DNA of 64,000 nt from Cellulophaga algicola DSM 14237 (GTDB lineage: Bacteria > Bacteroidota > Bacteroidia > Flavobacteriales > Flavobacteriaceae): assembly GCF_000186265.1 (NCBI RefSeq), contig NC_014934.1, positions 2,480,001-2,544,000 of the forward strand, written 5' to 3'. Position 1 is the stretch's first letter. Every line of letters begins with the position of its first letter. The notes under the pieces are model-generated. The model was not told the origin of the DNA and searched no databases. It was given only the letters and a program-made list of their open reading frames with translations. Shown in pieces: positions 1-64,000 of this stretch. A program made the translations under genes and the position numbers.

Positions 1-141
1 AATAGATTCTTCTTCAGAAGTATTTTCATCTGTAGCGGAAGAGCTGGTTTCACTATCGCTGCTACAAGCGCTAAAAGTTATCAAAGCAGTAATTAATAAG
101 GCTTGCAGTAAAATCTTTAAGTGGGTTCTTTTTTTCATCAT
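1..141 (-). CDS. Lipoprotein, N-terminal part only (runs off the window)
   Basis: The first 47 codons of a minus-strand gene are visible. Two adjacent ATG codons (141-139 and 138-136) are followed by a positively charged start (KKRTH), a hydrophobic stretch and a lipobox-like TFSAC, then a Ser/Thr/Glu-rich linker (CSSDSETSSS). This is a signal-peptidase II leader, so the product should be a lipid-anchored envelope protein. The functional domain lies outside the window and no function can be given. A pair of direct repeats at 214-243 lies upstream and may control it. Confidence 0.7.
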   Translation of the reverse strand, partial: MMKKRTHLKILLQALLITALITFSACSSDSETSSSATDENTSEEESI

Positions 142-174
142 CTCCGTATGTATTAATGTTCGTTTAAAATCTAA

Positions 175-243
175 CTCAAAAGTGGATATTAAATTTTGTC
201 GTTTCTGTTCTATTCAGTGAATGACCGTTTTCTCTCAGTGAAT
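175..243 (-). promoter_or_regulatory. Possible LytTR-type direct-repeat operator and promoter for the lipoprotein gene
   Basis: TCAGTGAAT occurs at 214-222 and again at 235-243, a 21-bp period (two helical turns). This resembles paired 9-bp half-sites of LytTR regulators; each half-site matches the loose consensus at about 8 of 9 positions. Read on the minus strand, the pair lies just upstream of a -7-like CACTTTTG (185-178) that has no TTG -33 element. That is the arrangement expected of an activator-dependent promoter. It is inferred from pattern only. Confidence 0.35.
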
Positions 244-338
244 TTTTATTTTTTAGAGGAATCAATGTGAGGAAGGTTTAATTAAGGAGCTTATAAATAG
301 AAACACAACATTCTTTAATTTTATTTATCTTAGCAGCC

Positions 339-749
339 ATGCTATCAAAAAAGACAAAATACGGATTAAAGGCGCTTACCTTCTTAGCGCAACAAGTAGA
401 TAGGCAACCGGTACAAATTTCTGAAATAGCAAATGCTGAAAACATCTCTCAAAAGTTTTTAGAAACCATCTTATTATCGCTACGAAAAACTGGTTTTTTA
501 GGAAGTAAAAAAGGTAAAGGTGGAGGGTATTATTTAATAAAAGATCCTGCGGAAATACAAATGGCTTCAGTGATGCGCGTTTTAGAAGGACCTATTTCTA
601 TGGTGCCTTGCGTAAGTCTTAATTTCTATGAGAAATGTGATGATTGCCCGGATGAAGCTGCTTGTGGGGTTCATAAATTAATGCTTCAAGTACGTGATAG
701 CAACCTAGAAATATATAGAAATACAAGCTTAGCAGATTTAATAGCTTAA
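339..749 (+). CDS. Rrf2-family transcriptional regulator, probable sulfur/cysteine regulator
   Basis: The 136-residue protein is a typical length for Rrf2. The N-terminal winged helix-turn-helix opens with LSKKTKYGLKAL and carries the family's ISQKFLE recognition-helix region (about residues 36-42) and a G-rich wing (KGKGGGYYL, 58-66). Cysteines at 91, 100, 103 and 109 lie where IscR-type members hold an Fe-S cluster, although the spacing (X8, X2, X5) differs from IscR. It stands directly before the sulfate-assimilation genes. Rrf2 proteins such as CymR govern cysteine metabolism in other bacteria, so local control of the cys genes is a reasonable inference. The target has not been shown. Confidence 0.85.
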   Translation: MLSKKTKYGLKALTFLAQQVDRQPVQISEIANAENISQKFLETILLSLRKTGFLGSKKGKGGGYYLIKDPAEIQMASVMRVLEGPISMVPCVSLNFYEKCDDCPDEAACGVHKLMLQVRDSNLEIYRNTSLADLIA

Positions 750-847
750 TTTTAGTACTACTCCATTTTCATTATCAAATTGATAATAATTCTCTTCTTT
801 TTTTAAAAATCTACTAAAACTATAGGGTAAAGGTAATTTTAACGTTC

Positions 848-884
848 TTTTGTCGACTTACTTAGGGAAATATTTTTATTTTTG
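848..884 (+). promoter_or_regulatory. Candidate promoter of the sulfate-assimilation cluster
   Basis: TATTTTTG at 877-884 fits the Bacteroidota -7 consensus TAnnTTTG. A TTTTG lies at 848-852, about 24 bp upstream, slightly longer than the usual 17-23 bp. The first gene of the cluster starts 42 bp downstream. Confidence 0.45.
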
Positions 885-926
885 CTTACTCTATTAAATC
901 GATAGGGTAATAGAAAAATTAATCTC

Positions 927-1190
927 ATGATTGCAGATCAATTGATTTTAGATAAAGAAAATACAAAGACGACGTATAAGGAAGATAGCAAATCTGAAGA
1001 TCCTAGAAGGAGCATCGTTAAGTCTATTAGTTGGAGAATTATTGGTACGATAGATACTGTGATTATTTCTTGGCTTGTGACAGGAACTTTAAAATTAGCT
1101 TTTTCAATAGGAGTTGTGGAGCTTTTTACAAAAATGATATTATATTTTTTCCATGAAAGAATGTGGAATAAGATTAAATGGGGCAAATAA
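927..1190 (+). CDS. DUF2061 small membrane protein
   Basis: This 87-residue protein has a charged N-terminus of about 28 residues and then the DUF2061 pattern: RRSIVKSISWRIIGTIDT, a hydrophobic helix (VIISWLVTGTLKLAFSIGVV) and a second helix ending in FFHERMWNKIKWG. Two membrane helices are predicted. The biochemical role of DUF2061 is unknown. The gene lies just upstream of cysH, and its stop codon overlaps an alternative upstream start of cysH, so the two are probably co-transcribed. The context suggests a link to sulfate uptake or assimilation. Confidence 0.8.
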   Translation: MIADQLILDKENTKTTYKEDSKSEDPRRSIVKSISWRIIGTIDTVIISWLVTGTLKLAFSIGVVELFTKMILYFFHERMWNKIKWGK

Positions 1191-1198
1191 TTAAGAGT

Positions 1199-1822
1199 AT
1201 GGCTTTTACAGAAAACGATATACAAAAATGGAATACGGATTTTGCTTCGGCAAGTCCAGCAGAAATTATAGCATTTGCACTAACGCAAAATTCAAATGCC
1301 TTAGTGACTACTAATTTCAGACCTTACGAAGTGAATATTTTACATGCAGTTACGGCAGTAGATAATACGATTAAAGTTATTTGGTGCGATACAGGATATA
1401 ATACGCCAAATACGTATAAGCATGCAGAAGATTTAATTAAGCGTTTATCTCTTAATGTAAAATTATACGTGCCAAAGCAGACCTCATCACATAGAGATGC
1501 GGTTATGGGAATTCCTGGTATAGAAGATCCTAATCATGCAATTTTCACAGAACAGGTTAAGTTAGAACCTTTTGGTAGAGCAATGGCGGAGCATAAGCCA
1601 GAAGTTTGGTTTACAAACCTTAGAAAAGGACAAACTGCCCTGCGTAATTCTTTAGATATTTTTAGTGTAAGTAAAGATGGTGTTTTAAAGGTGAGTCCTT
1701 TTTACCACTGGACAGATGCGCAATTAGATGCATATCTAGAGGAAAATAAGCTGCCTAACGAGCATAAATATTTTGATCCAACCAAGGTGTTAGAAAACCG
1801 GGAGTGTGGATTACATACTTAG
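1199..1822 (+). CDS. cysH: Phosphoadenylyl-/adenylyl-sulfate reductase
   Basis: CysH reduces activated sulfate (PAPS or APS) to sulfite with thioredoxin or glutaredoxin. The protein ends in ECGLHT, the conserved C-terminal active-site cysteine motif, and has the PAPS-reductase fold pattern (TTNFRPYE, WCDTGYN, WFTNLRKGQTALR). The paired cysteines that bind the [4Fe-4S] cluster of APS reductases are absent, which points to the cluster-free, PAPS-type class. The start at 1199 (207 residues) gives MAFTENDIQKW. An in-frame ATG at 1178 would add seven residues and overlap the previous gene. cysD and cysN follow, but no APS kinase gene (cysC) lies nearby. Confidence 0.9.
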   Translation: MAFTENDIQKWNTDFASASPAEIIAFALTQNSNALVTTNFRPYEVNILHAVTAVDNTIKVIWCDTGYNTPNTYKHAEDLIKRLSLNVKLYVPKQTSSHRDAVMGIPGIEDPNHAIFTEQVKLEPFGRAMAEHKPEVWFTNLRKGQTALRNSLDIFSVSKDGVLKVSPFYHWTDAQLDAYLEENKLPNEHKYFDPTKVLENRECGLHT

Positions 1823-1906
1823 AAACTAATTTTACTAAGTATAGCTATAAAATTAATAGTAAATACAAGATATTGAATCTTGTTGAAATTAAAAAAGATA
1901 TTGAAT

Positions 1907-1938
1907 ACGGTCATTGAGCGTAATCGAAATGAAGTTAA
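1907..1938 (+). repeat. Dispersed short palindromic repeat (TCATTGAGCG type)
   Basis: The segment holds TCATTGAGCG-TAATCG-AAATGA, whose ends pair (TCATT/AATGA). A worn relative, CACTGAGCGTAGTTATTGTG, occurs at 19556-19575. I believe similar sequences are widespread between genes in Flavobacteriaceae; that part is from memory. Here the repeat ends right at the cysD start codon and contributes the purine-rich bases before it. Confidence 0.5.
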
Positions 1939-1939
1939 C

Positions 1940-2842
1940 ATGAAAGACACATCAGGCATAAATCCATTAGAAAACGAAGCAATTTACATCATTAGAGAGG
2001 TGGCTGCTCAATTTGAAAAGCCAGTTTTATTATTCTCTGGAGGTAAAGATTCTATAACACTAGTACGTTTGGCGCAAAAAGCATTTTGGCCGGCAAAAAT
2101 TCCTTTCCCTTTAATGCATATTGATACAGGGCATAACTTCCCTGAAACTATTGAGTTTAGAGATAGATTGGTTAAAGAACTTGGTTTAGAGCTTATTGTT
2201 CGTAATGTGCAAGATTCTATTGATGAAGGTAAAGTAAAAGAAGAATCTGGTAGGTATGCTAGTAGAAACTCTTTGCAGACGACTACTTTATTAGATGCTA
2301 TAGAAGAATTTAAATTTGATGCTTGTATCGGTGGTGCACGTAGAGATGAAGAGAAAGCAAGAGCAAAAGAGCGTATTTTTTCTGTTCGTGATGATTTTGG
2401 TCAGTGGGATGAAAAAAGCCAACGTCCTGAATTGTTCGATATGTTAAATGGTCAAATAGAATTAGGTCAGAACGTTCGTTGTTTTCCTATTTCTAACTGG
2501 ACAGAATTAGATGTTTGGTCTTATATACAAAAAGAAGAAATTGAAATTCCTTCTATATATTTTGCACACCAACGTAAGACTTTTATAAGAGACGGAATGA
2601 TTTGGTCTGCTGAAGATGATATTGTTTTCCGTGATGAAGACGAGGTTGTTCAAGAACGTTTAGTGCGTTTCCGTACAGTAGGTGATATGTCTTGTACCGC
2701 AGCAGTACTTTCCGATGCGGTTAGCATTGATAAAGTAGTTAGTGAAATTAGAGATTCTAGTATCTCTGAGCGTGGAGCACGTATTGATGATAAGCGTTCT
2801 GAGGCAGCGATGGAAAAAAGAAAACAACAAGGATATTTCTAG
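1940..2842 (+). CDS. cysD: Sulfate adenylyltransferase subunit 2
   Basis: CysD is the catalytic ATP-pyrophosphatase subunit that makes APS from ATP and sulfate, driven by the CysN GTPase. The PP-loop SGGKDS is at residues 33-38. GHNFPETIEFRD and the GGARRDEEKARAKER segment are typical, as is the C-terminal GDMSC. The ATG at 1940 gives 300 residues, matching the family (about 302). An upstream TTG at 1880 would add 20 residues unlike any CysD and would read through a dispersed repeat, so I rejected it. cysN starts 91 bp downstream beyond two further intergenic repeats. Confidence 0.95.
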   Translation: MKDTSGINPLENEAIYIIREVAAQFEKPVLLFSGGKDSITLVRLAQKAFWPAKIPFPLMHIDTGHNFPETIEFRDRLVKELGLELIVRNVQDSIDEGKVKEESGRYASRNSLQTTTLLDAIEEFKFDACIGGARRDEEKARAKERIFSVRDDFGQWDEKSQRPELFDMLNGQIELGQNVRCFPISNWTELDVWSYIQKEEIEIPSIYFAHQRKTFIRDGMIWSAEDDIVFRDEDEVVQERLVRFRTVGDMSCTAAVLSDAVSIDKVVSEIRDSSISERGARIDDKRSEAAMEKRKQQGYF

Positions 2843-2938
2843 AGTCCCTTTAATCCCCAGAGGGGAAATGTTAGCGGTAATAGAATATACAAATTAAATA
2901 AAATTCCTTCCTTTTGGGAAGGTATAGCATAGGATGGA
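2843..2938 (+). repeat. Intergenic hairpin repeats between cysD and cysN
   Basis: Two small palindromes occupy the gap. The first is TCCCC-AGA-GGGGA near 2854-2866. The second is CCTTCC-TTTT-GGGAAGG (2907-2922) followed by a purine-rich tail AGGATGGAAG that contains the cysN ATG (2934). The second is a copy of the element at 4261-4294 before the sulfite reductase gene. It may act as an mRNA stability or translation element within the operon. Confidence 0.6.
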
Positions 2939-4181
2939 AGTACTAAAAATAGCAACAGCAGGTAGTGTAGATGACGGAAAGAGTACCTTAATCGGTAGAA
3001 TTCTGTACGATACAAAATCACTCACAAGTGATAAGTTAGAGGCTATCGAAAAAACAAGTAAGCAAAAAGGATATGATTATTTAGATTTTTCTTTAGCAAC
3101 AGACGGATTGGTAGCAGAGCGTGAGCAAGGGATTACTATTGATGTTGCGCATATCTATTTTTCAACAGCAAAGAAAAGTTATATTATAGCAGATACTCCA
3201 GGTCATGTTGAATATACGAGAAACATGGTTACTGGGGCTTCTACATCACAAGCCGCTATTATTTTAATAGATGCACGTAAGGGAGTGATTGAACAAACAA
3301 ATCGTCACTTTTTCATCAATAATTTATTGCGTGTAAAAGATGTTATTGTCGCAGTTAATAAAATGGATTTGGTTGATTTTTCTGAAGAAAGATACAATGA
3401 AATCAAAGCAGATTTTTCTGAATTAATGGCAAAGAGAGATTACCAAGATCAGAACATCACATTTATTCCTGTTAGTGCTTTAAAGGGTGATAATGTAGTG
3501 AATAAATCAGAACATACTCCTTGGTATACAGGTCAGACTTTATTAGAGCATTTAGAAAACTTAGATAGTAAAGATGTTTTCAACGTAGGGACACCTCGTT
3601 TTCCAGTGCAATATGTAATCCGTCCTAAGACTGAAGACTTTCATGACTTTAGAGGATTTGCTGGTAAAGTTTATGGAGGGGAGTTAAGTGTTGGTGATGA
3701 GGTTGTTGCCTTGCCATCACAGACAAAATCAAAAATAAAAGAAATTTACGCCTACGATAAAAAATATCAAACTGCTTCAAGACGCTCATCAGTGACGATC
3801 ACTTTAGAAGACGAGATTAACGTTAGTCGCGGAGACATGATTGTAAAGGTGGGAGATTTACCGCAAATTGATAAACAGTTTACGGCTAATATTTCTTGGA
3901 TGGATTCTGATCAATTAAAAACAGGAGGTAAATATGTTATTCAACATGGTGTGAATAAAGTATTAGCTAAAGTAGATAAGATTCATCATAAAATTAATCC
4001 TGACTACTCAGGAATAGAAGAGAATGTTGATGGTCTGGGTATGAATGATATTGCGAGGGTTACCTTTAAATTAAACAAGCCTATTTTCTTTGATGCCTTT
4101 AAAGATCATAGAACAAACGGCTCGTTTATCATTATAGATACAAAAACAAATAGTACCGTAGGGGCTGGGTTTATCCAATAA
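2934..4181 (+). CDS. cysN: Sulfate adenylyltransferase subunit 1 (GTPase)
   Basis: CysN couples GTP hydrolysis to APS synthesis by CysD. G-motifs: P-loop GSVDDGKST at 10-18, DTPGH at 87-91 and NKMD at 142-145, followed by two beta-barrel domains as in EF-Tu-like GTPases. The 415-residue length corresponds to CysN alone, with no fused APS-kinase (CysC) domain at the C-terminus. The ATG sits inside a hairpin-repeat tail that looks like a ribosome-binding site. Confidence 0.95.
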   Translation: MEVLKIATAGSVDDGKSTLIGRILYDTKSLTSDKLEAIEKTSKQKGYDYLDFSLATDGLVAEREQGITIDVAHIYFSTAKKSYIIADTPGHVEYTRNMVTGASTSQAAIILIDARKGVIEQTNRHFFINNLLRVKDVIVAVNKMDLVDFSEERYNEIKADFSELMAKRDYQDQNITFIPVSALKGDNVVNKSEHTPWYTGQTLLEHLENLDSKDVFNVGTPRFPVQYVIRPKTEDFHDFRGFAGKVYGGELSVGDEVVALPSQTKSKIKEIYAYDKKYQTASRRSSVTITLEDEINVSRGDMIVKVGDLPQIDKQFTANISWMDSDQLKTGGKYVIQHGVNKVLAKVDKIHHKINPDYSGIEENVDGLGMNDIARVTFKLNKPIFFDAFKDHRTNGSFIIIDTKTNSTVGAGFIQ

Positions 4182-4260
4182 ATCTTTCTAGCCGCCAGAA
4201 GAGGTGCAAGCAAGTAGGTAGAAAAAAATTAATAACAATATTCTTATTTTAACCGAGTAA

Positions 4261-4294
4261 GAATTCCTTCCCCTTGGGAAGGTTAGGAGGGGAA
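4261..4294 (+). repeat. Hairpin repeat placed as ribosome-binding region of the sulfite reductase gene
   Basis: GAATTCCTTCC-CCTT-GGGAAGG is followed by TTAGGAGGGGAAG, five bases before the ATG at 4300. It repeats the element at 2903-2938 with few changes. The tail contains AGGAGG, a strong Shine-Dalgarno match that is unusual in Bacteroidota. Confidence 0.65.
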
Positions 4295-4299
4295 GATAT

Positions 4300-6393
4300 A
4301 TGCAAAGTTTTAGAACAGAAATAGAAAATCCGGTTGTAGAAAAAGATATTATCGATTTAGCAAACAAAATCGATATGTTTCATAATGGTAAACTAGACGA
4401 AGAAAAGTTTCGTAGTCTGCGTTTAGCACGTGGTGTTTACGGTCAGCGCCAAGAAGGTGTGCAAATGATTCGTATTAAATTGCCGTATGGTAAAGTTTCT
4501 TCTGAGCAATTAAGAACAATTTCTAATGTTTCTGAAGAATATTCTAAAGGTCGTTTACATATTACTACACGTCAAGATATTCAAATTCACTATGTAGATT
4601 TAGACAGAACTCCGGAGTTGTGGGCAGAACTAGAAAAGTCAGACATTACCTTACGTGAAGCTTGTGGTAATACCGTGCGTAATGTAACGGCTAGTGAAAC
4701 TGCGGGTATAGATGTAGATGAGCCTTTTGATGTATCTCCTTATGCACATGCCTTGTTTCAGTATTTTTTAAGAAATCCTATAAGTCAAGAACTTGGACGT
4801 AAGTTTAAAGTATCTTTCTCTTCTAGTGATGCAGATACGGGTCTTTCGTACATGCATGATCTAGGTTTTATAGCCAAAATTGAAAATGGCGAAAGAGGAT
4901 TTAAAGTGATGCTTGGTGGTGGTTTAGGGTCTCAACCGCGTCATGCAGAGTTATTATATGATTTTTTACCGACAGATAAAATAATTCCTTTAATGGAAGG
5001 TGTTGTTCGTGTTTTTGATAGGTATGGAGAACGTAAAAGTAGAGCAAAAGCCCGTTTAAAATTCTTGATGAAAGATTTAGGACTAGACGGTTTTAAAGCC
5101 TTATTAAAAGAAGAGCAAACAGCTGTTCCTATAAAGTCTTTTCCTATTGATGCGGAAGCCTACCCAAAACCTCAAATTGCAGAAGTAGCTATTCCAAATG
5201 TAGTAATCGAAGATCAAAAAGCTTTTGATGCTTGGAAGGCAACCAATATAATTCCTCAAAAACAGGAGGGTTATGTAGCTATAGGTATAAAAGTTTTATT
5301 GGGAGATTTTTATCTTAAAGAAGCGCGTGCCTTAGCAGATTTAGTAGAAAAATATGCAGCAGACGAAATTCGTCTAAGCTTGCGTCAGAATATTGTTGTT
5401 CCTTTTGTAAAAGAAGAATTGATTCCTTTCTTTTATACTGAATTAAAGAAATTAGGCTTTACAGAAGCTGGCTATAATAGAGCTATAGATATTACGGCTT
5501 GTCCTGGAACAGATACTTGTAATTTAGGTATTGCAAGTAGTACTGGTATTGCAGAAGAGTTAGAGCGCATCATGAAAGAAGAATATCCTGATTATATTAA
5601 TAACCCAGATGTGGTTATTAAAATTAGTGGATGTATGAATGCATGTGGACAGCATAACATGGCAAATATTGGTTTTCAAGGGATGTCTGTGCGTACCAAA
5701 TCTAAATTAGTAGCTCCAGCATTACAAGTGCTTTTAGGGGGTGGTAATATGGGTAATGGGGAAGGTAGGTTTGCAGATAAAGTAGTAAAAATACCAAGTA
5801 AAAGAGGTCCGGAAGCTTTGCGTTTAATCTTAAATGATTTTGATGCCAATGGTAACGGATTATCATTCCCAGAGTACTATGCAGAAAAAGAGCAAATGTA
5901 CTTCTATGATTTCTTGAAAGATTTAACAGATGTTGAAAATTTAACGCCTGATGATTTTATCGATTGGGGTAATTCTGAAGAATATATTCAGGCTATTGGA
6001 GTAGGGGAATGTGCTGGTGTAGTGATAGATTTGATTGCCACATTATTATTTGAGAGCGAAGAGAAAATACAAACAGCAGCAACTACTTTTAATGAAGGAA
6101 AATGGGCAGCGAGTATCTATCATTCATACTCTTCAATGGTAAATACAGCGAAAGCAATCCTTACTTCAGAAAATCAGAAAACAAATACGCATGCGGGTAT
6201 CATTAAAGATTTTGATGAGAAATTCGTTGCGAATGGTAGAATCGCTTTAGATAAAGGTTTTGAAGAGTTTATTCTTCAAATTAATAAAAATGAACCTACA
6301 GAAGTATTTGCTAAGAACTACTTAAATGATACGAAAGTATTTTTAGGAAAAGTTCAAGAGTTTAGAAATGCTGAATTAGCAAAAGCGAACTAA
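4300..6393 (+). CDS. Siroheme/[4Fe-4S] sulfite (nitrite) reductase with C-terminal extension
   Basis: This enzyme reduces sulfite to sulfide, the last step of sulfate assimilation. Two NIR/SIR half-repeats are visible (N-terminal RGVYGQRQEGVQMIR and THITTRQD-like RLHITTRQDIQ; second half from about residue 325). The cluster and siroheme cysteines are C401-X5-C407 and C445-X3-C449. The core ends near residue 530. An alpha-helical extension of about 150 residues follows, apparently the HEPN-like tail I recall from flavobacterial homologues. No flavin or FMN domain is present, so electrons should come from ferredoxin, consistent with the FNR gene downstream. cobA follows 2 bp after the stop, supplying the siroheme precursor. 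Confidence 0.9.
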   Translation: MQSFRTEIENPVVEKDIIDLANKIDMFHNGKLDEEKFRSLRLARGVYGQRQEGVQMIRIKLPYGKVSSEQLRTISNVSEEYSKGRLHITTRQDIQIHYVDLDRTPELWAELEKSDITLREACGNTVRNVTASETAGIDVDEPFDVSPYAHALFQYFLRNPISQELGRKFKVSFSSSDADTGLSYMHDLGFIAKIENGERGFKVMLGGGLGSQPRHAELLYDFLPTDKIIPLMEGVVRVFDRYGERKSRAKARLKFLMKDLGLDGFKALLKEEQTAVPIKSFPIDAEAYPKPQIAEVAIPNVVIEDQKAFDAWKATNIIPQKQEGYVAIGIKVLLGDFYLKEARALADLVEKYAADEIRLSLRQNIVVPFVKEELIPFFYTELKKLGFTEAGYNRAIDITACPGTDTCNLGIASSTGIAEELERIMKEEYPDYINNPDVVIKISGCMNACGQHNMANIGFQGMSVRTKSKLVAPALQVLLGGGNMGNGEGRFADKVVKIPSKRGPEALRLILNDFDANGNGLSFPEYYAEKEQMYFYDFLKDLTDVENLTPDDFIDWGNSEEYIQAIGVGECAGVVIDLIATLLFESEEKIQTAATTFNEGKWAASIYHSYSSMVNTAKAILTSENQKTNTHAGIIKDFDEKFVANGRIALDKGFEEFILQINKNEPTEVFAKNYLNDTKVFLGKVQEFRNAELAKAN

Positions 6394-6395
6394 TC

Positions 6396-7190
6396 ATGAC
6401 TAAGAATACAAAACATACGAATGCTAGCAACTTAGGTTTGCTTACGGTAATTGGTGCGGGTCCTGGTGATCCAGACCTAATTACGTTAAAAGCGATAAAA
6501 GCACTGCAGGCAGCAGATGTTGTTTTGTATGATGCTTTGGTAAATCCTGAATTGTTAGGGTATGCAGAACATGCAGAACTCATCTTTGTAGGGAAGCGCA
6601 AAGGGTGCTATGCGTATCAGCAAGAGCAAATTAATGAACTTATCGTGCAGCGTGGAAAATCGCAACATGTAATTCGTTTAAAAGGGGGTGATCCTTTTAT
6701 TTTTGGTCGAGGTGCAGAAGAGATGGAATATGCAGCAAAGCATGGTTTACATGTGGCTATGGTTCCAGGGATATCCTCATCTGTCGCGGTACCGGCATCT
6801 CAAAATATACCAGTGACTAAAAGAGGAGCTGCAGAAAGTTTTTGGGTCATTACAGGAACCACAAAAGAACACAAGCTTTCTTCAGATGTGGCTCTTGCAG
6901 CCAAATCAAATGCTACGGTAGTAATCTTAATGGGAATGTCAAAATTACCAGCAATAGTAGCTTTGTTTGAGAAAGAAGGAAAAGCAGAAACGCCAATCGC
7001 TATCATCCAGAATGGCACAAGAGAAAATGAAAAGATAGGAATAGCAACTATTTCGACTATTCAATCAGAAGTAGAAAAGCAAAACTTAACCAACCCCGCA
7101 ATTATAATAATCGGCGAGGTGGTTAATCATAGAAAAGCACTGGCAAGTGCAATAGAGTCGTATAAACAAGTAGACGAAGTACGCGATTAA
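6396..7190 (+). CDS. cobA: Uroporphyrinogen-III C-methyltransferase
   Basis: SUMT adds two SAM-derived methyl groups to uroporphyrinogen III to give precorrin-2, the precursor of siroheme for the sulfite reductase encoded just upstream. The SUMT signature VIGAGPGDPDLITLKA lies near residue 18; RLKGGDPFIFGRGAEE and the VPGISSSVAVPA segment are present. The 264-residue length is that of a stand-alone SUMT. There is no CysG-type dehydrogenase/ferrochelatase domain and no gene for one nearby, so the last two siroheme steps must be encoded elsewhere. It is tightly coupled to the previous gene. Confidence 0.95.
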   Translation: MTKNTKHTNASNLGLLTVIGAGPGDPDLITLKAIKALQAADVVLYDALVNPELLGYAEHAELIFVGKRKGCYAYQQEQINELIVQRGKSQHVIRLKGGDPFIFGRGAEEMEYAAKHGLHVAMVPGISSSVAVPASQNIPVTKRGAAESFWVITGTTKEHKLSSDVALAAKSNATVVILMGMSKLPAIVALFEKEGKAETPIAIIQNGTRENEKIGIATISTIQSEVEKQNLTNPAIIIIGEVVNHRKALASAIESYKQVDEVRD

Positions 7191-7205
7191 TTTATTTTAC
7201 TGTTG

Positions 7206-7213
7206 TAAATTTG
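7206..7213 (+). promoter_or_regulatory. Candidate -7 element for the FNR gene
   Basis: TAAATTTG matches TAnnTTTG exactly, 52 bp before the start codon. No clear TTG -33 element is seen at the right distance. The gene may have its own promoter besides read-through from the cys cluster. Confidence 0.35.
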
Positions 7214-7264
7214 CAGTAGTATTTTAGGTGTTATTTCAAACAAGAATTTTTTCAATTAGTAGAG

Positions 7265-8326
7265 ATGATAAAAACAGATATCTTAATTATCGGAGCGGGA
7301 CCAACAGGGTTATTTACCGTTTTTGAAGCAGGATTATTAAAATTAAAATGCCATTTAATTGATGCATTACCACAAACAGGTGGTCAGTGTTCAGAGATAT
7401 ATCCAAAGAAACCAATTTACGATATTCCAGCTTTTCCAGAAATTTTAGCAGGAACATTGGTAGATAATCTTATGGAGCAAATTAAGCCTTTTGAAGCGGG
7501 TTATACCTTAGGAGAGCGTGCAGAGACATTAGATAAGCAAGAAGATGGTTCATTTATCGTGACTACAAATAAAGGTACACAACACCATGCGCCAGTAGTG
7601 GTTATAGCAGGTGGTTTGGGTTCTTTTGAGCCAAGAAAGCCTTTGATACCAAATATTATAGATTTCGAAGATAAAGGAGTAAATTACTTTATTAAAGACC
7701 CAGAAGTATACCGTGGTAAAAAAGTAGTTATAGCTGGTGGAGGCGATTCTGCTTTAGATTGGGCTATTTTCTTAGCAGATGTTGCTTCAGAAGTTTCTCT
7801 AGTTCATAGAAGAAATGAATTTAGAGGTGCATTAGATTCTGTAGAGAAAGCATCAGAATTAGCAAAGCTTGGTAAAATTAAATTGTTTACTGAAGCTGAG
7901 GTTATTGGTGTTGCAGGAGATGGTAAGATTGAATCTGTAGTGATCAAACATAACGATAAGGAAAAAGAAGATACTATTTTAGAGGTAAATAACTTTATTC
8001 CTTTATTTGGTCTTTCTCCAAAATTAGGTCCAATCGGCGATTGGGGATTAGAGATTCATAAAAATGCAATTAAAGTAAATAACGCTAAAGATTACCAGAC
8101 AAACATCCCAGGTGTTTTTGCTATTGGTGATGTAAATACGTACGAAGGTAAATTGAAATTAATTCTTTCAGGGTTCCATGAGGCGGCTGTTATGTGTCAA
8201 TTCGCATATCAAATCGTTAATCCAGGAAAACGTTATGTCATGAAGTATACTACTGTTGGTGGTGTAGAAGGATTTGACGGAACTAAAAAAGAAGCTAAAA
8301 AGGAAGTGGTACAAAGTATCTCTTAA
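7265..8326 (+). CDS. Ferredoxin-NADP(+) reductase, thioredoxin-reductase-like (YumC type)
   Basis: This flavoprotein moves electrons between NADPH and ferredoxin. The FAD-binding GAGPTG is at residues 10-15 and the NADPH-binding GGGDSALDW near 158-166, with a C-terminal FAD contact AIGDV. The thioredoxin-reductase CxxC pair is absent, and GGQCSEIYPKKPIYDIPAFP marks the YumC-type FNR group. At 353 residues its length is normal for that group. Its place after the sulfite reductase and cobA suggests it supplies reduced ferredoxin for sulfite reduction. No ferredoxin gene is adjacent. A terminator follows. Confidence 0.88.
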   Translation: MIKTDILIIGAGPTGLFTVFEAGLLKLKCHLIDALPQTGGQCSEIYPKKPIYDIPAFPEILAGTLVDNLMEQIKPFEAGYTLGERAETLDKQEDGSFIVTTNKGTQHHAPVVVIAGGLGSFEPRKPLIPNIIDFEDKGVNYFIKDPEVYRGKKVVIAGGGDSALDWAIFLADVASEVSLVHRRNEFRGALDSVEKASELAKLGKIKLFTEAEVIGVAGDGKIESVVIKHNDKEKEDTILEVNNFIPLFGLSPKLGPIGDWGLEIHKNAIKVNNAKDYQTNIPGVFAIGDVNTYEGKLKLILSGFHEAAVMCQFAYQIVNPGKRYVMKYTTVGGVEGFDGTKKEAKKEVVQSIS

Positions 8327-8347
8327 ATTTAAAATTTTTTCATCTAT

Positions 8348-8385
8348 AAAAGCCTTCTTACTTTAGTGTTAGAAGGCTTTTATTG
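8348..8385 (+). terminator. Rho-independent terminator after the sulfur cluster
   Basis: AAAAGCCTTCT (8348-8358) pairs with AGAAGGCTTTT (8371-8381) across a short loop, with a T-rich end. Confidence 0.8.
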
Positions 8386-8394
8386 TTTAGTTTA

Positions 8395-8426
8395 TTTGGT
8401 TTTAATTATGCTGTGGTGTTTCTTTG
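8395..8426 (+). promoter_or_regulatory. Candidate promoter driving the SAM riboswitch-metH transcript
   Basis: TTTG at 8395-8398 and TTTCTTTG at 8419-8426 (one mismatch to TAnnTTTG) are separated by 20 bp. Transcription would start about 30 bp before the riboswitch. Confidence 0.45.
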
Positions 8427-8463
8427 CAGTCAATTCAAACAGTTCATTGCAACATTGAAAAAT

Positions 8464-8589
8464 AGTTATCAAGAAAGGTGGAGGGACTAGACCCTGTGAA
8501 GCCTTGGCAACCCTTTTAGAAGTAGGTTTACTCCAAAAGAAGGTGCTAAGTTCTATTCAAAATTAGATTCATTTTTGAAATAGATAACA
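8464..8589 (+). ncRNA. SAM-I (S-box) riboswitch
   Basis: The closing helix is GTTATC (8465-8470) with GATAAC (8583-8588). Inside are the S-box core blocks in order: AAGAAAGGTGGAGGGACT, CCTGTGAAGCC, GGCAACC and AAGGTGCTAAGTTC. It senses S-adenosylmethionine and switches off methionine genes. The controlled genes are metH and probably metF. No clear terminator follows within the next 170 bp, which hold a dispersed inverted repeat, so the expression platform is unclear and may act on translation. Confidence 0.93.
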
Positions 8590-8670
8590 AAAGCGAAACA
8601 TTTCGTCTTAGTTTTTACTTTACTTGATATTTTAATATTAGAGCATTTCATTTGCACAACAGCAAATGAG

Positions 8671-8736
8671 CGTGCTATCCGCTATATCTTTTTTACTTGA
8701 TTAAGTAAAAAAGGATGTCGCTGCTATCACTAATGC
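8671..8736 (+). repeat. Dispersed inverted repeat between riboswitch and metH (copy 1)
   Basis: GCTATCCGCTATATC, then TTTTTTACTT-GATT-AAGTAAAAAA (a perfect 10-bp stem), then GGATGTCGCTGCTATC. A second copy in the opposite orientation lies at 13041-13119 after the metH unit. Similar sequences seem common between flavobacterial genes (from memory). It separates the riboswitch from the start codon by about 170 bp. Confidence 0.7.
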
Positions 8737-8760
8737 AGAGCAGTTTTTTAGAAAAGAGAA

Positions 8761-9756
8761 ATGAAGAACATAAAAGAGATACTTAAAGAGAGAATCTTAG
8801 TGCTAGATGGAGCTATGGGAACTATGCTTCAACGCCATAAATTTACCGAAGAAGATTTTAGAGGAGAGCGTTTTAAAGATTGGGAACACCCTTTACAGGG
8901 TAATAATGATTTGTTGTCATTAACACAGCCAGCAGCAATAGCGGATGTGCACCGTAAATATTTTGCAGCAGGAGCAGATATTGTGGAAACCAATACATTC
9001 TCGAGCACTACAATTGCCATGGCAGATTATTACATGGAAGACCTGGTATATGAACTAAACTATGAATCTGCAAAAATAGCAAAGCAGGTAGCAGATGAAT
9101 TTACGGCAAAAGAGCCACACAAGCCCCGCTTTGTAGTTGGTAGTATTGGCCCGACGAACAAAACGGCAAGTATGTCTCCAGATGTAAACGACCCAGGATA
9201 TAGAGCAGTATCCTTTGATGAATTAAGAATAGCATATAAGCAGCAGGTGGAAGCCTTGATTGATGGTGGTTCAGATTTGCTAATGGTAGAAACCATTTTT
9301 GATACGTTAAATGCTAAAGCAGCATTGTTTGCGATTGAAGAAGTAAAAGATGAGCGCGGTATTGATATTCCAATTATGGTAAGTGGTACGATAACAGATG
9401 CTTCTGGAAGAACTTTATCAGGGCAAACAGCAGAAGCTTTTTTGATTTCTATATCACATATTCCAATTTTATCGGTAGGTTTTAACTGTGCTTTAGGAGC
9501 AAGTCAATTAGTACCCCATTTAGAAGTTTTGTCCGCTAAAACTGGTTTTGCAGTATCAGCGCATCCAAATGCAGGTTTGCCAAATGCCTTTGGTGAATAT
9601 GATGAAACGCCAGATGAAATGGCAGCTCAAATAAAAGAATACGTAGAAAAAAACTTAGTGAATATAGTAGGGGGTTGTTGTGGTACTACACCAGAGCATA
9701 TTTCTGCTATTGCTAACGTAGTGAAAGATATAAAACCTAGAATAGTTGCGGGTTAA
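8761..9756 (+). CDS. metH: Methionine synthase, homocysteine-methyltransferase module (split MetH, part 1)
   Basis: This is the homocysteine S-methyltransferase module (331 residues) that corresponds to the N-terminal third of E. coli MetH. It begins [17 protein letters not shown], typical of the family. The zinc and homocysteine ligands are C243 (GFNCALGA) and C306/C307 (GGCCGTT), matching C247, C310 and C311 of the E. coli enzyme. It must act with the second polypeptide encoded at 10060, which carries folate, cobalamin and activation domains. A SAM-I riboswitch lies upstream. The split of MetH is genuine, since both parts are intact, but a decayed gene now lies between them. Confidence 0.95.
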
Positions 9757-10063
9757 TCGTAAATCGTTGATTGTTTTGACGAAAATTTTTCCTAAAGAGG
9801 AACAATATGGGCAGACATCGCGAATAAGAAGGTGCGTGGTTTCCGTGTCTTCGAATATAGCAGTGGGCTGTGGAAGAAGAACTTCAAATGAAACTGTGCA
9901 TTTTTTGCATATTAGTCGAGGTTCTTTATATGAATTAGAAACTCAATTAATTTGACAAAAGATTTAGATTTTTATAATGTCAGAGATTAATATAATTTCA
10001 AAGGAAGTAGAAAGAGTTAAAAAATTGTTGAACGGTTTTATTAACTACCAGAAGAAAATATGA
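9757..10063 (+). pseudogene. Decayed four-helix-bundle protein (23S rRNA intervening-sequence/Avd-like family)
   Basis: A reading frame from about 9767 gives FPKEEQYGQTSRIRR, then SSNIAVGCGRRTSNE, FLHISRGSLYELETQLI and a stop at 9953. After the stop the match continues in a shifted frame (TKDLDFYNV), and in a third frame from 9977 as NIISKEVERVKKLLNGF and so on to a stop at 10061-10063. These are the successive helices of the four-helix-bundle family often found with rRNA intervening sequences or as stand-alone genes. The N-terminal 20 or so residues are missing, and there are two frameshifts, so the gene is dead. Its stop overlaps the ATG of the second metH gene (ATGA), which suggests it once formed a coupled unit there. 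Confidence 0.75.
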
Positions 10064-12792
10064 CGAACAACGAACAACGAATAACGAGTAACGAAAGAAA
10101 GTATCTGAAACTTTCAGGCTTGGAGCCTTTAGTGCTTTCGGAAAATACAAACTTTGTAAATGTTGGTGAACGTACAAATGTAGCAGGTTCAAAAAAATTC
10201 CTTCGTCTAATAAAAGAAGAAAAGTTTGAGGAGGCTTTAAGTGTAGCTCGTGATCAGGTAGATGGGGGTGCACAGATTATAGATATTAATATGGATGACG
10301 GACTTATCGATGGCAAAGAAGCCATGGTTAAGTTTTTGAATTTAGTGATTGCAGAACCAGATATTTCTAGAGTGCCTATCATGATTGATAGCTCTAAATG
10401 GGAGATTATTGAGGCAGGTTTACAAGTAGTACAGGGTAAATGTGTGGTGAATTCTATTAGCCTTAAAGAAGGCGAAGAGCAATTTAAACACCATGCAAAA
10501 TTAATTAAGCGTTACGGTGCTGCTGTTATTGTTATGGCTTTTGACGAAACTGGCCAAGCAGATAATTATGAACGTAGATTAGAGATTTCAAAACGCTCTT
10601 ATGATATTCTGGTAAATGAAGTAAACTTTGCGCCAGAAGATATTATTTTCGATTTAAATATATTTCCTGTGGCTACAGGAATGGATGAGCATAAATTAAA
10701 TGCCATTGATTTTATTGAAGCAACGAGATGGGTGCGAGAAAATCTGCCTCATTGTAGTGTGAGTGGTGGGGTTAGTAATGTGTCTTTTAGTTTTAGGGGT
10801 AATGATCCCGTTCGTGAAGCAATGCACTCTGTATTTTTATACCACGCAATACAAGCAGGAATGAACATGGGGATTGTAAACCCTAGTTTATTGGGTGTTT
10901 ATGATGATATTCCTAAAGATTTATTAGAGCGTGTAGAAGATGTTATTCTAAATAAAAGAGACGATGCTACAGAGCGCCTTTTAGATTTTGCAGAAACGGT
11001 TGTAGGTACTGCAAAAGAAAGTAAGATAGATTTATCTTGGAGAGAAGAACCTTTGCAAAATAGAATAACCCGTGCCTTAGTGAAAGGTATTGATCAATAT
11101 ATTCTTGAAGATATAGAAGAAGCCCGTGTAGCAGCAGATAAGCCAATTGAGGTTATTGAAGGGAATTTAATGACGGGTATGAACGTTGTTGGAGATTTAT
11201 TCGGTAGCGGAAAAATGTTTTTACCACAAGTGGTGAAATCTGCCCGAGTAATGAAAAAAGCGGTAGCCTACTTACTGCCGTATATTGAAGAAGAAAAGTT
11301 AAGGAATCCGCAAGAAGGAGACGATAAAGGTGCCGGAAAAATATTAATGGCAACCGTTAAAGGAGATGTTCATGATATTGGAAAAAATATTGTGAGTGTA
11401 GTTCTGGCTTGTAATAATTATGAGATTGTTGATCTTGGAGTAATGGTTCCGCCAGAAAAAATTATCAATGCAGCTATAGAACACGATGTAGATATTATTG
11501 GCTTAAGCGGATTGATAACACCATCATTAGATGAGATGGTATTTTTGGCGAAAGAAATGGAACGCCAGAACTTTAAAGTTCCTTTGTTAATAGGTGGGGC
11601 AACGACGAGTAAGGCGCATACTGCTGTAAAAATAGATACCCAATACAGCCAAGCGGTGGTACATGTGAATGATGCCTCCAGGGCGGTAACTGTTGTTGGT
11701 GATTTATTAAAGAAAGAGACGGCTACTAATTACAAACAAGATATTAAACTTGATTATGAATCTTTTAGAGATAAGTTTTTAAGTAGAACAAAAAAGAAAG
11801 AATATAAAACCATAGCTCAAGCTCGTGAGAATAAGCTTCAAATTGCATGGGAGGATTCTAAAATCACCAAACCTAATCAATTAGGAATTCAAACTTTTGA
11901 AGAGGTAGACTTAGAGAAATTAGAGCCTTTTATAGATTGGTCTCCTTTTTTTAGAGGATGGGAATTGCATGGTAAATACCCAGATATTTTAACAGATGAT
12001 GTGGTAGGTGAGCAAGCGGTAGAGTTGTTTGCTGATGCTCAGAAGATGTTGAAAAAGATATTTTCAGAAAAAAGATTAACGGCTAAAGGGATTTTTGGAT
12101 TATTTCCTGCTAACGCAATTAATGATGATGATATTGAAGTTGTTGCTTCTGTTTCGGAAGAGTTTCCCGAAGGGCAGAAGAGGGTTTTTAGAACCCTTCG
12201 TCAGCAATTAAAACGAAGAGAAGGTGTGCCTGATTATGCTTTGGCAGATTTTATAGCTCCTAAAGCTTCAGGGAAGCAAGATTATATAGGTTGTTTTTGT
12301 GTCAGTACTGGTTTTGGAGCCGATGAAATGGCAGATGCGTACAAGGATAATTTAGACGATTATAATTCCATTTTAGTAAAAGCATTAGCGGATCGTTTGG
12401 CAGAAGCATATGCGGAATACCTGCATAAAGAGGTGCGAATAAAACATTGGGGCTATGCCTCAGATGAAACCTTGAGTAATGAAGATTTAATTAATGAAAC
12501 CTATAAAGGGATTCGTCCTGCTCCTGGGTATCCTGCTTGCCCCGATCACTTAGAGAAATTAACGATTTGGGAATTACTTGATGTGGAGCATAAAATTGGA
12601 GTAAAACTAACAGAGAGTTTAGCTATGTGGCCAGCTTCAAGCGTTAGTGGGTATTATTTTGCTAACCCTGAAGCACGTTATTTTGGGCTAGGAAAAATAA
12701 AAGAAGACCAAGTAGCAGATTTTGCGAATAGAAAAGGAATTTCTTTAGAAGATGCTTCGCGTTGGTTAGCTACAAATATAGCAGACGATTAG
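10060..12792 (+). CDS. metH: Methionine synthase, folate-, cobalamin- and activation modules (split MetH, part 2)
   Basis: The 910-residue protein carries the remaining MetH domains. These are the pterin-binding methyl-tetrahydrofolate barrel (about 20-290; [14 protein letters not shown]), the cobalamin cap (about 310-400), the B12-binding Rossmann domain (about 420-560) with D436-V-H438-D-I-G441, whose His is the lower axial ligand, and the SAM-dependent reactivation domain (about 580-905; [12 protein letters not shown]). It transfers methyl from folate via cobalamin to homocysteine bound by part 1. The first 14 residues ([14 protein letters not shown]) are encoded by a run of ACGAACA-like heptamers and are probably not ancestral. 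Confidence 0.95.
10063..10097 (+). repeat. Degenerate 7-bp tandem repeat (ACGAACA) in the 5' coding end of metH part 2
   Basis: ACGAACA, ACGAACA, ACGAATA, ACGAGTA and ACGAAAG follow each other without gaps. The run encodes the non-conserved first residues of the protein and directly follows the decayed four-helix-bundle gene. Confidence 0.7.
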
Positions 12793-12793
12793 T

Positions 12794-13036
12794 ATGAAGG
12801 ATTTTATAGAACTTAGTTTAGGTAGTTTTATGATTAGTCATGGTTATGATGAACATAACAAAGAGATAGAAGAACATATAAAAGTTAATGGTTTTGCTAA
12901 AAAGCTGGTAGCGGTAAACAGAATAAAATCATTAAGCGAGAGATATATCTTGACAGATTATGTAGATGGCCGATGGATCTATTGGGAGTATGAAGAAGCG
13001 TATACTGCGGTAAAAGAAAAGTTAGAAAGCCTGTAA
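12794..13036 (+). CDS. Small protein of unknown function between metH and metF
   Basis: I do not recognise this 80-residue soluble protein. It is acidic to neutral, with no signal peptide or membrane helix, and contains an aromatic patch (YVDGRWIYWEYEEAY). The ATG follows the metH stop by one base, so the two are translationally coupled and the gene is very likely real. Its place between metH and metF suggests a role in methionine or C1 metabolism, but nothing in the sequence shows what it does. Confidence 0.7.
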   Translation: MKDFIELSLGSFMISHGYDEHNKEIEEHIKVNGFAKKLVAVNRIKSLSERYILTDYVDGRWIYWEYEEAYTAVKEKLESL

Positions 13037-13040
13037 AATG

Positions 13041-13119
13041 GTTGCGTTAAGGATAGTAGCGGCATCCTTTTTTGCTTGAAAAAGCATAAAAGATATAGCG
13101 AATAGCCTGTTAAAACGCC
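13041..13119 (-). repeat. Dispersed inverted repeat (copy 2, opposite orientation)
   Basis: The reverse complement reads CTATTCGCTATATC, an AT-rich spacer with a small hairpin, GGATGCCGCTACTATC and TTAACGCA. It matches copy 1 (8671-8736) over both arms. The two copies flank the two metH genes in inverted orientation. Confidence 0.7.
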
Positions 13120-13154
13120 AAAAATAAAAATAGGATTGTAATTAGAATACGGAA

Positions 13155-14108
13155 ATGAAAGTAACAGACCACATAAAAAATGCCAATGGAAACACTTTGT
13201 TTTCGTTCGAAATTGTTCCACCAGTAAAGGGGAATAGTATTCAAGAATTGTATGCTAATATAGAGCCTTTGATGGAGTTTAATCCGCCATTTATTGATGT
13301 GACGACCTCAAGGGAAGAATATATTTATGTGGATAAAGCGGGACTTTATGATAAAAAAATTACGCGTATGCGTCCTGGTACAGTTGGCATTTGCGCATCT
13401 ATAAAGCATAAGTTTGATGTAGATACGATTCCGCATGTAATTTGCGGTGGTTTTACAAAAGCAGAGACAGAATATATGTTGATTGACTGTCATTATTTGG
13501 GTATTGATAATGTAATGGCTTTACGTGGTGATGCTATGAAAGAAGAGAAGTACTTTAAGCCTACTGAAGATGGTAACTGCTTTGCTTCAGAATTGGTAAG
13601 TCAGATTCAAAATTTAAATCAAGGAAGGTATCTTCATGATGATGTGCAAGGAGAAGATAGATCTAATTTTTGTATAGGTGTTGCGGGGTATCCAGAGAAG
13701 CATCTAGAGGCACCATCTTTTAAGTCTGATTTAATTAGATTAAAACAAAAGGTAGATGCCGGGGCAGATTATGTGGTGACACAAATGTTTTTTGATAATC
13801 AAAAATATTTTCAATTTGTAGAAGCGGCAAAAGAGATTGGAATTAATGTACCTATTATTCCAGGAATTAAACCAATAGCAGTTAAACGTCATTTGCAATT
13901 ATTACCGCAAATATTCAGTTTAGATTTGCCACATGATTTGGTAGAGGCTGTTGAGGCTTGTAAGAATAATGCTGAGGTTAGGCAAGTAGGTGTAGAGTGG
14001 GCTATTCAGCAATCAAAAGAATTAAAAGCTGCTGGGATTCCTGTATTGCATTATTATTCTATGGGGAAATCTAATAATATAAAGGCAATCGCGAAAGAAA
14101 TTTTTTAA
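13155..14108 (+). CDS. metF: 5,10-Methylenetetrahydrofolate reductase
   Basis: MetF makes 5-methyl-tetrahydrofolate, the methyl donor used by the MetH pair encoded upstream. The 317-residue length fits the family. The TIM-barrel pattern is clear: FEIVPP near the N-terminus (catalytic Glu), DVTTSREE, ALRGD near the FAD site, CIGVAGYPEKH and a DAGADYVVTQMFFD segment. No C-terminal regulatory domain of the eukaryotic type is present. It is probably under the same SAM riboswitch as metH, although a repeat at 13041-13119 separates the genes. Confidence 0.97.
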   Translation: MKVTDHIKNANGNTLFSFEIVPPVKGNSIQELYANIEPLMEFNPPFIDVTTSREEYIYVDKAGLYDKKITRMRPGTVGICASIKHKFDVDTIPHVICGGFTKAETEYMLIDCHYLGIDNVMALRGDAMKEEKYFKPTEDGNCFASELVSQIQNLNQGRYLHDDVQGEDRSNFCIGVAGYPEKHLEAPSFKSDLIRLKQKVDAGADYVVTQMFFDNQKYFQFVEAAKEIGINVPIIPGIKPIAVKRHLQLLPQIFSLDLPHDLVEAVEACKNNAEVRQVGVEWAIQQSKELKAAGIPVLHYYSMGKSNNIKAIAKEIF

Positions 14109-14147
14109 TTAACTAGATAAGTTAGTTCCGATTTTAAAGTGAATTCT

Positions 14148-14155
14148 TACATTTG
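14148..14155 (+). promoter_or_regulatory. Candidate -7 element (TACATTTG)
   Basis: This is an exact TAnnTTTG match 19 bp before the start of the PagL-like gene. No obvious TTG -33 is present, so the assignment is moderate. Confidence 0.4.
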
Positions 14156-14173
14156 GCACCATTAAATTAACCA

Positions 14174-15271
14174 ATGAAATTTAAATTTTCTATTTATTTT
14201 ATCTTTCTGGCGCTAGGCTGCTATGCTCAAAAAAGCGAAGAAGATAAGAGGTATACGCTTGATGCAAGTCAGTTTTATGGTTCTATTTTACGCCATAATC
14301 CAGACATTACGCATCTTATAGATTCGCATCCTGGTGGGATTATACTAAGTCTAAACCGTAAAACATACGGGGAAGAATATTGGCAACAACGTTATAATTA
14401 TCCAGATTTAGGGTTTTCATTTATTTATCAGGATTATAACAATGAAACCTTGGGTGAGAGTTATGCTGCATATGCTCATTATAATTTCTATTTTTTAAAT
14501 CGCTATTTGCAATTTAGAATAGGGCAGGGATTGGCATATATGACCAACCCATACGATAAAGAAACCAATTTTAGAAACAATGCTTTTGGTTCTCAGATTT
14601 TGAGTACTACGTATTTAATGCTTAATTTTCATAAGGAGAATATTGTAAAAGGTATTGGTTTTAAAGCAGGATTTTCGGTAATGCATTATTCTAATGCGAA
14701 TGTAAAAGCACCTAATACATCTACCAATACTTTTGCTTTAAATGTAGGTGTTACCTATGATTTAGATGGAGGAAAGGAGCTTACTTATTTGAAAACCGAA
14801 AAGAAAAAGATAATAGAACCCGTAAAATATAATCTAGCTTTTAGAACAGGAATTAATGAGAGTGATGTAATTAATTCAGGTCAGTTTCCGTTTTATATTT
14901 TATCAGGGTATGCAGATAAGCGCGTTTCGGACTTGAGTGCTATTCAAGTAGGAGGAGATGTATATTTTTCTAAATTCTTAAAAGAACTCATCAAATACCA
15001 ATCTATTGCATTTCCTGAAAATAATGTCAGTGCCGATGATGATTATAAACGAGTAGGTGTTTTTATTGGTCACGAGTTATTTATCAATAAAATGTCTGTT
15101 ATCAGTCAGTTAGGCTATTATGTATATTATCCCTTTGATTTTGAGGGAAGGGTTTATAATAGAATAGGTTTAAAACGTTATTTCGGTGATAAAGTGTATG
15201 GTGCTTTAACATTAAAATCTCACGGTGCAAAAGCAGAGGCGGTAGAATTTGGTATTGGTATCCGATTATAA
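14174..15271 (+). CDS. PagL/acyloxyacyl-hydrolase-like outer-membrane lipid A deacylase
   Basis: The 365-residue protein has a signal peptide (FSIYFIFLALGCYAQ) and alternating beta-strand patterns of an outer-membrane barrel. The segment MHYSNANVKAPNTSTN contains the H-x-S-N signature of PagL-type lipid A 3-O-deacylases, where His and Ser are catalytic. It would trim acyl chains from lipid A at the cell surface. The protein is longer than PagL itself (about 170 residues) and belongs to the larger Bacteroidota group, so the substrate is inferred. The GIN-domain lipoprotein gene follows by 7 bp. Confidence 0.75.
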   Translation: MKFKFSIYFIFLALGCYAQKSEEDKRYTLDASQFYGSILRHNPDITHLIDSHPGGIILSLNRKTYGEEYWQQRYNYPDLGFSFIYQDYNNETLGESYAAYAHYNFYFLNRYLQFRIGQGLAYMTNPYDKETNFRNNAFGSQILSTTYLMLNFHKENIVKGIGFKAGFSVMHYSNANVKAPNTSTNTFALNVGVTYDLDGGKELTYLKTEKKKIIEPVKYNLAFRTGINESDVINSGQFPFYILSGYADKRVSDLSAIQVGGDVYFSKFLKELIKYQSIAFPENNVSADDDYKRVGVFIGHELFINKMSVISQLGYYVYYPFDFEGRVYNRIGLKRYFGDKVYGALTLKSHGAKAEAVEFGIGIRL

Positions 15272-15278
15272 AAATTAA

Positions 15279-16037
15279 ATGATAAAAAAGTATAGTATAT
15301 TGTTTTTGATTTTTTCATTATTAGTAGGGTGTGATAGTGAAAATTCCTCAGATTGTCTTCAAAAATCAGGAGACTTAATTCAGGAAGAATTGGTTTTAGA
15401 ATCATTTTCTAAAATAACAATTTTTGATGGAGTCAAGTTAGTGCTTAAGCAAGCTGAGGAACAAAAAATTGTTTTAGAAACAGGAGAGAATTTACGGAAT
15501 GATATTCGTGTAGAAATAATTGATAATAGATTGGTAGCTTATAATGATAATAGTTGTAATCTAGTGCGTGATTATGGACTAACGACATTGTATGTTTCTT
15601 CGCCAAATATTTCGGAAATAAGAAGTAGTACGGGCTTCTTAATTAAGAGCGATGGTGTTTTGAATTATCCTTCTCTATCTCTATTGTCTGAAAGCTATGG
15701 TGAGCCAGAAGCAGAAACTACAGATGGCGAATTTTATATTGAAGTAAATAATACGAGCGTTAATATTGTCTCTAACGGAATTGCATTTTTTAATGTTTCA
15801 GGAATAACAGAAAATTTAAATGTTGTTTTTGCTGCTGGAGATTCTAGATTGCATGCAGAAAGTCTTTTTGCAAAAAAAATCACTATAAATCATAGAGGAA
15901 CTAATGACATGTTGGTAAATCCACAAGAGTCATTAACAGGAAAAATAGTAGGCACAGGTGATGTTATAAGTTATAATACACCAGTAAATGTTGAAGTTGA
16001 ACAGTTGTACAAAGGAAAACTTATCTATAGAAACTAA
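15279..16037 (+). CDS. GIN-domain (DUF2807) lipoprotein
   Basis: A 252-residue protein with lipoprotein leader ILFLIFSLLVGC (Cys 18). It continues with the repeating beta-helix pattern of DUF2807/GIN domains (FSKITIFDGVKLVLKQ, IRVEIIDNRLVAYND). These proteins form right-handed beta-helices at the envelope; the function is poorly known and sometimes linked to adhesion. It lies between the PagL-like and serine hydrolase genes with gaps of 7 and 2 bp, so the three are probably one operon. A second GIN protein is encoded at 21831. Confidence 0.8.
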   Translation: MIKKYSILFLIFSLLVGCDSENSSDCLQKSGDLIQEELVLESFSKITIFDGVKLVLKQAEEQKIVLETGENLRNDIRVEIIDNRLVAYNDNSCNLVRDYGLTTLYVSSPNISEIRSSTGFLIKSDGVLNYPSLSLLSESYGEPEAETTDGEFYIEVNNTSVNIVSNGIAFFNVSGITENLNVVFAAGDSRLHAESLFAKKITINHRGTNDMLVNPQESLTGKIVGTGDVISYNTPVNVEVEQLYKGKLIYRN

Positions 16038-16039
16038 CC

Positions 16040-17128
16040 TTGAAAAAACCATTGCTATCTTATTTTAAAGATTTTTTTGCTTTTAAACGCGTGGTTGGAG
16101 AAGATGTTCAATTACAAGGTTTAGCAAAAGCAGATGATTTGTTAGCTCATTTAATTGCGACTAAAAAAATTCCAGGTTTAGCCATTTCAGTTTTAAAGAA
16201 CGGAGAATCTTATTTTCAAAAAGGATACGGATTTGCAGATCTTGAAAAAAGTATAGCGATACACCCTGAAACATCGGTTTTTAGAATTGCTAGTGTTTCT
16301 AAGCCTATAGCAGCTACTGCGCTTGCACACATGGTTGCAGAAGGAATTATAGATTTAGATGCTTCATTCTATACCTATGTACCTTATTATCCAAAAAAGG
16401 AGTGGGACTTTACTATCCGTCAGCTTGCGAGCCATACGGCGGGTATTAGAGGGTATTTGGGTAAAGAATATGCCTTAAACAACCCCTATAGCATAAAAGA
16501 AAGTATTGCTGTTTTTAAAGATTCAGATTTACTTTTTGAACCAGGAACAGGGTACCATTACAATAGCTATGATTGGGTCTTAATCTCCTTAGCGATGCAG
16601 GAAGCTAGTGGTGTACTTTTCGAAGAGTATGTGTCAGAAAAAGTACTGCAACCACTTGGGCTTAAGAGTACTTTTCCATCAGATATTTCTGGAATAGATA
16701 CTATTGAGAATCAAGAATTACAACTCACGACCTTTTATTCTAAATGTGCTATAGGTTTTAAAGCTGCAATAGCGGCTAATAATCATTATAAATTAGCGGG
16801 TGGGGGCTATTTAGCTACAGCAACAGATATTACAAAAATAGGTCAGGCTTATCTTGATCATAAGATTTTAGATTTTAGTGTTCTAAAACAATTTTTAACC
16901 AGTGAAATGCTAAATCAGAACCCTACTTACTATGGTTTAGGATGGCAAGTGAGTGAGGATGCTAAAGGTAGACCTTATTATGGGCATATAGGTAATGGAG
17001 TAGGTGGTTACGCTAATTTTTTTGTGTATCCAGAACAAAAAATGGTTTTTTCTATCCTTGTAAATTGTACAAACCCTACTATTCAAAAAGTTTTAGATAG
17101 GGTTGTTGACGCTATTCTTGATAGTTAA
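16040..17128 (+). CDS. Serine hydrolase of the beta-lactamase/class C (LACTB-like) family
   Basis: A penicillin-binding-like serine hydrolase of 362 residues that starts with TTG two bases after the previous stop. The nucleophile motif is S85-V-S-K88 in RIASVSKPIA. The second motif reads Y172-H-Y174-N-S, so the usual Y-S-N is changed to Y-N-S. A C-terminal HIGNGVGG stands where class C enzymes have KTG/HTG. No signal peptide is evident, so the protein may be cytoplasmic. The substrate is unknown; peptidase or esterase activity is typical of the family. Confidence 0.85.
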   Translation: MKKPLLSYFKDFFAFKRVVGEDVQLQGLAKADDLLAHLIATKKIPGLAISVLKNGESYFQKGYGFADLEKSIAIHPETSVFRIASVSKPIAATALAHMVAEGIIDLDASFYTYVPYYPKKEWDFTIRQLASHTAGIRGYLGKEYALNNPYSIKESIAVFKDSDLLFEPGTGYHYNSYDWVLISLAMQEASGVLFEEYVSEKVLQPLGLKSTFPSDISGIDTIENQELQLTTFYSKCAIGFKAAIAANNHYKLAGGGYLATATDITKIGQAYLDHKILDFSVLKQFLTSEMLNQNPTYYGLGWQVSEDAKGRPYYGHIGNGVGGYANFFVYPEQKMVFSILVNCTNPTIQKVLDRVVDAILDS

Positions 17129-17296
17129 AACAATAGTTACTACTTGGTAATAGCTAGAAAAATAGTTCTTAATTATTTTTTTTTGATCCAGAGTCTCCTT
17201 TAGTGATAAACTATTCGCATCAAAAGACATATAATCTCACAGTATCGGTACTTATTGTTTTAAAAAATAAAAGATTAAAAAAAAGATCTTAGTATA

Positions 17297-17327
17297 TTTT
17301 GATTTTTGAATATAAGTATTACTTTAG
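17297..17327 (+). promoter_or_regulatory. Candidate promoter of the pheA attenuator operon
   Basis: TTTTG at 17297-17301 and TACTTTAG at 17320-17327 (one mismatch to TAnnTTTG) are separated by 18 bp. The start would fall about 10 bp before the leader peptide ATG. Confidence 0.45.
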
Positions 17328-17345
17328 CCAAAGTTTATTACAATT

Positions 17346-17417
17346 ATGACAAAACTATATTTCTGGAACGGTTTCTTTTTTTACTTCTTTTTTAAGAGAG
17401 GTGCGGGACTGTTGTAG
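17346..17417 (+). CDS. pheL: Phenylalanine leader peptide
   Basis: A 23-codon reading frame with 7 Phe, 2 Tyr and 1 Trp. The core reads FWNGFFFYFFF, ending at a TAG (17415-17417) just before a terminator hairpin. It precedes pheA, the first gene of Phe biosynthesis from prephenate. When charged tRNA-Phe is scarce the ribosome would stall on the Phe codons and leave the distal bases free for antitermination. The gene is too short for standard gene callers. The E. coli pheA leader is the functional parallel; no sequence homology is claimed. Confidence 0.88.
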   Translation: MTKLYFWNGFFFYFFFKRGAGLL

Positions 17418-17473
17418 TATATTTCAAAATATATATTTCAAAAAAGTCCCGTATATAACGGGGCTTTTTTTTT
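17403..17473 (+). promoter_or_regulatory. Transcription attenuator: antiterminator and terminator
   Basis: Terminator: AAAGTCCCGT (17443-17452) pairs with ACGGGGCTTT (17458-17467) around an ATATA loop and is followed by a run of T. Antiterminator: GCGGGACT (17403-17410), which lies in the last leader codons, can pair with AGTCCCGT (17445-17452), the 5' arm of the terminator. A ribosome at the leader stop would mask 17403-17410 and allow termination; a ribosome stalled on Phe codons would not. All elements and spacings needed for classical attenuation are present. Confidence 0.85.
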
Positions 17474-17529
17474 GATTTTTTTTGAGATGTCAATAGTAAT
17501 TGTAGTATTTAAATAATAGGAGTTTAGGT

Positions 17530-18357
17530 ATGAAATTAAAAATAGCCATACAAGGAGTAAAAGGTTCTAACCACCATCAAGTGGCGAAAGATTACTTTGG
17601 AGAAAACATTGAACTGGTAGAATGCATGTCTTTTGACGAGCTAGTTTGTCAAACTTTATCAGGAAGAGCAGACCAAGCTGTTATGGCTATAGAGAATTCT
17701 ATTGCAGGTTCTATAATTCCAAACTATGCATTGATTCATCATAATAATTTGCATGTTATTGGAGAGCATTTTTTAAATATCCATCATAATTTAATGGTTC
17801 TTCCAGGTCAGAAAATTGAAGATATTAAAGAAGTACATTCACATCCTATGGCGTTGTTGCAGTGTAAAGATTTTTTAAAATCGTATGCACATATTAAATT
17901 GGTAGAAGCGGTAGATACTGCTGAAACAGCGCAACAAATTCAAGAAAAGCAATTAATGAATATTGCGGCAATTGCACCTAAAGCTGCGGCAGAATTATAT
18001 GGTTTAGAGATTATTGCCAATGAGATACAGACCATCAGCAATAATTCAACTCGTTTCTTAATCATCAATAAAGAAAATAAAGCGTTGCCGCCAGAAGAAA
18101 TCAATAAAGCTTCTATACGTTTTATTGCAGATCACAAACGAGGTAGTTTGGCAGCATTGCTAAATGTAATGAGTGATTGTAATTTAAATTTAACTAAAAT
18201 ACAATCGTTACCCGTTATTGAGCGCCCATGGAAGTATGCATTTTTTGTTGATGTTACTTTTGATGCGTATCAGGATTTCACAAAAGCAAAATCGCTTTTA
18301 GAAATTATGACGGAAGAATTTAAAATATTAGGAGAATATAAAAACGCTAGAGTATGA
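17530..18357 (+). CDS. pheA: Prephenate dehydratase (PDT-ACT)
   Basis: The enzyme converts prephenate to phenylpyruvate. It has 275 residues: the PDT domain up to about 180 (AIENSIAGSI, SHPMALLQC, SNNSTRFL) and an ACT domain from about 195. There is no chorismate mutase domain; that activity is fused to DAHP synthase at 20635. In the ACT domain the Phe-binding motifs GALV and ESRP of the E. coli P-protein align without gaps to GSLA and QSLP, so feedback binding of Phe may be weak or altered. Expression is likely set by the upstream Phe attenuator. It overlaps the next gene by 4 bp (ATGA). Confidence 0.95.
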   Translation: MKLKIAIQGVKGSNHHQVAKDYFGENIELVECMSFDELVCQTLSGRADQAVMAIENSIAGSIIPNYALIHHNNLHVIGEHFLNIHHNLMVLPGQKIEDIKEVHSHPMALLQCKDFLKSYAHIKLVEAVDTAETAQQIQEKQLMNIAAIAPKAAAELYGLEIIANEIQTISNNSTRFLIINKENKALPPEEINKASIRFIADHKRGSLAALLNVMSDCNLNLTKIQSLPVIERPWKYAFFVDVTFDAYQDFTKAKSLLEIMTEEFKILGEYKNARV

Positions 18358-19499
18358 TCATAACTGCAGATCGGCTAAATACCGTAGAAGAATACTACTT
18401 TTCAAAAAAACTAAGAGAAGTTCGCGGATTAATGGCTGAAGGAAAACCAATCATTAATATGGGTATTGGTAGTCCAGACTTAGCACCTTCAGAGGATGTG
18501 ATAAAAGCAGTACAGGAAGCTGTAACGGATGCTGGTGCACATCAATACCAAAGTTACCAAGGTTTACCAGAATTTAGAGAGGCTATTGTTAATTTTTATA
18601 GTAACTACTATGATGTTCTTGTTAATCCGTTAACGGAGGTTCTTCCTTTAATGGGCTCTAAAGAGGGAATCATGCATATTAGCATGGCATTTTTGAACCC
18701 TGGAGATGAGGCACTAATACCTAACCCTGGCTACCCTACCTATACATCGGTAACTAAGCTAGTAGGAGCGGCGCCAAAATATTACGATCTAACGGCAGCT
18801 TCTAAATGGTTTCCAGATTTAGAAGTTTTAGAGGAACAAGATGTATCTAAAGTAAAAGTAATGTGGGTTTCGTATCCGCATATGCCTACAGGGGCTTCAG
18901 CTACCAAAGATCAATTTAAAGCATTAATTGCTTTTGCTAAGCGAAATGATATTTTATTGATTAATGATAATCCTTATAGTTTTGTGCTGAATGCCACTCC
19001 AGAAAGTATTTTAAGTATTGATGGGGCTAAAGATGTTGCTTTAGAACTTAATTCTTTAAGTAAAACATTTAACATGGCTGGTTGGCGTGTAGGAATGGTT
19101 TTAGGTAGTGAGGCGCATATTAGTGCTATTTTAAAAGTTAAAAGTAATATGGATTCAGGTATGTTTTACGGCATACAGAAAGGAGCTATTGCAGCATTGA
19201 AAAGTAGCCAAGATTGGTTTGATGGATTGAATGAAATCTATGAAAAGCGTAAAGCCTTAATGTTGCAATTAGCAGATAAACTAGGTTGTTCGTATGATGA
19301 AAATGCGGTAGGCATGTTTGTTTGGGCAAAATTACCAGAAGGAGCAGTATCTGCAGAGGAATTTATTGATGACATACTTTATACGAAAAATATTTTCATC
19401 ACTCCAGGAACTATTTTCGGAAGTAATGGAGAAGGGTATATTCGTTTTTCACTTTGTGTAACTGAGGATAAAATTAAAGAAGCGATTAGTCGGTTTTAA
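18354..19499 (+). CDS. Class I/II aminotransferase, probable aromatic-amino-acid aminotransferase
   Basis: A PLP enzyme of 381 residues. The PLP lysine lies in SLSKTFNMAGWRVG; NPGYPTYTS and the SYPHMPTG segment are typical of fold-type I aminotransferases. Its start overlaps the stop of pheA and it lies before tyrA, so it most likely transaminates phenylpyruvate and hydroxyphenylpyruvate to Phe and Tyr. The family also includes aspartate and LL-DAP aminotransferases; the exact substrate is inferred from context. Confidence 0.88.
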   Translation: MIITADRLNTVEEYYFSKKLREVRGLMAEGKPIINMGIGSPDLAPSEDVIKAVQEAVTDAGAHQYQSYQGLPEFREAIVNFYSNYYDVLVNPLTEVLPLMGSKEGIMHISMAFLNPGDEALIPNPGYPTYTSVTKLVGAAPKYYDLTAASKWFPDLEVLEEQDVSKVKVMWVSYPHMPTGASATKDQFKALIAFAKRNDILLINDNPYSFVLNATPESILSIDGAKDVALELNSLSKTFNMAGWRVGMVLGSEAHISAILKVKSNMDSGMFYGIQKGAIAALKSSQDWFDGLNEIYEKRKALMLQLADKLGCSYDENAVGMFVWAKLPEGAVSAEEFIDDILYTKNIFITPGTIFGSNGEGYIRFSLCVTEDKIKEAISRF

Positions 19500-19553
19500 G
19501 CAAAATTGTTGGTTACTGCGTACAACATGTAAAGAATTTTTTAAAAAAAACTA

Positions 19554-19577
19554 TTCACTGAGCGTAGTTATTGTGAG
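19554..19577 (+). repeat. Worn copy of the TCATTGAGCG palindromic repeat
   Basis: TTCACTGAGCGTAGTTATTGTGAG resembles the repeat at 1907-1938. It lies in a 263-bp gap that also holds low-complexity AATTAAG/AATACAG runs (about 19669-19706). No gene is seen in the gap. Confidence 0.4.
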
Positions 19578-19762
19578 TTGGTTGCATCGTAAGTTTAGGA
19601 TAAGAAATAATATCTGTTCGAGCGCTTTTATATGAAGTAAGTCGTTTTAAGAACAGGTTTCGGAAATTAAGAATTAAGAAAAAAGAATGCAGAATACAGA
19701 AAAATGATAGCGTAAGACTTGATTTTTCTTTTTCGAAACTTTTCTCTTTTATCAAAATAAAA

Positions 19763-20623
19763 ATGAACGTATTTATTGTAGGTGTCGGATTAATAGGAGG
19801 ATCAATGGCTAAGGATATAAAAGTTAATAATCCTAATGCAGTGATTTATGGTATCGATACCAACGAAAAACATATCGAAGAAGCTTTATCAATTAAATTA
19901 ATTGATAAAAAAGCTAGTTATGATGATTTGTCAATAGCGGATATCGTAATCATCTCAGTGCCTGTAGATGTTATGGTTTTTGAGCTTCCTAAAGTGTTGG
20001 ATGTCGTAAATGATGATGCTGTTGTGTTGGATGCAGGCTCTACAAAAGCTTTAATTTGTAACGCTGTAGCTTCACATCCTAAAAGAAGAAATTTTTTAGC
20101 ATGTCATCCTATAGCAGGAACAGAGTTTTCTGGCCCATCGGCAGCAATTAATGATTTGTTTCGAGGCAAAACAAATATTATTTGTGAGGTCGAAAAAACA
20201 GCCTTCAAATTGCAAGAAAGAGCACTGACTGTTTTTCAGAAATTAGGGATGCGAATTCGGTATATGAATCCGGAAGCGCATGATAAACATATTGCTTATG
20301 TATCACATTTGTCGCATATCAGTTCCTTTATGCTGGGAAAAACGGTAATTGAGAAAGAGAAAAACGAGCGAGATATCTTTGATATGGCGGGCAGTGGATT
20401 TGAAAGTACGGTTCGTTTGGCAAAAAGTTCACCAGCAATGTGGACCCCGATTTTTAAACAGAACAAAGCTAATGTTGTAGAGACTTTAGATGAATACATA
20501 CAAAACCTGAAAGCTTTTAAACAAATGCTTTTAGAAGATGATTTTGAAGGTATTTACAATGAAATGAATAGTACCAATAGAATAAAAGAAATATTAAACG
20601 GAATACCACTTAATAAAAAATAG
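19763..20623 (+). CDS. tyrA: Prephenate dehydrogenase
   Basis: This 286-residue enzyme makes 4-hydroxyphenylpyruvate from prephenate with NAD(P). The Rossmann motif GVGLIGGSMA is at the N-terminus, HPIAGTEFSGP contains an active-site His, and HDKHIAYVSHLSH carries the second conserved His cluster. It lacks a fused chorismate mutase domain and an ACT domain. It lies in the aromatic operon between the aminotransferase and DAHP synthase genes. Confidence 0.95.
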   Translation: MNVFIVGVGLIGGSMAKDIKVNNPNAVIYGIDTNEKHIEEALSIKLIDKKASYDDLSIADIVIISVPVDVMVFELPKVLDVVNDDAVVLDAGSTKALICNAVASHPKRRNFLACHPIAGTEFSGPSAAINDLFRGKTNIICEVEKTAFKLQERALTVFQKLGMRIRYMNPEAHDKHIAYVSHLSHISSFMLGKTVIEKEKNERDIFDMAGSGFESTVRLAKSSPAMWTPIFKQNKANVVETLDEYIQNLKAFKQMLLEDDFEGIYNEMNSTNRIKEILNGIPLNKK

Positions 20624-20634
20624 AACAAGAAGAG

Positions 20635-21717
20635 ATGGAGAATTCAAAACAAATGAGAACATGGTTGGATGATATGAAACTAGATCATCCTCTAGTAATA
20701 GCAGGGCCATGTAGTGCGGAAACGGAAGAGCAAGTACTAAAAATTGCACATCAATTAAAAGATACTGATGTAAATTATTACCGCGCTGGTATTTGGAAAC
20801 CAAGAACTCGTCCTGGAATGTTTGAGGGGGTAGGAGCTTTAGGTTTAAAGTGGTTACAAAAAGTTAAGGCAGAAACAGGTATGAAAACTTGTACAGAAGT
20901 TGCTAATGCAGCTCATGTAAAGTTAGCTTTAGAGCATGATATTGATTTGTTATGGATTGGTGCGCGTTCTACGGTGAGCCCTTTTATTATGCAAGAAATT
21001 GCAGATGCTTTAGGAGAAACAGATAAAATTGTATTGGTTAAAAATCCTGTAAACCCAGATTTAGCACTTTGGTTAGGTGGTATTGAAAGATTAAAAACAG
21101 CTGGTGTTAAAAATTTAGGAGCAATTCATAGAGGTTTCTCTACATATGAGAAAACAAAATATAGAAATATTCCAGAATGGCAGATAGCGATTGAGTTTCA
21201 GAATAAATTTCCAGATTTACCTTTAATCAACGATCCATCTCATATTACAGGAAATAGAGAAATGATTTTTGATGTATGTCAGACAGCATTAGATCTTAAT
21301 TTTGATGGCTTAATGGTAGAAACACATTTTGATCCTGAAAATGCTTGGAGTGATGCAGCACAGCAAGTGACTCCAGAAAAATTAATTCAGATCATGCGTG
21401 ATTTGAAAATTAGAAAAGAATCTGATCCTGAAGCTGAATATAATAGCGAATTGAGTAATTTAAGAGCTCAGATAGATGTTGTAGATGCTCAATTAATTGA
21501 GATGCTAGGGAAGAGAATGAAAATTTCTGATGGTATTGGAGGTTTAAAAAAGCAAAAAAATGTTGCTGTTCTTCAATCAAACAGATGGAATCAAATTTTG
21601 GGTGCAATGATCTTAGAAGGAGAATCTAAAGGACTGAGCGAAGAGTTTGTTTTAAAAATGTTTAAAGCAATTCATCAAGAATCCATAAACCACCAAGAGA
21701 AAGTTATAAACTCTTAA
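20635..21717 (+). CDS. Bifunctional 3-deoxy-7-phosphoheptulonate synthase / chorismate mutase
   Basis: The N-terminal part (about 1-260) is a DAHP synthase of the type I beta group (VIAGPCSAETEEQ, RAGIWKPRTRPGMFEG, IGARSTVSPF, DPSHITG), the entry step of the shikimate pathway. The C-terminal part (about 270-355) is an AroQ chorismate mutase (LRAQIDVVDAQLIEMLGKRM). In related Bacillus-type enzymes the fused mutase also senses prephenate or chorismate for feedback control, with the domains in the opposite order. It is the last gene of the aromatic operon and is followed by a terminator. Confidence 0.95.
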   Translation: MENSKQMRTWLDDMKLDHPLVIAGPCSAETEEQVLKIAHQLKDTDVNYYRAGIWKPRTRPGMFEGVGALGLKWLQKVKAETGMKTCTEVANAAHVKLALEHDIDLLWIGARSTVSPFIMQEIADALGETDKIVLVKNPVNPDLALWLGGIERLKTAGVKNLGAIHRGFSTYEKTKYRNIPEWQIAIEFQNKFPDLPLINDPSHITGNREMIFDVCQTALDLNFDGLMVETHFDPENAWSDAAQQVTPEKLIQIMRDLKIRKESDPEAEYNSELSNLRAQIDVVDAQLIEMLGKRMKISDGIGGLKKQKNVAVLQSNRWNQILGAMILEGESKGLSEEFVLKMFKAIHQESINHQEKVINS

Positions 21718-21739
21718 GTTCTATTCTCGTCATATAATT

Positions 21740-21768
21740 AAAACCCGCTTTTTTAAGTGGGTTTTTTT
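21740..21768 (+). terminator. Terminator of the aromatic operon
   Basis: AAAACCCGCTT pairs with AAGTGGGTTTT around a T4 loop and is followed by T residues. Confidence 0.85.
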
Positions 21769-21830
21769 ATTTTTAAAGTGTAACATTTGTAAAAAGTCTT
21801 TGTCTTTATAAAAATTTAAATAAATACAAT

Positions 21831-22505
21831 ATGAAAAATTTACTACTCGCATCCTTTTTTCTGATAACTCTTAGTGCTTTCTCGCAACGGATTGTAGATA
21901 GAGATATGGGCAACTTTCATGAGGTAAAAGTTTTTGATCTTATTGAGGTGAATCTTATAAAATCTGAAGAGAATAAAGTTCTGATCAAAGGGAAAAATGT
22001 AGACGACATTAGTCTGGTAAACAAAAATGGGGTCTTAAAAATTAGAATGATTTTAGATAAAATATTTCATGGGGAAGATACTTTTGTAGAGGTGTATTAT
22101 AAAGAGCTAAGTTTAATTGATGGAAATGAAGGGGCTAAAATAACTTCAAATGCGACTATTGAGCAAAATATGATTGAGCTTAAAACTCAAGAAGGCGCAC
22201 AGATAAAAGTAGGGTTAGATGTAGATTATCTTAAGGTGCGCGCTGTTACGGGGGGTATTGTTGAAGCTTCAGGAATGGCAAAAAATCAAGAGGTAGTTTT
22301 AAATACAGGAGGTATCTTTGAAGGTAGAGAATTAAGAACAGAAATGGCAACGGTAAAAATTACAGCAGCAGGAGAAGCGGAAGTTTATGCTTCTAAAAAA
22401 ATTGATATTAAAATTAAAGCTGGAGGTGACGTTAATGTTTATGGAAACCCAAAACAAGTAAATAAAAATATTTTTGCAGGGGGTAGAGTTCGGATTATGG
22501 AGTAA
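21831..22505 (+). CDS. Secreted GIN-domain (DUF2807) protein
   Basis: A 224-residue protein with signal peptide (LLLASFFLITLSAFSQ) and a DUF2807 beta-helix. The opening FHEVKVFDLIEVNLIKSEEN is the domain hallmark, and regular beta-turn repeats follow (KVRAVTGGIVEASG, IKAGGDVNVYGNP). It has no lipobox, unlike the GIN protein at 15279. The role is unknown; periplasmic or surface location is expected. Confidence 0.82.
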   Translation: MKNLLLASFFLITLSAFSQRIVDRDMGNFHEVKVFDLIEVNLIKSEENKVLIKGKNVDDISLVNKNGVLKIRMILDKIFHGEDTFVEVYYKELSLIDGNEGAKITSNATIEQNMIELKTQEGAQIKVGLDVDYLKVRAVTGGIVEASGMAKNQEVVLNTGGIFEGRELRTEMATVKITAAGEAEVYASKKIDIKIKAGGDVNVYGNPKQVNKNIFAGGRVRIME

Positions 22506-22622
22506 GAGTGCAGCTTATAAATAGCTTGGTTACATCAGGTAAGAGTAAAAGCAACTTCGTTTCTTGTGCTTTATTAAGCATAAAAGTTGTTATTTTGTGT
22601 TTCAAAATCGAAAAAGAAGTAA

Positions 22623-23576
22623 ATGCAAGGAGTCGTATATAAATCTACTGGTAGTTGGTACACTGTAAAAACCCAAGAAGGTAGCTTTTACGAATGCAGA
22701 ATTAAAGGAAAATTCAGGATTAAAGGAATTAAAAGTACCAATCCCGTTTCTGTCGGAGATAATGTAACTTTTGAGGTGGAAACTATTGGTGATGAAACTG
22801 TCGGAATTATTAACGATATAGCCATTCGTAGAAACTACATCATCCGTAAGTCAGTAAACTTATCAAAACAGACGCATATTATCGCTGCTAATTTGGATCA
22901 AGTTTTTCTTATGATTACGCTTAATAATCCGCCTACTTCTACAAGTTTTATAGATCGTTTTTTAGTAACAGCAGAGGCTTATCATATTCCGGCTATCTTA
23001 TTGTTTAATAAGATAGATACCTATAATGACGAGGAGCTAGATGAAATTAAATATTTAGCGGCACTCTACCGTAGTGTTGGTTATACCTGTATGGGTATCT
23101 CTTCTACCACAGGAAAGAATATAGAAAAGGTAAAAGAGTTTATGGTGGGTAAAACCAGTATGTTTTCAGGGCATTCTGGGGTAGGAAAATCTACATTGGT
23201 AAATGCTGTAGAGCCCAAACTAGACTTAAAAACAAAAAAGATATCTGTACAGCATGCGCAAGGGCAGCATACGACAACATTTGCTGAAATGTACGATCTA
23301 GATTTTGGTGCTAGAATTATAGACACACCTGGGATTAAAGGTTTTGGTATTGTTGATATGGAAAAGGAAGAAATAGGAAATTATTTTCCCGAATTCTTCG
23401 CATTAAAACAAAAATGTAAATTTAATAATTGTTTGCATATAGAAGAACCTAAATGCGCTGTTAAAGATGCATTAGATAATGATGAGGTAGCATGGAGCAG
23501 GTACCGTAGCTATGTGCAAATGGTTAAGGGTGAAGAAGAAAATTACAGAACAGATATTTACGGAGAGAAAAAGTGA
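22623..23576 (+). CDS. rsgA: Ribosome small-subunit-dependent GTPase RsgA
   Basis: RsgA is a circularly permuted GTPase that helps the last steps of 30S maturation. It shows an N-terminal OB-fold (VYKSTGSWYTVKT), G-motifs in permuted order (NKID near 120, then GHSGVGKST near 183, then DTPG) and a C-terminal zinc knuckle with C-X4-C-X1-H-X5-C (CKFNNCLHIEEPKC). The 317-residue length is normal. The stop overlaps the start of dtd. Confidence 0.96.
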   Translation: MQGVVYKSTGSWYTVKTQEGSFYECRIKGKFRIKGIKSTNPVSVGDNVTFEVETIGDETVGIINDIAIRRNYIIRKSVNLSKQTHIIAANLDQVFLMITLNNPPTSTSFIDRFLVTAEAYHIPAILLFNKIDTYNDEELDEIKYLAALYRSVGYTCMGISSTTGKNIEKVKEFMVGKTSMFSGHSGVGKSTLVNAVEPKLDLKTKKISVQHAQGQHTTTFAEMYDLDFGARIIDTPGIKGFGIVDMEKEEIGNYFPEFFALKQKCKFNNCLHIEEPKCAVKDALDNDEVAWSRYRSYVQMVKGEEENYRTDIYGEKK

Positions 23577-24025
23577 GAGCAGTAGTACAAAGAGTAACAA
23601 AAGCTAGTGTAAGCGTCAATGGGGTGTTAATCAGTAAGATTAATGCGGGATTACTTATTCTTTTAGGTATTGAAGACGCAGATAATACGGATGATATTGA
23701 ATGGCTTTCTAAGAAAATAGCGAATCTTCGTATTTTTAATGATGAAAATGAGGTAATGAATAAATCACTTTTAGACACTGAAGGTGATGCTATTGTTGTG
23801 AGTCAGTTTACATTACACGCAGCTATAAAAAAAGGAAATCGCCCATCTTATATTAAAGCAGCAAGACCAGAAGTTGCTATACCACTTTACGAGCAGTTTG
23901 TTTTAAAGCTAGAGCAAGATTTAAGTAGGAAAGTAGGAACGGGAGTTTTTGGAGCCGATATGAAAGTAGAACTTTTAAATGACGGTCCGGTTACTATTTG
24001 TATTGATACAAAAAATAAAGAATAA
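23573..24025 (+). CDS. dtd: D-aminoacyl-tRNA deacylase
   Basis: Dtd removes D-amino acids and glycine mischarged on tRNAs. The conserved SQFTL (about residues 78-82) and the NDGPVT motif near the C-terminus, which together form the chiral-proofreading site, are present. The 150-residue length is typical. The gene starts within the end of rsgA and is probably co-translated with it. Confidence 0.96.
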   Translation: MRAVVQRVTKASVSVNGVLISKINAGLLILLGIEDADNTDDIEWLSKKIANLRIFNDENEVMNKSLLDTEGDAIVVSQFTLHAAIKKGNRPSYIKAARPEVAIPLYEQFVLKLEQDLSRKVGTGVFGADMKVELLNDGPVTICIDTKNKE

Positions 24026-24037
24026 AACGATACTATC

Positions 24038-24364
24038 ATGAATATTTTAGATTCACAAAAAGCCGTAGATACTTGGATAAAAGAACACGGTGTTCGTTAT
24101 TTCAATGAACTTACTAATATGGCCCAATTAACCGAAGAGGTAGGAGAGGTAGCACGTATTATTGCGCGTAGATATGGAGAGCAAAGCGAAAAAGAATCTG
24201 ATAAAAATAAAGACCTTGGTGAAGAATTGGCAGATGTTGTCTTTGTAGTTTTATGTTTAGCAAACCAAACAGGAATAGATTTGCAACAAGCTTTTGATAA
24301 AAAGTTAGATTTGAAAACAAAGCGTGATCACGATAGACATCATGACAATAAAAAATTGAAATAG
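24038..24364 (+). CDS. MazG-like nucleotide pyrophosphohydrolase
   Basis: A 108-residue all-alpha NTP-PPase. The metal-binding pattern EEVGEVAR (EExxE) near residue 30 and GEELADVVF (ExxD) near residue 65 are the two acidic motifs of the MazG/iMazG superfamily. It probably hydrolyses non-canonical dNTPs to monophosphates. It follows dtd by 12 bp, fitting a housekeeping quality-control operon. Confidence 0.9.
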   Translation: MNILDSQKAVDTWIKEHGVRYFNELTNMAQLTEEVGEVARIIARRYGEQSEKESDKNKDLGEELADVVFVVLCLANQTGIDLQQAFDKKLDLKTKRDHDRHHDNKKLK

Positions 24365-24419
24365 TAGTATCTTTACGGCTTAATTTTTCTAGTCTAGAAA
24401 ATTTCTAAATCATACGATA

Positions 24420-25649
24420 TTGAAAGTACATTTAACACCACCCGAGAGTAATCATATACTAGCAAACATTAAAGTTACAGGCTCTAAGAGCGAGTCTAAT
24501 CGTATTTTGTTGTTGCAAGCTTTATATTCAAATATTAAGATAGAAAACGTATCTAATTCTGATGATGCCCAAGTAATGGCAAAAGGGTTAGCTATGGTAG
24601 ACGGGGTGGTAGATATACATCATGCCGGTACAGCAATGCGTTTTTTAACTGCTTACTTTGCAACTCAAGAAGGGAAAGATGTTGTCCTAACTGGATCACA
24701 GCGTATGACAGAACGCCCAATTAAAGTTTTGGTAGCGGCTTTAAAAGAATTAGGTGCGGAAATTAGTTATGTAAAAAATGAAGGATATCCTCCTATAAAA
24801 ATTACAGGAAAAAAAATTACTAAAAACAAAGTTTCTCTTCCTGCAAATATTAGTAGTCAGTATATTTCTGCATTGTTATTAACTGCGCCAAGTTTAGAAA
24901 ACGGAATAGCTTTAGAATTAATAGGTAAAATTACTTCTGTTCCTTATATAAAAATGACATTGGCTCTTTTGACTCAATTGGGAATAGAAAATTCTTTCGA
25001 AGGAAATAGCATTAAAGTATCTCCAAAAAAAGCAGTTGAAAATCAAACCTTAATAGTAGAATCAGATTGGAGCTCTGCGTCCTATTTTTATAGTATCGCT
25101 GCCTTATCAGAAATAGGTTCTAAAATTGGTTTATCATCCTATAAACATGATAGTCTTCAAGGAGATAGTGTTTTAGCGGAAGTTTATAAGGAGTTTGGCG
25201 TGGATACAGTTTTTATAAATAATAAAATTGAACTTCATAAAGTAAAAGAACCACAAATTAAAACCTTAGAGTGGGACTTAGCAAATGCTCCCGATATTGC
25301 TCAAACAATTGCAGTGACCTGTTTTGGTTTGCAAATGTCTTGTCATTTAACGGGTTTACACACTTTAAAAATTAAAGAAACAGATAGATTAGAAGCCTTA
25401 GATGTAGAGCTGTCTAAATTAGGCGCTTCAATTTCTGTTACAGACAAAACCTTGACCTTAAATGCTGCAACGTCAATTAATGCAGATGTAGCAATAGCTA
25501 CCTATAATGATCACCGAATGGCGATGGCTTTTGCTCCTTTGGCCTTAAAAACTACTATTTATATTAATGATGCAGAAGTAGTTTCTAAATCATTTCCTGA
25601 TTTTTGGACAGACATGGCTACCTTAGGAATTGGCGTACACGAACAATAA
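24420..25649 (+). CDS. aroA: 3-Phosphoshikimate 1-carboxyvinyltransferase (EPSP synthase)
   Basis: AroA joins phosphoenolpyruvate to shikimate-3-phosphate in the shikimate pathway. TTG start; 409 residues, slightly shorter than E. coli (427). SKSESNRILLLQAL is the substrate-binding loop, HAGTAMRFL replaces the usual N/DxGTAxR motif, and KETDRLEAL and YNDHRMAM are conserved C-terminal signatures. The glycine of the LxxxxGTAMR region is retained. It is not part of the pheA operon but serves the same pathway. Confidence 0.95.
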   Translation: MKVHLTPPESNHILANIKVTGSKSESNRILLLQALYSNIKIENVSNSDDAQVMAKGLAMVDGVVDIHHAGTAMRFLTAYFATQEGKDVVLTGSQRMTERPIKVLVAALKELGAEISYVKNEGYPPIKITGKKITKNKVSLPANISSQYISALLLTAPSLENGIALELIGKITSVPYIKMTLALLTQLGIENSFEGNSIKVSPKKAVENQTLIVESDWSSASYFYSIAALSEIGSKIGLSSYKHDSLQGDSVLAEVYKEFGVDTVFINNKIELHKVKEPQIKTLEWDLANAPDIAQTIAVTCFGLQMSCHLTGLHTLKIKETDRLEALDVELSKLGASISVTDKTLTLNAATSINADVAIATYNDHRMAMAFAPLALKTTIYINDAEVVSKSFPDFWTDMATLGIGVHEQ

Positions 25650-25755
25650 GAAGCTTTCCTTTTTAAAAATGATTGAATTTTATGTGCTTTTGCTAGTAAA
25701 TCACTAGTAAAGAGACTTTAATAATCGTTATTTGAAAATATAAAAGACGTTTTAC

Positions 25756-25787
25756 TTGACAACGCCCTATTCAGGATTGTATCTTTG
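25756..25787 (+). promoter_or_regulatory. Promoter of queA
   Basis: TTG (25756-25758, within ACTTGACA) and TATCTTTG (25780-25787) are separated by 21 bp, an exact match to the Bacteroidota sigma-A consensus. The start codon is 32 bp downstream. Confidence 0.75.
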
Positions 25788-25819
25788 CAGCCGCATTAAC
25801 AATAACAAAAAATCGATAT

Positions 25820-26869
25820 ATGAAATTATCCGGATTTAATTTTGAATTACCAGAGGAGCTATTAGCAGAATACCCTGCAGAAAATAGAGACGAATCCAAA
25901 TTGATGGTAATTCATAGAGAAACAGGTAAAATTGAGCATAAAATGTTCAAGGATATGATTAATTACTTCGATGAAGGTGATGTCATGGTGTTAAATAATA
26001 CCAAAGTTTTTCCTGCTAGACTTTACGGAAATAAAGAGAAAACGGGTGCGCGTATTGAAGTATTTTTATTAAGAGAATTAAACGAAGAACAACGTCTTTG
26101 GGATGTTTTAGTAGATCCAGCACGTAAAATTCGTATCGGTAATAAATTGTATTTTGGTGATGATGATACTTTAGTAGCAGAAGTTATTGATAATACAACC
26201 TCAAGAGGTAGAACACTTCGTTTTTTATATGATGGTTCTTATACTGATTTTAGAAGAAAATTAAAAGAGCTAGGAGATACTCCACTACCAAAATATATCA
26301 AAAGAGAAACAGAAGCAGAAGATGCTGAGCGTTACCAAACTATTTATGCAAAGCATGAAGGTGCAGTAGCGGCACCAACAGCGGGCTTACACTTTTCTAA
26401 ACATTTATTAAAGCGTTTAGAGATTAAAGGTATAGATTTTGCAGAATTAACGCTACATGTTGGTTTAGGTACTTTTAACCCAGTGGAGGTTGAAGATTTA
26501 TCGAAACATAAAATGGATAGTGAAGAATTAATTATTGACGAGAAAACTACGGAAATAGTTAATAACGCTAAGAAAAATAAAAAACGTATTTGTGCTATAG
26601 GTACTACAGCAATGAGAGGTTTAGAGAGTGGTGTTTCTTCACAACATACCTTGAATACGTTTGAAGGTTGGACCAATAAATTTATTTTCCCTCCTTATGA
26701 TTTTAGTATTGCAAACTGTATGGTAACCAATTTTCATTTACCAAAATCTACTTTATTGATGATGGTATCTGCATTTATGGGTCATGATTTAATGAAAAAA
26801 GCATACAAAGAAGCTATTTTAGAGGGGTATAAATTCTACTCTTATGGTGATGCAATGTTGATCATATAA
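25820..26869 (+). CDS. queA: S-adenosylmethionine:tRNA ribosyltransferase-isomerase
   Basis: QueA transfers and isomerises the ribosyl group of SAM onto preQ1 in tRNA, giving epoxyqueuosine. The 349-residue protein shows the family pattern [42 protein letters not shown] and [11 protein letters not shown]. It has its own strong promoter and a terminator after the gene. Confidence 0.97.
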
Positions 26870-26890
26870 CGATCCTTTATTTGTTAAAAG

Positions 26891-26930
26891 AATCCCGCTT
26901 GAGCTAATTAGTCTAGGCGGGATTTATTTT
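26891..26930 (+). terminator. Terminator after queA
   Basis: AATCCCGC (26891-26898) pairs with GCGGGATT (26917-26924); the interior contains a second self-complementary CTAATTAG. A T-rich tail follows. Confidence 0.75.
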
Positions 26931-26964
26931 TAAATGCAATTTTAAAAACAATTATCTTTAATAC

Positions 26965-28008
26965 GTGGATACAATTAAAAAGAAAGACATACGCGCCTTA
27001 ACCAAAGAACAATTGCGAGAGTTCTTCGTTACCAATGGTGATAAAGCCTTTAGGGGTAATCAGGTCTATGAATGGCTTTGGCAAAAAGGAGCACATTCTT
27101 TTGAAGCAATGACCAATGTTTCTAAAGAAACTAGAGATATGTTAGAGCAGAATTTTGTCATCAACCACATAAAGGTAGATGTCATGCAACGCAGTAATGA
27201 TGGTACCATAAAAAATGCCGTTCGTTTACATGATGACTTAATTGTGGAGTCTGTTTTAATTCCCACAAAAACAAGATCAACGGCCTGTGTATCTAGTCAG
27301 GTGGGGTGTAGTTTGGATTGTAAATTCTGTGCTACATCACGCTTAAAGCGTATGCGGAACTTAAATCCTGATGAGATTTATGATCAAGTAGTGGCTATTG
27401 ATAATGAAAGTAGATTGTATTTCAATCGTCCATTGAGCAATATTGTTTTTATGGGTATGGGAGAGCCTTTAATGAATTATAACAATGTGCTAAAGGCAAT
27501 TGATATGATTACATCTCCAGAGGGTTTAGGGATGTCTCCTAAGCGTATTGTAGTTTCTACTTCGGGCGTGCCAAAAATGATTCGTAAAATGGCAGATGAT
27601 GAGGTTAAATTTAAATTAGCTGTTTCATTACATTCTGCAATTGATGAAATTAGAACTTCAATCATGCCGTTTAATGCTAATTTTACCCTTACCGATTTAA
27701 GGCAATCACTACAGTATTGGTATGCAAAAACTAGAAGTAGAATTACCTATGAATATGTAATTTGGAAAGGTATTAATGACAGTCAGAAAGATGTAGATGC
27801 CTTGGTAGACTTTTGTAAGTTTGCTCCGTCTAAAGTAAATTTAATAGAATATAACCCTATTGATGATGGGGAGTTTCAGCAAGCTTCAAATGCCGCTATA
27901 GATATGTATGTGAATACTTTAGAGCAGCATAATATTGCTGTTACCGTACGTAGGTCTCGTGGAAAAGATATTGATGCGGCATGTGGTCAATTAGCAAATA
28001 AATCATAA
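26965..28008 (+). CDS. rlmN: 23S rRNA/tRNA adenine-C2 methyltransferase RlmN
   Basis: A radical-SAM enzyme that makes 2-methyladenosine in 23S rRNA (A2503) and in some tRNAs. GTG start; 347 residues. The cluster motif C-X3-C-X2-C is in CSLDCKFCAT. The GMGEPL segment, SLHSA and the C-terminal RRSRGKDIDAACGQL, with the catalytic Cys, are conserved. It ends at a two-way terminator shared with the convergent gene. Confidence 0.97.
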   Translation: MDTIKKKDIRALTKEQLREFFVTNGDKAFRGNQVYEWLWQKGAHSFEAMTNVSKETRDMLEQNFVINHIKVDVMQRSNDGTIKNAVRLHDDLIVESVLIPTKTRSTACVSSQVGCSLDCKFCATSRLKRMRNLNPDEIYDQVVAIDNESRLYFNRPLSNIVFMGMGEPLMNYNNVLKAIDMITSPEGLGMSPKRIVVSTSGVPKMIRKMADDEVKFKLAVSLHSAIDEIRTSIMPFNANFTLTDLRQSLQYWYAKTRSRITYEYVIWKGINDSQKDVDALVDFCKFAPSKVNLIEYNPIDDGEFQQASNAAIDMYVNTLEQHNIAVTVRRSRGKDIDAACGQLANKS

Positions 28009-28012
28009 TAAA

Positions 28013-28045
28013 AAAAAGGGTTGTTTTTTACAAACAACCCTTTTT
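28013..28045. terminator. Bidirectional terminator between rlmN and the LipL32-like gene
   Basis: AAAAAGGGTTGTTT pairs with AAACAACCCTTTTT around a 5-nt loop. Both ends are A/T tracts, so it can serve both converging transcripts. Confidence 0.88.
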
Positions 28046-28078
28046 AATACTAAACATTATTAACTAAACTATTTAAAA

Positions 28079-28768
28079 TTACTCTGCTGCAATCTTAGCA
28101 TTTAATTCCTCAATTGTTTTAGCCATTACTACTCCTGGTAATTTTATAGGAGCAGCAACTTCAGCCATAAATGTTCCTTTTACTTCACCTGTTTTGTAGG
28201 TAGTAAAACCAACTCTATATAATCCAGCAGTAATTGCTTTTGTAGGACTTCCTAATTCACTTTTGTATCTTAATAATGAATTGTAGCTGCTACCACTTGG
28301 TTGTTTAGGCATTTCAGAACTATCATCATTACGTTCTAAAGTAACCCAATTAGCACCTTTTGCACTGCTATCTGTAAGTCCATCACTAGAAATAATATCA
28401 GAACGCTCTAAAGTAATATACGTATCAAAGTAATCTTTAGAACTAGCGTTTTCAGTATATTCTTTAGATACTATAGCACCTTTAGTTTTACCGTCAGTAG
28501 GAGAAACCATACGTACGCCTAATTCAGGAGCAGCTAAAGGAACCCATACATAGATGTAGTAAAACTTCTTATTGTCTTTAACTTCATCTTCATTGCCAGA
28601 TTCAGCATATCCTAAATAAGAAATTACATCCGTATAAGGAACTTTAATAGTTTTTGGTCCTATTTTTTTCTCTACAGAACTACCAAATTTTTTCAATTTT
28701 TGAGCCTGTGTAGCGCTTAACCCTCCAACTAATAAAATAGCTAACGATACAATAAATTTTTTCTTCAT
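28079..28768 (-). CDS. LipL32-family surface protein
   Basis: A 229-residue secreted protein whose body matches leptospiral LipL32 over most of its length. [31 protein letters not shown] and SPTDGK align with the LipL32 segments around [38 protein letters not shown] and [17 protein letters not shown] are equally close. The signal peptide ([16 protein letters not shown]) ends SATQAQ with no cysteine, so unlike LipL32 it is not a lipoprotein. The start at 28768 is preferred; an upstream ATG would add 20 residues before a normal signal peptide. LipL32 binds calcium and matrix proteins; whether this one does is unknown. Confidence 0.85.
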   Translation of the reverse strand: [229 protein letters not shown]

Positions 28769-28994
28769 TTTTAAATATTTAATTGTTATTTCCTTCGACA
28801 AATATAGAATATAATACTCCTTATACAACCCCTAGTGTTGGTGAAATTGATATCCCTGATTTCAGGGGTGATGTTCTAAAATCCATTTTCTGCCTATTTC
28901 TATCTAAATTAAAGCCGTACGGATTAGCCTACTTGCATTTTTTAGCTAATTTTACAAAGAACTAACCGATAGCATAACTACAGGATTATTATTT

Positions 28995-29972
28995 GTGAAA
29001 GTTGTAGACCAAATAAAAGAACCCATTATAGAGGAAATGGAACTTTTTGAAAAGAAGTTCTATGAATCTATGACTTCTAAAGTGGCACTTCTAAATAGAA
29101 TTACCCACTACATTGTGAATAGAAAAGGAAAGCAAATGCGACCAATGTTCGTTTTTCTTACCTCTAAACTAATTAATAATGGTGAAGTAAATGAAAGAAC
29201 CTATCGCGGAGCTTCTGTGATTGAACTAATCCATACCGCCACCTTGGTACATGATGATGTGGTGGATGAAAGTAATAAACGTCGTGGCTTTTTCTCAATC
29301 AATGCACTTTGGAAGAATAAAATTGCAGTTTTGGTTGGGGATTACCTTTTGTCTAAAGGGTTGTTGCTCTCTATTGATAATGGCGATTTTGATTTACTTA
29401 AAATCATCTCTGTAGCGGTTCGGGAAATGAGCGAAGGAGAATTACTTCAAATAGAAAAGGCAAGACGTTTAGATATTACGGAAGCTATTTATTATGAAAT
29501 TATCCGGCAGAAGACAGCCACTTTAATTGCAGCATGCTGTAGTTTGGGTGCGTGCTCTGTAAAACCCGATTCTGAAGAAGTAGAAGTTTTTAGAAAGTTT
29601 GGTGAATATTGTGGAATGGCTTTTCAAATAAAAGATGATTTGTTTGATTATGGTGATGCCGCTATTGGTAAACCTACGGGCATTGATATAAAAGAACAGA
29701 AGATGACACTACCTTTAATCTACGTGCTCAATAACTGTTCTAAAAAGGAAAAGAAGTGGGTCATCAACTCCATAAAGAACCACAACAAAGATAAAAAACG
29801 CGTAAAAGAGGTGATCAATTTTGTAAAAGATAACGGTGGCCTTGAGTATGCAGTAACAAAAATGCTGGAGTTTAAAGATCAAGCATTAACGATATTGGAA
29901 ACTTATCCAGATTCTGATTATAAAAATTCACTGCAGCTCATGGTGAATTATGTGGTAGATAGGAAAATATAA
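28995..29972 (+). CDS. All-trans polyprenyl diphosphate synthase
   Basis: A 325-residue prenyl transferase starting with GTG. The first aspartate-rich motif HDDVVDES and the second DDLFDYGD are both present with GKQMRPMF, the IPP-binding segment. It extends isoprenoid chains, most likely the side chain of menaquinone (octaprenyl class by general similarity). Chain length cannot be read from the sequence with certainty. Confidence 0.93.
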   Translation: MKVVDQIKEPIIEEMELFEKKFYESMTSKVALLNRITHYIVNRKGKQMRPMFVFLTSKLINNGEVNERTYRGASVIELIHTATLVHDDVVDESNKRRGFFSINALWKNKIAVLVGDYLLSKGLLLSIDNGDFDLLKIISVAVREMSEGELLQIEKARRLDITEAIYYEIIRQKTATLIAACCSLGACSVKPDSEEVEVFRKFGEYCGMAFQIKDDLFDYGDAAIGKPTGIDIKEQKMTLPLIYVLNNCSKKEKKWVINSIKNHNKDKKRVKEVINFVKDNGGLEYAVTKMLEFKDQALTILETYPDSDYKNSLQLMVNYVVDRKI

Positions 29973-30090
29973 TATTTTTATTTATCTGTAAGTCAGTAGT
30001 TTAAAACTTTTTTTCATTTTTTTTTAATTCTTAGGCAACCTTTTTGAAAGTGGTCTCGTCTATCTTTATAGAAACAAAAACTATAACACG

Positions 30091-30654
30091 TTGAAGATTA
30101 TTTCTTTTTATACTAACGAAAAACTTCTGATTAAAAAAGCTGTTGCAGGTAATGCACAAGCTCAGAAGCATATTTATGAAAAGAATGCACCTAAAATGCT
30201 TAGCGTTTGTCGGCAATATATAAAAGATACAGCCTTTGCTGAGGACGTTATGGTAACGGGTTTTGTAAAAGTTTTTAAGTATTTAGACACGTTTAAATTT
30301 GAAGGTAGTTTTGAAGGGTGGATTCGTAGAATAATGATTAGAGAATCAATATCCTATTTACGTAAAAAACAATTTGTAGTTTTTGATGATGATGTTTTTG
30401 AACGGAATTCAGCCTCTCAAATTTCGTTCTCCTCAGAAGTAGATGCAGAGCAAATACAATTATTGATTGATAAGCTTCCGGAAGGATATAAAATGGTTTT
30501 TATACTTTATGCAGTAGAAGGGTATAAACACAGTGAAATTGCGGATATGCTGAATATTTCTGAAAGCACCTCAAAATCACAATTATTTAAAGCAAGAAGA
30601 ACGCTCCAAGAGCAAATGAAGGAACAAAAAATAGTAAGTTATGGCACCAATTAA
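30091..30654 (+). CDS. ECF-type RNA polymerase sigma factor
   Basis: A 187-residue sigma-70 family protein with regions 2 and 4 only. Region 2 contains YIKDTAFAEDVMVTGFVKVF and the helix FEGWIRRIMIRESISYLRK; region 4 contains YAVEGYKHSEIADMLNISES. It starts with TTG. The next gene overlaps its end and encodes a one-helix membrane protein, the usual anti-sigma arrangement. A barrel protein gene follows and is a likely target. Confidence 0.92.
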   Translation: MKIISFYTNEKLLIKKAVAGNAQAQKHIYEKNAPKMLSVCRQYIKDTAFAEDVMVTGFVKVFKYLDTFKFEGSFEGWIRRIMIRESISYLRKKQFVVFDDDVFERNSASQISFSSEVDAEQIQLLIDKLPEGYKMVFILYAVEGYKHSEIADMLNISESTSKSQLFKARRTLQEQMKEQKIVSYGTN

Positions 30655-31417
30655 ATTTGAAGAACATATAAAAGAGAAGCTAGATGAGCGCACGATTACG
30701 CCATCTGCAAATGCTTGGGATAAAATTTCAGGACAGATAGCATCTACTCCAGCAAAGAAATCAAAAGGGTTTGTGTGGTATGCTGTTGCGGCTTGCCTTA
30801 TTGGGTTGTTAATAGCCTCCTTTGTATTTTATATAGGGGCAGAAAATACTATAGTTCTTCCTGAAAATAGTATTGTAAATGAAAATAATGAGAAAAGAAA
30901 AGAGTTGGAAGCGCCTATAGAGCAATTTGTTTTACCGCCTGTAGTTAACAAAAGCACGGACAGTTCTTTAAATGCCATTGCTTTAGAAGATAAAAAAGAG
31001 GCAGAGGTATTGAAAAATGAAGTACATAATTCAAAGAATGCTATGGCTACTTCTAATCTTGAAATTACAGAAACGGTACTGAAAGAAGATACGATTATTG
31101 GTACGGTTAATGAAAATGTTTTTAATAAAGATGACATCATTAATTCAAAAATAAAAGATCTTATCGCTCAAGTAGATGCGCTAGAGTCTAATAATACTGT
31201 AGTTTCCGATGCAGAGATAGAGACACTATTGAGAAAAGCAGAACGCGAAATATTAGCAGATAAAATTTTTAAGTCAACATCAAATAAGGTAGATGCAATG
31301 GCACTATTAGATGAAGCTGAAAATGAATTGAATACATCCTTTAGAGATCATTTATTTGATACCTTAAAAGATGGCTTTTTTAAAGTGAGAACTGCAGTCG
31401 CAGATCGGAATAACTAA
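30641..31417 (+). CDS. Probable membrane anti-sigma factor
   Basis: A 258-residue protein overlapping the sigma-factor gene by 14 bp. The cytoplasmic N-terminus (about 1-45; FEEHIKEKLDERTITPSANAW) resembles Bacteroidota proteins paired with ECF sigma factors. One membrane helix follows (about 47-66; WYAVAACLIGLLIASFVFYI), then an acidic, Lys/Glu-rich periplasmic region with predicted coiled coil. No catalytic motif is seen. The anti-sigma role is inferred from position and layout. Confidence 0.6.
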   Translation: MAPIKFEEHIKEKLDERTITPSANAWDKISGQIASTPAKKSKGFVWYAVAACLIGLLIASFVFYIGAENTIVLPENSIVNENNEKRKELEAPIEQFVLPPVVNKSTDSSLNAIALEDKKEAEVLKNEVHNSKNAMATSNLEITETVLKEDTIIGTVNENVFNKDDIINSKIKDLIAQVDALESNNTVVSDAEIETLLRKAEREILADKIFKSTSNKVDAMALLDEAENELNTSFRDHLFDTLKDGFFKVRTAVADRNN

Positions 31418-31527
31418 AATCAATACCTATTTATAATACCATTTTTCTTTTCTGATATCAGCTGTATTTAGAAAAGGAGCAGGGTGGAGTTTGTTCATTA
31501 ATTACTAATCAAATAAATAATCATCAC

Positions 31528-32613
31528 ATGAAAATTACTATACTATATATCGCAATATTATACTTTGGTCTTTTGGCGCAAAGCATGTTGGGGCAAGAAG
31601 ACTATAAAAGTAAAGTTGTTACTTTAAATCAGTTAAAATCAGAAATAACAGTACAGGAAAAACATGCTCTTAAGGTAGAAATTGCTTCGATTATGAAGCA
31701 GTTAGATGCTAAAGAAATTACAGAAGTAGAGGCCCAAGTCTTAAAAGAAGAAGCCGCAAAGAAACGCGCTTTGAATATTGAAAATAGATTAAGTATTATA
31801 GACAATGAAATTGCGCTATTAGAACGTAATAGCGGTCAAGTTTTGGCTTTAGACTCCTTGGGAACCAGTGGTTCTATGGTAGAAATTAATTGGGGTTCAA
31901 AAGATGATGGTGAAGATCGGTTATTTGGCATCAACATAGATACGGATAAGAAAAAGTTAGATTTAAAATATGACAGACGTACCTATTCAGATTTTGTTAT
32001 CGCCGTAGGTCTTAATAATGCTATTATTGAGGATCAATCTTTAGATGATTCTCCCTATAAAATAGGAGGTAGTCGTTTTTTTGAAATGGGTTGGCAGTGG
32101 AGAACCCGCGTTTTTAAGAACAGCAATTTTATGCGATTTAATTATGGATTCTCTTTCCAGTTTAATGGATTGAAAGCTAAGAATAATCAATATTTTGTGG
32201 TTAATGATGGGCAAACAACGTTGGAGGATTTTCAATATGATTTAGATAAGGCAAAACTACGTATGGATAATTTAGTATTCCCTGTTCATTTTGAGTTTGG
32301 TCCGTCTAAATTGACAAAGACCGATAAAACGATTAGATATGATGTGTACAGGAAATTTCGTTTTGGTATTGGAGGATATGGCGGTTTTAATTTGGGGACA
32401 CGACAAAAATTGAAATATGAAGTGGATGGAGAGAAGGTGAAGGATAAACTAAAAAGAGATTATAATACCAGTAATTTAATTTATGGACTTAGTGCTTATG
32501 CAGGTTTTGGAAATACGCAGTTATATTTAAAGTATGATTTAAATCCTATTTTTAAAGATGCACTTGTAGATCAGCATAATATTTCTTTGGGACTTCGGTT
32601 TGATTTAGATTAA
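31528..32613 (+). CDS. Outer-membrane beta-barrel protein with coiled-coil N-terminus
   Basis: A 361-residue exported protein (signal peptide ending MLGQ). A charged helical stretch of about 80 residues is probably a coiled coil. It is followed by repeated amphipathic strands typical of small outer-membrane barrels (FEMGWQWRTRVF, FRFGIGGYGGFNLG) and a C-terminal aromatic strand ISLGLRFDLD. It is the third gene after an ECF sigma and anti-sigma pair. The function is unknown; an envelope-stress role would fit the context. Confidence 0.65.
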   Translation: MKITILYIAILYFGLLAQSMLGQEDYKSKVVTLNQLKSEITVQEKHALKVEIASIMKQLDAKEITEVEAQVLKEEAAKKRALNIENRLSIIDNEIALLERNSGQVLALDSLGTSGSMVEINWGSKDDGEDRLFGINIDTDKKKLDLKYDRRTYSDFVIAVGLNNAIIEDQSLDDSPYKIGGSRFFEMGWQWRTRVFKNSNFMRFNYGFSFQFNGLKAKNNQYFVVNDGQTTLEDFQYDLDKAKLRMDNLVFPVHFEFGPSKLTKTDKTIRYDVYRKFRFGIGGYGGFNLGTRQKLKYEVDGEKVKDKLKRDYNTSNLIYGLSAYAGFGNTQLYLKYDLNPIFKDALVDQHNISLGLRFDLD

Positions 32614-32617
32614 AACA

Positions 32618-32646
32618 AAAAAGCCAAGACAGCGTCTTGGCTTTTT
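32618..32646 (+). terminator. Rho-independent terminator
   Basis: AAAAAGCCAAGAC pairs perfectly with GTCTTGGCTTTTT around an AGC loop, 4 bp after the barrel-protein stop codon. Confidence 0.92.
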
Positions 32647-32741
32647 AATTTAAATTTATTTCTTGCTTTATTTTAAGGTATACCTTATTCTCTAAACTAA
32701 CTTATAAAGCAAGTATATTCATGTTTTGGTTTTTTAAAATA

Positions 32742-32800
32742 AGAAGAGCCTTACGTAAGTTTCCTAAAAACAATACTTGTTATTCTACGCAAGGCCTTCT
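32742..32800 (-). terminator. Hairpin, possible terminator of the SIMPL gene
   Basis: AGAAGAGCCTTACGTA and TACGCAAGGCCTTCT form an interrupted stem (single mismatches) around a 25-nt loop, just beyond the stop of the minus-strand SIMPL gene. No long T tract follows, so the assignment is tentative. Confidence 0.45.
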
Positions 32801-32822
32801 CTACAAACAACCAACTAAAGGT

Positions 32823-33428
32823 TTATAGCAATTCAAAAGAAACTGAAATTTGGTAGTCTCTTTTTGAGAATTCAGCACCATAATAAAGTGATTCTGACAT
32901 TTTATTGGGGTTATTATCGTGAATATATATTGCTTTACCCACTTTACGATCTATTTTCTTTGCGATAGCCTCTGCCTTTGCTTTAGCATTGTAATATGCT
33001 TCTTTTGCATACGTTGCTACCTCATCATCAGTTAAGCTATACTCAAAGTTAGAATCAGATTGTGATACACCTAATGCTTTTATAGAAATAAACTTCTCAA
33101 GCGTTTCTATAGAAGTGGTTTTAAACTCAAAGTAAGTACCTTCCTTTTCATAGCGTAAGAGTTCATAAGCAAACTTATCTTCTTTCAATGCCTTAAGATC
33201 AATCCCCTGCTTTTTTAAAGTAGCTAAGTAACTTTCTTTTAATTCAGGAAAAGTCATCCCAGGAGCGTCGTAATACACGTTGTTTAAGCTAAGAATCATT
33301 CTAGCATTAAATATCGGCTTAATGGTGTGTGTCGTTGATCCTTCAACACTTATGTTTGGTGAAGCCGTTTGAGCCATTGCAGTCATAGTAGATAGTAAAA
33401 TAAAGGTTTGAATAATATATTTTTTCAT
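32823..33428 (-). CDS. SIMPL-domain (DUF541) secreted protein
   Basis: A 201-residue protein with signal peptide (MKKYIIQTFILLSTMTAMAQ) and the DUF541/SIMPL layout. It opens NISVEGSTTHTIKP, has the helical AKEAYYNAKAKAEAIAKKI near residue 150 and ends in strands (YQISVSFELL). The function of the family is not settled; some members are periplasmic oligomers. The start at 33428 is chosen because it begins the signal peptide; an upstream in-frame ATG would overlap the neighbouring membrane-protein gene. Confidence 0.75.
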   Translation of the reverse strand: MKKYIIQTFILLSTMTAMAQTASPNISVEGSTTHTIKPIFNARMILSLNNVYYDAPGMTFPELKESYLATLKKQGIDLKALKEDKFAYELLRYEKEGTYFEFKTTSIETLEKFISIKALGVSQSDSNFEYSLTDDEVATYAKEAYYNAKAKAEAIAKKIDRKVGKAIYIHDNNPNKMSESLYYGAEFSKRDYQISVSFELL

Positions 33429-33460
33429 GCTTCTATTTTTTACAGCGCAATAAAGTGTTA

Positions 33461-33883
33461 TTAAATTGCAAAAATAAAAGAAGCAACAATCATCCAAGCA
33501 CCTACGATAAGACCTATAACCCCTAATTTTCCTTGTTTTGGAGCAATTTTAGCACGTAAAGCATCTGCTTTTTCTTTTGCATTTTCATTTTTAGATAGGA
33601 CATATTTGTTTATCAATCCAAATCCTAACATGAAGCCTAGTATTGCAGAAACTATGTTTCCTGCTAAGAAGGTAATCCACCATATTGGCGCTACAGTTAA
33701 CCAACCAATATTTAATACAGCACTTATAATTCCCCAAATTCCCCAAAAGCAAAACAGCATTCCGATCCATGCTTGATAAGGTTCTATTTTTTCTAATAAT
33801 TCTTTAGCGTTTGGTTTTTTTGATAAGATTAAAGAAGGTACTGCAATGATGCTTAATAATACAAGTGTAATTCCCCAGATCAT
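33461..33883 (-). CDS. Small integral membrane protein of unknown function
   Basis: A 140-residue protein with about four membrane helices (starting [19 protein letters not shown], then near 38-55, 60-90 and 120-138) and a charged Lys/Glu loop between the third and fourth. I do not recognise the family beyond a conserved Bacteroidota membrane protein. It lies 32 bp upstream of the SIMPL gene on the same strand and may be co-transcribed with it. Confidence 0.7.
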
Positions 33884-34011
33884 AATTTTAGTTTTTAAGG
33901 ATTAATTATTTATTTGTTATTTATTTCTGATACAAAGTTGCGGCTATTAAGAAGTTTTTTAAACCCTTTAGATAGCCAAAAAGTTACCCCTGAAAACAGT
34001 GATATGTTTAT

Positions 34012-34019
34012 TATCTTTG
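34012..34019 (+). promoter_or_regulatory. Candidate -7 element of dnaG
   Basis: TATCTTTG is an exact TAnnTTTG match 46 bp before the TTG start of dnaG. No clear TTG -33 is visible. Confidence 0.4.
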
Positions 34020-34065
34020 TGTTTTAACCAGTGTATAAATGCACTGAAATAAACCCTACTGCAAA

Positions 34066-36051
34066 TTGATATCAAAATCTACTATTGATAAAGTGTATGA
34101 AACTGCTCGTTTAGAGGAGGTTATTGGCGACTATGTACAATTAAAAAAATCGGGTTCTAACTTTAAAGGTTTAAGTCCGTTTACCGATGAAAGGTCGCCT
34201 AGTTTTATGGTAAGTCCGGTAAAGCAAATTTGGAAAGATTTTAGTAGTGGTAAAGGAGGTAATGTCGTAGCCTTTTTAATGGAACATGAACATTTTACCT
34301 ATCCTGAAGCAATCAAACACTTAGCAAAGAAGTATAATATAGAGATAGAAGAAACGGAACAGAATGATGAGCAGAAAGAACAAGCCAATGAACGTGAAAG
34401 TATGTACTTGGTTTCAGAATATGCTCAAAAGTATTTTTCAGATATTCTTTGGAATACAGAATTAGGTAAAGCAATAGGTCTCTCGTATTTTAAAGAGCGT
34501 GGCTTTACAGAGGAGACTATTAAAAAATTCGCTTTAGGGTATTGTTTAGATAATTGGGATTCCTTCACCAATGCAGCATTAGAGAAAGGGTATCAAATAA
34601 AATATTTATCAGATACGGGGCTAACTATTGTTAAGGAGGATGCTGCCAATCCTGCAAACTCTAAAAAGTTTGACCGCTTTAAAGCGCGTGTCATGTTTCC
34701 TATTCAATCTTTAAGCGGCCGTGTGCTAGGTTTTGGTGGGCGTATATTAACGAATGATAAGAAGGCTGCTAAATATTTAAATTCACCAGAGAGTGATATT
34801 TACCATAAGAGTAAAGTGTTGTACGGTATTTACCATGCAAAGCAAGCTATAGCAAAAGAAGATAATTGCTATTTGGTAGAAGGGTATACCGATGTAATTC
34901 AGTTTCATCAGCGTGGTATTGAGAATGTAGTAGCGTCAAGTGGTACCGCATTAACTCCTGAGCAAATACGTTTGGTAAATAGGCTCACTAAGAATATTAC
35001 CGTTTTGTTTGATGGGGATGCAGCTGGCCTTAGGGCGTCTTTACGTGGAATTGATTTAATTCTGGAGCAAGGAATGAATGTAAAAATTTGTTCGTTCCCA
35101 GAAGGAGAAGACCCGGATAGCTTTGCTAGGGCTAATAACCTTGAGGAGGTCTTAGAATATTTGAAGACTAATTCTAAAGATTTTATACAGTTTAAGGCTT
35201 CTTTATTGATAAAAGAAGCAGAGAGTGATCCTGTAAAAAGGGCAGATACCGTTCGTGATATCGTTAATAGTATTTCTAAAATCCCTGACCGCATTCAAAA
35301 AGAAATCTATATTCAAGAATGTGCTCAGATTATGAACATATCAGAATCTGTACTTTTTAACACATTAGCTCAGATAGATAAAAAAGAGGTTTCCGATACA
35401 CATAAGAAGGTAAAAGAAGAGCAAAAAGCACAAGTATTTAATGTCGTTAAAAATGAAGAGGTTGGACAAAAAGTTGATGTTCAATTTGAATTAGAACGAA
35501 AAATTATTGAAATATTACTACTTTATGGAAACTCACCTCAAGAGTTCGAAGATCTTATTTTAAAAGAAAATGAAAAAGGAGATTTAGAATTAGAGCCAGA
35601 AAAAATTGAAGCAAAAGTTTACGAAAAAATATTTCTAGATCTTCAAGATGATGAAATTGAGTTAGGTAATGAGAACTTTAGGAATATCTATAGTAAGTTA
35701 ATTCAGGAACTTAATGAAAATGAAAACTTCAGTATTAATACCTTTATTGCTCCGTTAGATCAGGAAATGGTATCAGAGATATCCTCCATTTTAATGGAGG
35801 AAGAAAAATACATGTTGCATGATTGGGCTCGTAAAGAAATCTATCCTAAGAAGAAAGAAGTTACTATAGCGCAGTTAACAAATGAAACTATTTTAACCTT
35901 ACGTTGTTTTTTAATTAAACGTAGAATTAATGCTTTACAAAACGAAACAACAAAGTTAGAGAATGATAATAGAGAGATCTTGGAGGAAATCATGAATTAC
36001 ATTCATTTAAATACATTATTGAATAAGAAATTAAATAGAGTTTTGTCTTAA
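34066..36051 (+). CDS. dnaG: DNA primase lacking zinc ligands
   Basis: DnaG synthesises RNA primers at the replication fork. 661 residues, TTG start. The order is CHC2-like N-terminal domain (1-100), the RNA-polymerase core with TOPRIM motifs EGYTDVI and FDGDAAG, and a C-terminal DnaB-interaction region. In the zinc domain all four metal ligands of E. coli DnaG (C40, H43, C61, C64) are replaced: S37-P-F-T40 and D58-F-S-S61. The surrounding fold residues (SPSFMVSP, GKGGN) are kept. The domain must hold together without zinc. Confidence 0.95.
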   Translation: MISKSTIDKVYETARLEEVIGDYVQLKKSGSNFKGLSPFTDERSPSFMVSPVKQIWKDFSSGKGGNVVAFLMEHEHFTYPEAIKHLAKKYNIEIEETEQNDEQKEQANERESMYLVSEYAQKYFSDILWNTELGKAIGLSYFKERGFTEETIKKFALGYCLDNWDSFTNAALEKGYQIKYLSDTGLTIVKEDAANPANSKKFDRFKARVMFPIQSLSGRVLGFGGRILTNDKKAAKYLNSPESDIYHKSKVLYGIYHAKQAIAKEDNCYLVEGYTDVIQFHQRGIENVVASSGTALTPEQIRLVNRLTKNITVLFDGDAAGLRASLRGIDLILEQGMNVKICSFPEGEDPDSFARANNLEEVLEYLKTNSKDFIQFKASLLIKEAESDPVKRADTVRDIVNSISKIPDRIQKEIYIQECAQIMNISESVLFNTLAQIDKKEVSDTHKKVKEEQKAQVFNVVKNEEVGQKVDVQFELERKIIEILLLYGNSPQEFEDLILKENEKGDLELEPEKIEAKVYEKIFLDLQDDEIELGNENFRNIYSKLIQELNENENFSINTFIAPLDQEMVSEISSILMEEEKYMLHDWARKEIYPKKKEVTIAQLTNETILTLRCFLIKRRINALQNETTKLENDNREILEEIMNYIHLNTLLNKKLNRVLS

Positions 36052-36070
36052 AAATTAATTATTTAGAACT

Positions 36071-36099
36071 AAAAAAGCCTAGCATTGCTAGGCTTTTTT
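36071..36099. terminator. Bidirectional terminator between dnaG and the response regulator gene
   Basis: AAAAAAGCCTAGC pairs perfectly with GCTAGGCTTTTTT around an ATT loop. It lies between two converging genes. Confidence 0.92.
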
Positions 36100-36120
36100 A
36101 GTATGTAATATATTTTAGAA

Positions 36121-36750
36121 TTAATATAATTCTAAGGCTTTTGCTTGTTGTAATAAATCTACTAAGTTGTCTACATTAAGCTTGCGCATTAAACGTGCTT
36201 TATATGTACTTACTGTTTTTTCGTTTAAGTTTAAACCAATAGCAACATCTTTGTTACGTTTACCGCTAGCTAACATTTTTAAAACTTCAACTTCTCTAGT
36301 AGATAGTTTTCTGAAAAATCTTCTTGGTTTTTTAGTGCCTTCATCAAAAGCAAGTCTTTGAGCAAGCTCATTGGTAATAAACATATCACCTTTACTTACT
36401 TTTCTTACCGCAGAAATAATATAATCTAAATCAGCAGCTTTAGATAGGTAGCCATAAGCACCTGCTCTAATGGTACTAAGTGCATAAACATCTTCAGATT
36501 GACCACTGTAGATAAGTACCTTTATATCGGGATACTCGGCTTTAATTCTTCTTAAAGTAGCAATTCCGTTAATTTCAGGGATATCCATCTCTAACATCAC
36601 TACATCTGGGCTTATCGTTTCTAATTTTTCAAACAGTTCGGTTGTCGTTGCGACATCTGCAATAACCTCAAAATCCGACGCTGTATCTAATACAAACTTA
36701 ATTCCCGCTCTTACAACTGGATGGTTATCAGCAATTAATACTTTAATCAT
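36121..36750 (-). CDS. NarL/LuxR-type response regulator with altered phospho-acceptor
   Basis: A 209-residue receiver plus LuxR-type HTH protein (HTH about 145-205; LSTREVEVLKMLASGKRNKDVA). In the receiver the usual phospho-acceptor Asp is Glu54 (DVVMLEMDIPEING; the codon is GAG), and the N-terminal acidic pair is D8-N9. The conserved Lys (LSKA) and Ser (YSG) remain. Glu is the classic phospho-mimic, so this regulator may be always active or respond to something other than phosphorylation. No histidine kinase gene is adjacent. Confidence 0.92.
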   Translation of the reverse strand: MIKVLIADNHPVVRAGIKFVLDTASDFEVIADVATTTELFEKLETISPDVVMLEMDIPEINGIATLRRIKAEYPDIKVLIYSGQSEDVYALSTIRAGAYGYLSKAADLDYIISAVRKVSKGDMFITNELAQRLAFDEGTKKPRRFFRKLSTREVEVLKMLASGKRNKDVAIGLNLNEKTVSTYKARLMRKLNVDNLVDLLQQAKALELY

Positions 36751-36921
36751 TTTCGTTTTTTTTCTTGATATTCAACTTATTACACGTAAAAGCCAATAAT
36801 TTCTGACATGCAATGTAAAGTTTATTTATCTGATTTCTAGTGTAAATTTGATATTTTTTTATGAAACTACGTTGTTTTTCATCATTTTTTCGTTTTATTC
36901 ACTTGATTTTAAGATGAATGG

Positions 36922-37710
36922 TTATTTTAATGCATTCGGGATCACACAAACGGGTATAGGAAGCATCTTATGTTTGTTTGCAGTATTGAGTTTCGTATAA
37001 ATAGTAAGAACCTCTTTTTTTCTTCCTGTGAAATCGGCTGCAGTTTTGCCTTTTTCAATCATTTCCATAGCCCATTCTAACTCAGGATAGGATGCTCCAA
37101 TTTGGTCTTCATCGGTGCGATCATCGCCCCATAGGCCGTCAGTAGGGGCTGCGCTAATTATTTCTTCATTTACGCCCAGTGTTTTAGCTATTTCCCAAAC
37201 CTCAGTTTTGAGTAAATCAGCTATCGGACTCAAATCTACTCCGCCATCTCCATACTTGGTGTAAAATCCTACACCAAAGTCTTCAACTTTATTTCCTGTG
37301 CCTGCAACTAAATACGCTTCTAAGGCAGCAAAATAGTATAAACTAGTCATTCTAAGTCTAGCTCGGGTGTTTGCTAAAGACATAAAACGTTCTTCTTCAT
37401 TTTCTACCGTAGGCATTGCTGCTACTAAACTATCAAATACAGGAGTAAGATTAATTTCTAGTCTTTTTACGTTGCTAAAGTTTTCCTGTAGCCATGCTAT
37501 ATGGCGTGATGCTCTTCCTATTTGGTTTTCTTCTTGGTGAATAGGCATCTCTAAACAAAGAAGGTCTAGTCCTGTTTTAGCACATAAAGTAGAGGTTATA
37601 GCAGAATCTATTCCGCCAGATATTCCTATGACAAATCCTTTCATATGAGCATTTGTTGCATAATCTTTTAACCAATCTACGATGTGACTTATTACTTTTT
37701 CCGTTTGCAT
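36922..37710 (-). CDS. nadE: Ammonia-dependent NAD(+) synthetase
   Basis: NadE amidates deamido-NAD to NAD using ATP and ammonia. The PP-loop SGGIDS is at residues 31-36, and the family segments GTGNKVEDFGVGFYTKYGDGGVD (about 137-159) and PTDGLWGDDRTDEDQIG are clear. At 262 residues it lacks the glutaminase domain. It is divergent from gldB, an arrangement I recall from other flavobacteria. Confidence 0.96.
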   Translation of the reverse strand: MQTEKVISHIVDWLKDYATNAHMKGFVIGISGGIDSAITSTLCAKTGLDLLCLEMPIHQEENQIGRASRHIAWLQENFSNVKRLEINLTPVFDSLVAAMPTVENEEERFMSLANTRARLRMTSLYYFAALEAYLVAGTGNKVEDFGVGFYTKYGDGGVDLSPIADLLKTEVWEIAKTLGVNEEIISAAPTDGLWGDDRTDEDQIGASYPELEWAMEMIEKGKTAADFTGRKKEVLTIYTKLNTANKHKMLPIPVCVIPNALK

Positions 37711-37803
37711 TGCGCTATTTTTTTAAGTTGAAATCAATTAACTTTGCTTCGTAAAAATAAAACCTAAGTACTAATAAATAAAACTTAATAGAAATTACTT
37801 TAT

Positions 37804-38769
37804 ATGAAGAAGTTAATTTTTGCTCTTTTGATAGTTTCATCATTCTTTTTTTACAATTGTGAGGAAGAAGATAAGGTACCTCAAGAGATTGATAAAATAA
37901 CTGTTGATGTTCAAGTAGATCGTTTTGATCAAGAGTTTGCGCAAACCACAGCAGAAAACCTAAATGCTACTAAAGCTAAATATCCTTATTTGTTTCCACA
38001 ACAATATGCGGATAGTGTTTGGCTTTTGAAATTAAAGGATACCATTCAGATAGAATTAAATACGGAGGTAGGGAAAGCCTTTCCGAATTTTGATGCGGAA
38101 ACAGAAGATTTAAAACGATTGTTTCAACATATAAAATATTATTTCCCAAAATTTCCAATTCCAAGAGTGGTTACCTTAACTTCTGATGTTGAGTATACCA
38201 GTAGAGTAATCTTAGCAGACACCTTATTGTTAATTGGTTTGGATAATTATTTAGGAAAAAATCATAAATTCTATAAAGGATTTCAGAACTATATTTCAAG
38301 TGGTTTAGATAAGGAGTATATTGTTAGTGATGTTGCTTCAGAATTCTGTGCTACCGTAATGCCTTATCAGAAAGGAAGAACTTTTTTAGATCAATTGGTT
38401 TATTATGGTAAGGAATTGTACTTAAAAGATAAGTTATTGCCTTTTAAATCTGAAGCACAGCGCATTGGCTATTCGCAAGAACAACTAGAATGGGCAGAAG
38501 CTAACGAAAATCAGATTTGGCGTTATTTTGTAGAACGAGAACTCTTGTATAGTACAGAAAAGCAATTACAGCCAAGGTTTATAGATCCGGCGCCATTTTC
38601 AAAATTTCAATTGGAATTAGATAATGAGTCTCCTGGAAGGATTGGGCAATATGTGGGGTGGCAAATAGTGCGTGCCTTCATGGAAAATAATGAAGTTACT
38701 TTACAACAATTACTAACCATACCTACCGAAGAACTTTTTAATAAATCAAATTACAAACCTAAAAAATAA
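37804..38769 (+). CDS. gldB: Gliding motility lipoprotein GldB
   Basis: GldB is an envelope lipoprotein required for gliding in Flavobacterium. 321 residues; lipoprotein leader ALLIVSSFFFYNC with Cys 19 followed by an acidic EEED. The middle contains RFDQEFAQTT and YPYLFPQQYADSVW; VASEFCATVMPYQKGRTFLDQL and the C-terminal GRIGQYVGWQIVRAFMENN are typical. The stop overlaps the gldC start by one base. The presence of gldB and gldC indicates the gliding/T9SS machinery characteristic of this phylum. Confidence 0.94.
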   Translation: MKKLIFALLIVSSFFFYNCEEEDKVPQEIDKITVDVQVDRFDQEFAQTTAENLNATKAKYPYLFPQQYADSVWLLKLKDTIQIELNTEVGKAFPNFDAETEDLKRLFQHIKYYFPKFPIPRVVTLTSDVEYTSRVILADTLLLIGLDNYLGKNHKFYKGFQNYISSGLDKEYIVSDVASEFCATVMPYQKGRTFLDQLVYYGKELYLKDKLLPFKSEAQRIGYSQEQLEWAEANENQIWRYFVERELLYSTEKQLQPRFIDPAPFSKFQLELDNESPGRIGQYVGWQIVRAFMENNEVTLQQLLTIPTEELFNKSNYKPKK

Positions 38770-39104
38770 TGGCAAAATTACATACCTCAGAAATAACATT
38801 ACGTGTAGGTTTAGATGAAAACAGAGTACCTGAAGAGCTTAATTGGTCTGCAGATGACGGCGGTATAGATAATCAAGAAGTAAAGGCTATGTTATTATCT
38901 GTTTGGGATAGTAAAAATAACGAGTCACTTAAAATAGATTTATGGACGAAAGATATGCCTGTAGATGAAATGAAAATATTTTTTCATCAAACCTTAGTTT
39001 CCTTATCTGATACTTTTATGAAAGCAACACAAGACGAGAAAATGACAGCTACGATGAAAGATTTTTGTGATTATTTCGCTGAAAAATTAGAGCTAAAAAA
39101 ATAA
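38769..39104 (+). CDS. gldC: Gliding motility protein GldC
   Basis: A 111-residue soluble protein, no signal peptide. It opens LHTSEITLRVGLDENRVPE and contains SADDGG and VKAMLLSVWD, matching GldC as I recall it. GldC is reported to be an accessory gliding protein that acts with GldB. Its start overlaps the gldB stop (TAATGG), so translation is coupled. Confidence 0.9.
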   Translation: MAKLHTSEITLRVGLDENRVPEELNWSADDGGIDNQEVKAMLLSVWDSKNNESLKIDLWTKDMPVDEMKIFFHQTLVSLSDTFMKATQDEKMTATMKDFCDYFAEKLELKK

Positions 39105-39613
39105 TTTTAGCTAAAATAGATTAACAGTATAGGCTAGTAATTCTAAAGTACCATAATTTACGTAATTAGGAATTACTAGCTTTAGTTATATTTAATTTTT
39201 TGAATAGTTTAGCTTCATCTGTTTGTGTTGGCCTCTCCTATATATTATGATTTCGTTGTTTTTACATTTTTACCATATACCTAAAAATAGTACTTCATTA
39301 TACATGTAGCTCGCCATATGTCAATTTTGAATTGTACAATTCCCTAACTTTAGCTTATTTTTTTCCTTCTATTAGATCAATAATTTTGTTGTTAGTATTA
39401 GAAGGTATATTTCTCTAAATATTAGTTTTGAGGTTGGAGGTATGTTTCTGTGCTTTTCTTAAACTATAAGTTATTTTTAACGTTTAAGAACTGTAAGAAG
39501 TAGTGTGCCTTTGAGACTTACTTGTTGTAATAGCTATTGTGAAAATTATAAGTAGTCCATTTTTTTCATAATAAAAACAAGTAGTCGGATTAAAAGTAAG
39601 AAGGTGTTGAGGT
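39105..39613 (+). other. Non-coding gap with a perfect hairpin
   Basis: 509 bases without a credible gene. GCTAGTAATTC (39133-39143) pairs with GAATTACTAGC (39170-39180) and is followed by a T-rich stretch, probably the gldC terminator. A weaker hairpin, CCTTCTA...TAGAAGG, spans 39365-39414. The rest is AT-rich; no tRNA, riboswitch or repeat was recognised. An undetected small RNA is possible. Confidence 0.5.
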
Positions 39614-39991
39614 ATGGAAAAGGTAAATGTAGAAAAGTTAATTTTTATTTATAATGCAAATTCAGGTGCGCATAATGCGGTATTAGATACTGCTCATAAA
39701 ATATTTAGTCCAAGCACGTATGAGTGTAGCTTGTGTGACATCACCTTTGGTATTTTTACAGAAAACAAAGTTTGGAGAAAATTTAGAGCACAATCAACAA
39801 CACCAATGGAGTTTCTTCATAAAGATGAATTTTTAAAAACCTACAGTTCTAAATTTGGGAAGAAATATACGTTTCCAATCGTTCTTGCAGAAACAAATGA
39901 GGATTTTGAAGTAGTGGTCACCACAGAGAAAATGAATTCTCTTGATAATGTAGAGAGTTTAATGAGGGAAGTGTTAGTTACTTTAAATTAA
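39614..39991 (+). CDS. Conserved small protein with CxxC motif, unknown function
   Basis: A 125-residue soluble protein. It opens VEKLIFIYNANSGAHNAVLD and has a C-X2-C pair (ECSLCDITFG) near residues 38-41, then ENKVWRKFR and FPIVLAET. I recall similar proteins in Bacteroidota and cyanobacteria as uncharacterised; the function is unknown. The CxxC could bind metal or act as a redox pair. It converges on engB, the two stops being 7 bp apart. Confidence 0.7.
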   Translation: MEKVNVEKLIFIYNANSGAHNAVLDTAHKIFSPSTYECSLCDITFGIFTENKVWRKFRAQSTTPMEFLHKDEFLKTYSSKFGKKYTFPIVLAETNEDFEVVVTTEKMNSLDNVESLMREVLVTLN

Positions 39992-39998
39992 TGGAGAT

Positions 39999-40625
39999 TT
40001 AGATAAAATCTGCCCAATTATCTTTTTTAAAATTCTCATTCATAAGATCTATGTAATCTAGAACTTCATCTTGTCCAATATTTTTTGAGGCAGAAGTTAT
40101 AAAGTAATTTGGCGCTTCTTGCCACATACTTTCGAGCAAGTGATCAATATACGTTTGTACATTTCTCTCAATTACGTTTGGTTTTAATTTATCGGCCTTA
40201 GTAAAGACAATGGAAAATGGAATCTGATTTTCACCCATCCATTCCAAAAATTCTAAATCGACTTTTTGTGGTTCATGACGAATGTCTACAAGAACAAAAG
40301 CAGAGACTAATTGCTTGCGTTCTCTAAAATAATCAGTAATATATCTCTGGAATGTTTTTTTATCTCTTTTAGATACTCTTGCGTACCCGTATCCAGGTAA
40401 ATCTACTAAATACCAACTATCATTTATTTTAAAATGATTGATTAGCTGTGTTTTTCCTGGCCTACCTGAAGTTTTTGCTAAACTTTTTTTATCGGTAAGC
40501 ATATTGATCAATGAAGATTTTCCTACATTAGACCTCCCTATAAAAGCGTATTCGGGAATAGCTTCTTTAGGGCAGTTGGTCACATTAGAGTTGCTCATTA
40601 CAAACTCGGCTGACTTTACTTTCAT
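39999..40625 (-). CDS. engB: Ribosome-biogenesis GTPase EngB (YsxC/YihA)
   Basis: EngB is an essential GTPase of 50S ribosomal subunit assembly. With the start at 40625 (MKVKSAEFV) it has 208 residues. G1 is GRSNVGKSS at 30-38, the switch region has TSGRPGKTQLINHF, and G3 (DLPGYGYA) and G4 (TKAD) follow. An upstream ATG at 40667 would add 14 residues that do not fit the family and overlap the next gene. Confidence 0.95.
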   Translation of the reverse strand: MKVKSAEFVMSNSNVTNCPKEAIPEYAFIGRSNVGKSSLINMLTDKKSLAKTSGRPGKTQLINHFKINDSWYLVDLPGYGYARVSKRDKKTFQRYITDYFRERKQLVSAFVLVDIRHEPQKVDLEFLEWMGENQIPFSIVFTKADKLKPNVIERNVQTYIDHLLESMWQEAPNYFITSASKNIGQDEVLDYIDLMNENFKKDNWADFI

Positions 40626-40642
40626 GGAGTATTTTTTTTGTC

Positions 40643-41407
40643 TTAGAATTTTCGGGCTATGAACCAAGCTTCTAATATCGTATTAAATTCATCTGGATGT
40701 TCCATCATTGCTGCATGGCCACATTTGTCAATCCAAAATAAATCGGAATCTGGTAATAATTTATGAAAATCATCAGCAACATCTGGTGGTGTAACATGGT
40801 CGTTTTTACCCCAAATGATACACGTTGGCGTGGTCATTTTTGGTAGGTCCTTTGCCATGTTATGGCGTATGGCACTTTTTGCAATAGCTAATGTCTTTAC
40901 AAGCTTTATTCTGTCATTAACAGTAGCGAAAACTTCATCTACTATTTCAGGTGTGGCAACAGCAGGATCATAAAAAACATCCTGTGCTTTCTTCTTTATA
41001 AATTCGTAATCACCTCTTCGGGGATAGCCATCTCCCATTGCACTTTCATACAATCCAGAACTTCCTGTTATTATTAAAGCTTTTACAAATTTTGGATATA
41101 ACTTTGTGTGTAATAAACCAATATGTCCGCCCAAAGAGTTTCCTAAAAGTATAACCTCATTTAAGCCTTTGTGTTTTATAAAATCATTCACAAATTTAGC
41201 GAAGCTTTTAACTGTAGTTTTTAAAAGGGGCTTATCATATATAGGTAATTCAGGAACTAAAATTTTATACCCTTTATTAGGGAAATAATTCATAACACCT
41301 TCAAAATTACTTAAACCACCCATTAATCCATGTAAAACAATTACTGGAGTGCCTTCTCCTACTTCAATGTACTTGTATTTGCCTTCCGTTATTAACTCTT
41401 CTTTCAT
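40643..41407 (-). CDS. Alpha/beta hydrolase
   Basis: A 254-residue alpha/beta-hydrolase. The oxyanion motif HGLMGG is at 26-31, the nucleophile elbow G-N-S91-L-G-G, the acid Asp in WGKNDHVTP, and His in CGHAAMMEHP, so the full catalytic triad is present. No signal peptide. Substrate unknown; close relatives are carboxylesterases and aromatic-ring-cleavage hydrolases. It is probably co-transcribed with engB (17-bp gap). Confidence 0.88.
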   Translation of the reverse strand: MKEELITEGKYKYIEVGEGTPVIVLHGLMGGLSNFEGVMNYFPNKGYKILVPELPIYDKPLLKTTVKSFAKFVNDFIKHKGLNEVILLGNSLGGHIGLLHTKLYPKFVKALIITGSSGLYESAMGDGYPRRGDYEFIKKKAQDVFYDPAVATPEIVDEVFATVNDRIKLVKTLAIAKSAIRHNMAKDLPKMTTPTCIIWGKNDHVTPPDVADDFHKLLPDSDLFWIDKCGHAAMMEHPDEFNTILEAWFIARKF

Positions 41408-41594
41408 TGATGTAGGTTGTATTCTGTAAAGGCAAATATAGACATTTCCTAATAATACAACCCTACTTGTTTTAATGTGATTTGTGTAGATGGCTTTTAA
41501 GCATGAATTTGAAGTTTTTCTAAATTTTAACAGCCTAATTTGAGTTGTTTTTCGGGTTTTACAGGTGTCTCAGATATCAGAATTTATTAACAAT

Positions 41595-41638
41595 GTGGTA
41601 AATAGTGGTAAATTGTGGTAATAAAATCAATATATTTG
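41595..41638 (+). promoter_or_regulatory. MraZ operator (three 10-bp direct repeats) and dcw promoter
   Basis: GTGGTAAATA, GTGGTAAATT and GTGGTAATAA follow each other at exactly 10-bp steps from 41595 to 41624. TATATTTG, a full -7 match, lies at 41631-41638, and the mraZ start at 41667. In E. coli MraZ binds three TGGG boxes with 10-bp spacing before its own gene. Here the equivalent core is TGGTA. The repeats cover the -33 region, which fits autorepression. Confidence 0.8.
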
Positions 41639-41666
41639 AGTTATAATTTGAAACAAGGACAATAAA

Positions 41667-42131
41667 GTGATCAATTTCATAGGAACATATGACTGTAAAG
41701 CGGACGCTAAAGGTAGGGTAATGCTGCCTGTTGCGCTTAAAAATCAGATGTCTCCCGTGTTAACAGAAGGTTTCGTAATTAAGCGTTCTGTCTTTCAACC
41801 TTGTCTAGAATTATATCCAATGAAAGAGTGGAATCTCTTAATGGAGAAAATGAATATGAAGAATCGCTTTGTCAAAAAGAATAATGATTTTATACGTCGT
41901 TTTTCTGCGGGTGTCAAGGTAGTAGAAATTGATGCAACAGGGAGGTTATTAATTCCTAAGAATTTAATTGATGTTGCAAATATAGCAAAAGAGGTGGTAT
42001 TGAGTTCTGCTATAAATATTATTGAAATTTGGGATAAAGACAGCTATGAAAAAGTTTTAGAGGATACCACTCTTGACTTTGCAGCGCTGGCAGAAGAAGT
42101 AATGGGAGGAGACGAAGATGAGTTATCATAA
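41667..42131 (+). CDS. mraZ: Transcriptional regulator MraZ
   Basis: MraZ represses the division and cell-wall operon it heads. 154 residues, GTG start, two AbrB-like swapped-hairpin repeats: DAKGRVMLPVALK near residue 12 and DATGRLLIPKNLI near residue 92, the double DxxGR signature. Three 10-bp repeats upstream are its likely operator. It overlaps rsmH by 14 bp. Confidence 0.96.
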   Translation: MINFIGTYDCKADAKGRVMLPVALKNQMSPVLTEGFVIKRSVFQPCLELYPMKEWNLLMEKMNMKNRFVKKNNDFIRRFSAGVKVVEIDATGRLLIPKNLIDVANIAKEVVLSSAINIIEIWDKDSYEKVLEDTTLDFAALAEEVMGGDEDELS

Positions 42132-43026
42132 TCCAGTTTTATTAAAAGAGTCTATAGATGGACTAAATATTAAAAGTGACGGCATTTACGTTGATGTCAC
42201 TTTTGGTGGTGGTGGGCATTCAACAGAAATTTTGAGCCGTTTGGGTGCTAAAGGAAAGTTATATGCTTTTGATCAAGATGAAGATGCCCTCAAGAATGCT
42301 ATTGATGATGAGCGCTTTGTATTGATTCATGAGAATTTTAGGTTTATCAGTCAGTTTTTAAAATTCTATGGTATAAAGAAGGTAGACGGAATCTTAGGAG
42401 ATTTTGGAGTATCGTCTCATCAATTTGATGTTGCGGAACGTGGATTTTCTACCCGTTTTGATGCTGATTTAGATATGCGTATGAGTAAGCGAAATGCTGT
42501 GTCTGCTTATGATGTGGTAAATACATATGCTTATGACGATTTACGCAGAGTCTTATTTCAATATGGAGACCTTAGAAATGCAAATGCCATAGCAACTGCT
42601 ATTATAGCAAATAGGGAAGAAACGCCAATAAAAACTACAGACCAGTTAAAATCTGGTTTAAAACAGTTTTTGCCAGCACGTGTTGAACACAAGATATTAG
42701 CTCAAATTTATCAAGCGATTCGTATAGAAGTGAATCAGGAGATTGAGGTAATTAAAGAGTTTTTGTTGCAAGTTCCAGATTTGTTAAACGAAGAGGGTAG
42801 GTTAAGTGTTATTAGCTATCATTCTTTAGAAGATAGATTGGTGAAAAATTTTTTTAGATCAGGAAAATTTGAAGGCGAACCTGATAAGGACTTTTATGGG
42901 AATATGAGTCTTCCGCTTAAAAAAGTAGGGGGATTAACGGTTCCTTCAAAAAAAGAGATTGCGGGTAATAATAGAGCACGTAGTGCAAAATTAAGAATAG
43001 CAGAAAAAGCAAAAAGCAAAAAATAG
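42118..43026 (+). CDS. rsmH: 16S rRNA (cytosine-1402 N4)-methyltransferase
   Basis: RsmH methylates C1402 of 16S rRNA. 302 residues; SAM-binding DVTFGGGGHSTEIL near the N-terminus, FDQDEDAL, DLDMRM, and SYHSLEDRLVK followed by the C-terminal NNRARSAKLR. It is the second gene of the dcw cluster, as in most bacteria. Confidence 0.97.
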   Translation: MSYHNPVLLKESIDGLNIKSDGIYVDVTFGGGGHSTEILSRLGAKGKLYAFDQDEDALKNAIDDERFVLIHENFRFISQFLKFYGIKKVDGILGDFGVSSHQFDVAERGFSTRFDADLDMRMSKRNAVSAYDVVNTYAYDDLRRVLFQYGDLRNANAIATAIIANREETPIKTTDQLKSGLKQFLPARVEHKILAQIYQAIRIEVNQEIEVIKEFLLQVPDLLNEEGRLSVISYHSLEDRLVKNFFRSGKFEGEPDKDFYGNMSLPLKKVGGLTVPSKKEIAGNNRARSAKLRIAEKAKSKK

Positions 43027-43028
43027 TC

Positions 43029-43346
43029 ATGCGAAAAGGCTTATTAGATATATTAAAAGGAAAGTTTTTAGTGAGCGGAGATGCTCCTAAGAATTGGATT
43101 TTTATCATTTTCACTTCTTTTTTAGCGGCAGTAATGATTGCAAGTTCTCATGGTGCAGATAGTAAAGTGCATCAGATAGCGGCTTTAAATGAAGAAGTAA
43201 AAGAATTACGAAGTGAGTTTATAGATGGGCAAACAGATGTTCAAAAATTAAAGCTTGAATCGGAAATATTAAAAACAGTACGTGAAGATGGTTTGTTGCC
43301 TTCGGAAACACCACCACATAAAATAAGAGTTAAATCGGCTGAATAA
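43029..43346 (+). CDS. ftsL: FtsL-like division protein
   Basis: A 105-residue bitopic membrane protein: short cytoplasmic tail, one membrane helix (about 23-42; NWIFIIFTSFLAAVMIASS) and a periplasmic coiled coil (VHQIAALNEEVKELRSEFI). It lies between rsmH and ftsI, the standard place of ftsL, which links FtsB/FtsQ to FtsWI. The assignment rests mostly on position and topology because FtsL sequences diverge strongly. The stop overlaps the ftsI start. Confidence 0.85.
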   Translation: MRKGLLDILKGKFLVSGDAPKNWIFIIFTSFLAAVMIASSHGADSKVHQIAALNEEVKELRSEFIDGQTDVQKLKLESEILKTVREDGLLPSETPPHKIRVKSAE

Positions 43347-45349
43347 TGGCGGTTACAGATAAAAAAATATTAACGAGACTATATATAGTAGCAGTATTTC
43401 TGCTACTGTTCGCTGTTGCGGTGGTTGTAAAGCTTTTTAGTATTCAGATGGTAGACGGGGATAAATACCGTCAATTAGCTGAAGATCGTACGGAGAGGGT
43501 TTTTACGATTACACCTAACCGTGGAAATCTATATTCTGCTGATGGTAGTTTATTGGCGACCTCAGTTTCTCGTTTTAATATTCGTTTTGATGCAGTTACC
43601 GTAAAGGATAAAGATTTTAAAGAAAATATTAAACCACTTTGCCAGTCTTTGTCAAAATTATTGGGAAAGCCGGTATCGCATTACGAACAAATTTTTCGTA
43701 AAGCCAAAGCAAATAAAAATAGGTATGCATTAATTGCTAGAAACCTCGATTATTCAGACTATATACAGGTTAAGAAATTTCCATTGTTTGAGAAAGGCCC
43801 TAACCGCGGTGGTATTGTTGTAGAGCAAAATACAGTTCGGGAACATCCCTTAGGTAAGATTGCGGAGCGTAGTGTAGGGTATGAGCGTTTTGATGAAAAC
43901 GGGTATGCTACGCGTGTTGGTTTAGAAGGTGCTTTTACAGAGTATTTGAGTGGAATTAAAGGAAGCAGGTTAAAGCAGAAAATTTCTAAAAATCAATGGA
44001 AGCCTATAGGTATGGATAATATTGTAGAGCCTAAAGATGGCTATGATGTTTATTCTACTATTGATGTCAATATTCAAGATATTGCCCATCATGCTTTATT
44101 AGCTCAATTAGAAAAATATAAAGCAGACCATGGTTGTGTGATTGTTATGGAAACCAAAACAGGTGAGATAAAAGCAATTTCAAACTTAGGAAAAACAGAA
44201 GGAGATAAATATTACGAGCGTTTAAATTATGCTATAGGAGAATCTCATGAGCCAGGTTCTACATTTAAGCTAATGTCAATGGTAGTAGCACTTGAAGATA
44301 AAGTGATAGATACAAATACAGTTATTGATACCGAAAAGGGTTTGTTTAAAGTGTATAACAAAACAGTGAGAGATTCTAAATGGGGTGGCTACGGAAAAAT
44401 TTCTGCAGCTAAAGCTTTTGAGGTTTCTTCAAATACAGCTTTCGCTAAGATTATTTATAATAATTATAAGGATAATCCAGAAAAGTATGTTAATCGCCTA
44501 ATGAACATGGGGTTAAATAGAAAGCTTGATTTACCTATTAAAGGAGAAGGCGATCCTGTTATTCGGTATCCTGGAGATAAAGGTTGGTCAGGTATCTCAT
44601 TAGCATGGATGTCTCACGGGTATGAGGTTTCGCTTACTCCTTTGCAAACGCTTACATTTTATAATGCGATTGCGAATGATGGCGAAATGGTAAAACCTCG
44701 CCTTTTAAAAGAAGTTAAGGAGTGGGATAAAACTATTTTTAAGTTTGATAAAAAAGTGATAAACCCATCTATTTGTTCACAGGAAACAATAGGCAAGGTA
44801 AAAGAGATGTTGAAGAATGTGGTAGAGAAAAAATATGGAACAGGCCACAGTTTGTATTCGCCAAATTTCTCTATGGCAGGTAAGACGGGAACAGCACAAA
44901 AAAATTATGTAGCTAAGGATCCTGATAAATTACAATACATATCTTCTTTTGCAGGTTATTTTCCTGCAGATAACCCCAAATATTCCTGTATCGTGGTTAT
45001 TCATGAGCCAGATAGAAAAGTAGGTATTTATGGAGCAGATGTTGCTGGTCCTGTATTTAAATCAGTAGCTCAGAAAATATACGCCACTTCTCCTTTAGTT
45101 GACGAGGTAGATGGTTTGGAAATTAGTGACCCTAGTTTAGAGAAGAAGTATGAGCAGTATTATGCTGAAGCATCAAAAAAATACAGCAAAGTGCCTAATG
45201 TAGTAGGTATGAGTGGTATGGATGCTATTGCGATTCTAGAAAATTTAGGATTAAAAGTTAGAGTTACCGGATACGGTAGCGTAAAAAAACAGTCTGCTAA
45301 AGGCATAGATATAAGCGCAGCAGGAGTAATAGTATTAGAATTATCATGA
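43346..45349 (+). CDS. ftsI: Septal peptidoglycan transpeptidase (class B PBP, with PASTA domain)
   Basis: FtsI cross-links septal peptidoglycan together with FtsW. 667 residues: membrane anchor (about 13-34), PBP dimerisation domain (TPNRGNLYSADGSLLATS), transpeptidase with S305-T-F-K308, S361-S-N363 and K513-T-G-T516, and one C-terminal PASTA repeat (VPNVVGMSGMDAIAILENLG, about 612-660). A PASTA domain is common in Bacteroidota and Gram-positive homologues but absent from E. coli FtsI. It overlaps murE by 4 bp. Confidence 0.96.
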   Translation: MAVTDKKILTRLYIVAVFLLLFAVAVVVKLFSIQMVDGDKYRQLAEDRTERVFTITPNRGNLYSADGSLLATSVSRFNIRFDAVTVKDKDFKENIKPLCQSLSKLLGKPVSHYEQIFRKAKANKNRYALIARNLDYSDYIQVKKFPLFEKGPNRGGIVVEQNTVREHPLGKIAERSVGYERFDENGYATRVGLEGAFTEYLSGIKGSRLKQKISKNQWKPIGMDNIVEPKDGYDVYSTIDVNIQDIAHHALLAQLEKYKADHGCVIVMETKTGEIKAISNLGKTEGDKYYERLNYAIGESHEPGSTFKLMSMVVALEDKVIDTNTVIDTEKGLFKVYNKTVRDSKWGGYGKISAAKAFEVSSNTAFAKIIYNNYKDNPEKYVNRLMNMGLNRKLDLPIKGEGDPVIRYPGDKGWSGISLAWMSHGYEVSLTPLQTLTFYNAIANDGEMVKPRLLKEVKEWDKTIFKFDKKVINPSICSQETIGKVKEMLKNVVEKKYGTGHSLYSPNFSMAGKTGTAQKNYVAKDPDKLQYISSFAGYFPADNPKYSCIVVIHEPDRKVGIYGADVAGPVFKSVAQKIYATSPLVDEVDGLEISDPSLEKKYEQYYAEASKKYSKVPNVVGMSGMDAIAILENLGLKVRVTGYGSVKKQSAKGIDISAAGVIVLELS

Positions 45350-46809
45350 GAGCACTTAAAGACATATTGTTTGGGGTAAGTATTACTGCGGTTAGCGGTT
45401 CTACCTCTGTTATGGTAAATTCTATTTGCTTTGATTCGCGTATTGTGACCATGGGTGATGTTTTTGTTGCTATAAAAGGAACCATTACAGATGGGCATGA
45501 ATATATAGAAAAAGCTATAGCACTTGGAGCAAAGACCATAATTTGTGAGACAATGCCAGTAACAATTGTTGACGATGTTACTTATGTTGAAGTTGATAAT
45601 GGAAACAAGGCTTTGGCGATTATGGCATCTAATTTTTATGACAATCCGTCTAAAAATTTAAAACTTGTTGGGGTTACAGGAACAAATGGTAAAACAACCA
45701 TAAGTAGCTTGTTGTATCAGTTATTTAAGAAAGCAGGTTTTAAAGTGGGGCTTATTTCTACGATAAAAATCATGGTAGATGATACGGAATATAAAACAAG
45801 CCATACTACGCCAGATGCTTTAACTATAAATCATCATTTAAAATTGATGAATGATGTAGGGGTTGAGTTTTGTTTTATGGAAGTGAGTTCTCATGGAATC
45901 CATCAAAAAAGAACAGAAGGTTTGGCTTTTGAGGGGGCTATTTTCACGAATTTATCTCATGACCATTTAGATTATCATAAAACCTTTGCGGAGTATAGGG
46001 ATACTAAAAAATTACTTTTTGATAACCTTCCTAAGAAGGCTTTTGTACTTACTAATGTTGATGATAAAAACGGCTTGGTAATGTTGCAGAATACAAAGGC
46101 AAGAAAATACACCTATGCGCTAAAAACGTATGCCGATTATAAAGCTCAAATATTAGAGAATCAATTTAATGGACAGTTATTAAAAATTGACGGTAGTGAG
46201 GTTTGGTCAAAATTAATAGGAGATTTTAATGCCTATAATATGTTAGCAATTTATGGTACTGCACAATTATTAGGTTTAGAGAAGTTAGAAATATTAAGAC
46301 TATTAAGTGAGCTAGAAAATGTTGATGGTAGATTTCAATATTTTATATCTAAAGAAAGAATTACGGCAATTGTAGATTATGCGCATACGCCAGATGCACT
46401 TAAGAATGTGCTTGATACAATAAATAAATTACGAACGGGAAATGAAAACGTAATAACCGTTGTGGGTTGTGGCGGGGATAGAGATAGGTCTAAACGTCCG
46501 GTTATGGGGCATATTGCATCAGAAATGAGTACTACGACAATCTTTACTTCAGATAATCCAAGAACCGAGAATCCAGATGAAATACTCAAAGAGATTGAAG
46601 CAGGTGTAGAGGTTCAAAATGTAAGAAAAACACTGACAATCGAGAGTAGGGAGCAAGCAATAAAAACAGCTTGCCAGTTAGCGAATTCTAATGATATTAT
46701 TTTAATAGCAGGAAAAGGGCATGAAACCTATCAAGAAATAAATGGGGTAAGGGCACATTTTGACGACTATGAAATGGTTCAGAATCTATTGAAGGCATTA
46801 AATAAATAA
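45346..46809 (+). CDS. murE: UDP-MurNAc-tripeptide synthetase (meso-diaminopimelate adding)
   Basis: MurE adds the third amino acid to UDP-MurNAc-dipeptide. 487 residues; ATP-binding GTNGKTT at 112-118, the carbamate-Lys region and D403-N-P-R406 followed by TENP, the signature of enzymes specific for meso-diaminopimelate rather than lysine. Hence the organism's peptidoglycan is of the DAP type. The C-terminal GKGHETYQE is typical. Confidence 0.97.
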   Translation: MRALKDILFGVSITAVSGSTSVMVNSICFDSRIVTMGDVFVAIKGTITDGHEYIEKAIALGAKTIICETMPVTIVDDVTYVEVDNGNKALAIMASNFYDNPSKNLKLVGVTGTNGKTTISSLLYQLFKKAGFKVGLISTIKIMVDDTEYKTSHTTPDALTINHHLKLMNDVGVEFCFMEVSSHGIHQKRTEGLAFEGAIFTNLSHDHLDYHKTFAEYRDTKKLLFDNLPKKAFVLTNVDDKNGLVMLQNTKARKYTYALKTYADYKAQILENQFNGQLLKIDGSEVWSKLIGDFNAYNMLAIYGTAQLLGLEKLEILRLLSELENVDGRFQYFISKERITAIVDYAHTPDALKNVLDTINKLRTGNENVITVVGCGGDRDRSKRPVMGHIASEMSTTTIFTSDNPRTENPDEILKEIEAGVEVQNVRKTLTIESREQAIKTACQLANSNDIILIAGKGHETYQEINGVRAHFDDYEMVQNLLKALNK

Positions 46810-46863
46810 AACAACTAAAATTGCTGTTATGGCGATTATAAACCAAAAGACACGAATTAAAGT

Positions 46864-48084
46864 ATGTTATACTATTTGTTTGAATTTTTAGAAAATAATT
46901 ATCAGATACCGGGTGCGGGACTTTTTCAGTTTATCACTTTTAGGGCAGCATTAGCGGTTTTAACATCGCTTTTGATTGCTACGGTGTATGGTAAAAAAAT
47001 AATTCTTTTTCTTCAAAAAAAACAAATAGGAGAGACTGTTCGTGATTTAGGATTAGACGGTCAAAAACAAAAAGCTGGTACGCCTACTATGGGTGGTTTA
47101 ATTATCATTTTAGCCACTTTAATTCCAGTATTGTTATTTGCTAAATTAGATAATATCTATGTTATTCTTTTAATCGTGACCACCATTTGGATGGGAATTA
47201 TTGGTTTTATAGATGACTATATTAAAATATTTAAAAAAGATAAAGAGGGGTTACAAGGGAAGTTTAAAATTTTGGGACAAGTAGTTCTGGGGTTAATTGT
47301 TGGAACTACGTTGTACTTCCACCCAGAAGTGACTATGAAAGAGCGTAGTCAAAGTGTGATTACTACCGAGTATACTTTAGAAAAAGTAGCAGGAGCAGAG
47401 GTTAAATCTGTTAGAACTACAGTTCCTTTCTTTAAGAATAACGAACTTGACTATACCTCATTCATTGGTTGGATGGGAGATGGAGCTAAAGAATACGCGT
47501 GGTTAATATTTATTCCAGTAGTAATCATTATTGTAACGGCTGTATCTAACGGTGCTAATTTAACAGATGGTATAGATGGTTTAGCGGCTGGGTCCTCGGC
47601 AATAATTGTCCTCACCCTTGGTATTTTTACATGGATTTCAGGGAATATTATATTCTCTAATTATCTCGATATTATGTTTATTCCTAGGGCAGGAGAACTT
47701 GTGGTATTTGTTGCTGCATTCGTGGGTGCTTTAGTTGGGTTTTTGTGGTACAATGCATTCCCTGCTCAAGTATTTATGGGAGATACGGGTAGCCTTACAA
47801 TAGGAGGGGTAATAGCAGTAATTGCAATTATCATCCGTAAAGAATTATTGATCCCTGTGTTATGTGGAATCTTCTTCGCAGAATCTATTTCTGTGATGTT
47901 GCAAGTAGGATATTTTAAATATACCAAGAAGAAGTATGGAGAAGGAAAACGTGTTTTTCTAATGGCTCCATTGCACCACCATTATCAAAAGAAAGGCTAC
48001 CATGAAAGTAAAATCGTGACGCGCTTTTGGATTGTTGGAATTTTACTAGCAGTAATTACTGTTGTAACCTTAAAAGTGCGATAA
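46864..48084 (+). CDS. mraY: Phospho-MurNAc-pentapeptide transferase
   Basis: MraY makes lipid I on undecaprenyl phosphate. 406 residues, about ten membrane helices. Motifs: TPTMGGL near 72, DDYIKI near 118, [12 protein letters not shown] and FMGDTGSL with catalytic aspartates, and [11 protein letters not shown] near the C-terminus. A cytoplasmic insert of about 60 residues (near 155-205) that is longer than in E. coli is seen, as I recall for Bacteroidota. Confidence 0.97.
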
Positions 48085-48085
48085 G

Positions 48086-49420
48086 ATGCAAAGGTTAGTA
48101 ATTCTTGGAGGAGGAGAAAGTGGCGTAGGGACCGCTATTTTAGCAAAGAAAAAAGGCTATGAAGTTTTTGTTTCTGATAAAGGAATAATTAAAGATAAGT
48201 ATAGAAAAGTTCTTGAGCATTTTGAAATTGAATGGGAAGACCAACAGCATACAGAAGAAAAAATTCTGAATGCAGATGTGGTGATGAAAAGTCCTGGTAT
48301 TCCAGATAAAATAGCCTTGATTCAGAAATTGAAGGAAAAGAAAATTCCAGTAATCTCGGAAATAGAATTTGCATCAAAATATACCGATGCAAAAATCATA
48401 GGAATTACAGGAAGTAACGGGAAGACCACCACAACAATGTTAGTCAATCATATTTTAAAAAGTGAGGGCTTACATGTGGGAATGGCGGGTAACATTGGAG
48501 ATAGCTATGCTAAAATGGTAGCAGAGAATGATTTTGAATATTACGTGTTGGAAATTAGCAGTTTTCAATTAGATGGTATTGTAGATTTCAAACCGCATAT
48601 AGCAATCCTTACCAATATATCGCCAGATCATTTAGATCGGTATGACTATAAGTATGAAAACTATATCGCATCAAAATTTAGAATTGCAGAGAACCAGACA
48701 GAAGATGATTATTTCATTTACGATGCTGATGATAAAGACTTAACAGACTGGCTAAAAAAACATCCTGTTAAAGCAAAATTAATGCCCTATTCAATTGAGA
48801 GAACAATAGAAGAAGGCGCATTTAGTACAAACAAAGACATAACGATTACAACTAACAACGACACACTGAAAATGAAAACAGATTCTTTATCCTTAGAAGG
48901 AAAACACAATCTTAAAAACACAATGGCAGCTTCTACAGCGTCAAAACTTATTGGTATTAGAAAAGAAACTATTCGGAACAGTGTAGCTAATTTTCAAGGT
49001 GCTGAGCATCGTTTAGAAAAAGTATTGAAGATTCATCATGTAGAATACATAAATGATTCTAAAGCTACTAATGTAAATGCAACCTATTATGCTTTGGATA
49101 GTGTGAGAACTCCAACGGTTTGGATTGTTGGTGGTGTGGATAAGGGTAATGATTACAAATCATTGATGCCTTTGGTGCGTGAAAAAGTAAAAGCAATTAT
49201 CTGTCTTGGAAAAGATAACACAAAAATAATTGAGGCTTTTGGTAATGTGGTAGATCTAATTGTAGAGGCTTATGACATGTCAGAAACCGTGAAAATTGCC
49301 TATAAAATGGCAGAAAGAGGAGATACTGTTTTGTTATCTCCTGCATGTGCAAGTTTTGATCTTTTTGATAATTACGAAGATCGCGGAAATCAGTTTAAAG
49401 CAGCAGTACAAAACTTATAA
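48086..49420 (+). CDS. murD: UDP-MurNAc-L-alanine:D-glutamate ligase
   Basis: MurD adds D-glutamate to UDP-MurNAc-L-Ala. 444 residues: N-terminal GGGESGVGTAILAKKKGY for UDP binding, ATP-binding GITGSNGKTTTT, NISPDHLDRY, NDSKATN and the C-terminal LLSPACASFD. It starts 1 bp after mraY, fitting the usual mraY-murD-ftsW-murG order. Confidence 0.97.
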   Translation: MQRLVILGGGESGVGTAILAKKKGYEVFVSDKGIIKDKYRKVLEHFEIEWEDQQHTEEKILNADVVMKSPGIPDKIALIQKLKEKKIPVISEIEFASKYTDAKIIGITGSNGKTTTTMLVNHILKSEGLHVGMAGNIGDSYAKMVAENDFEYYVLEISSFQLDGIVDFKPHIAILTNISPDHLDRYDYKYENYIASKFRIAENQTEDDYFIYDADDKDLTDWLKKHPVKAKLMPYSIERTIEEGAFSTNKDITITTNNDTLKMKTDSLSLEGKHNLKNTMAASTASKLIGIRKETIRNSVANFQGAEHRLEKVLKIHHVEYINDSKATNVNATYYALDSVRTPTVWIVGGVDKGNDYKSLMPLVREKVKAIICLGKDNTKIIEAFGNVVDLIVEAYDMSETVKIAYKMAERGDTVLLSPACASFDLFDNYEDRGNQFKAAVQNL

Positions 49421-49426
49421 TAAAAG

Positions 49427-50629
49427 ATGGAATTTTTCAACAAAATAGGTGGAGATAAAGCAATTTGGGCTATAGTAGCCCTACTTGCCTTATTTTCTTT
49501 TTTACCAGTTTACAGCGCAAGCAGTAATCTGGTATACGTTGTTGGAAATGGTACAGGTACAACCTTAAGTTTTTTGTTTAAACATGGTCTTTTATTAGCA
49601 TTAGGTTTCGGAATTATCTACGGGGTACATAAGATTCCGACACACTTTTTTAAAGGACTGTCATTGATAGCGATGCCTATTGTTTTATTGTTGTTGGTAT
49701 ATACCTTGGCGCAAGGAACTACAATTGGAGGGGCCAATGCAAGTAGGTGGATTCGCTTGCCTTTGGTTGGTTTTACGTTTCAGACCTCAAACCTAGCAGC
49801 CGTAGTTTTAATGGCATATGTGGCGCGTTATTTAACAAAAATAAAAGATAACGCAATTACTTTTAAAGAAAGTATTTTGCCCTTGTGGATACCTGTATTC
49901 TTGGTGTTAATTTTGATATTACCGGCTAACTTTTCAACCGCAGCAATTATCTTTTTTATGGTAATGGTGTTGTGTTTTTTAGGCGGCTATCCTATTAAGT
50001 ATTTATTGGGGATTATAGGGAGTGGTATTTTAGTGTTGACCCTTTTTATTTTGGTCGCTAAAGCAGCTCCAGATTTATTTCCTAATCGTGTAAACACATG
50101 GCAGAATAGAATTGAGAATTTTGCGACTGAAGGAGATAGTGATGCAGATTACCAGATAGAGAAAGCAAAAATAGCAATCGCTACAGGTGGTATTATTGGT
50201 AAAGGTGCAGGTAAGAGTATACAAAAGAATTTTTTACCACAAAGTTCTTCAGATTTTATTTTTGCGATTATCGTAGAAGAATATGGTCTTGTTGGCGGAT
50301 TGGTTTTAGTTTTCTTTTACCTCTTATTGTTATTTAGAATTGTAGTAGTAGCAAATGGGAATACAACCATTTTCGGGAAATTATTAGTAGTAGGTGTTGG
50401 TTTACCTATAGTTTTTCAGGCGTTTATTAATATGGCTGTTGCGGTAGAATTATTCCCTGTAACGGGGCAGACCTTGCCATTAATTAGTAGTGGAGGAACT
50501 TCTACTTGGATGACTTGTTTGGCAATTGGTATTATTTTAAGTGCCAGTAATAAGGAAACCAGTGAAGAGCCTAGTGGTGCAGAAATAGATGATACGAACC
50601 CTTTAGAAGTGTTGAGTGGGCAATTATAA
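49427..50629 (+). CDS. ftsW: Septal peptidoglycan polymerase FtsW (SEDS family)
   Basis: FtsW polymerises septal glycan from lipid II together with FtsI. 400 residues with about ten membrane helices; the SEDS motifs GGANASRWI in a periplasmic loop, [12 protein letters not shown] and the C-terminal [10 protein letters not shown] are conserved. It overlaps murG by 14 bp. Confidence 0.96.
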
Positions 50630-51707
50630 ATTTATACTATCAGGAGGAGGCACAGGCGGACATATTTATCCGGCAGTCGCAATCGCAAATGAATTGAAGC
50701 GCAGGCACCCTAGTGCTGAGTTTTTGTTTGTGGGTGCAAAAGATAGAATGGAAATGGAAAAAGTACCTAATGCAGGGTACAAAATAGAAGGATTGTGGAT
50801 TTCTGGGTTGCAACGAAAATTGACCCTTAAAAATTTAATGTTTCCTTTTAAATTAATTAGTAGTTTGATAAAGGCAGGTGGTATCGTGAAAAGATTTAAG
50901 CCAGATGTTGTTATTGGTACAGGTGGTTTTGCTAGCGGTCCGCTTTTAAAACGCGCTTCTGGTATGGGAGTACCTTGTGTGTTACAAGAGCAAAATTCTT
51001 TTGCAGGAATAACAAATAAGTTATTGGCGGGAAAGTCTAAGAAAATATGTGTTGCTTATGATGGTATGGAGCATTTTTTTCCTTTAGATAAGATTGTAAA
51101 AACAGGAAACCCAGTTCGTGAAGATTTGGTTACAATGGCCGCGACTCAGGTAGAAGCTTTAAGCTTTTTTGAACTAGATACAATAAAACCAACCTTAGTT
51201 GTTTTAGGAGGGAGTTTGGGAGCAAGAAGAATCAATCAGCTTATTGAAAAGGAGTTGCGTTTCTTTAAAGAATTAGGAATACAATTGGTATGGCAATGCG
51301 GTAAGCTGTATTATGAAGAATATAAGAAGTACCAATCAAATGATGTAAAAGTATTTGATTTTCTAAATAGAATGGATTTTGCGTATGCGGCTGCAAACTT
51401 TGTAATTAGTAGAGCAGGGGCAGGTTCGGTGTCAGAATTGTGTATTGTTGGAAAACCAGTAATCTATATTCCATCGCCAAATGTAGCAGAAGATCATCAA
51501 ACTAAAAATGCCATGGCTTTAGTAGAAAAAGAGGCGGCATTAATGGTAAAAGAAAGCGATTTAGCTTCGCAATTTGAAAGTGTTTTTTCAGCGCTTTTTA
51601 AAGACGAAGAGAAGCAAAAAGAATTGAGAGTTAATAGCAAGAAAATGGCGATGCCAAATGCTACAAGTGATATTGTAGATGAAATTGAGAAATTATTAAA
51701 AAAATAA
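50616..51707 (+). CDS. murG: UDP-GlcNAc:lipid I N-acetylglucosaminyltransferase
   Basis: MurG converts lipid I to lipid II. 363 residues, GTG start inside the end of ftsW. The glycine-rich [16 protein letters not shown] near the N-terminus, GTGGFASGP, and [14 protein letters not shown] are diagnostic; the C-terminal half has the UDP-GlcNAc-binding [11 protein letters not shown] and [14 protein letters not shown]. Confidence 0.97.
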
Positions 51708-51730
51708 AAAGAGCCTGAAGATAATTTAGG

Positions 51731-53092
51731 GTGATGATTATGAACATGAATCAGATACATAGCGTATATTTTTTAGGTATTGGCGGCATAGGAATGTCAG
51801 CCTTAGCTAGGTATTTTGTGTATTTAGGTAAGCATGTCGGGGGTTATGATAAAACAGCTTCACCGCTTACTTTAGAATTAGAAGAGGCGGGCATGGCTAT
51901 TCATTATGAAGATGACTTGGCGCAAATAGATGCTAAATTTTTAGATAAGGAAACTTGTCTTGTAGTGTATACTCCTGCGGTTCCTCAGGATCATTCAGAA
52001 TTAAATTATTTTTTTGATCATAAATTTGAGATTAAAAAACGTTCAGAAGTACTTGGTTTAGTTACTAATGAAACTTTTTGTTTGGCGGTTGCAGGAACGC
52101 ATGGGAAGACCACAACATCTAGTATTTTAGCACATATTTTAAAAGAAGCACAACTGCCTATGACGGCGTTTTTAGGTGGCATCTCTGAAGATTTTGGAAG
52201 TAATTTTTATTTTCAAGGATCAGAATTTTCGGTGGTAGAGGCAGATGAATTTGATCGTTCGTTTTTACGGTTGTCTCCAGATATAGCTTGTATTACCTCT
52301 ATGGATGCAGACCATTTAGATATTTATGGTACAGGAGAAGAGTTGCATAAATCATTTAGAGCGTTTGCCGCTCGGTTAAAAGTGGGTGGTAAATTGTTTG
52401 TTAGAAACGGATTGCCTATTGAGGGTATTACATATGGTATTGAGGATGACTCTGATTATTGTGCAAAAAATATTGAAATTATAAAAGGTGTTTATGTTTT
52501 TGAACTTCAAACACCTACAGTTTTATACAAAGGGATACGTTTTAAGAAGCCGGGAAGACACAATTTATTAAATGCGATTGTAGCTTTAGGGATGGCATTA
52601 GAAGCAAATGCAAAGCCAGAGAAGTTATTTTCAGCCTTAGAAAGTTTTAAAGGGGTACAACGTCGTTTTTCTTATAGAATTAAGAATGATGATTTTGTGT
52701 TTATTGATGATTATGCGCATCATCCAACAGAGATAAATGCTGTCTTTGAGGCAATTACAGAAATGCATCCAAATAAAAAAGTATTAGCGGTTTTTCAACC
52801 ACATTTATTTTCAAGAACAAGGGATTTTGCTGAGGATTTTGCTGAAAGTTTGTCGAAATTTGCAAATGTTTTGTTGTTAGATATTTATCCGGCTAGAGAA
52901 AAACCAATGGAGGGTATTACATCGGAATGGTTGTTGCAAAAGATAAATAGTCAGAATAAAAAATTAGTACAGAAATCAGAATTAATTACAGAGATACAAA
53001 AACAAGCTCCAGAAGTATTAATAGTTATGGGTGCTGGTGATATAGGTTTAGAAGTTGTAAAAATTCAAAAAGCTATAGCAAATGAAAATTAA
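51731..53092 (+). CDS. murC: UDP-MurNAc:L-alanine ligase
   Basis: MurC adds the first amino acid to UDP-MurNAc. 453 residues: GIGGIGMSALARYF near the N-terminus, ATP-binding GTHGKTTTS, EADEFDRSFL, and DDYAHHPTEI are typical. Several in-frame starts lie close together (GTG 51731, ATG 51734, 51740, 51746); the choice changes at most five residues. The stop overlaps the ftsQ start by about 11 bp. Confidence 0.97.
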   Translation: MMIMNMNQIHSVYFLGIGGIGMSALARYFVYLGKHVGGYDKTASPLTLELEEAGMAIHYEDDLAQIDAKFLDKETCLVVYTPAVPQDHSELNYFFDHKFEIKKRSEVLGLVTNETFCLAVAGTHGKTTTSSILAHILKEAQLPMTAFLGGISEDFGSNFYFQGSEFSVVEADEFDRSFLRLSPDIACITSMDADHLDIYGTGEELHKSFRAFAARLKVGGKLFVRNGLPIEGITYGIEDDSDYCAKNIEIIKGVYVFELQTPTVLYKGIRFKKPGRHNLLNAIVALGMALEANAKPEKLFSALESFKGVQRRFSYRIKNDDFVFIDDYAHHPTEINAVFEAITEMHPNKKVLAVFQPHLFSRTRDFAEDFAESLSKFANVLLLDIYPAREKPMEGITSEWLLQKINSQNKKLVQKSELITEIQKQAPEVLIVMGAGDIGLEVVKIQKAIANEN

Positions 53093-53801
53093 TTGGAACA
53101 TTGTAAAAGCAATAATTTTATTGCTTACGGTAACGGGGCTTTTTGCATTTTCTAATATTAGGAATAGTAAAAAACCAATTTCAGAGCTCGATGTAACCTT
53201 TACAGATGATAATAATTTATACATGACTACGGGTATGGTTAATAAATTGTTAATACAAAGTTTTCAAGGGTTTGATATTGTACCTAAAGAAAATTTAGTT
53301 TTGAATACTATGGAAAAGGCCATTGAGGCCAACGAAATGGTTAAAAAAGCTCAAGTCTACCTCACGGTAAATGGTAAGTTGACGACGAAAATCGCGCAAC
53401 GTAACCCCATTGGTCGTGTGGAAAGTAGTACAATATATTATCTTGATGATGAAGGAAAGCATATGCCGCTGTCTAGAAATCATTCCGCAAGGGTTCCTGT
53501 TATAACAGGAAATATAACGGAGGATAGCTTGGGAGAAGTATATTATATATTGAACTATGTAAACGGAGAGGATTTTTTGCGTAAAAACGTAATTGGTGTA
53601 CAGGTATTAAAAAACCAAAAATATCAGTTAAAATTTAGAACAGAAAGTTTTGTCGTAAACCTAGGAAAAGCAGAAGAGTTAAGTCAGAAGTTTAACAAGT
53701 TCAGAGCTTTTTATAAAAAAGGGCAAAAAGATAATTCGCTTGCGCAATATAGTTTAGTGAGCTTAGAGTATAATAATCAAGTAGTGTGCACCAAAATTTA
53801 A
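53082..53801 (+). CDS. ftsQ: Cell division protein FtsQ
   Basis: A 239-residue bitopic protein: short cytoplasmic end, one helix (about 8-24; AIILLLTVTGLFAFSNI), then a periplasmic POTRA-like domain and beta domain (QVYLTVNGKLTTKIAQRNPIGRV). Position between murC and ftsA supports FtsQ. Bacteroidota versions are weakly similar to E. coli FtsQ. It connects FtsL/B to the division complex. Confidence 0.88.
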   Translation: MKINWNIVKAIILLLTVTGLFAFSNIRNSKKPISELDVTFTDDNNLYMTTGMVNKLLIQSFQGFDIVPKENLVLNTMEKAIEANEMVKKAQVYLTVNGKLTTKIAQRNPIGRVESSTIYYLDDEGKHMPLSRNHSARVPVITGNITEDSLGEVYYILNYVNGEDFLRKNVIGVQVLKNQKYQLKFRTESFVVNLGKAEELSQKFNKFRAFYKKGQKDNSLAQYSLVSLEYNNQVVCTKI

Positions 53802-53804
53802 GAT

Positions 53805-55151
53805 ATGGAACAAGGTAAATATTCAGTTGGTTTAGATATTGGGACTACCAAAATAGTTGCCATAATCGGTAAGGAGAATGAGTATGGGAAGATTGAGATT
53901 TTAGGGATTGGAAAATCTAAAAGTCTTGGGGTGCATAGAGGTGTTGTGAATAACATCACACAAACCATACAATCAATTCAACAAGCTGTAGAACAAGCGG
54001 AATCTAATTCAGGATTAAAAATTGGTTCGGTAGTAGTAGGTATAGCAGGGCAGCACATCCGTAGTTTGCAACACAGTGATTACATTACAAGAGATGATTC
54101 TGAACAGGTAATCAATGAGGACGATGTAGATAAGTTATGTAATCAAGTATATAAATTAATTATGCTTCCTGGTGAGGAAATTATTCATGTTTTACCTCAA
54201 GAATATAAAATTGATGGTCAGGCAGAGATTAAGGAACCAATGGGAATGTACGGCGCTCGTTTAGAAGCTAATTTTCATGTAGTTGTAGGTCAAGTATCTT
54301 CTATTAAAAATGTAGGACGTTGTATTAAAAGTGCAGGCTTAGATTTAGGCAGTATTACGTTGGAACCATTGGCATCTGCAAATGCGGTATTAAGTCAAGA
54401 AGAAAAAGAAGCAGGTGTTGCTTTGATTGATATAGGTGGTGGTACTACAGATTTAGCAATTTTCAAGGATGGCATTATTCGCCATACAGCGGTAATTCCA
54501 TTTGGTGGAAATGTAATTACGGAAGATATCAAAGAAGGTTGTTCTATCATTGAAAAGCAAGCAGAGTTGCTTAAGATTAAGTTTGGTTCTGCATGGCCAG
54601 GAGAGAATAAAGAAAACGAAATAGTATCTATTCCAGGATTACGAGGAAGAGAGCCTAAGGAAATAACGCTAAAGAATTTGTCTAAAATTATCCATGCAAG
54701 AGTTGTGGAAATTGTAGAACAAGTATATGTCGAGATCAAGAATTATGGTCATGACGAACAAAAGAAAAAATTAATTGCAGGGATTGTATTAACGGGTGGT
54801 GGCAGCCAGTTGAAACATTTAAAACAATTGGTAGAATATATTACAGGTATGGATACCCGAATTGGTTATCCAAACGAACATTTAGCAGGAGATTCTGATG
54901 AGGAAATTGCGAGTCCGTTATATGCAACAGCAGTAGGGCTTTTAATGAACGCATTGAAAACTAAAGCTAAGAGTGAGGCAATTGAGGCTGAGGAAGAAGA
55001 ACTGCAGACTCAATTGCCAGAAAATGAAATGAATGATGAAGCTACTGAAGCAGAAACTACAGTAGTAAAACCGGAAGTCCAAAGAGAACGTAAATCTATA
55101 TTTGACAAATGGTCAGATAAGTTGAAAGATTTTTTGGATAACGCAGAATAA
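53805..55151 (+). CDS. ftsA: Cell division protein FtsA
   Basis: FtsA is an actin-like protein that ties FtsZ to the membrane. 448 residues: phosphate-1 motif VGLDIGTTKIVAI, the 1C domain, IDIGGGTTDLAIF and LTGGGSQLKHL. A long acidic linker (about 385-430) leads to a C-terminal amphipathic helix (SIFDKWSDKLKDFLDNA) that serves as the membrane anchor. ftsZ follows by 41 bp. Confidence 0.96.
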   Translation: MEQGKYSVGLDIGTTKIVAIIGKENEYGKIEILGIGKSKSLGVHRGVVNNITQTIQSIQQAVEQAESNSGLKIGSVVVGIAGQHIRSLQHSDYITRDDSEQVINEDDVDKLCNQVYKLIMLPGEEIIHVLPQEYKIDGQAEIKEPMGMYGARLEANFHVVVGQVSSIKNVGRCIKSAGLDLGSITLEPLASANAVLSQEEKEAGVALIDIGGGTTDLAIFKDGIIRHTAVIPFGGNVITEDIKEGCSIIEKQAELLKIKFGSAWPGENKENEIVSIPGLRGREPKEITLKNLSKIIHARVVEIVEQVYVEIKNYGHDEQKKKLIAGIVLTGGGSQLKHLKQLVEYITGMDTRIGYPNEHLAGDSDEEIASPLYATAVGLLMNALKTKAKSEAIEAEEEELQTQLPENEMNDEATEAETTVVKPEVQRERKSIFDKWSDKLKDFLDNAE

Positions 55152-55192
55152 AAAAAGCACGAGAACACAGTATAACCAGTAATACAGAACGT

Positions 55193-57124
55193 ATGAGTAA
55201 CGATAACGAATTTGGAAGTATTTCCTTTGATTTGCCCAAAAATCAAAGTAATGTAATAAAAGTCATCGGGGTAGGTGGTGGCGGAAGCAATGCAATTAAC
55301 CACATGTATTTGGCGGGAATAAATGGCGTTGATTTCATTATCTGTAATACAGATTCCCAAGCGCTTGATAATAGTACAGTACCGAATAAAATTCAATTAG
55401 GGGTTTCCTTAACTGAAGGTCTTGGTGCTGGCGCAAACCCAGAAGTGGGAGAGCAGTCTGCTATTGAGAGTATGGAAGAAATAAAAAATATGTTGGGTAC
55501 CAACACTAAAATGGTTTTCATTACTGCAGGAATGGGCGGTGGTACTGGAACAGGTGCGGCACCAATGATAGCAAAACAAGCTAGGGAACTGGATATCCTT
55601 ACGGTTGGTATTGTTACAATTCCTTTTCAGTTTGAAGGTCAAATGAGAACCAAGCAAGCGCAAGCAGGGATTGAAAAATTACGTAATAATGTAGATTCTC
55701 TTATCGTTATAAATAATAATAAATTAAGAGAGGTTTACGGAAACTTAGGCTTCAAGGCAGGTTTCTCTAAAGCAGATGAAGTTTTAGCTACAGCTGCTAG
55801 AGGTATTGCAGAGGTTATAACACATCACTATACGCAAAATATTGATTTACGTGATGCTAAAACTGTACTTTCTAATAGTGGTACAGCAATCATGGGGTCT
55901 TCAACTTCATCAGGTTCAAATAGAGCAAATGAAGCTATAATGAGTGCCTTAGATTCACCATTGTTAAATGATAATAAAATCTCTGGAGCTAAGAATGTAT
56001 TATTATTAATTGTTTCCGGTACTAAAGAAATCACTATTGACGAAATAGGAGAGATCAACGATCATATACAAAATGAAGCGGGTCATAGCGCAAACATCAT
56101 TATGGGTGTTGGTGAAGACGAAACACTGGGGGAAGCAATTGCTGTAACCGTGATCGCTACGGGTTTTAATATAGACCAACAGGATACTATTGTAAATACA
56201 GAATCTAAAAAAATAATCCATACACTTGAAGATAGTCAAAAGGCAGAACAATTGTTAATGGGTTCAGAGAATGTAGTTTTTCAGTTGGTCGAAGAAGAAG
56301 AGGAAAAAGTAAAAGAAGAGCCTAAAGTAGTAAAGCATGTTTTAAAAGAAGATAAGCCAGAGATGGATTTGATTCCGACTTCAAGCTATATTAAGAATTT
56401 TAATGTATTCTATGATGAAGTAATTGCTGAAAATGTAGGTGATGATTTTATTATAGTAGATTCAAAAGCTAAGATTGATGATTTTGAGGTTATTGCTCCA
56501 ATTACTGTTTCTTCAACAAAAATAGAAGATGATCAATTTCTATTTAGTTTTGATGGCTCTGAGGTAGAAAAAACTAAAGAAAAGAAGAGAGAGAACGTTG
56601 TTCTGTTTTCTTTGGATGATGAAGTTAAAGATATGGATGTAAAAGATCCTATTGAAGTCATTCCGGTAGTAGAATATAATAAAGAAGGTGAAAAACGCTA
56701 TAGTCTTGATGATTATATGGAGCTAGAGGGGAAACTTAATGAAGCTAAGTCTAAAGCAGAAAAAGTAGCACCTAAGGTTATAGAAGAAGAAATGCGTTTT
56801 GAGCAAAAAACAGTTGAAAAGGAAACTAAGCATGTAGAAGAAGCTGCTCATGTAGATCCTATGGATATGCCTTTAGAAGAGCTTCTTAGAAGTAGGTCTG
56901 AAGAAAGAAAGCGTAAATTAAAAGACTTCAATTATAAATTTCAAAACAATAATGCTAAGCATATTGATGAAATAGAAAAGCACCCAGCGTACAAACGTCA
57001 GGGAGTTCATTTAAATGAAGTGAATAGAGAAAACAAAATATCTAGAACATCATTAAGTGAAGATAGTAATGATGATATTCAAATAAGAACAAACAATTCT
57101 TTTTTACATGATAATGTAGATTAA
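55193..57124 (+). CDS. ftsZ: Cell division protein FtsZ with long C-terminal tail
   Basis: FtsZ is the tubulin-like GTPase of the division ring. The GTPase domain (about 1-330) carries GVGGGGSNAINHM, the tubulin signature GGGTGTG at 115-121, and the synergy-loop region. A tail of about 310 residues follows, rich in Glu/Lys/Asp with no fold recognised. The final NNSFLHDNVD is the short conserved end I recall in flavobacterial FtsZ, in place of the DIPAFLR-type peptide of E. coli. At 643 residues it is far longer than the 383 of E. coli. A terminator follows. Confidence 0.97.
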   Translation: MSNDNEFGSISFDLPKNQSNVIKVIGVGGGGSNAINHMYLAGINGVDFIICNTDSQALDNSTVPNKIQLGVSLTEGLGAGANPEVGEQSAIESMEEIKNMLGTNTKMVFITAGMGGGTGTGAAPMIAKQARELDILTVGIVTIPFQFEGQMRTKQAQAGIEKLRNNVDSLIVINNNKLREVYGNLGFKAGFSKADEVLATAARGIAEVITHHYTQNIDLRDAKTVLSNSGTAIMGSSTSSGSNRANEAIMSALDSPLLNDNKISGAKNVLLLIVSGTKEITIDEIGEINDHIQNEAGHSANIIMGVGEDETLGEAIAVTVIATGFNIDQQDTIVNTESKKIIHTLEDSQKAEQLLMGSENVVFQLVEEEEEKVKEEPKVVKHVLKEDKPEMDLIPTSSYIKNFNVFYDEVIAENVGDDFIIVDSKAKIDDFEVIAPITVSSTKIEDDQFLFSFDGSEVEKTKEKKRENVVLFSLDDEVKDMDVKDPIEVIPVVEYNKEGEKRYSLDDYMELEGKLNEAKSKAEKVAPKVIEEEMRFEQKTVEKETKHVEEAAHVDPMDMPLEELLRSRSEERKRKLKDFNYKFQNNNAKHIDEIEKHPAYKRQGVHLNEVNRENKISRTSLSEDSNDDIQIRTNNSFLHDNVD

Positions 57125-57147
57125 CTTTTGTTTTTTAAGAATTGTAT

Positions 57148-57188
57148 AAACCCAGAAATACACAGTATTTTTGGGTTTATTTTTTTTA
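57148..57188 (+). terminator. Terminator of the dcw cluster
   Basis: AAACCCAGAAATA pairs with TATTTTTGGGTTT (one mismatch) around CACAG, followed by a T tract. The T tract merges with TATCTTCG (57187-57194), a possible -7 element of the next gene. Confidence 0.88.
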
Positions 57189-57214
57189 TCTTCGTGCCGC
57201 TAAAATAAAATGTT

Positions 57215-57664
57215 ATGAGCTTACAGGATCAGGTAATGACCGAGATTAAAACAGCGATGAAAGCTAAAGATAAAGTAGCTTTAGAATCGTTAAGAGCAAT
57301 TAAATCTGCGTTATTATTGATGCAAACAGAAATTGGTTCGGGAGAAGCTATTTCAGAAGATGCAGAAATTCAGTTAGTTCAGAAATTAGTAAAGCAACGT
57401 AGGGATAGTGCTGCTATTTTCAATGAACAAGGAAGAGAAGATTTGGCTGCCCCAGAATTGGCTCAAGTAGCTATTATAGAAAAGTTCTTACCAGAGCAGT
57501 TAACTGAAGAAGAGATAGAAAAAGTAGTATTACAGACTATTGAAGCTACTGGTGCAGAGGGTATGAAAGATATGGGTAAAGTTATGGGTATGGTTTCCAA
57601 AGCGCTTGCAGGTCAAGCAGACGGTAAAACTATTTCTATGATCGTAAAAAAGAAATTAGCATAG
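57215..57664 (+). CDS. GatB/YqeY domain protein
   Basis: A 149-residue protein of the YqeY family: SLQDQVMTEIKTAMKAKDK, ALRAIKSAL-like ESLRAIKSALLLMQTE, VQKLVKQRRDSA and the C-terminal GMVSKALAGQADGKTI. The domain resembles the tRNA-binding tail of the amidotransferase subunit GatB, but the function of free YqeY is unproven. It ends 15 bp before the tRNA-derived repeat array. Confidence 0.93.
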   Translation: MSLQDQVMTEIKTAMKAKDKVALESLRAIKSALLLMQTEIGSGEAISEDAEIQLVQKLVKQRRDSAAIFNEQGREDLAAPELAQVAIIEKFLPEQLTEEEIEKVVLQTIEATGAEGMKDMGKVMGMVSKALAGQADGKTISMIVKKKLA

Positions 57665-57679
57665 TAAGAAAATAATAAC

Positions 57680-57701
57680 GGCTGCGTAGTTCAACTGGAT
57701 A
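57680..57701 (+). repeat. tRNA-Arg 5'-half copy 1 (orphan)
   Basis: The 22 bases from GGCTGCGTAG to CTGGATA are identical to the first 22 nt of the intact tRNA-Arg at 58574. They are preceded by AAAATAATAAC as at each other copy, and are followed by the palindrome instead of the rest of the tRNA. Other copies start at 57978, 58127 and 58425. Confidence 0.9.
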
Positions 57702-57721
57702 CCTGCCTGCCGGCAGGCAGG
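57702..57721 (+). repeat. Perfect 20-bp GC-rich palindrome at the tRNA junction
   Basis: CCTGCCTGCC is followed directly by its reverse complement GGCAGGCAGG. An identical copy is at 58149-58168 and variants with two changes are at 58000-58019 and 58447-58466. It is inserted after tRNA position 22. The next eight bases (GAATATCA) are the same as the tRNA bases that follow position 22 in the intact gene. Confidence 0.9.
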
Positions 57722-57738
57722 GAATATCAAGTGTAGGT

Positions 57739-57987
57739 ATGAAGTACTATGTTTATGTGTTAGAAAGTGAGAAAGATCAAAGATGGTATAAAGGACATAC
57801 TGTAGATATAGATAAGCGAATTAAAGAACATAATTCAGGAAAAACTAAATCAACCAAAGGGTTTATTCCTTGGAGATTGGTTTGTTTTGAAGTATTTGAA
57901 ACAAGGGAAGAGGCTATACTAAGAGAAAAATATTTCAAAACTGGAAGCGGTAGAGAATTTTTAAAGAAAATAATAACGGCTGCGTAG
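57739..57987 (+). CDS. GIY-YIG family nuclease, copy 1
   Basis: An 82-residue single-domain GIY-YIG (URI-like) nuclease. It has YYVYVL and WYKGHT in place of the GIY and YIG strands, the catalytic-site DKRIKEHNSGKTKSTKG and the acidic REEAILREKYFK. The last residues ITAA and the TAG stop (57976-57987) are read from the AAC/GGCTGCGTAG of the next tRNA 5'-half copy. It has no DNA-recognition tail beyond the catalytic domain. It is probably the enzyme of the repeat element. It differs from copy 2 at two residues. Confidence 0.85.
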   Translation: MKYYVYVLESEKDQRWYKGHTVDIDKRIKEHNSGKTKSTKGFIPWRLVCFEVFETREEAILREKYFKTGSGREFLKKIITAA

Positions 57988-58126
57988 TTCAACTGGATAC
58001 CCGCCTACCGGCAGGCAGGGAATACCAAGTATAGGTATGAAGTACTATGTATATGTTAAAAAGTGGTAAAGAATAAAATATTTCAAAACCGGAAATGGCA
58101 GAGAATTTTTAAAAAAAAATAATAAC

Positions 58127-58573
58127 GGCTGCGTAGTTCAACTGGATACCTGCCTGCCGGCAGGCAGGGAATATCAAGTGTAGGTATGAAGTACTATGTT
58201 TATGTGTTAGAAAGTAAGAAAGATCAAAGATGGTATAAAGGACATACTGTAGATATAGATAAGCGAATTAAAGAACATAATTCAGGAAAAACTAAATCAA
58301 CCAAAGGGTTTATTCCTTGGAGATTGGTTTATTTTGAAGTATTTGAAACAAGGGAAGAGGCTATACTAAGAGAAAAATATTTCAAAACTGGAAGCGGTAG
58401 AGAATTTTTAAAGAAAATAATAACGGCTGCGTAGTTCAACTGGATACCCGCCTACCGGCAGGCAGGGAATACCAAGTATAGGTATGAAGTACTATGTATA
58501 TGTTAAAAAGTGGTAAAGAATAAAATATTTCAAAACCGGAAATGGCAGAGAATTTTTAAAAAAAAATAATAAC
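58127..58573 (+). mobile_element. Repeat dimer 2: full GIY-YIG unit plus deleted unit
   Basis: Same structure and exact length (447 bp) as dimer 1: full unit 58127-58424, short unit 58425-58573. The differences from dimer 1 are few (for example GTGAGAAA to GTAAGAAA in the reading frame). Near identity and head-to-tail order show a recent tandem duplication of the dimer. The unit is followed directly by the complete tRNA-Arg. Confidence 0.85.
58186..58434 (+). CDS. GIY-YIG family nuclease, copy 2
   Basis: 82 residues, identical to copy 1 except Glu11 to Lys (ESKKDQ) and Cys to Tyr in LVYFEVFE. The reading frame is intact and ends in the next tRNA 5'-half copy (stop TAG at 58432-58434). Two intact copies beside two deleted ones suggest that the protein is under some selection, or that the duplication is very recent. 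Confidence 0.85.
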   Translation: MKYYVYVLESKKDQRWYKGHTVDIDKRIKEHNSGKTKSTKGFIPWRLVYFEVFETREEAILREKYFKTGSGREFLKKIITAA

Positions 58574-58647
58574 GGCTGCGTAGTTCAACTGGATAGAATA
58601 TCAGATTTCGGCTCTGAGGGTTGGGGGTTCGAATCCCTTCGCGGTCA
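58574..58647 (+). tRNA. tRNA-Arg (anticodon TCG)
   Basis: A cloverleaf folds fully. The acceptor is GGCTGCG/CGCGGTC (two wobble pairs) and the D stem GTTC/GAAT (one wobble) with GG in the loop. The anticodon stem TCAGA/TCTGA is perfect with loop TTTCGGC (anticodon 58608-58610), the variable loop has 5 nt, and the T arm is GGGGG-TTCGAAT-CCCTT. The discriminator A follows; CCA is not encoded. The number of wobble pairs is higher than usual, so mild decay or reduced use is possible. It is the only complete copy in the array, which has four upstream 5' halves. Confidence 0.88.
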
Positions 58648-58656
58648 CGAATAAAT

Positions 58657-58714
58657 AAAAAGTCTCACAAAATATACAAGCTTGCTTGCCTATATTTTGT
58701 GAGACTTTTTATTT
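58657..58714 (+). terminator. Perfect 20-bp hairpin terminator after tRNA-Arg
   Basis: AAAAAGTCTCACAAAATATA (58657-58676) pairs with its exact reverse complement at 58691-58710 across a 14-nt loop, ten bases after the tRNA. The T-rich end supports termination. The downstream arm belongs to the first of three long repeats. Confidence 0.8.
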
Positions 58715-58960
58715 TCAAAGCGGAGCTTTAAGGGATCAACGCAGTTCATCCCTTATTCGTGAAAATGTTGAATATAGTTTTAATGCTTGCTTGGGTATAT
58801 TTTGTGAGACTTTTTATTTTCAAAGCGGAGCTTTAAGGGAGCAACGCAGTTCATCCCTAATTCGTTTTTCTTGAATTATCGATTTTTGTTTTGCGTATAT
58901 ATTTACGGAACTCGCTATTTTCAAAGCGGAGTTTAAGGGATTAACGGAGTTCAATCTTAA
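58681..58960 (+). repeat. Three decaying copies of an 80-bp repeat
   Basis: Copy 1 (58681-58760) and copy 2 (58785-58865) share GCTTGCTTG, TATATTTTGTGAGACTTTTT, CAAAGCGGAGCTTTAAGGG and CAACGCAGTTCATCCCT. Copy 3 (58893-58960) retains only parts (CAAAGCGGAG, TTAAGGGATTAACGGAGTTCA). Each copy can form AAAGC/GCTTT and AAGGGAT/ATCCCTT hairpins. They fill most of the 384-bp gap between the tRNA and the next gene. A short reading frame across copies 1 and 2 is only repeat sequence. Confidence 0.8.
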
Positions 58961-58970
58961 AAGACCTTTT

Positions 58971-58999
58971 TTGGGGTAAGATAAATATTAGTATCTTGA
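58971..58999 (+). promoter_or_regulatory. Candidate promoter of the secreted-protein gene
   Basis: TTG at 58971-58973 and TATCTTGA at 58992-58999 (two mismatches) are 18 bp apart. Confidence 0.4.
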
Positions 59000-59031
59000 A
59001 TTCTTTAAAATGAAAACACGAAATAAAATAT

Positions 59032-59784
59032 ATGATTAAACGAGCATATTTTTTCAAGGGTATTATAAAACGTTTTGTTATACTTTTAGTTTTCTTTTAT
59101 TCTGGATTTGTTGCTTCTCAAGAAATAACTCATTTAGAGACGCTACTACATCAGCTAGATTTAGATTTGTCTGTATGTAAAACGGATCTAGTGGTAGCTA
59201 AAGTACAGCCTAATAATCCGGAAGAAACGATTGTTGTTATTCCAGAAATTGTCCAAGAAGAGGAAGGTTATTTTGAGCTTAATAGCCATATTCTAATTAT
59301 AGAAACTAATACAGGGAAAATAAAATCCAGATATTTTGAAGGTTCATTAACGAACGAGTGGTATTCAGATGCCGTTAGATTGGCGGAAATAAAGATTGAT
59401 ACGGCTCCTTATGATATTTCAGATACCCGAAACGCTTTTGGTATTCGGGTTTATTATTACAATAACTCACATCCGAATCCGTATAGTCATGAAACAATTT
59501 CGTTATTTTTTGATGAAAATAATACCCTAAAACAGGTTTTGAAAAATTTTGAAATGATGAGCTATGGGGGCGAAGTGGACTCAGAATGCGAAGCAGACCT
59601 AAGTGGCGTTGAAAAAGTGTTAATCCTTAAGGAAACAAAAACAAATGGCTATTTTGATATTTTAGTAAAAAGCACTGTGAGAACAACAACTAGAAAAGAA
59701 GCTGCAAACGGTGATTGCGTTGAAGAAGAAAAGATTACAAATCAAGATCAAGTATTGACGTTTGAAAACGGTAAATACCAATAA
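59032..59784 (+). CDS. Secreted protein of unknown function
   Basis: A 250-residue protein with a long basic signal peptide (FVILLVFFYSGFVASQ, cleaved near residue 30). The mature part is mostly beta-rich with several acidic patches and four cysteines (CKTD, SECEAD, GDCVEE). I do not recognise the family. It is divergent in content from its neighbours and faces a permease gene that ends 8 bp away on the other strand. Confidence 0.65.
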   Translation: MIKRAYFFKGIIKRFVILLVFFYSGFVASQEITHLETLLHQLDLDLSVCKTDLVVAKVQPNNPEETIVVIPEIVQEEEGYFELNSHILIIETNTGKIKSRYFEGSLTNEWYSDAVRLAEIKIDTAPYDISDTRNAFGIRVYYYNNSHPNPYSHETISLFFDENNTLKQVLKNFEMMSYGGEVDSECEADLSGVEKVLILKETKTNGYFDILVKSTVRTTTRKEAANGDCVEEEKITNQDQVLTFENGKYQ

Positions 59785-59791
59785 ATATAAA

Positions 59792-60745
59792 TTATGCTTT
59801 TAAAAACTGAATCAAGTACGCAATCAAAATACTTATCATAAGCCCTATATTCACTTTTGCTAAATCTTTGATGATAAGAGTATAGGTTGTTTTTAGTTGT
59901 TTTTTCTCTAAAAGATATTTTATGGCAATCTCTCTACCTGCTAAAATACCTACGAATGTCCAAGTGGTGCTCATAGGAACATCATTTAAAATGGTAAATA
60001 GGTAAAGTAATACTCCGTAGCAAGCATCTATAATCGTTGCAGAGCGAATATGCTGTGTGTTAGATTTCTGATTTACAATCTTCTGTATGTTTCCTCCTTT
60101 TACATTAAAGATGTATCCCATGATGCTTAAAATAACAATAAGGGATACTCCTAATTCATAAATGCTTAATTGGCGTGGTAAAAAGACAAAAATATTGGCG
60201 AAGTCCTGAATTAACCATTGTGACCATAAAAAGCCTGTAGAAAACCACTGTGCAACTAGCCAATAGGGTTTCTGCTTCTTTTTATCCATTAAACGGATCG
60301 CGGCTTTGGATTCTAATTTCTTAGCAATAATCAGGTATAGTAGTAATGCTGCTACAAAGGCAAGAACATAGCCAAAGATAGATTTAAAAATCATTTTCTC
60401 AATTAATTGTCCAGAAGAGAATACACTCAAAATCATAAATGTGGTACTCACAGGAATGCCAAATTTAGTAATGATTAATAAACTTAATGGCGCAAGAAGA
60501 TACCACCAAGGTAAAGGGTTCGGCAGAGGTATTAGAGATAAGCGGCCAAAAGAAACATCGCCATGGTTAGTATACCATCCAAAAAATAAGGTTAGTGTTA
60601 ATATGGTGCCTGCAAAAGCCCATAGATACCACCATTTTGTTTTACTATTTGATGAAATAAAAGTTCCCAGTGTTTGTATAACATCATTTGCAATAACAGA
60701 ATAGGCAGCAATAAAAAAACCCAAACAAATTATAAGTTCATTCAT
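59792..60745 (-). CDS. PiT-like inorganic phosphate permease (divergent)
   Basis: A 317-residue protein with about nine membrane helices and the inverted-repeat signatures of the PiT family: IANDVIQTLGTF near the N-terminus and PVSTTFMI, mirrored by ILNDVPMSTTWTFVG and the following AGREIA. The match to PiT is partial, so the transported ion is inferred. No PhoU-like regulator gene is adjacent. Confidence 0.65.
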   Translation of the reverse strand: MNELIICLGFFIAAYSVIANDVIQTLGTFISSNSKTKWWYLWAFAGTILTLTLFFGWYTNHGDVSFGRLSLIPLPNPLPWWYLLAPLSLLIITKFGIPVSTTFMILSVFSSGQLIEKMIFKSIFGYVLAFVAALLLYLIIAKKLESKAAIRLMDKKKQKPYWLVAQWFSTGFLWSQWLIQDFANIFVFLPRQLSIYELGVSLIVILSIMGYIFNVKGGNIQKIVNQKSNTQHIRSATIIDACYGVLLYLFTILNDVPMSTTWTFVGILAGREIAIKYLLEKKQLKTTYTLIIKDLAKVNIGLMISILIAYLIQFLKA

Positions 60746-60834
60746 TTAATATAGGAATTAAAATAATATCTTTTCTAAAAAAATCGCGTAAATGTAGGAG
60801 AATAATTGTTTCGTTAAAGGAATTATAAAAAAGA

Positions 60835-60862
60835 TTGTAGATTAAATATTAGTGTACCTTTG
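60835..60862 (+). promoter_or_regulatory. Promoter of the small secreted-protein gene
   Basis: TTG (60835-60837) and TACCTTTG (60855-60862) are 17 bp apart, a full match to the Bacteroidota consensus, 34 bp before the start codon. Confidence 0.6.
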
Positions 60863-60896
60863 TATTTTTATAAGTACATTAAATTTATCTTTTTAG

Positions 60897-61265
60897 ATGA
60901 GCAAGATGTTGTGGTTTAAGAGTTTATTATTTATACTGTTATGTAGCAGTTTTCAAGGGTCGTATGCGGCTGTTGAATTCCAAGCGAAGCATGACAATTT
61001 AGATGTAGCTATTATTCTTGACCAAACTGCACTACAAGATAGAGTTACGATCAATGTAGATGCACTTAATGTTCTTTGGGAAAATACGACTTCTTCCAAT
61101 CCGGACATTACCGTAAATTTAGTTTTTGGATCTTCTTTAAATCCATTAGAAAATTTATGTATTTGCAAAAATCAAATCGCTTTATTATATATTTCTTCTA
61201 GCGGTTTTATAGATCTTAAATTTGATACACATCAGATTGCCTATCAATTTCATTCCTTTCCTTAG
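60897..61265 (+). CDS. Small secreted protein of unknown function
   Basis: A 122-residue protein with signal peptide (WFKSLLFILLCSSFQGSYA). The mature part of about 98 residues is predicted beta-rich; a C-x-C pair lies in LENLCICKNQ. No family recognised. A good promoter lies just upstream. Confidence 0.6.
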   Translation: MSKMLWFKSLLFILLCSSFQGSYAAVEFQAKHDNLDVAIILDQTALQDRVTINVDALNVLWENTTSSNPDITVNLVFGSSLNPLENLCICKNQIALLYISSSGFIDLKFDTHQIAYQFHSFP

Positions 61266-61406
61266 TTTTTAAATGATTTTTATGGACTAGCACCACAAGA
61301 GTTGTTGCTGGTATTTTATGGAGTGCATTAAATCAAGCTGTATTAAAAATTGGATACAAAGATTTAAGAGCTCTTTTCTATCATCATTTTAAAAACAAAA
61401 TATAAC

Positions 61407-61910
61407 ATGGATACTTCAGTTATAACCATATGTCTAGTTTTAGTAGGCATAATTTTTATTCCCTTCTTTTTATTTAACATGTCAGGGAAGTCTACTTCTA
61501 AAAAAGTTGAAGAAGCAGCAAAAGCATTAAACACAAAAAATCAATTAACAATCTCTCAGAGTGAGCTTTGGGGAAATGCATACATCGGAATCGATGAAAA
61601 TAAACAAAAATTAGTGTTCTTGAAATTCTCAGAAAAAGAAACCTATGAGCGCGTGGTAGCCATTTCTTCTGTAAAAGATTGCATGATTTTAGAGCAAAGA
61701 AAATTCTTCAAAGTAAAAAATAAAAAAGATTCACATTTAGAAAAACTGGATCTGAAAATAACCTTGAAGTCAGGTCAGTATTTTGAACTTAATTTTTATG
61801 ATGAAACACTTAACTATTCAGAAGATTTTGAGGTTAAAAGAATCGAGAAGTGGAAAATGCTGATTAATCAGCTAATTACTTTAGAAAGTAATGTTAAGCA
61901 AGTGGCTTAA
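61407..61910 (+). CDS. Membrane-anchored protein of unknown function
   Basis: A 167-residue protein with one N-terminal membrane helix (about 5-24; VITICLVLVGIIFIPFFLF) and a soluble domain of about 135 residues. The domain contains NAYIGIDENKQKLVFLKF, CMILEQRKFFK and YFELNFYDE, a beta-rich pattern that could be PH-like. It is followed by a strong terminator. No family recognised with confidence. Confidence 0.6.
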   Translation: MDTSVITICLVLVGIIFIPFFLFNMSGKSTSKKVEEAAKALNTKNQLTISQSELWGNAYIGIDENKQKLVFLKFSEKETYERVVAISSVKDCMILEQRKFFKVKNKKDSHLEKLDLKITLKSGQYFELNFYDETLNYSEDFEVKRIEKWKMLINQLITLESNVKQVA

Positions 61911-61930
61911 TTTTAGTTTGTTATTCCTTA

Positions 61931-61960
61931 AAAACCATTGTTGAGAAACAATGGTTTTTT
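61931..61960 (+). terminator. Rho-independent terminator
   Basis: AAAACCATTGTT pairs with AACAATGGTTTT around a GAGA loop and is followed by T residues. Confidence 0.9.
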
Positions 61961-62048
61961 GTTTTAAATGCTATTGGTTAATCATTTTTTGTATATTCCG
62001 TACATATTTTAATGGTCGTAAGCAGATGAACAATAGTATTTTAGACTA

Positions 62049-62082
62049 TTGGTATGCAGGTGATTAAAAAAAGTTATTTTTG
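62049..62082 (+). promoter_or_regulatory. Promoter of the class A PBP gene
   Basis: TTG (62049-62051) and TATTTTTG (62075-62082, full TAnnTTTG match) are 23 bp apart, 38 bp before the start codon. Confidence 0.55.
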
Positions 62083-62120
62083 CGCGCTCAATTTTTTTAG
62101 TGTAGCGACTAACAAAGCCT

Positions 62121-64000
62121 ATGGAAAAAATTATAAACTTGAAAAACACAATAGTTACTAAAGCTAAAACAGTATTCAAGTTTCTCCGAAAACACCCTTT
62201 TAAAAGTTTCTTTTATTTAATAGGTATTGGCTTTTTGTTTTCTGCTTTTTTTTTAATTCTTATTTACTTTGGAGCTTTTGGTAAACTACCAACAAAAGAA
62301 TATCTCTTGCAGTTAGAAAACCCAGTTACCTCTACTATTTATGCATCAAATAACGAACCGATAGGGTATTATTTTCTTCAAAATAGATCTAATGCAGATA
62401 GTACTCAAATTTCAAAATATTTAAAAGATGCTTTAGTAGCTACAGAGGATAGCCGTTTTTATACCCACGGAGGGATAGACTATAAAAGTTATGGTCGGGT
62501 GTTTATAAAATCTATTCTGTTAGGTCAAAACGCTGGTGGTGGTAGTACCGTAACACAACAAGTTGCAAAGAATATTTTTGGGAGACAGAAGCGATTTTTT
62601 CTTTCAACTCCTATAAATAAAATCAGGGAGTTATTTATTGCTAAACGTTTAGAAAGTATCTATAGTAAAGATGAGATACTGTTGTTGTATTTTAATACCG
62701 TTTCTTTCGGAGAAAATATTTATGGTATAGAAAAAGCAGCCTATCGTTTTTTTAACAAGCCCCCCGAAAAACTATCCTTAGAAGAGTGTGCCACTTTGGT
62801 AGGAGTATTAAAGGCGCCGTCTTACTACAATCCTAGAATAAATCCTGAAAGAGCAACCAATCGTAGAAATGTTGTATTAAGCCAAATGGCAAAATATGGC
62901 TATATAACAGAGGCCGAAAAAGAAGCGGCTAAAAAACCTTTGGTTTTAGACTATCAATTGCCTAAAAAGACCTCTTCTTTTTCTTCTTACTTTAAAGATT
63001 TAGTGGCAGAAGAATTTGCTGCGTGGGCCGCAGAAAATCCTGCAGAAGATGGTCATATTTATGATTTGGAGGCAGATGGTCTAAGTGTGTATACTACTTT
63101 AAATACATCAATTCAAGAATATGCAGAAAAAGCATTGAATCGTCAGATTGAAAATTTACAAAAATTGATGGATCAATATTGGGATGCAGCTACGACAGAA
63201 GGAGGTAAAGAAGCATTACTTAAGATATTAACAGATCAAACAAAAGAGGTTAAAAAGTTAAAAGCGGAAGGTAAAAGTGATGAGGAACTTGCTTTGTTTG
63301 TGAAAGAAAAGAAAAAAAGAAACTATTGGGAAGTTGGTAAAGGCTATGAGCTTAAGTTAATGTCTTTAGAAGATTCTATAGCAAAAAGTATCAATAGATT
63401 GCATGCAAGTTTATTCGTAATGAGCAGTACTTCTGGGAGAATAATGGGGTATGTTGGCGGAATTGATTATGGTTTTAGTCAAACAGATAATATACGTACA
63501 CCACGTCAGGTAGGATCTACATTTAAGCCTATAACTTATTTAGCTGCTCTAGAAGCGGGGCAAGACGTGTGTAGTTATTATAATAATAATTTGGTTACTT
63601 ATGCAGAATATGAAGATTGGCAGCCTAGGAATGCTGCTGGTGGGTATGGTGGTAGTTACAGTATGCATGGCGCACTAGCAAATTCAGTCAATACTGTTTC
63701 TGTAAACATACAGTTAAAAGTTGGGGTAGAACGTGTTTTAGCTCAGGCGAAAAAAATGGGTGTAGAAGCACAGCTTCCAGAGGTTCCTTCTATTGTTTTA
63801 GGGACGGCAGATATTAGTCTCTTAGAAATGGCGACAGCTTATGCTAGTATTTCTAACGGAGGTAATAAGATAAAGCCTTTTACGATAGAGCGAATAATAA
63901 ACGAAGACGGTGCTGTTGTATTTGAAGCTAAACCAGAATACCAAGGGCGCGTTGCAGGGTACACTCATGTAAAACAACTCCAAAAAATGATGGAGGGTGT
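62121..64000 (+). CDS. Penicillin-binding protein 1A (glycosyltransferase/transpeptidase), 5' part
   Basis: The reading frame opens at ATG 62121 and runs off the window after about 626 codons. A membrane anchor (about 35-55; FYLIGIGFLFSAFFLILIYF) is followed by a GT51 domain: ATEDSRFYTHGG with the catalytic Glu, GGSTVTQQVAKN, and the RELFIAKRLE motif. The transpeptidase begins later, with GSTFKPITYL (nucleophile Ser) and SVNTVSVNI (SxN). The KTG motif would lie beyond the end. It makes and cross-links glycan strands in wall elongation. Confidence 0.94.
   Translation, partial: MEKIINLKNTIVTKAKTVFKFLRKHPFKSFFYLIGIGFLFSAFFLILIYFGAFGKLPTKEYLLQLENPVTSTIYASNNEPIGYYFLQNRSNADSTQISKYLKDALVATEDSRFYTHGGIDYKSYGRVFIKSILLGQNAGGGSTVTQQVAKNIFGRQKRFFLSTPINKIRELFIAKRLESIYSKDEILLLYFNTVSFGENIYGIEKAAYRFFNKPPEKLSLEECATLVGVLKAPSYYNPRINPERATNRRNVVLSQMAKYGYITEAEKEAAKKPLVLDYQLPKKTSSFSSYFKDLVAEEFAAWAAENPAEDGHIYDLEADGLSVYTTLNTSIQEYAEKALNRQIENLQKLMDQYWDAATTEGGKEALLKILTDQTKEVKKLKAEGKSDEELALFVKEKKKRNYWEVGKGYELKLMSLEDSIAKSINRLHASLFVMSSTSGRIMGYVGGIDYGFSQTDNIRTPRQVGSTFKPITYLAALEAGQDVCSYYNNNLVTYAEYEDWQPRNAAGGYGGSYSMHGALANSVNTVSVNIQLKVGVERVLAQAKKMGVEAQLPEVPSIVLGTADISLLEMATAYASISNGGNKIKPFTIERIINEDGAVVFEAKPEYQGRVAGYTHVKQLQKMMEG

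Follow-up and report, generated by a model that had tools for sequence, protein, structure and literature searches.

The tRNA-Arg array of Cellulophaga algicola DSM 14237 belongs to a large family of GIY-YIG nuclease units that lie beside tRNA genes. On balance, we favour the view that these units form a widespread family of minimal mobile elements, each specific to a tRNA gene, which would spread in a homing-like manner through putative cleavage of their targets. From sequence alone we regard as established the architecture of the units, their association with tRNA genes and its strand, the isotype-specific clades, patchy occupancy, purifying selection and array growth by duplication; we infer cleavage of the tRNA gene, the route of repair and the role of the palindrome.

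The array lies in the window (the whole 64,000-nucleotide stretch of DNA that was analysed), beside a gene whose product we take to be YqeY-like, of the GatB/YqeY type (Table 1). The 22-mer GGCTGCGTAGTTCAACTGGATA, the start of tRNA-Arg(TCG), recurs exactly at the five tRNA starts where the initial annotation had placed it, and ARAGORN and Rfam agree with its claim that only the last copy is complete. A 33-mer, made up of AAAATAATAAC and the 22-mer, is found at each of the five. Units run in the order tRNA nt 1-22, 20-bp palindrome, tRNA nt 23-30 (GAATATCA), short linker, GIY-YIG frame, AAAATAATAAC and next tRNA copy; since nt 23-30 resume after the palindrome, the partial tRNA runs past nt 22 and the palindrome lies inside it. 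Direct repeats of part of the tRNA are present at both ends of the element. The description of the units as a palindrome with a GIY-YIG frame or its deleted remnant was also correct, with PF01541 matching two ORFs and most of the frame gone from units 2 and 4.

Table 1. Features of the tRNA-Arg array (positions in the window)
Feature	Position	Strand	Remarks
yqeY-like gene (presumed GatB/YqeY-type protein)	57215..57664	+	conserved left neighbour, site marker
Unit 1, 298 nt, intact ORF	57680..57977	+	296/298 identical to unit 3
tRNA-Arg 5' remnant, nt 1-22	57680..57701	+	further copies at 57978, 58127, 58425
Perfect 20-bp palindrome between tRNA nt 22 and 23	57702..57721	.	
tRNA nt 23-30, continuing the partial tRNA	57722..57729	+	
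GIY-YIG ORF 1	57739..57987	+	stop TAG is nt 8-10 of next tRNA copy
Unit 2, 149 nt, ORF internally deleted	57978..58126	+	imperfect palindrome 58000-58019; identical to unit 4
Unit 3, 298 nt, intact ORF	58127..58424	+	palindrome 58149-58168
GIY-YIG ORF 2	58186..58434	+	stop TAG is nt 8-10 of next tRNA copy
Unit 4, 149 nt, deleted	58425..58573	+	imperfect palindrome 58447-58466
Intact single-copy tRNA-Arg(TCG)	58574..58648	+	ARAGORN; Rfam tRNA 59 bits

Compared with the whole 4,888,353-bp genome, the tRNA-Arg gives one full match and only the four 22-nt halves (E ≤ 0.001), which excludes an artefact or a chance origin of the halves and makes tRNA-Arg(TCG) a single-copy gene. Units 1 and 2 together are identical to units 3 and 4 at 445 of 447 positions, from which we conclude that a 447-bp dimer was duplicated at least once as the array grew, rather than four units being inserted separately; this duplication is recent. 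Folded as single-stranded DNA, the remnant of unit 1 beats most shuffles (z -2.17; 6 of 200 shuffles as good), and the imperfect palindrome variant of units 2 and 4 does no better than shuffles (z 0.07). A group I or II intron was rejected, as the tRNA is contiguous and Rfam reports no intron family at 57000-59100, and so was an integrase island, given that those ORFs between the tRNA copies that match any family are GIY-YIG and none is of integrase length. On the 3' side of the tRNA, positions 58657-58960 hold two repeats of about 104 nt (86% alike) and a partial third, with long hairpins; similar sequence also follows the tRNA in several relatives.

The two window ORFs match PF01541 at 60.7 and 61.9 bits (cut-off 22.6; E 1.7e-16 and 7.2e-17). 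GIY-YIG is the sole Pfam family found in them, with no HUH tyrosine transposase, and NCBIfam gave no match to the window protein. Residues Y17, G19, R27, H31 and E63 are invariant in both alignments, and Y6 is invariant in one and at least 90% conserved in the other; the catalytic-type residues are thus conserved. The 78 residues make up one GIY-YIG domain (model mean pLDDT 95), and the model, in which they fold as a single domain, predicts no separate DNA-binding region. SegB-like free-standing homing endonucleases typically have such a region beside the GIY-YIG domain. The best match by sequence and by fold is to the UPF0213 proteins (1zg2, 1ywl), whose solved members are described as hypothetical proteins; the nearest is BH0048 (E 1.1e-13 by sequence), and the other fold neighbours are SLX1 and then, weakly, the catalytic domain of I-TevI. 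Between the window nuclease and that of a related genome (G010), dN is 0.046 and dS 0.397 (dN/dS about 0.12), and as judged from these sequences the GIY-YIG frame is under purifying selection.

Similar genes are common. A profile of 14 proteins, mostly picked for tRNA adjacency and therefore favouring tRNA-adjacent matches, hit 139 of 199 genomes of the host family at E ≤ 1e-8 and 153 of 295 genomes of the class at E ≤ 1e-14. Leaving aside those of the window, the family matches listed fall into 108 clusters from 64 genomes. Among these, a tRNA lies within 500 bp of 92 clusters and within 150 bp of 82, and the nearest tRNA is on the strand of the ORF in 92 of 92. There is no tRNA call at the other 16, nine of which are not within 250 bp of a contig end. 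In the class search, 23 of 27 new loci (among 30 matches listed) lie by a tRNA, the nearest one on the same strand. A search with the window protein alone led to the named loci, 40 of 52 of which lie by a tRNA, the nearest always on the same strand, a count that omits five of 57 loci (L221, L239-L242); among all 57, a tRNA or tmRNA is within 500 bp of 43. Their hosts include Flavobacterium, Algoriphagus, Bacteroidales, Ignavibacteria and candidate phyla, and many are represented by metagenome assemblies. tRNA-Arg is the neighbour of each of the first 26 named matches in the list, and across the loci the occupied tRNAs include Arg, Val, Asn, Met, Leu, His, Ala, Pro, Asp, Phe, Ser and others. 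A sister GIY-YIG family served as the control, with 1 of 30 and 0 of 43 loci tRNA-adjacent (the latter omits L345, the window genome's sister gene, already counted as L273).

Rfam, run on 18 loci of clusters without a tRNA call, found as other structured RNAs only two known tmRNAs, besides one tRNA, at L084, on the strand of its ORF. A tmRNA is the neighbour in two loci, and GIY-YIG genes stand near it at L223:2358-2743 (Parcubacteria) and L028:685-1084 (the same as Salinimicrobium catena L230). In the phage and plasmid collections the window protein found distant matches only, in 4 and 3 records (six of the seven from Listeria). The initial annotation had stated that its reading would fail if the unit occurred only here and had random flanks elsewhere; the 92 of 108 clusters beside a co-oriented tRNA show otherwise, and the minimal unit that it described, a nuclease gene with no integrase on a partial tRNA that leaves the intact tRNA in place, recurs widely.

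Two layouts are seen among the 92 clusters, with the intact tRNA downstream in 48, upstream in 43 and in between in one. Downstream-tRNA clusters typically have a 5' remnant upstream of each ORF, as in the window; in upstream-tRNA clusters a 3' remnant and a copied tRNA terminator often follow the ORF, and no clear remnant was found in the upstream-type His clade and one Asn clade. The proposal of the 5' half and D arm was therefore too narrow to be general, as 43 of 92 clusters have the tRNA upstream, usually with 3' remnants whose palindromes lie in the anticodon or T arm. In the typical unit the intact tRNA stays, but its leader or trailer changes. The stop codon of the ORF lies inside the tRNA gene in 27 of the 48 downstream-type clusters, so translation and tRNA processing may compete there.

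A remnant was found in 94 of 119 units (two in the window), the other 25 having none at the score used. Inserts of at least 10 nt interrupt 63 of the 94 remnants (84 inserts), 31 being without one; 54 of the 84 inserts are at least 60% self-paired, against 111 of 840 shuffled ones, units of one array not being independent in these counts. Inserts in 5' remnants lie in the D arm (59, often exactly after nt 22) or at the acceptor/D junction (11), and those in 3' remnants in the T arm (10), the variable region (3) or the anticodon arm (1); in many more 3' remnants the palindrome replaces the anticodon arm, which the alignment does not score as an insert. Inserts follow tRNA nt 22, 23, 14 and 9, among other positions, and the alignments show every tRNA base retained. 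Palindromes vary between clades and are absent from some remnants. Perfect hairpin arms of at least 8 bp occur in 27 of 67 and 28 of 49 units, compared with 8 of 202 flank segments, 15 of 670 shuffles and 4 of 105 intact tRNAs; this count mixes in terminators, and the insert test is therefore preferred. Tandem arrays of broken tRNAs, about 78-97 nt apart and with no GIY-YIG ORF between them, were seen at L185:983-1330, L114:860-1150 and L096:1741-2080 (oriented-locus coordinates).

Remnants resemble the tRNA of their own host. For 5' remnants (31 units), 184 comparisons were closer to the host's own tRNA than to those of other genomes, 30 equal and 2 worse, and for 3' remnants (23 units) the counts were 139, 21 and 0, although entry to the test required a remnant to be within 4 or 5 mismatches of its own tRNA, a rule that favours this outcome. 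Gene conversion could also explain the match. At tRNA-Val units (L029, L042, L046, L101 and L110), ARAGORN calls of 'tRNA-SeC' or 'tRNA-Stop' are palindrome-bearing remnants, so annotation may list false tRNAs.

The nucleases sort by the amino acid of the tRNA that they adjoin. With ARAGORN 'SeC' and 'Stop' calls ignored in all labels, the label changes 36 times on a FastTree tree of 196 rows, against a shuffled mean of 93.6 and minimum of 89 (200 shuffles); a rerun with 190 rows, after removal of 5 out of 195 that reached 90% identity, also gave 36 changes, against a mean of 93.3 and minimum of 88 (500 shuffles). Well-supported branches number only 28 of 193. Among genomes with several labelled clusters, 25 of 26 have them at different tRNA amino acids, so host relatedness does not explain the pattern.

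Both states of the tRNA-Arg site, with units and without, are seen within the genus and within the family, in a comparison between species and between genera. All 18 genomes of the genus contain the yqeY-like gene, and 14 have a single tRNA start, that is, an empty site (part of the sequence 3' of the site is masked with N in G006 and G016). Of the others, G010 carries one intact and two deleted units here and G016 a single deleted unit; G013 differs in arrangement, with palindrome-bearing pseudo-tRNAs and a GIY-YIG gene 3' of the tRNA. A deleted unit is common to G000, G010 and G016. The YqeY of the nearest empty genome, G005, is 93% identical to that of the window, as are those of G010 and G016. 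In the family (59 genomes with a yqeY match), tRNA-Arg(TCG) lies downstream of yqeY in 29 of 30 loci examined, and 25 of these 29 are empty and four occupied (G000, G035, G036 and G078), as called from the GIY-YIG profile and exact repeats of the tRNA start. The G035 nuclease (L099) falls in a part of the tree apart from the other three occupants, with moderate branch support, so the site has probably been taken more than once; its palindrome differs from those of the window and G036 and sits at the same tRNA position. The recurrence of the units, the occupied and empty sites and the isotype-following clades partly support the putative mobile element or homing system first proposed for the window; its 5' half and D arm do not hold as a general rule.

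Tandem duplication grows arrays, and arrays of broken tRNA copies with no ORF exist (L185, L114, L096), as would be expected if tRNA loci simply duplicate and their spare copies then receive palindromic elements, the GIY-YIG genes being uninvolved passengers. We consider this improbable, as it leaves unexplained the isotype-specific nuclease clades, the strict co-orientation, the purifying selection and the same architecture built at one site by nucleases from two parts of the tree (the window clade and L099). Less credible still is a protein that acts on the tRNA itself, as a toxin or processing factor kept beside the gene of its substrate. Such a protein would account for isotype specificity and co-orientation, and ORF stops inside the tRNA gene (27 of 48 downstream-type clusters) suggest shared transcripts, but the 25 of 29 loci with no such protein at the same tRNA argue against a general need for it. 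In addition, an antitoxin-like second gene is not apparent among the array ORFs, the nearest solved folds of known function are DNA nucleases, and the broken tRNA copies would have no explanation.

The main rival to the homing reading is hairpin-directed transposition, in which the GIY-YIG protein recognises folded palindromes, as RAYTs do REPs, and inserts palindrome and gene into hairpin-forming DNA, hairpin-rich tRNA genes having become targets. The placement of palindromes in tRNA arms with no tRNA base lost fits this, as do the branched-DNA nuclease SLX1 among the structural neighbours and the REPs that often flank the sister GIY-YIG family. The 20-bp palindrome of the window is also found in 6 of 18 genus genomes and is dispersed in the window genome (e.g. 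L006, L007, L010-L017, L020 and L021, at 1501-1520), with no tRNA at the copies in the 12 loci scanned. Sequence around the dispersed copies repeats from one to another, and some of these contexts look like group II introns or IS110-type elements. With up to one mismatch, the palindrome occurs in 4 of 4 genus genomes that have an element or remnant and 2 of 14 that have none, a correlation confounded by relatedness and by copies riding on other repeats. Given also that palindromes vary between clades and are missing from some remnants, and that no target duplication or excised form was seen, we think hairpin-directed transposition unlikely, if less so than the two alternatives above.

Each element has one gene, for a single-domain GIY-YIG nuclease of about 80 residues, as a rule with part of the occupied tRNA gene copied beside it, and one intact copy of the tRNA is left. 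In the homing reading that we prefer, the nuclease of each clade would cut its cognate tRNA gene, or a structure formed by it, at or close to the arm in which the palindrome is later found, and the break would be repaired by recombination with an element-bearing copy. Partial and intact tRNA would then act as two homology arms, so that the element is inserted and the tRNA regenerated; an element that carries its own homology arms would account for tRNA regeneration, host-matching partial copies and one tRNA per nuclease. As for the palindrome, we can only guess that it may mark the junction and keep the partial copy both from working as a tRNA and from being cut again. Arrays may result from repeated cutting and unequal exchange between repeats. 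Several points count against homing. The intact tRNA persists, so that the target is not destroyed as it is in classic homing, and self-cutting would have to be accounted for; isotype specificity would have to arise with no separate DNA-binding domain to explain it; some clusters have no tRNA call, some units no remnant and some remnants no insert; the window array grew by plain duplication; and the window's palindrome is also found away from tRNAs.

We regard SegB as the closest known system and as a precedent for homing. In the parts of the sources consulted, SegB is a free-standing GIY-YIG homing endonuclease in the tRNA cluster of phages T4 and T6 (PMC13096335; PMC2988022), and adjacent tRNA is amplified with the nuclease gene in a nuclease- and recombination-dependent manner (PMC13096335). 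The units resemble it, to that extent, in having a GIY-YIG gene beside tRNA genes and tandem amplification of nuclease and tRNA. The SegB survey, as excerpted, covered phage and archaeal-virus proteins and did not see any isotype preference (PMC13096335). Unlike SegB as described there, the units lie in bacterial chromosomes, form isotype-specific clades, encode a single domain of about 80 residues and have palindrome-bearing partial tRNAs. Like integrative elements with tyrosine recombinases, in the portion consulted of PMC9897764, they lie between a partial and a complete tRNA, which stays functional; unlike those elements, they have no integrase, are only about 0.15-0.4 kb long, duplicate 5' as well as 3' parts and carry palindromes within the partial tRNA copy. 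They also recall the REP/RAYT system, in the consulted part of PMC3733652, in that a nuclease-type gene lies between small palindromes that are also dispersed (here in the window's genome), but the enzyme here is GIY-YIG and there an HUH tyrosine transposase, and the sites here are tRNA genes. The parts are known already; among the matches listed from titles and abstract beginnings of open-licence PMC papers, we found no description of bacterial tRNA- or REP-associated GIY-YIG units or of the combination.

The sister GIY-YIG genes, of about 95 codons (loci L270-L299, L334-L363 and L364-L377, e.g. L371:1400-1900 and L367:1300-2020), are often flanked by hairpins that fit the CGTC REPs as outlined in part of PMC3733652, with a CGTC or TGTC tag, a stem starting AT, a short loop and a CCA-like tail. 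The strict hairpin pattern was defined after viewing the flanks of the family loci and fixed before the class and named loci were searched. Such hairpins lie within 300 bp of 10 of 30 family loci (both sides in 5), 8 of 29 class loci (both sides in 4) and 8 of 14 named loci (both sides in 7), that is, 26 of all 73 (both sides in 16), the named loci having been picked from 33 records at one or two per genus. Named loci with hairpins are from Neisseria, Aeromonas, Photobacterium, Azospirillum, Neorhizobium, one of two Rhizobium and both Shinella; no strict hairpin within 300 bp was found in Sinorhizobium (two), the other Rhizobium, Novosphingobium, Sphingobium and Planktothrix. Within 300 bp there are 20 hairpins in 17,826 bases of family loci, 15 in 17,190 of class loci and 22 in 8,400 of named loci, compared with 5 in 52,601, 3 in 48,518 and 9 in 25,214 beyond 600 bp, a 7- to 14-fold enrichment near the genes. 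The tRNA-type loci have 4 of the same hairpins in 62,954 bases near the gene versus 9 in 181,201 far from it.

For CGTC repeats, the consulted part of PMC3733652 reports that no dedicated transposase was found and that there are few, fortuitous associations only. The sister GIY-YIG family is a candidate enzyme for them, and this link may be a larger discovery than the tRNA elements. A broader and more tentative possibility, which we would not yet back, is that bacteria have, in the small GIY-YIG enzymes of a single domain, a major class of hairpin-directed mobilising nucleases, one branch of which settled on tRNA (perhaps tmRNA) genes, isotype by isotype, with palindrome-marked tRNA fragments, the sister branch being the long-missing enzyme of the CGTC REPs.

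If the homing reading is true, a common selfish element of about 0.3 kb would reside in essential tRNA genes of Bacteroidota and some other phyla, harmless to its host with neither an integrase nor an intron, and some odd tRNA fragments and false tRNA calls would be explained. The units would then be among the smallest site-specific mobile units and a source of natural single-domain nucleases with specificity for tRNA isotypes.
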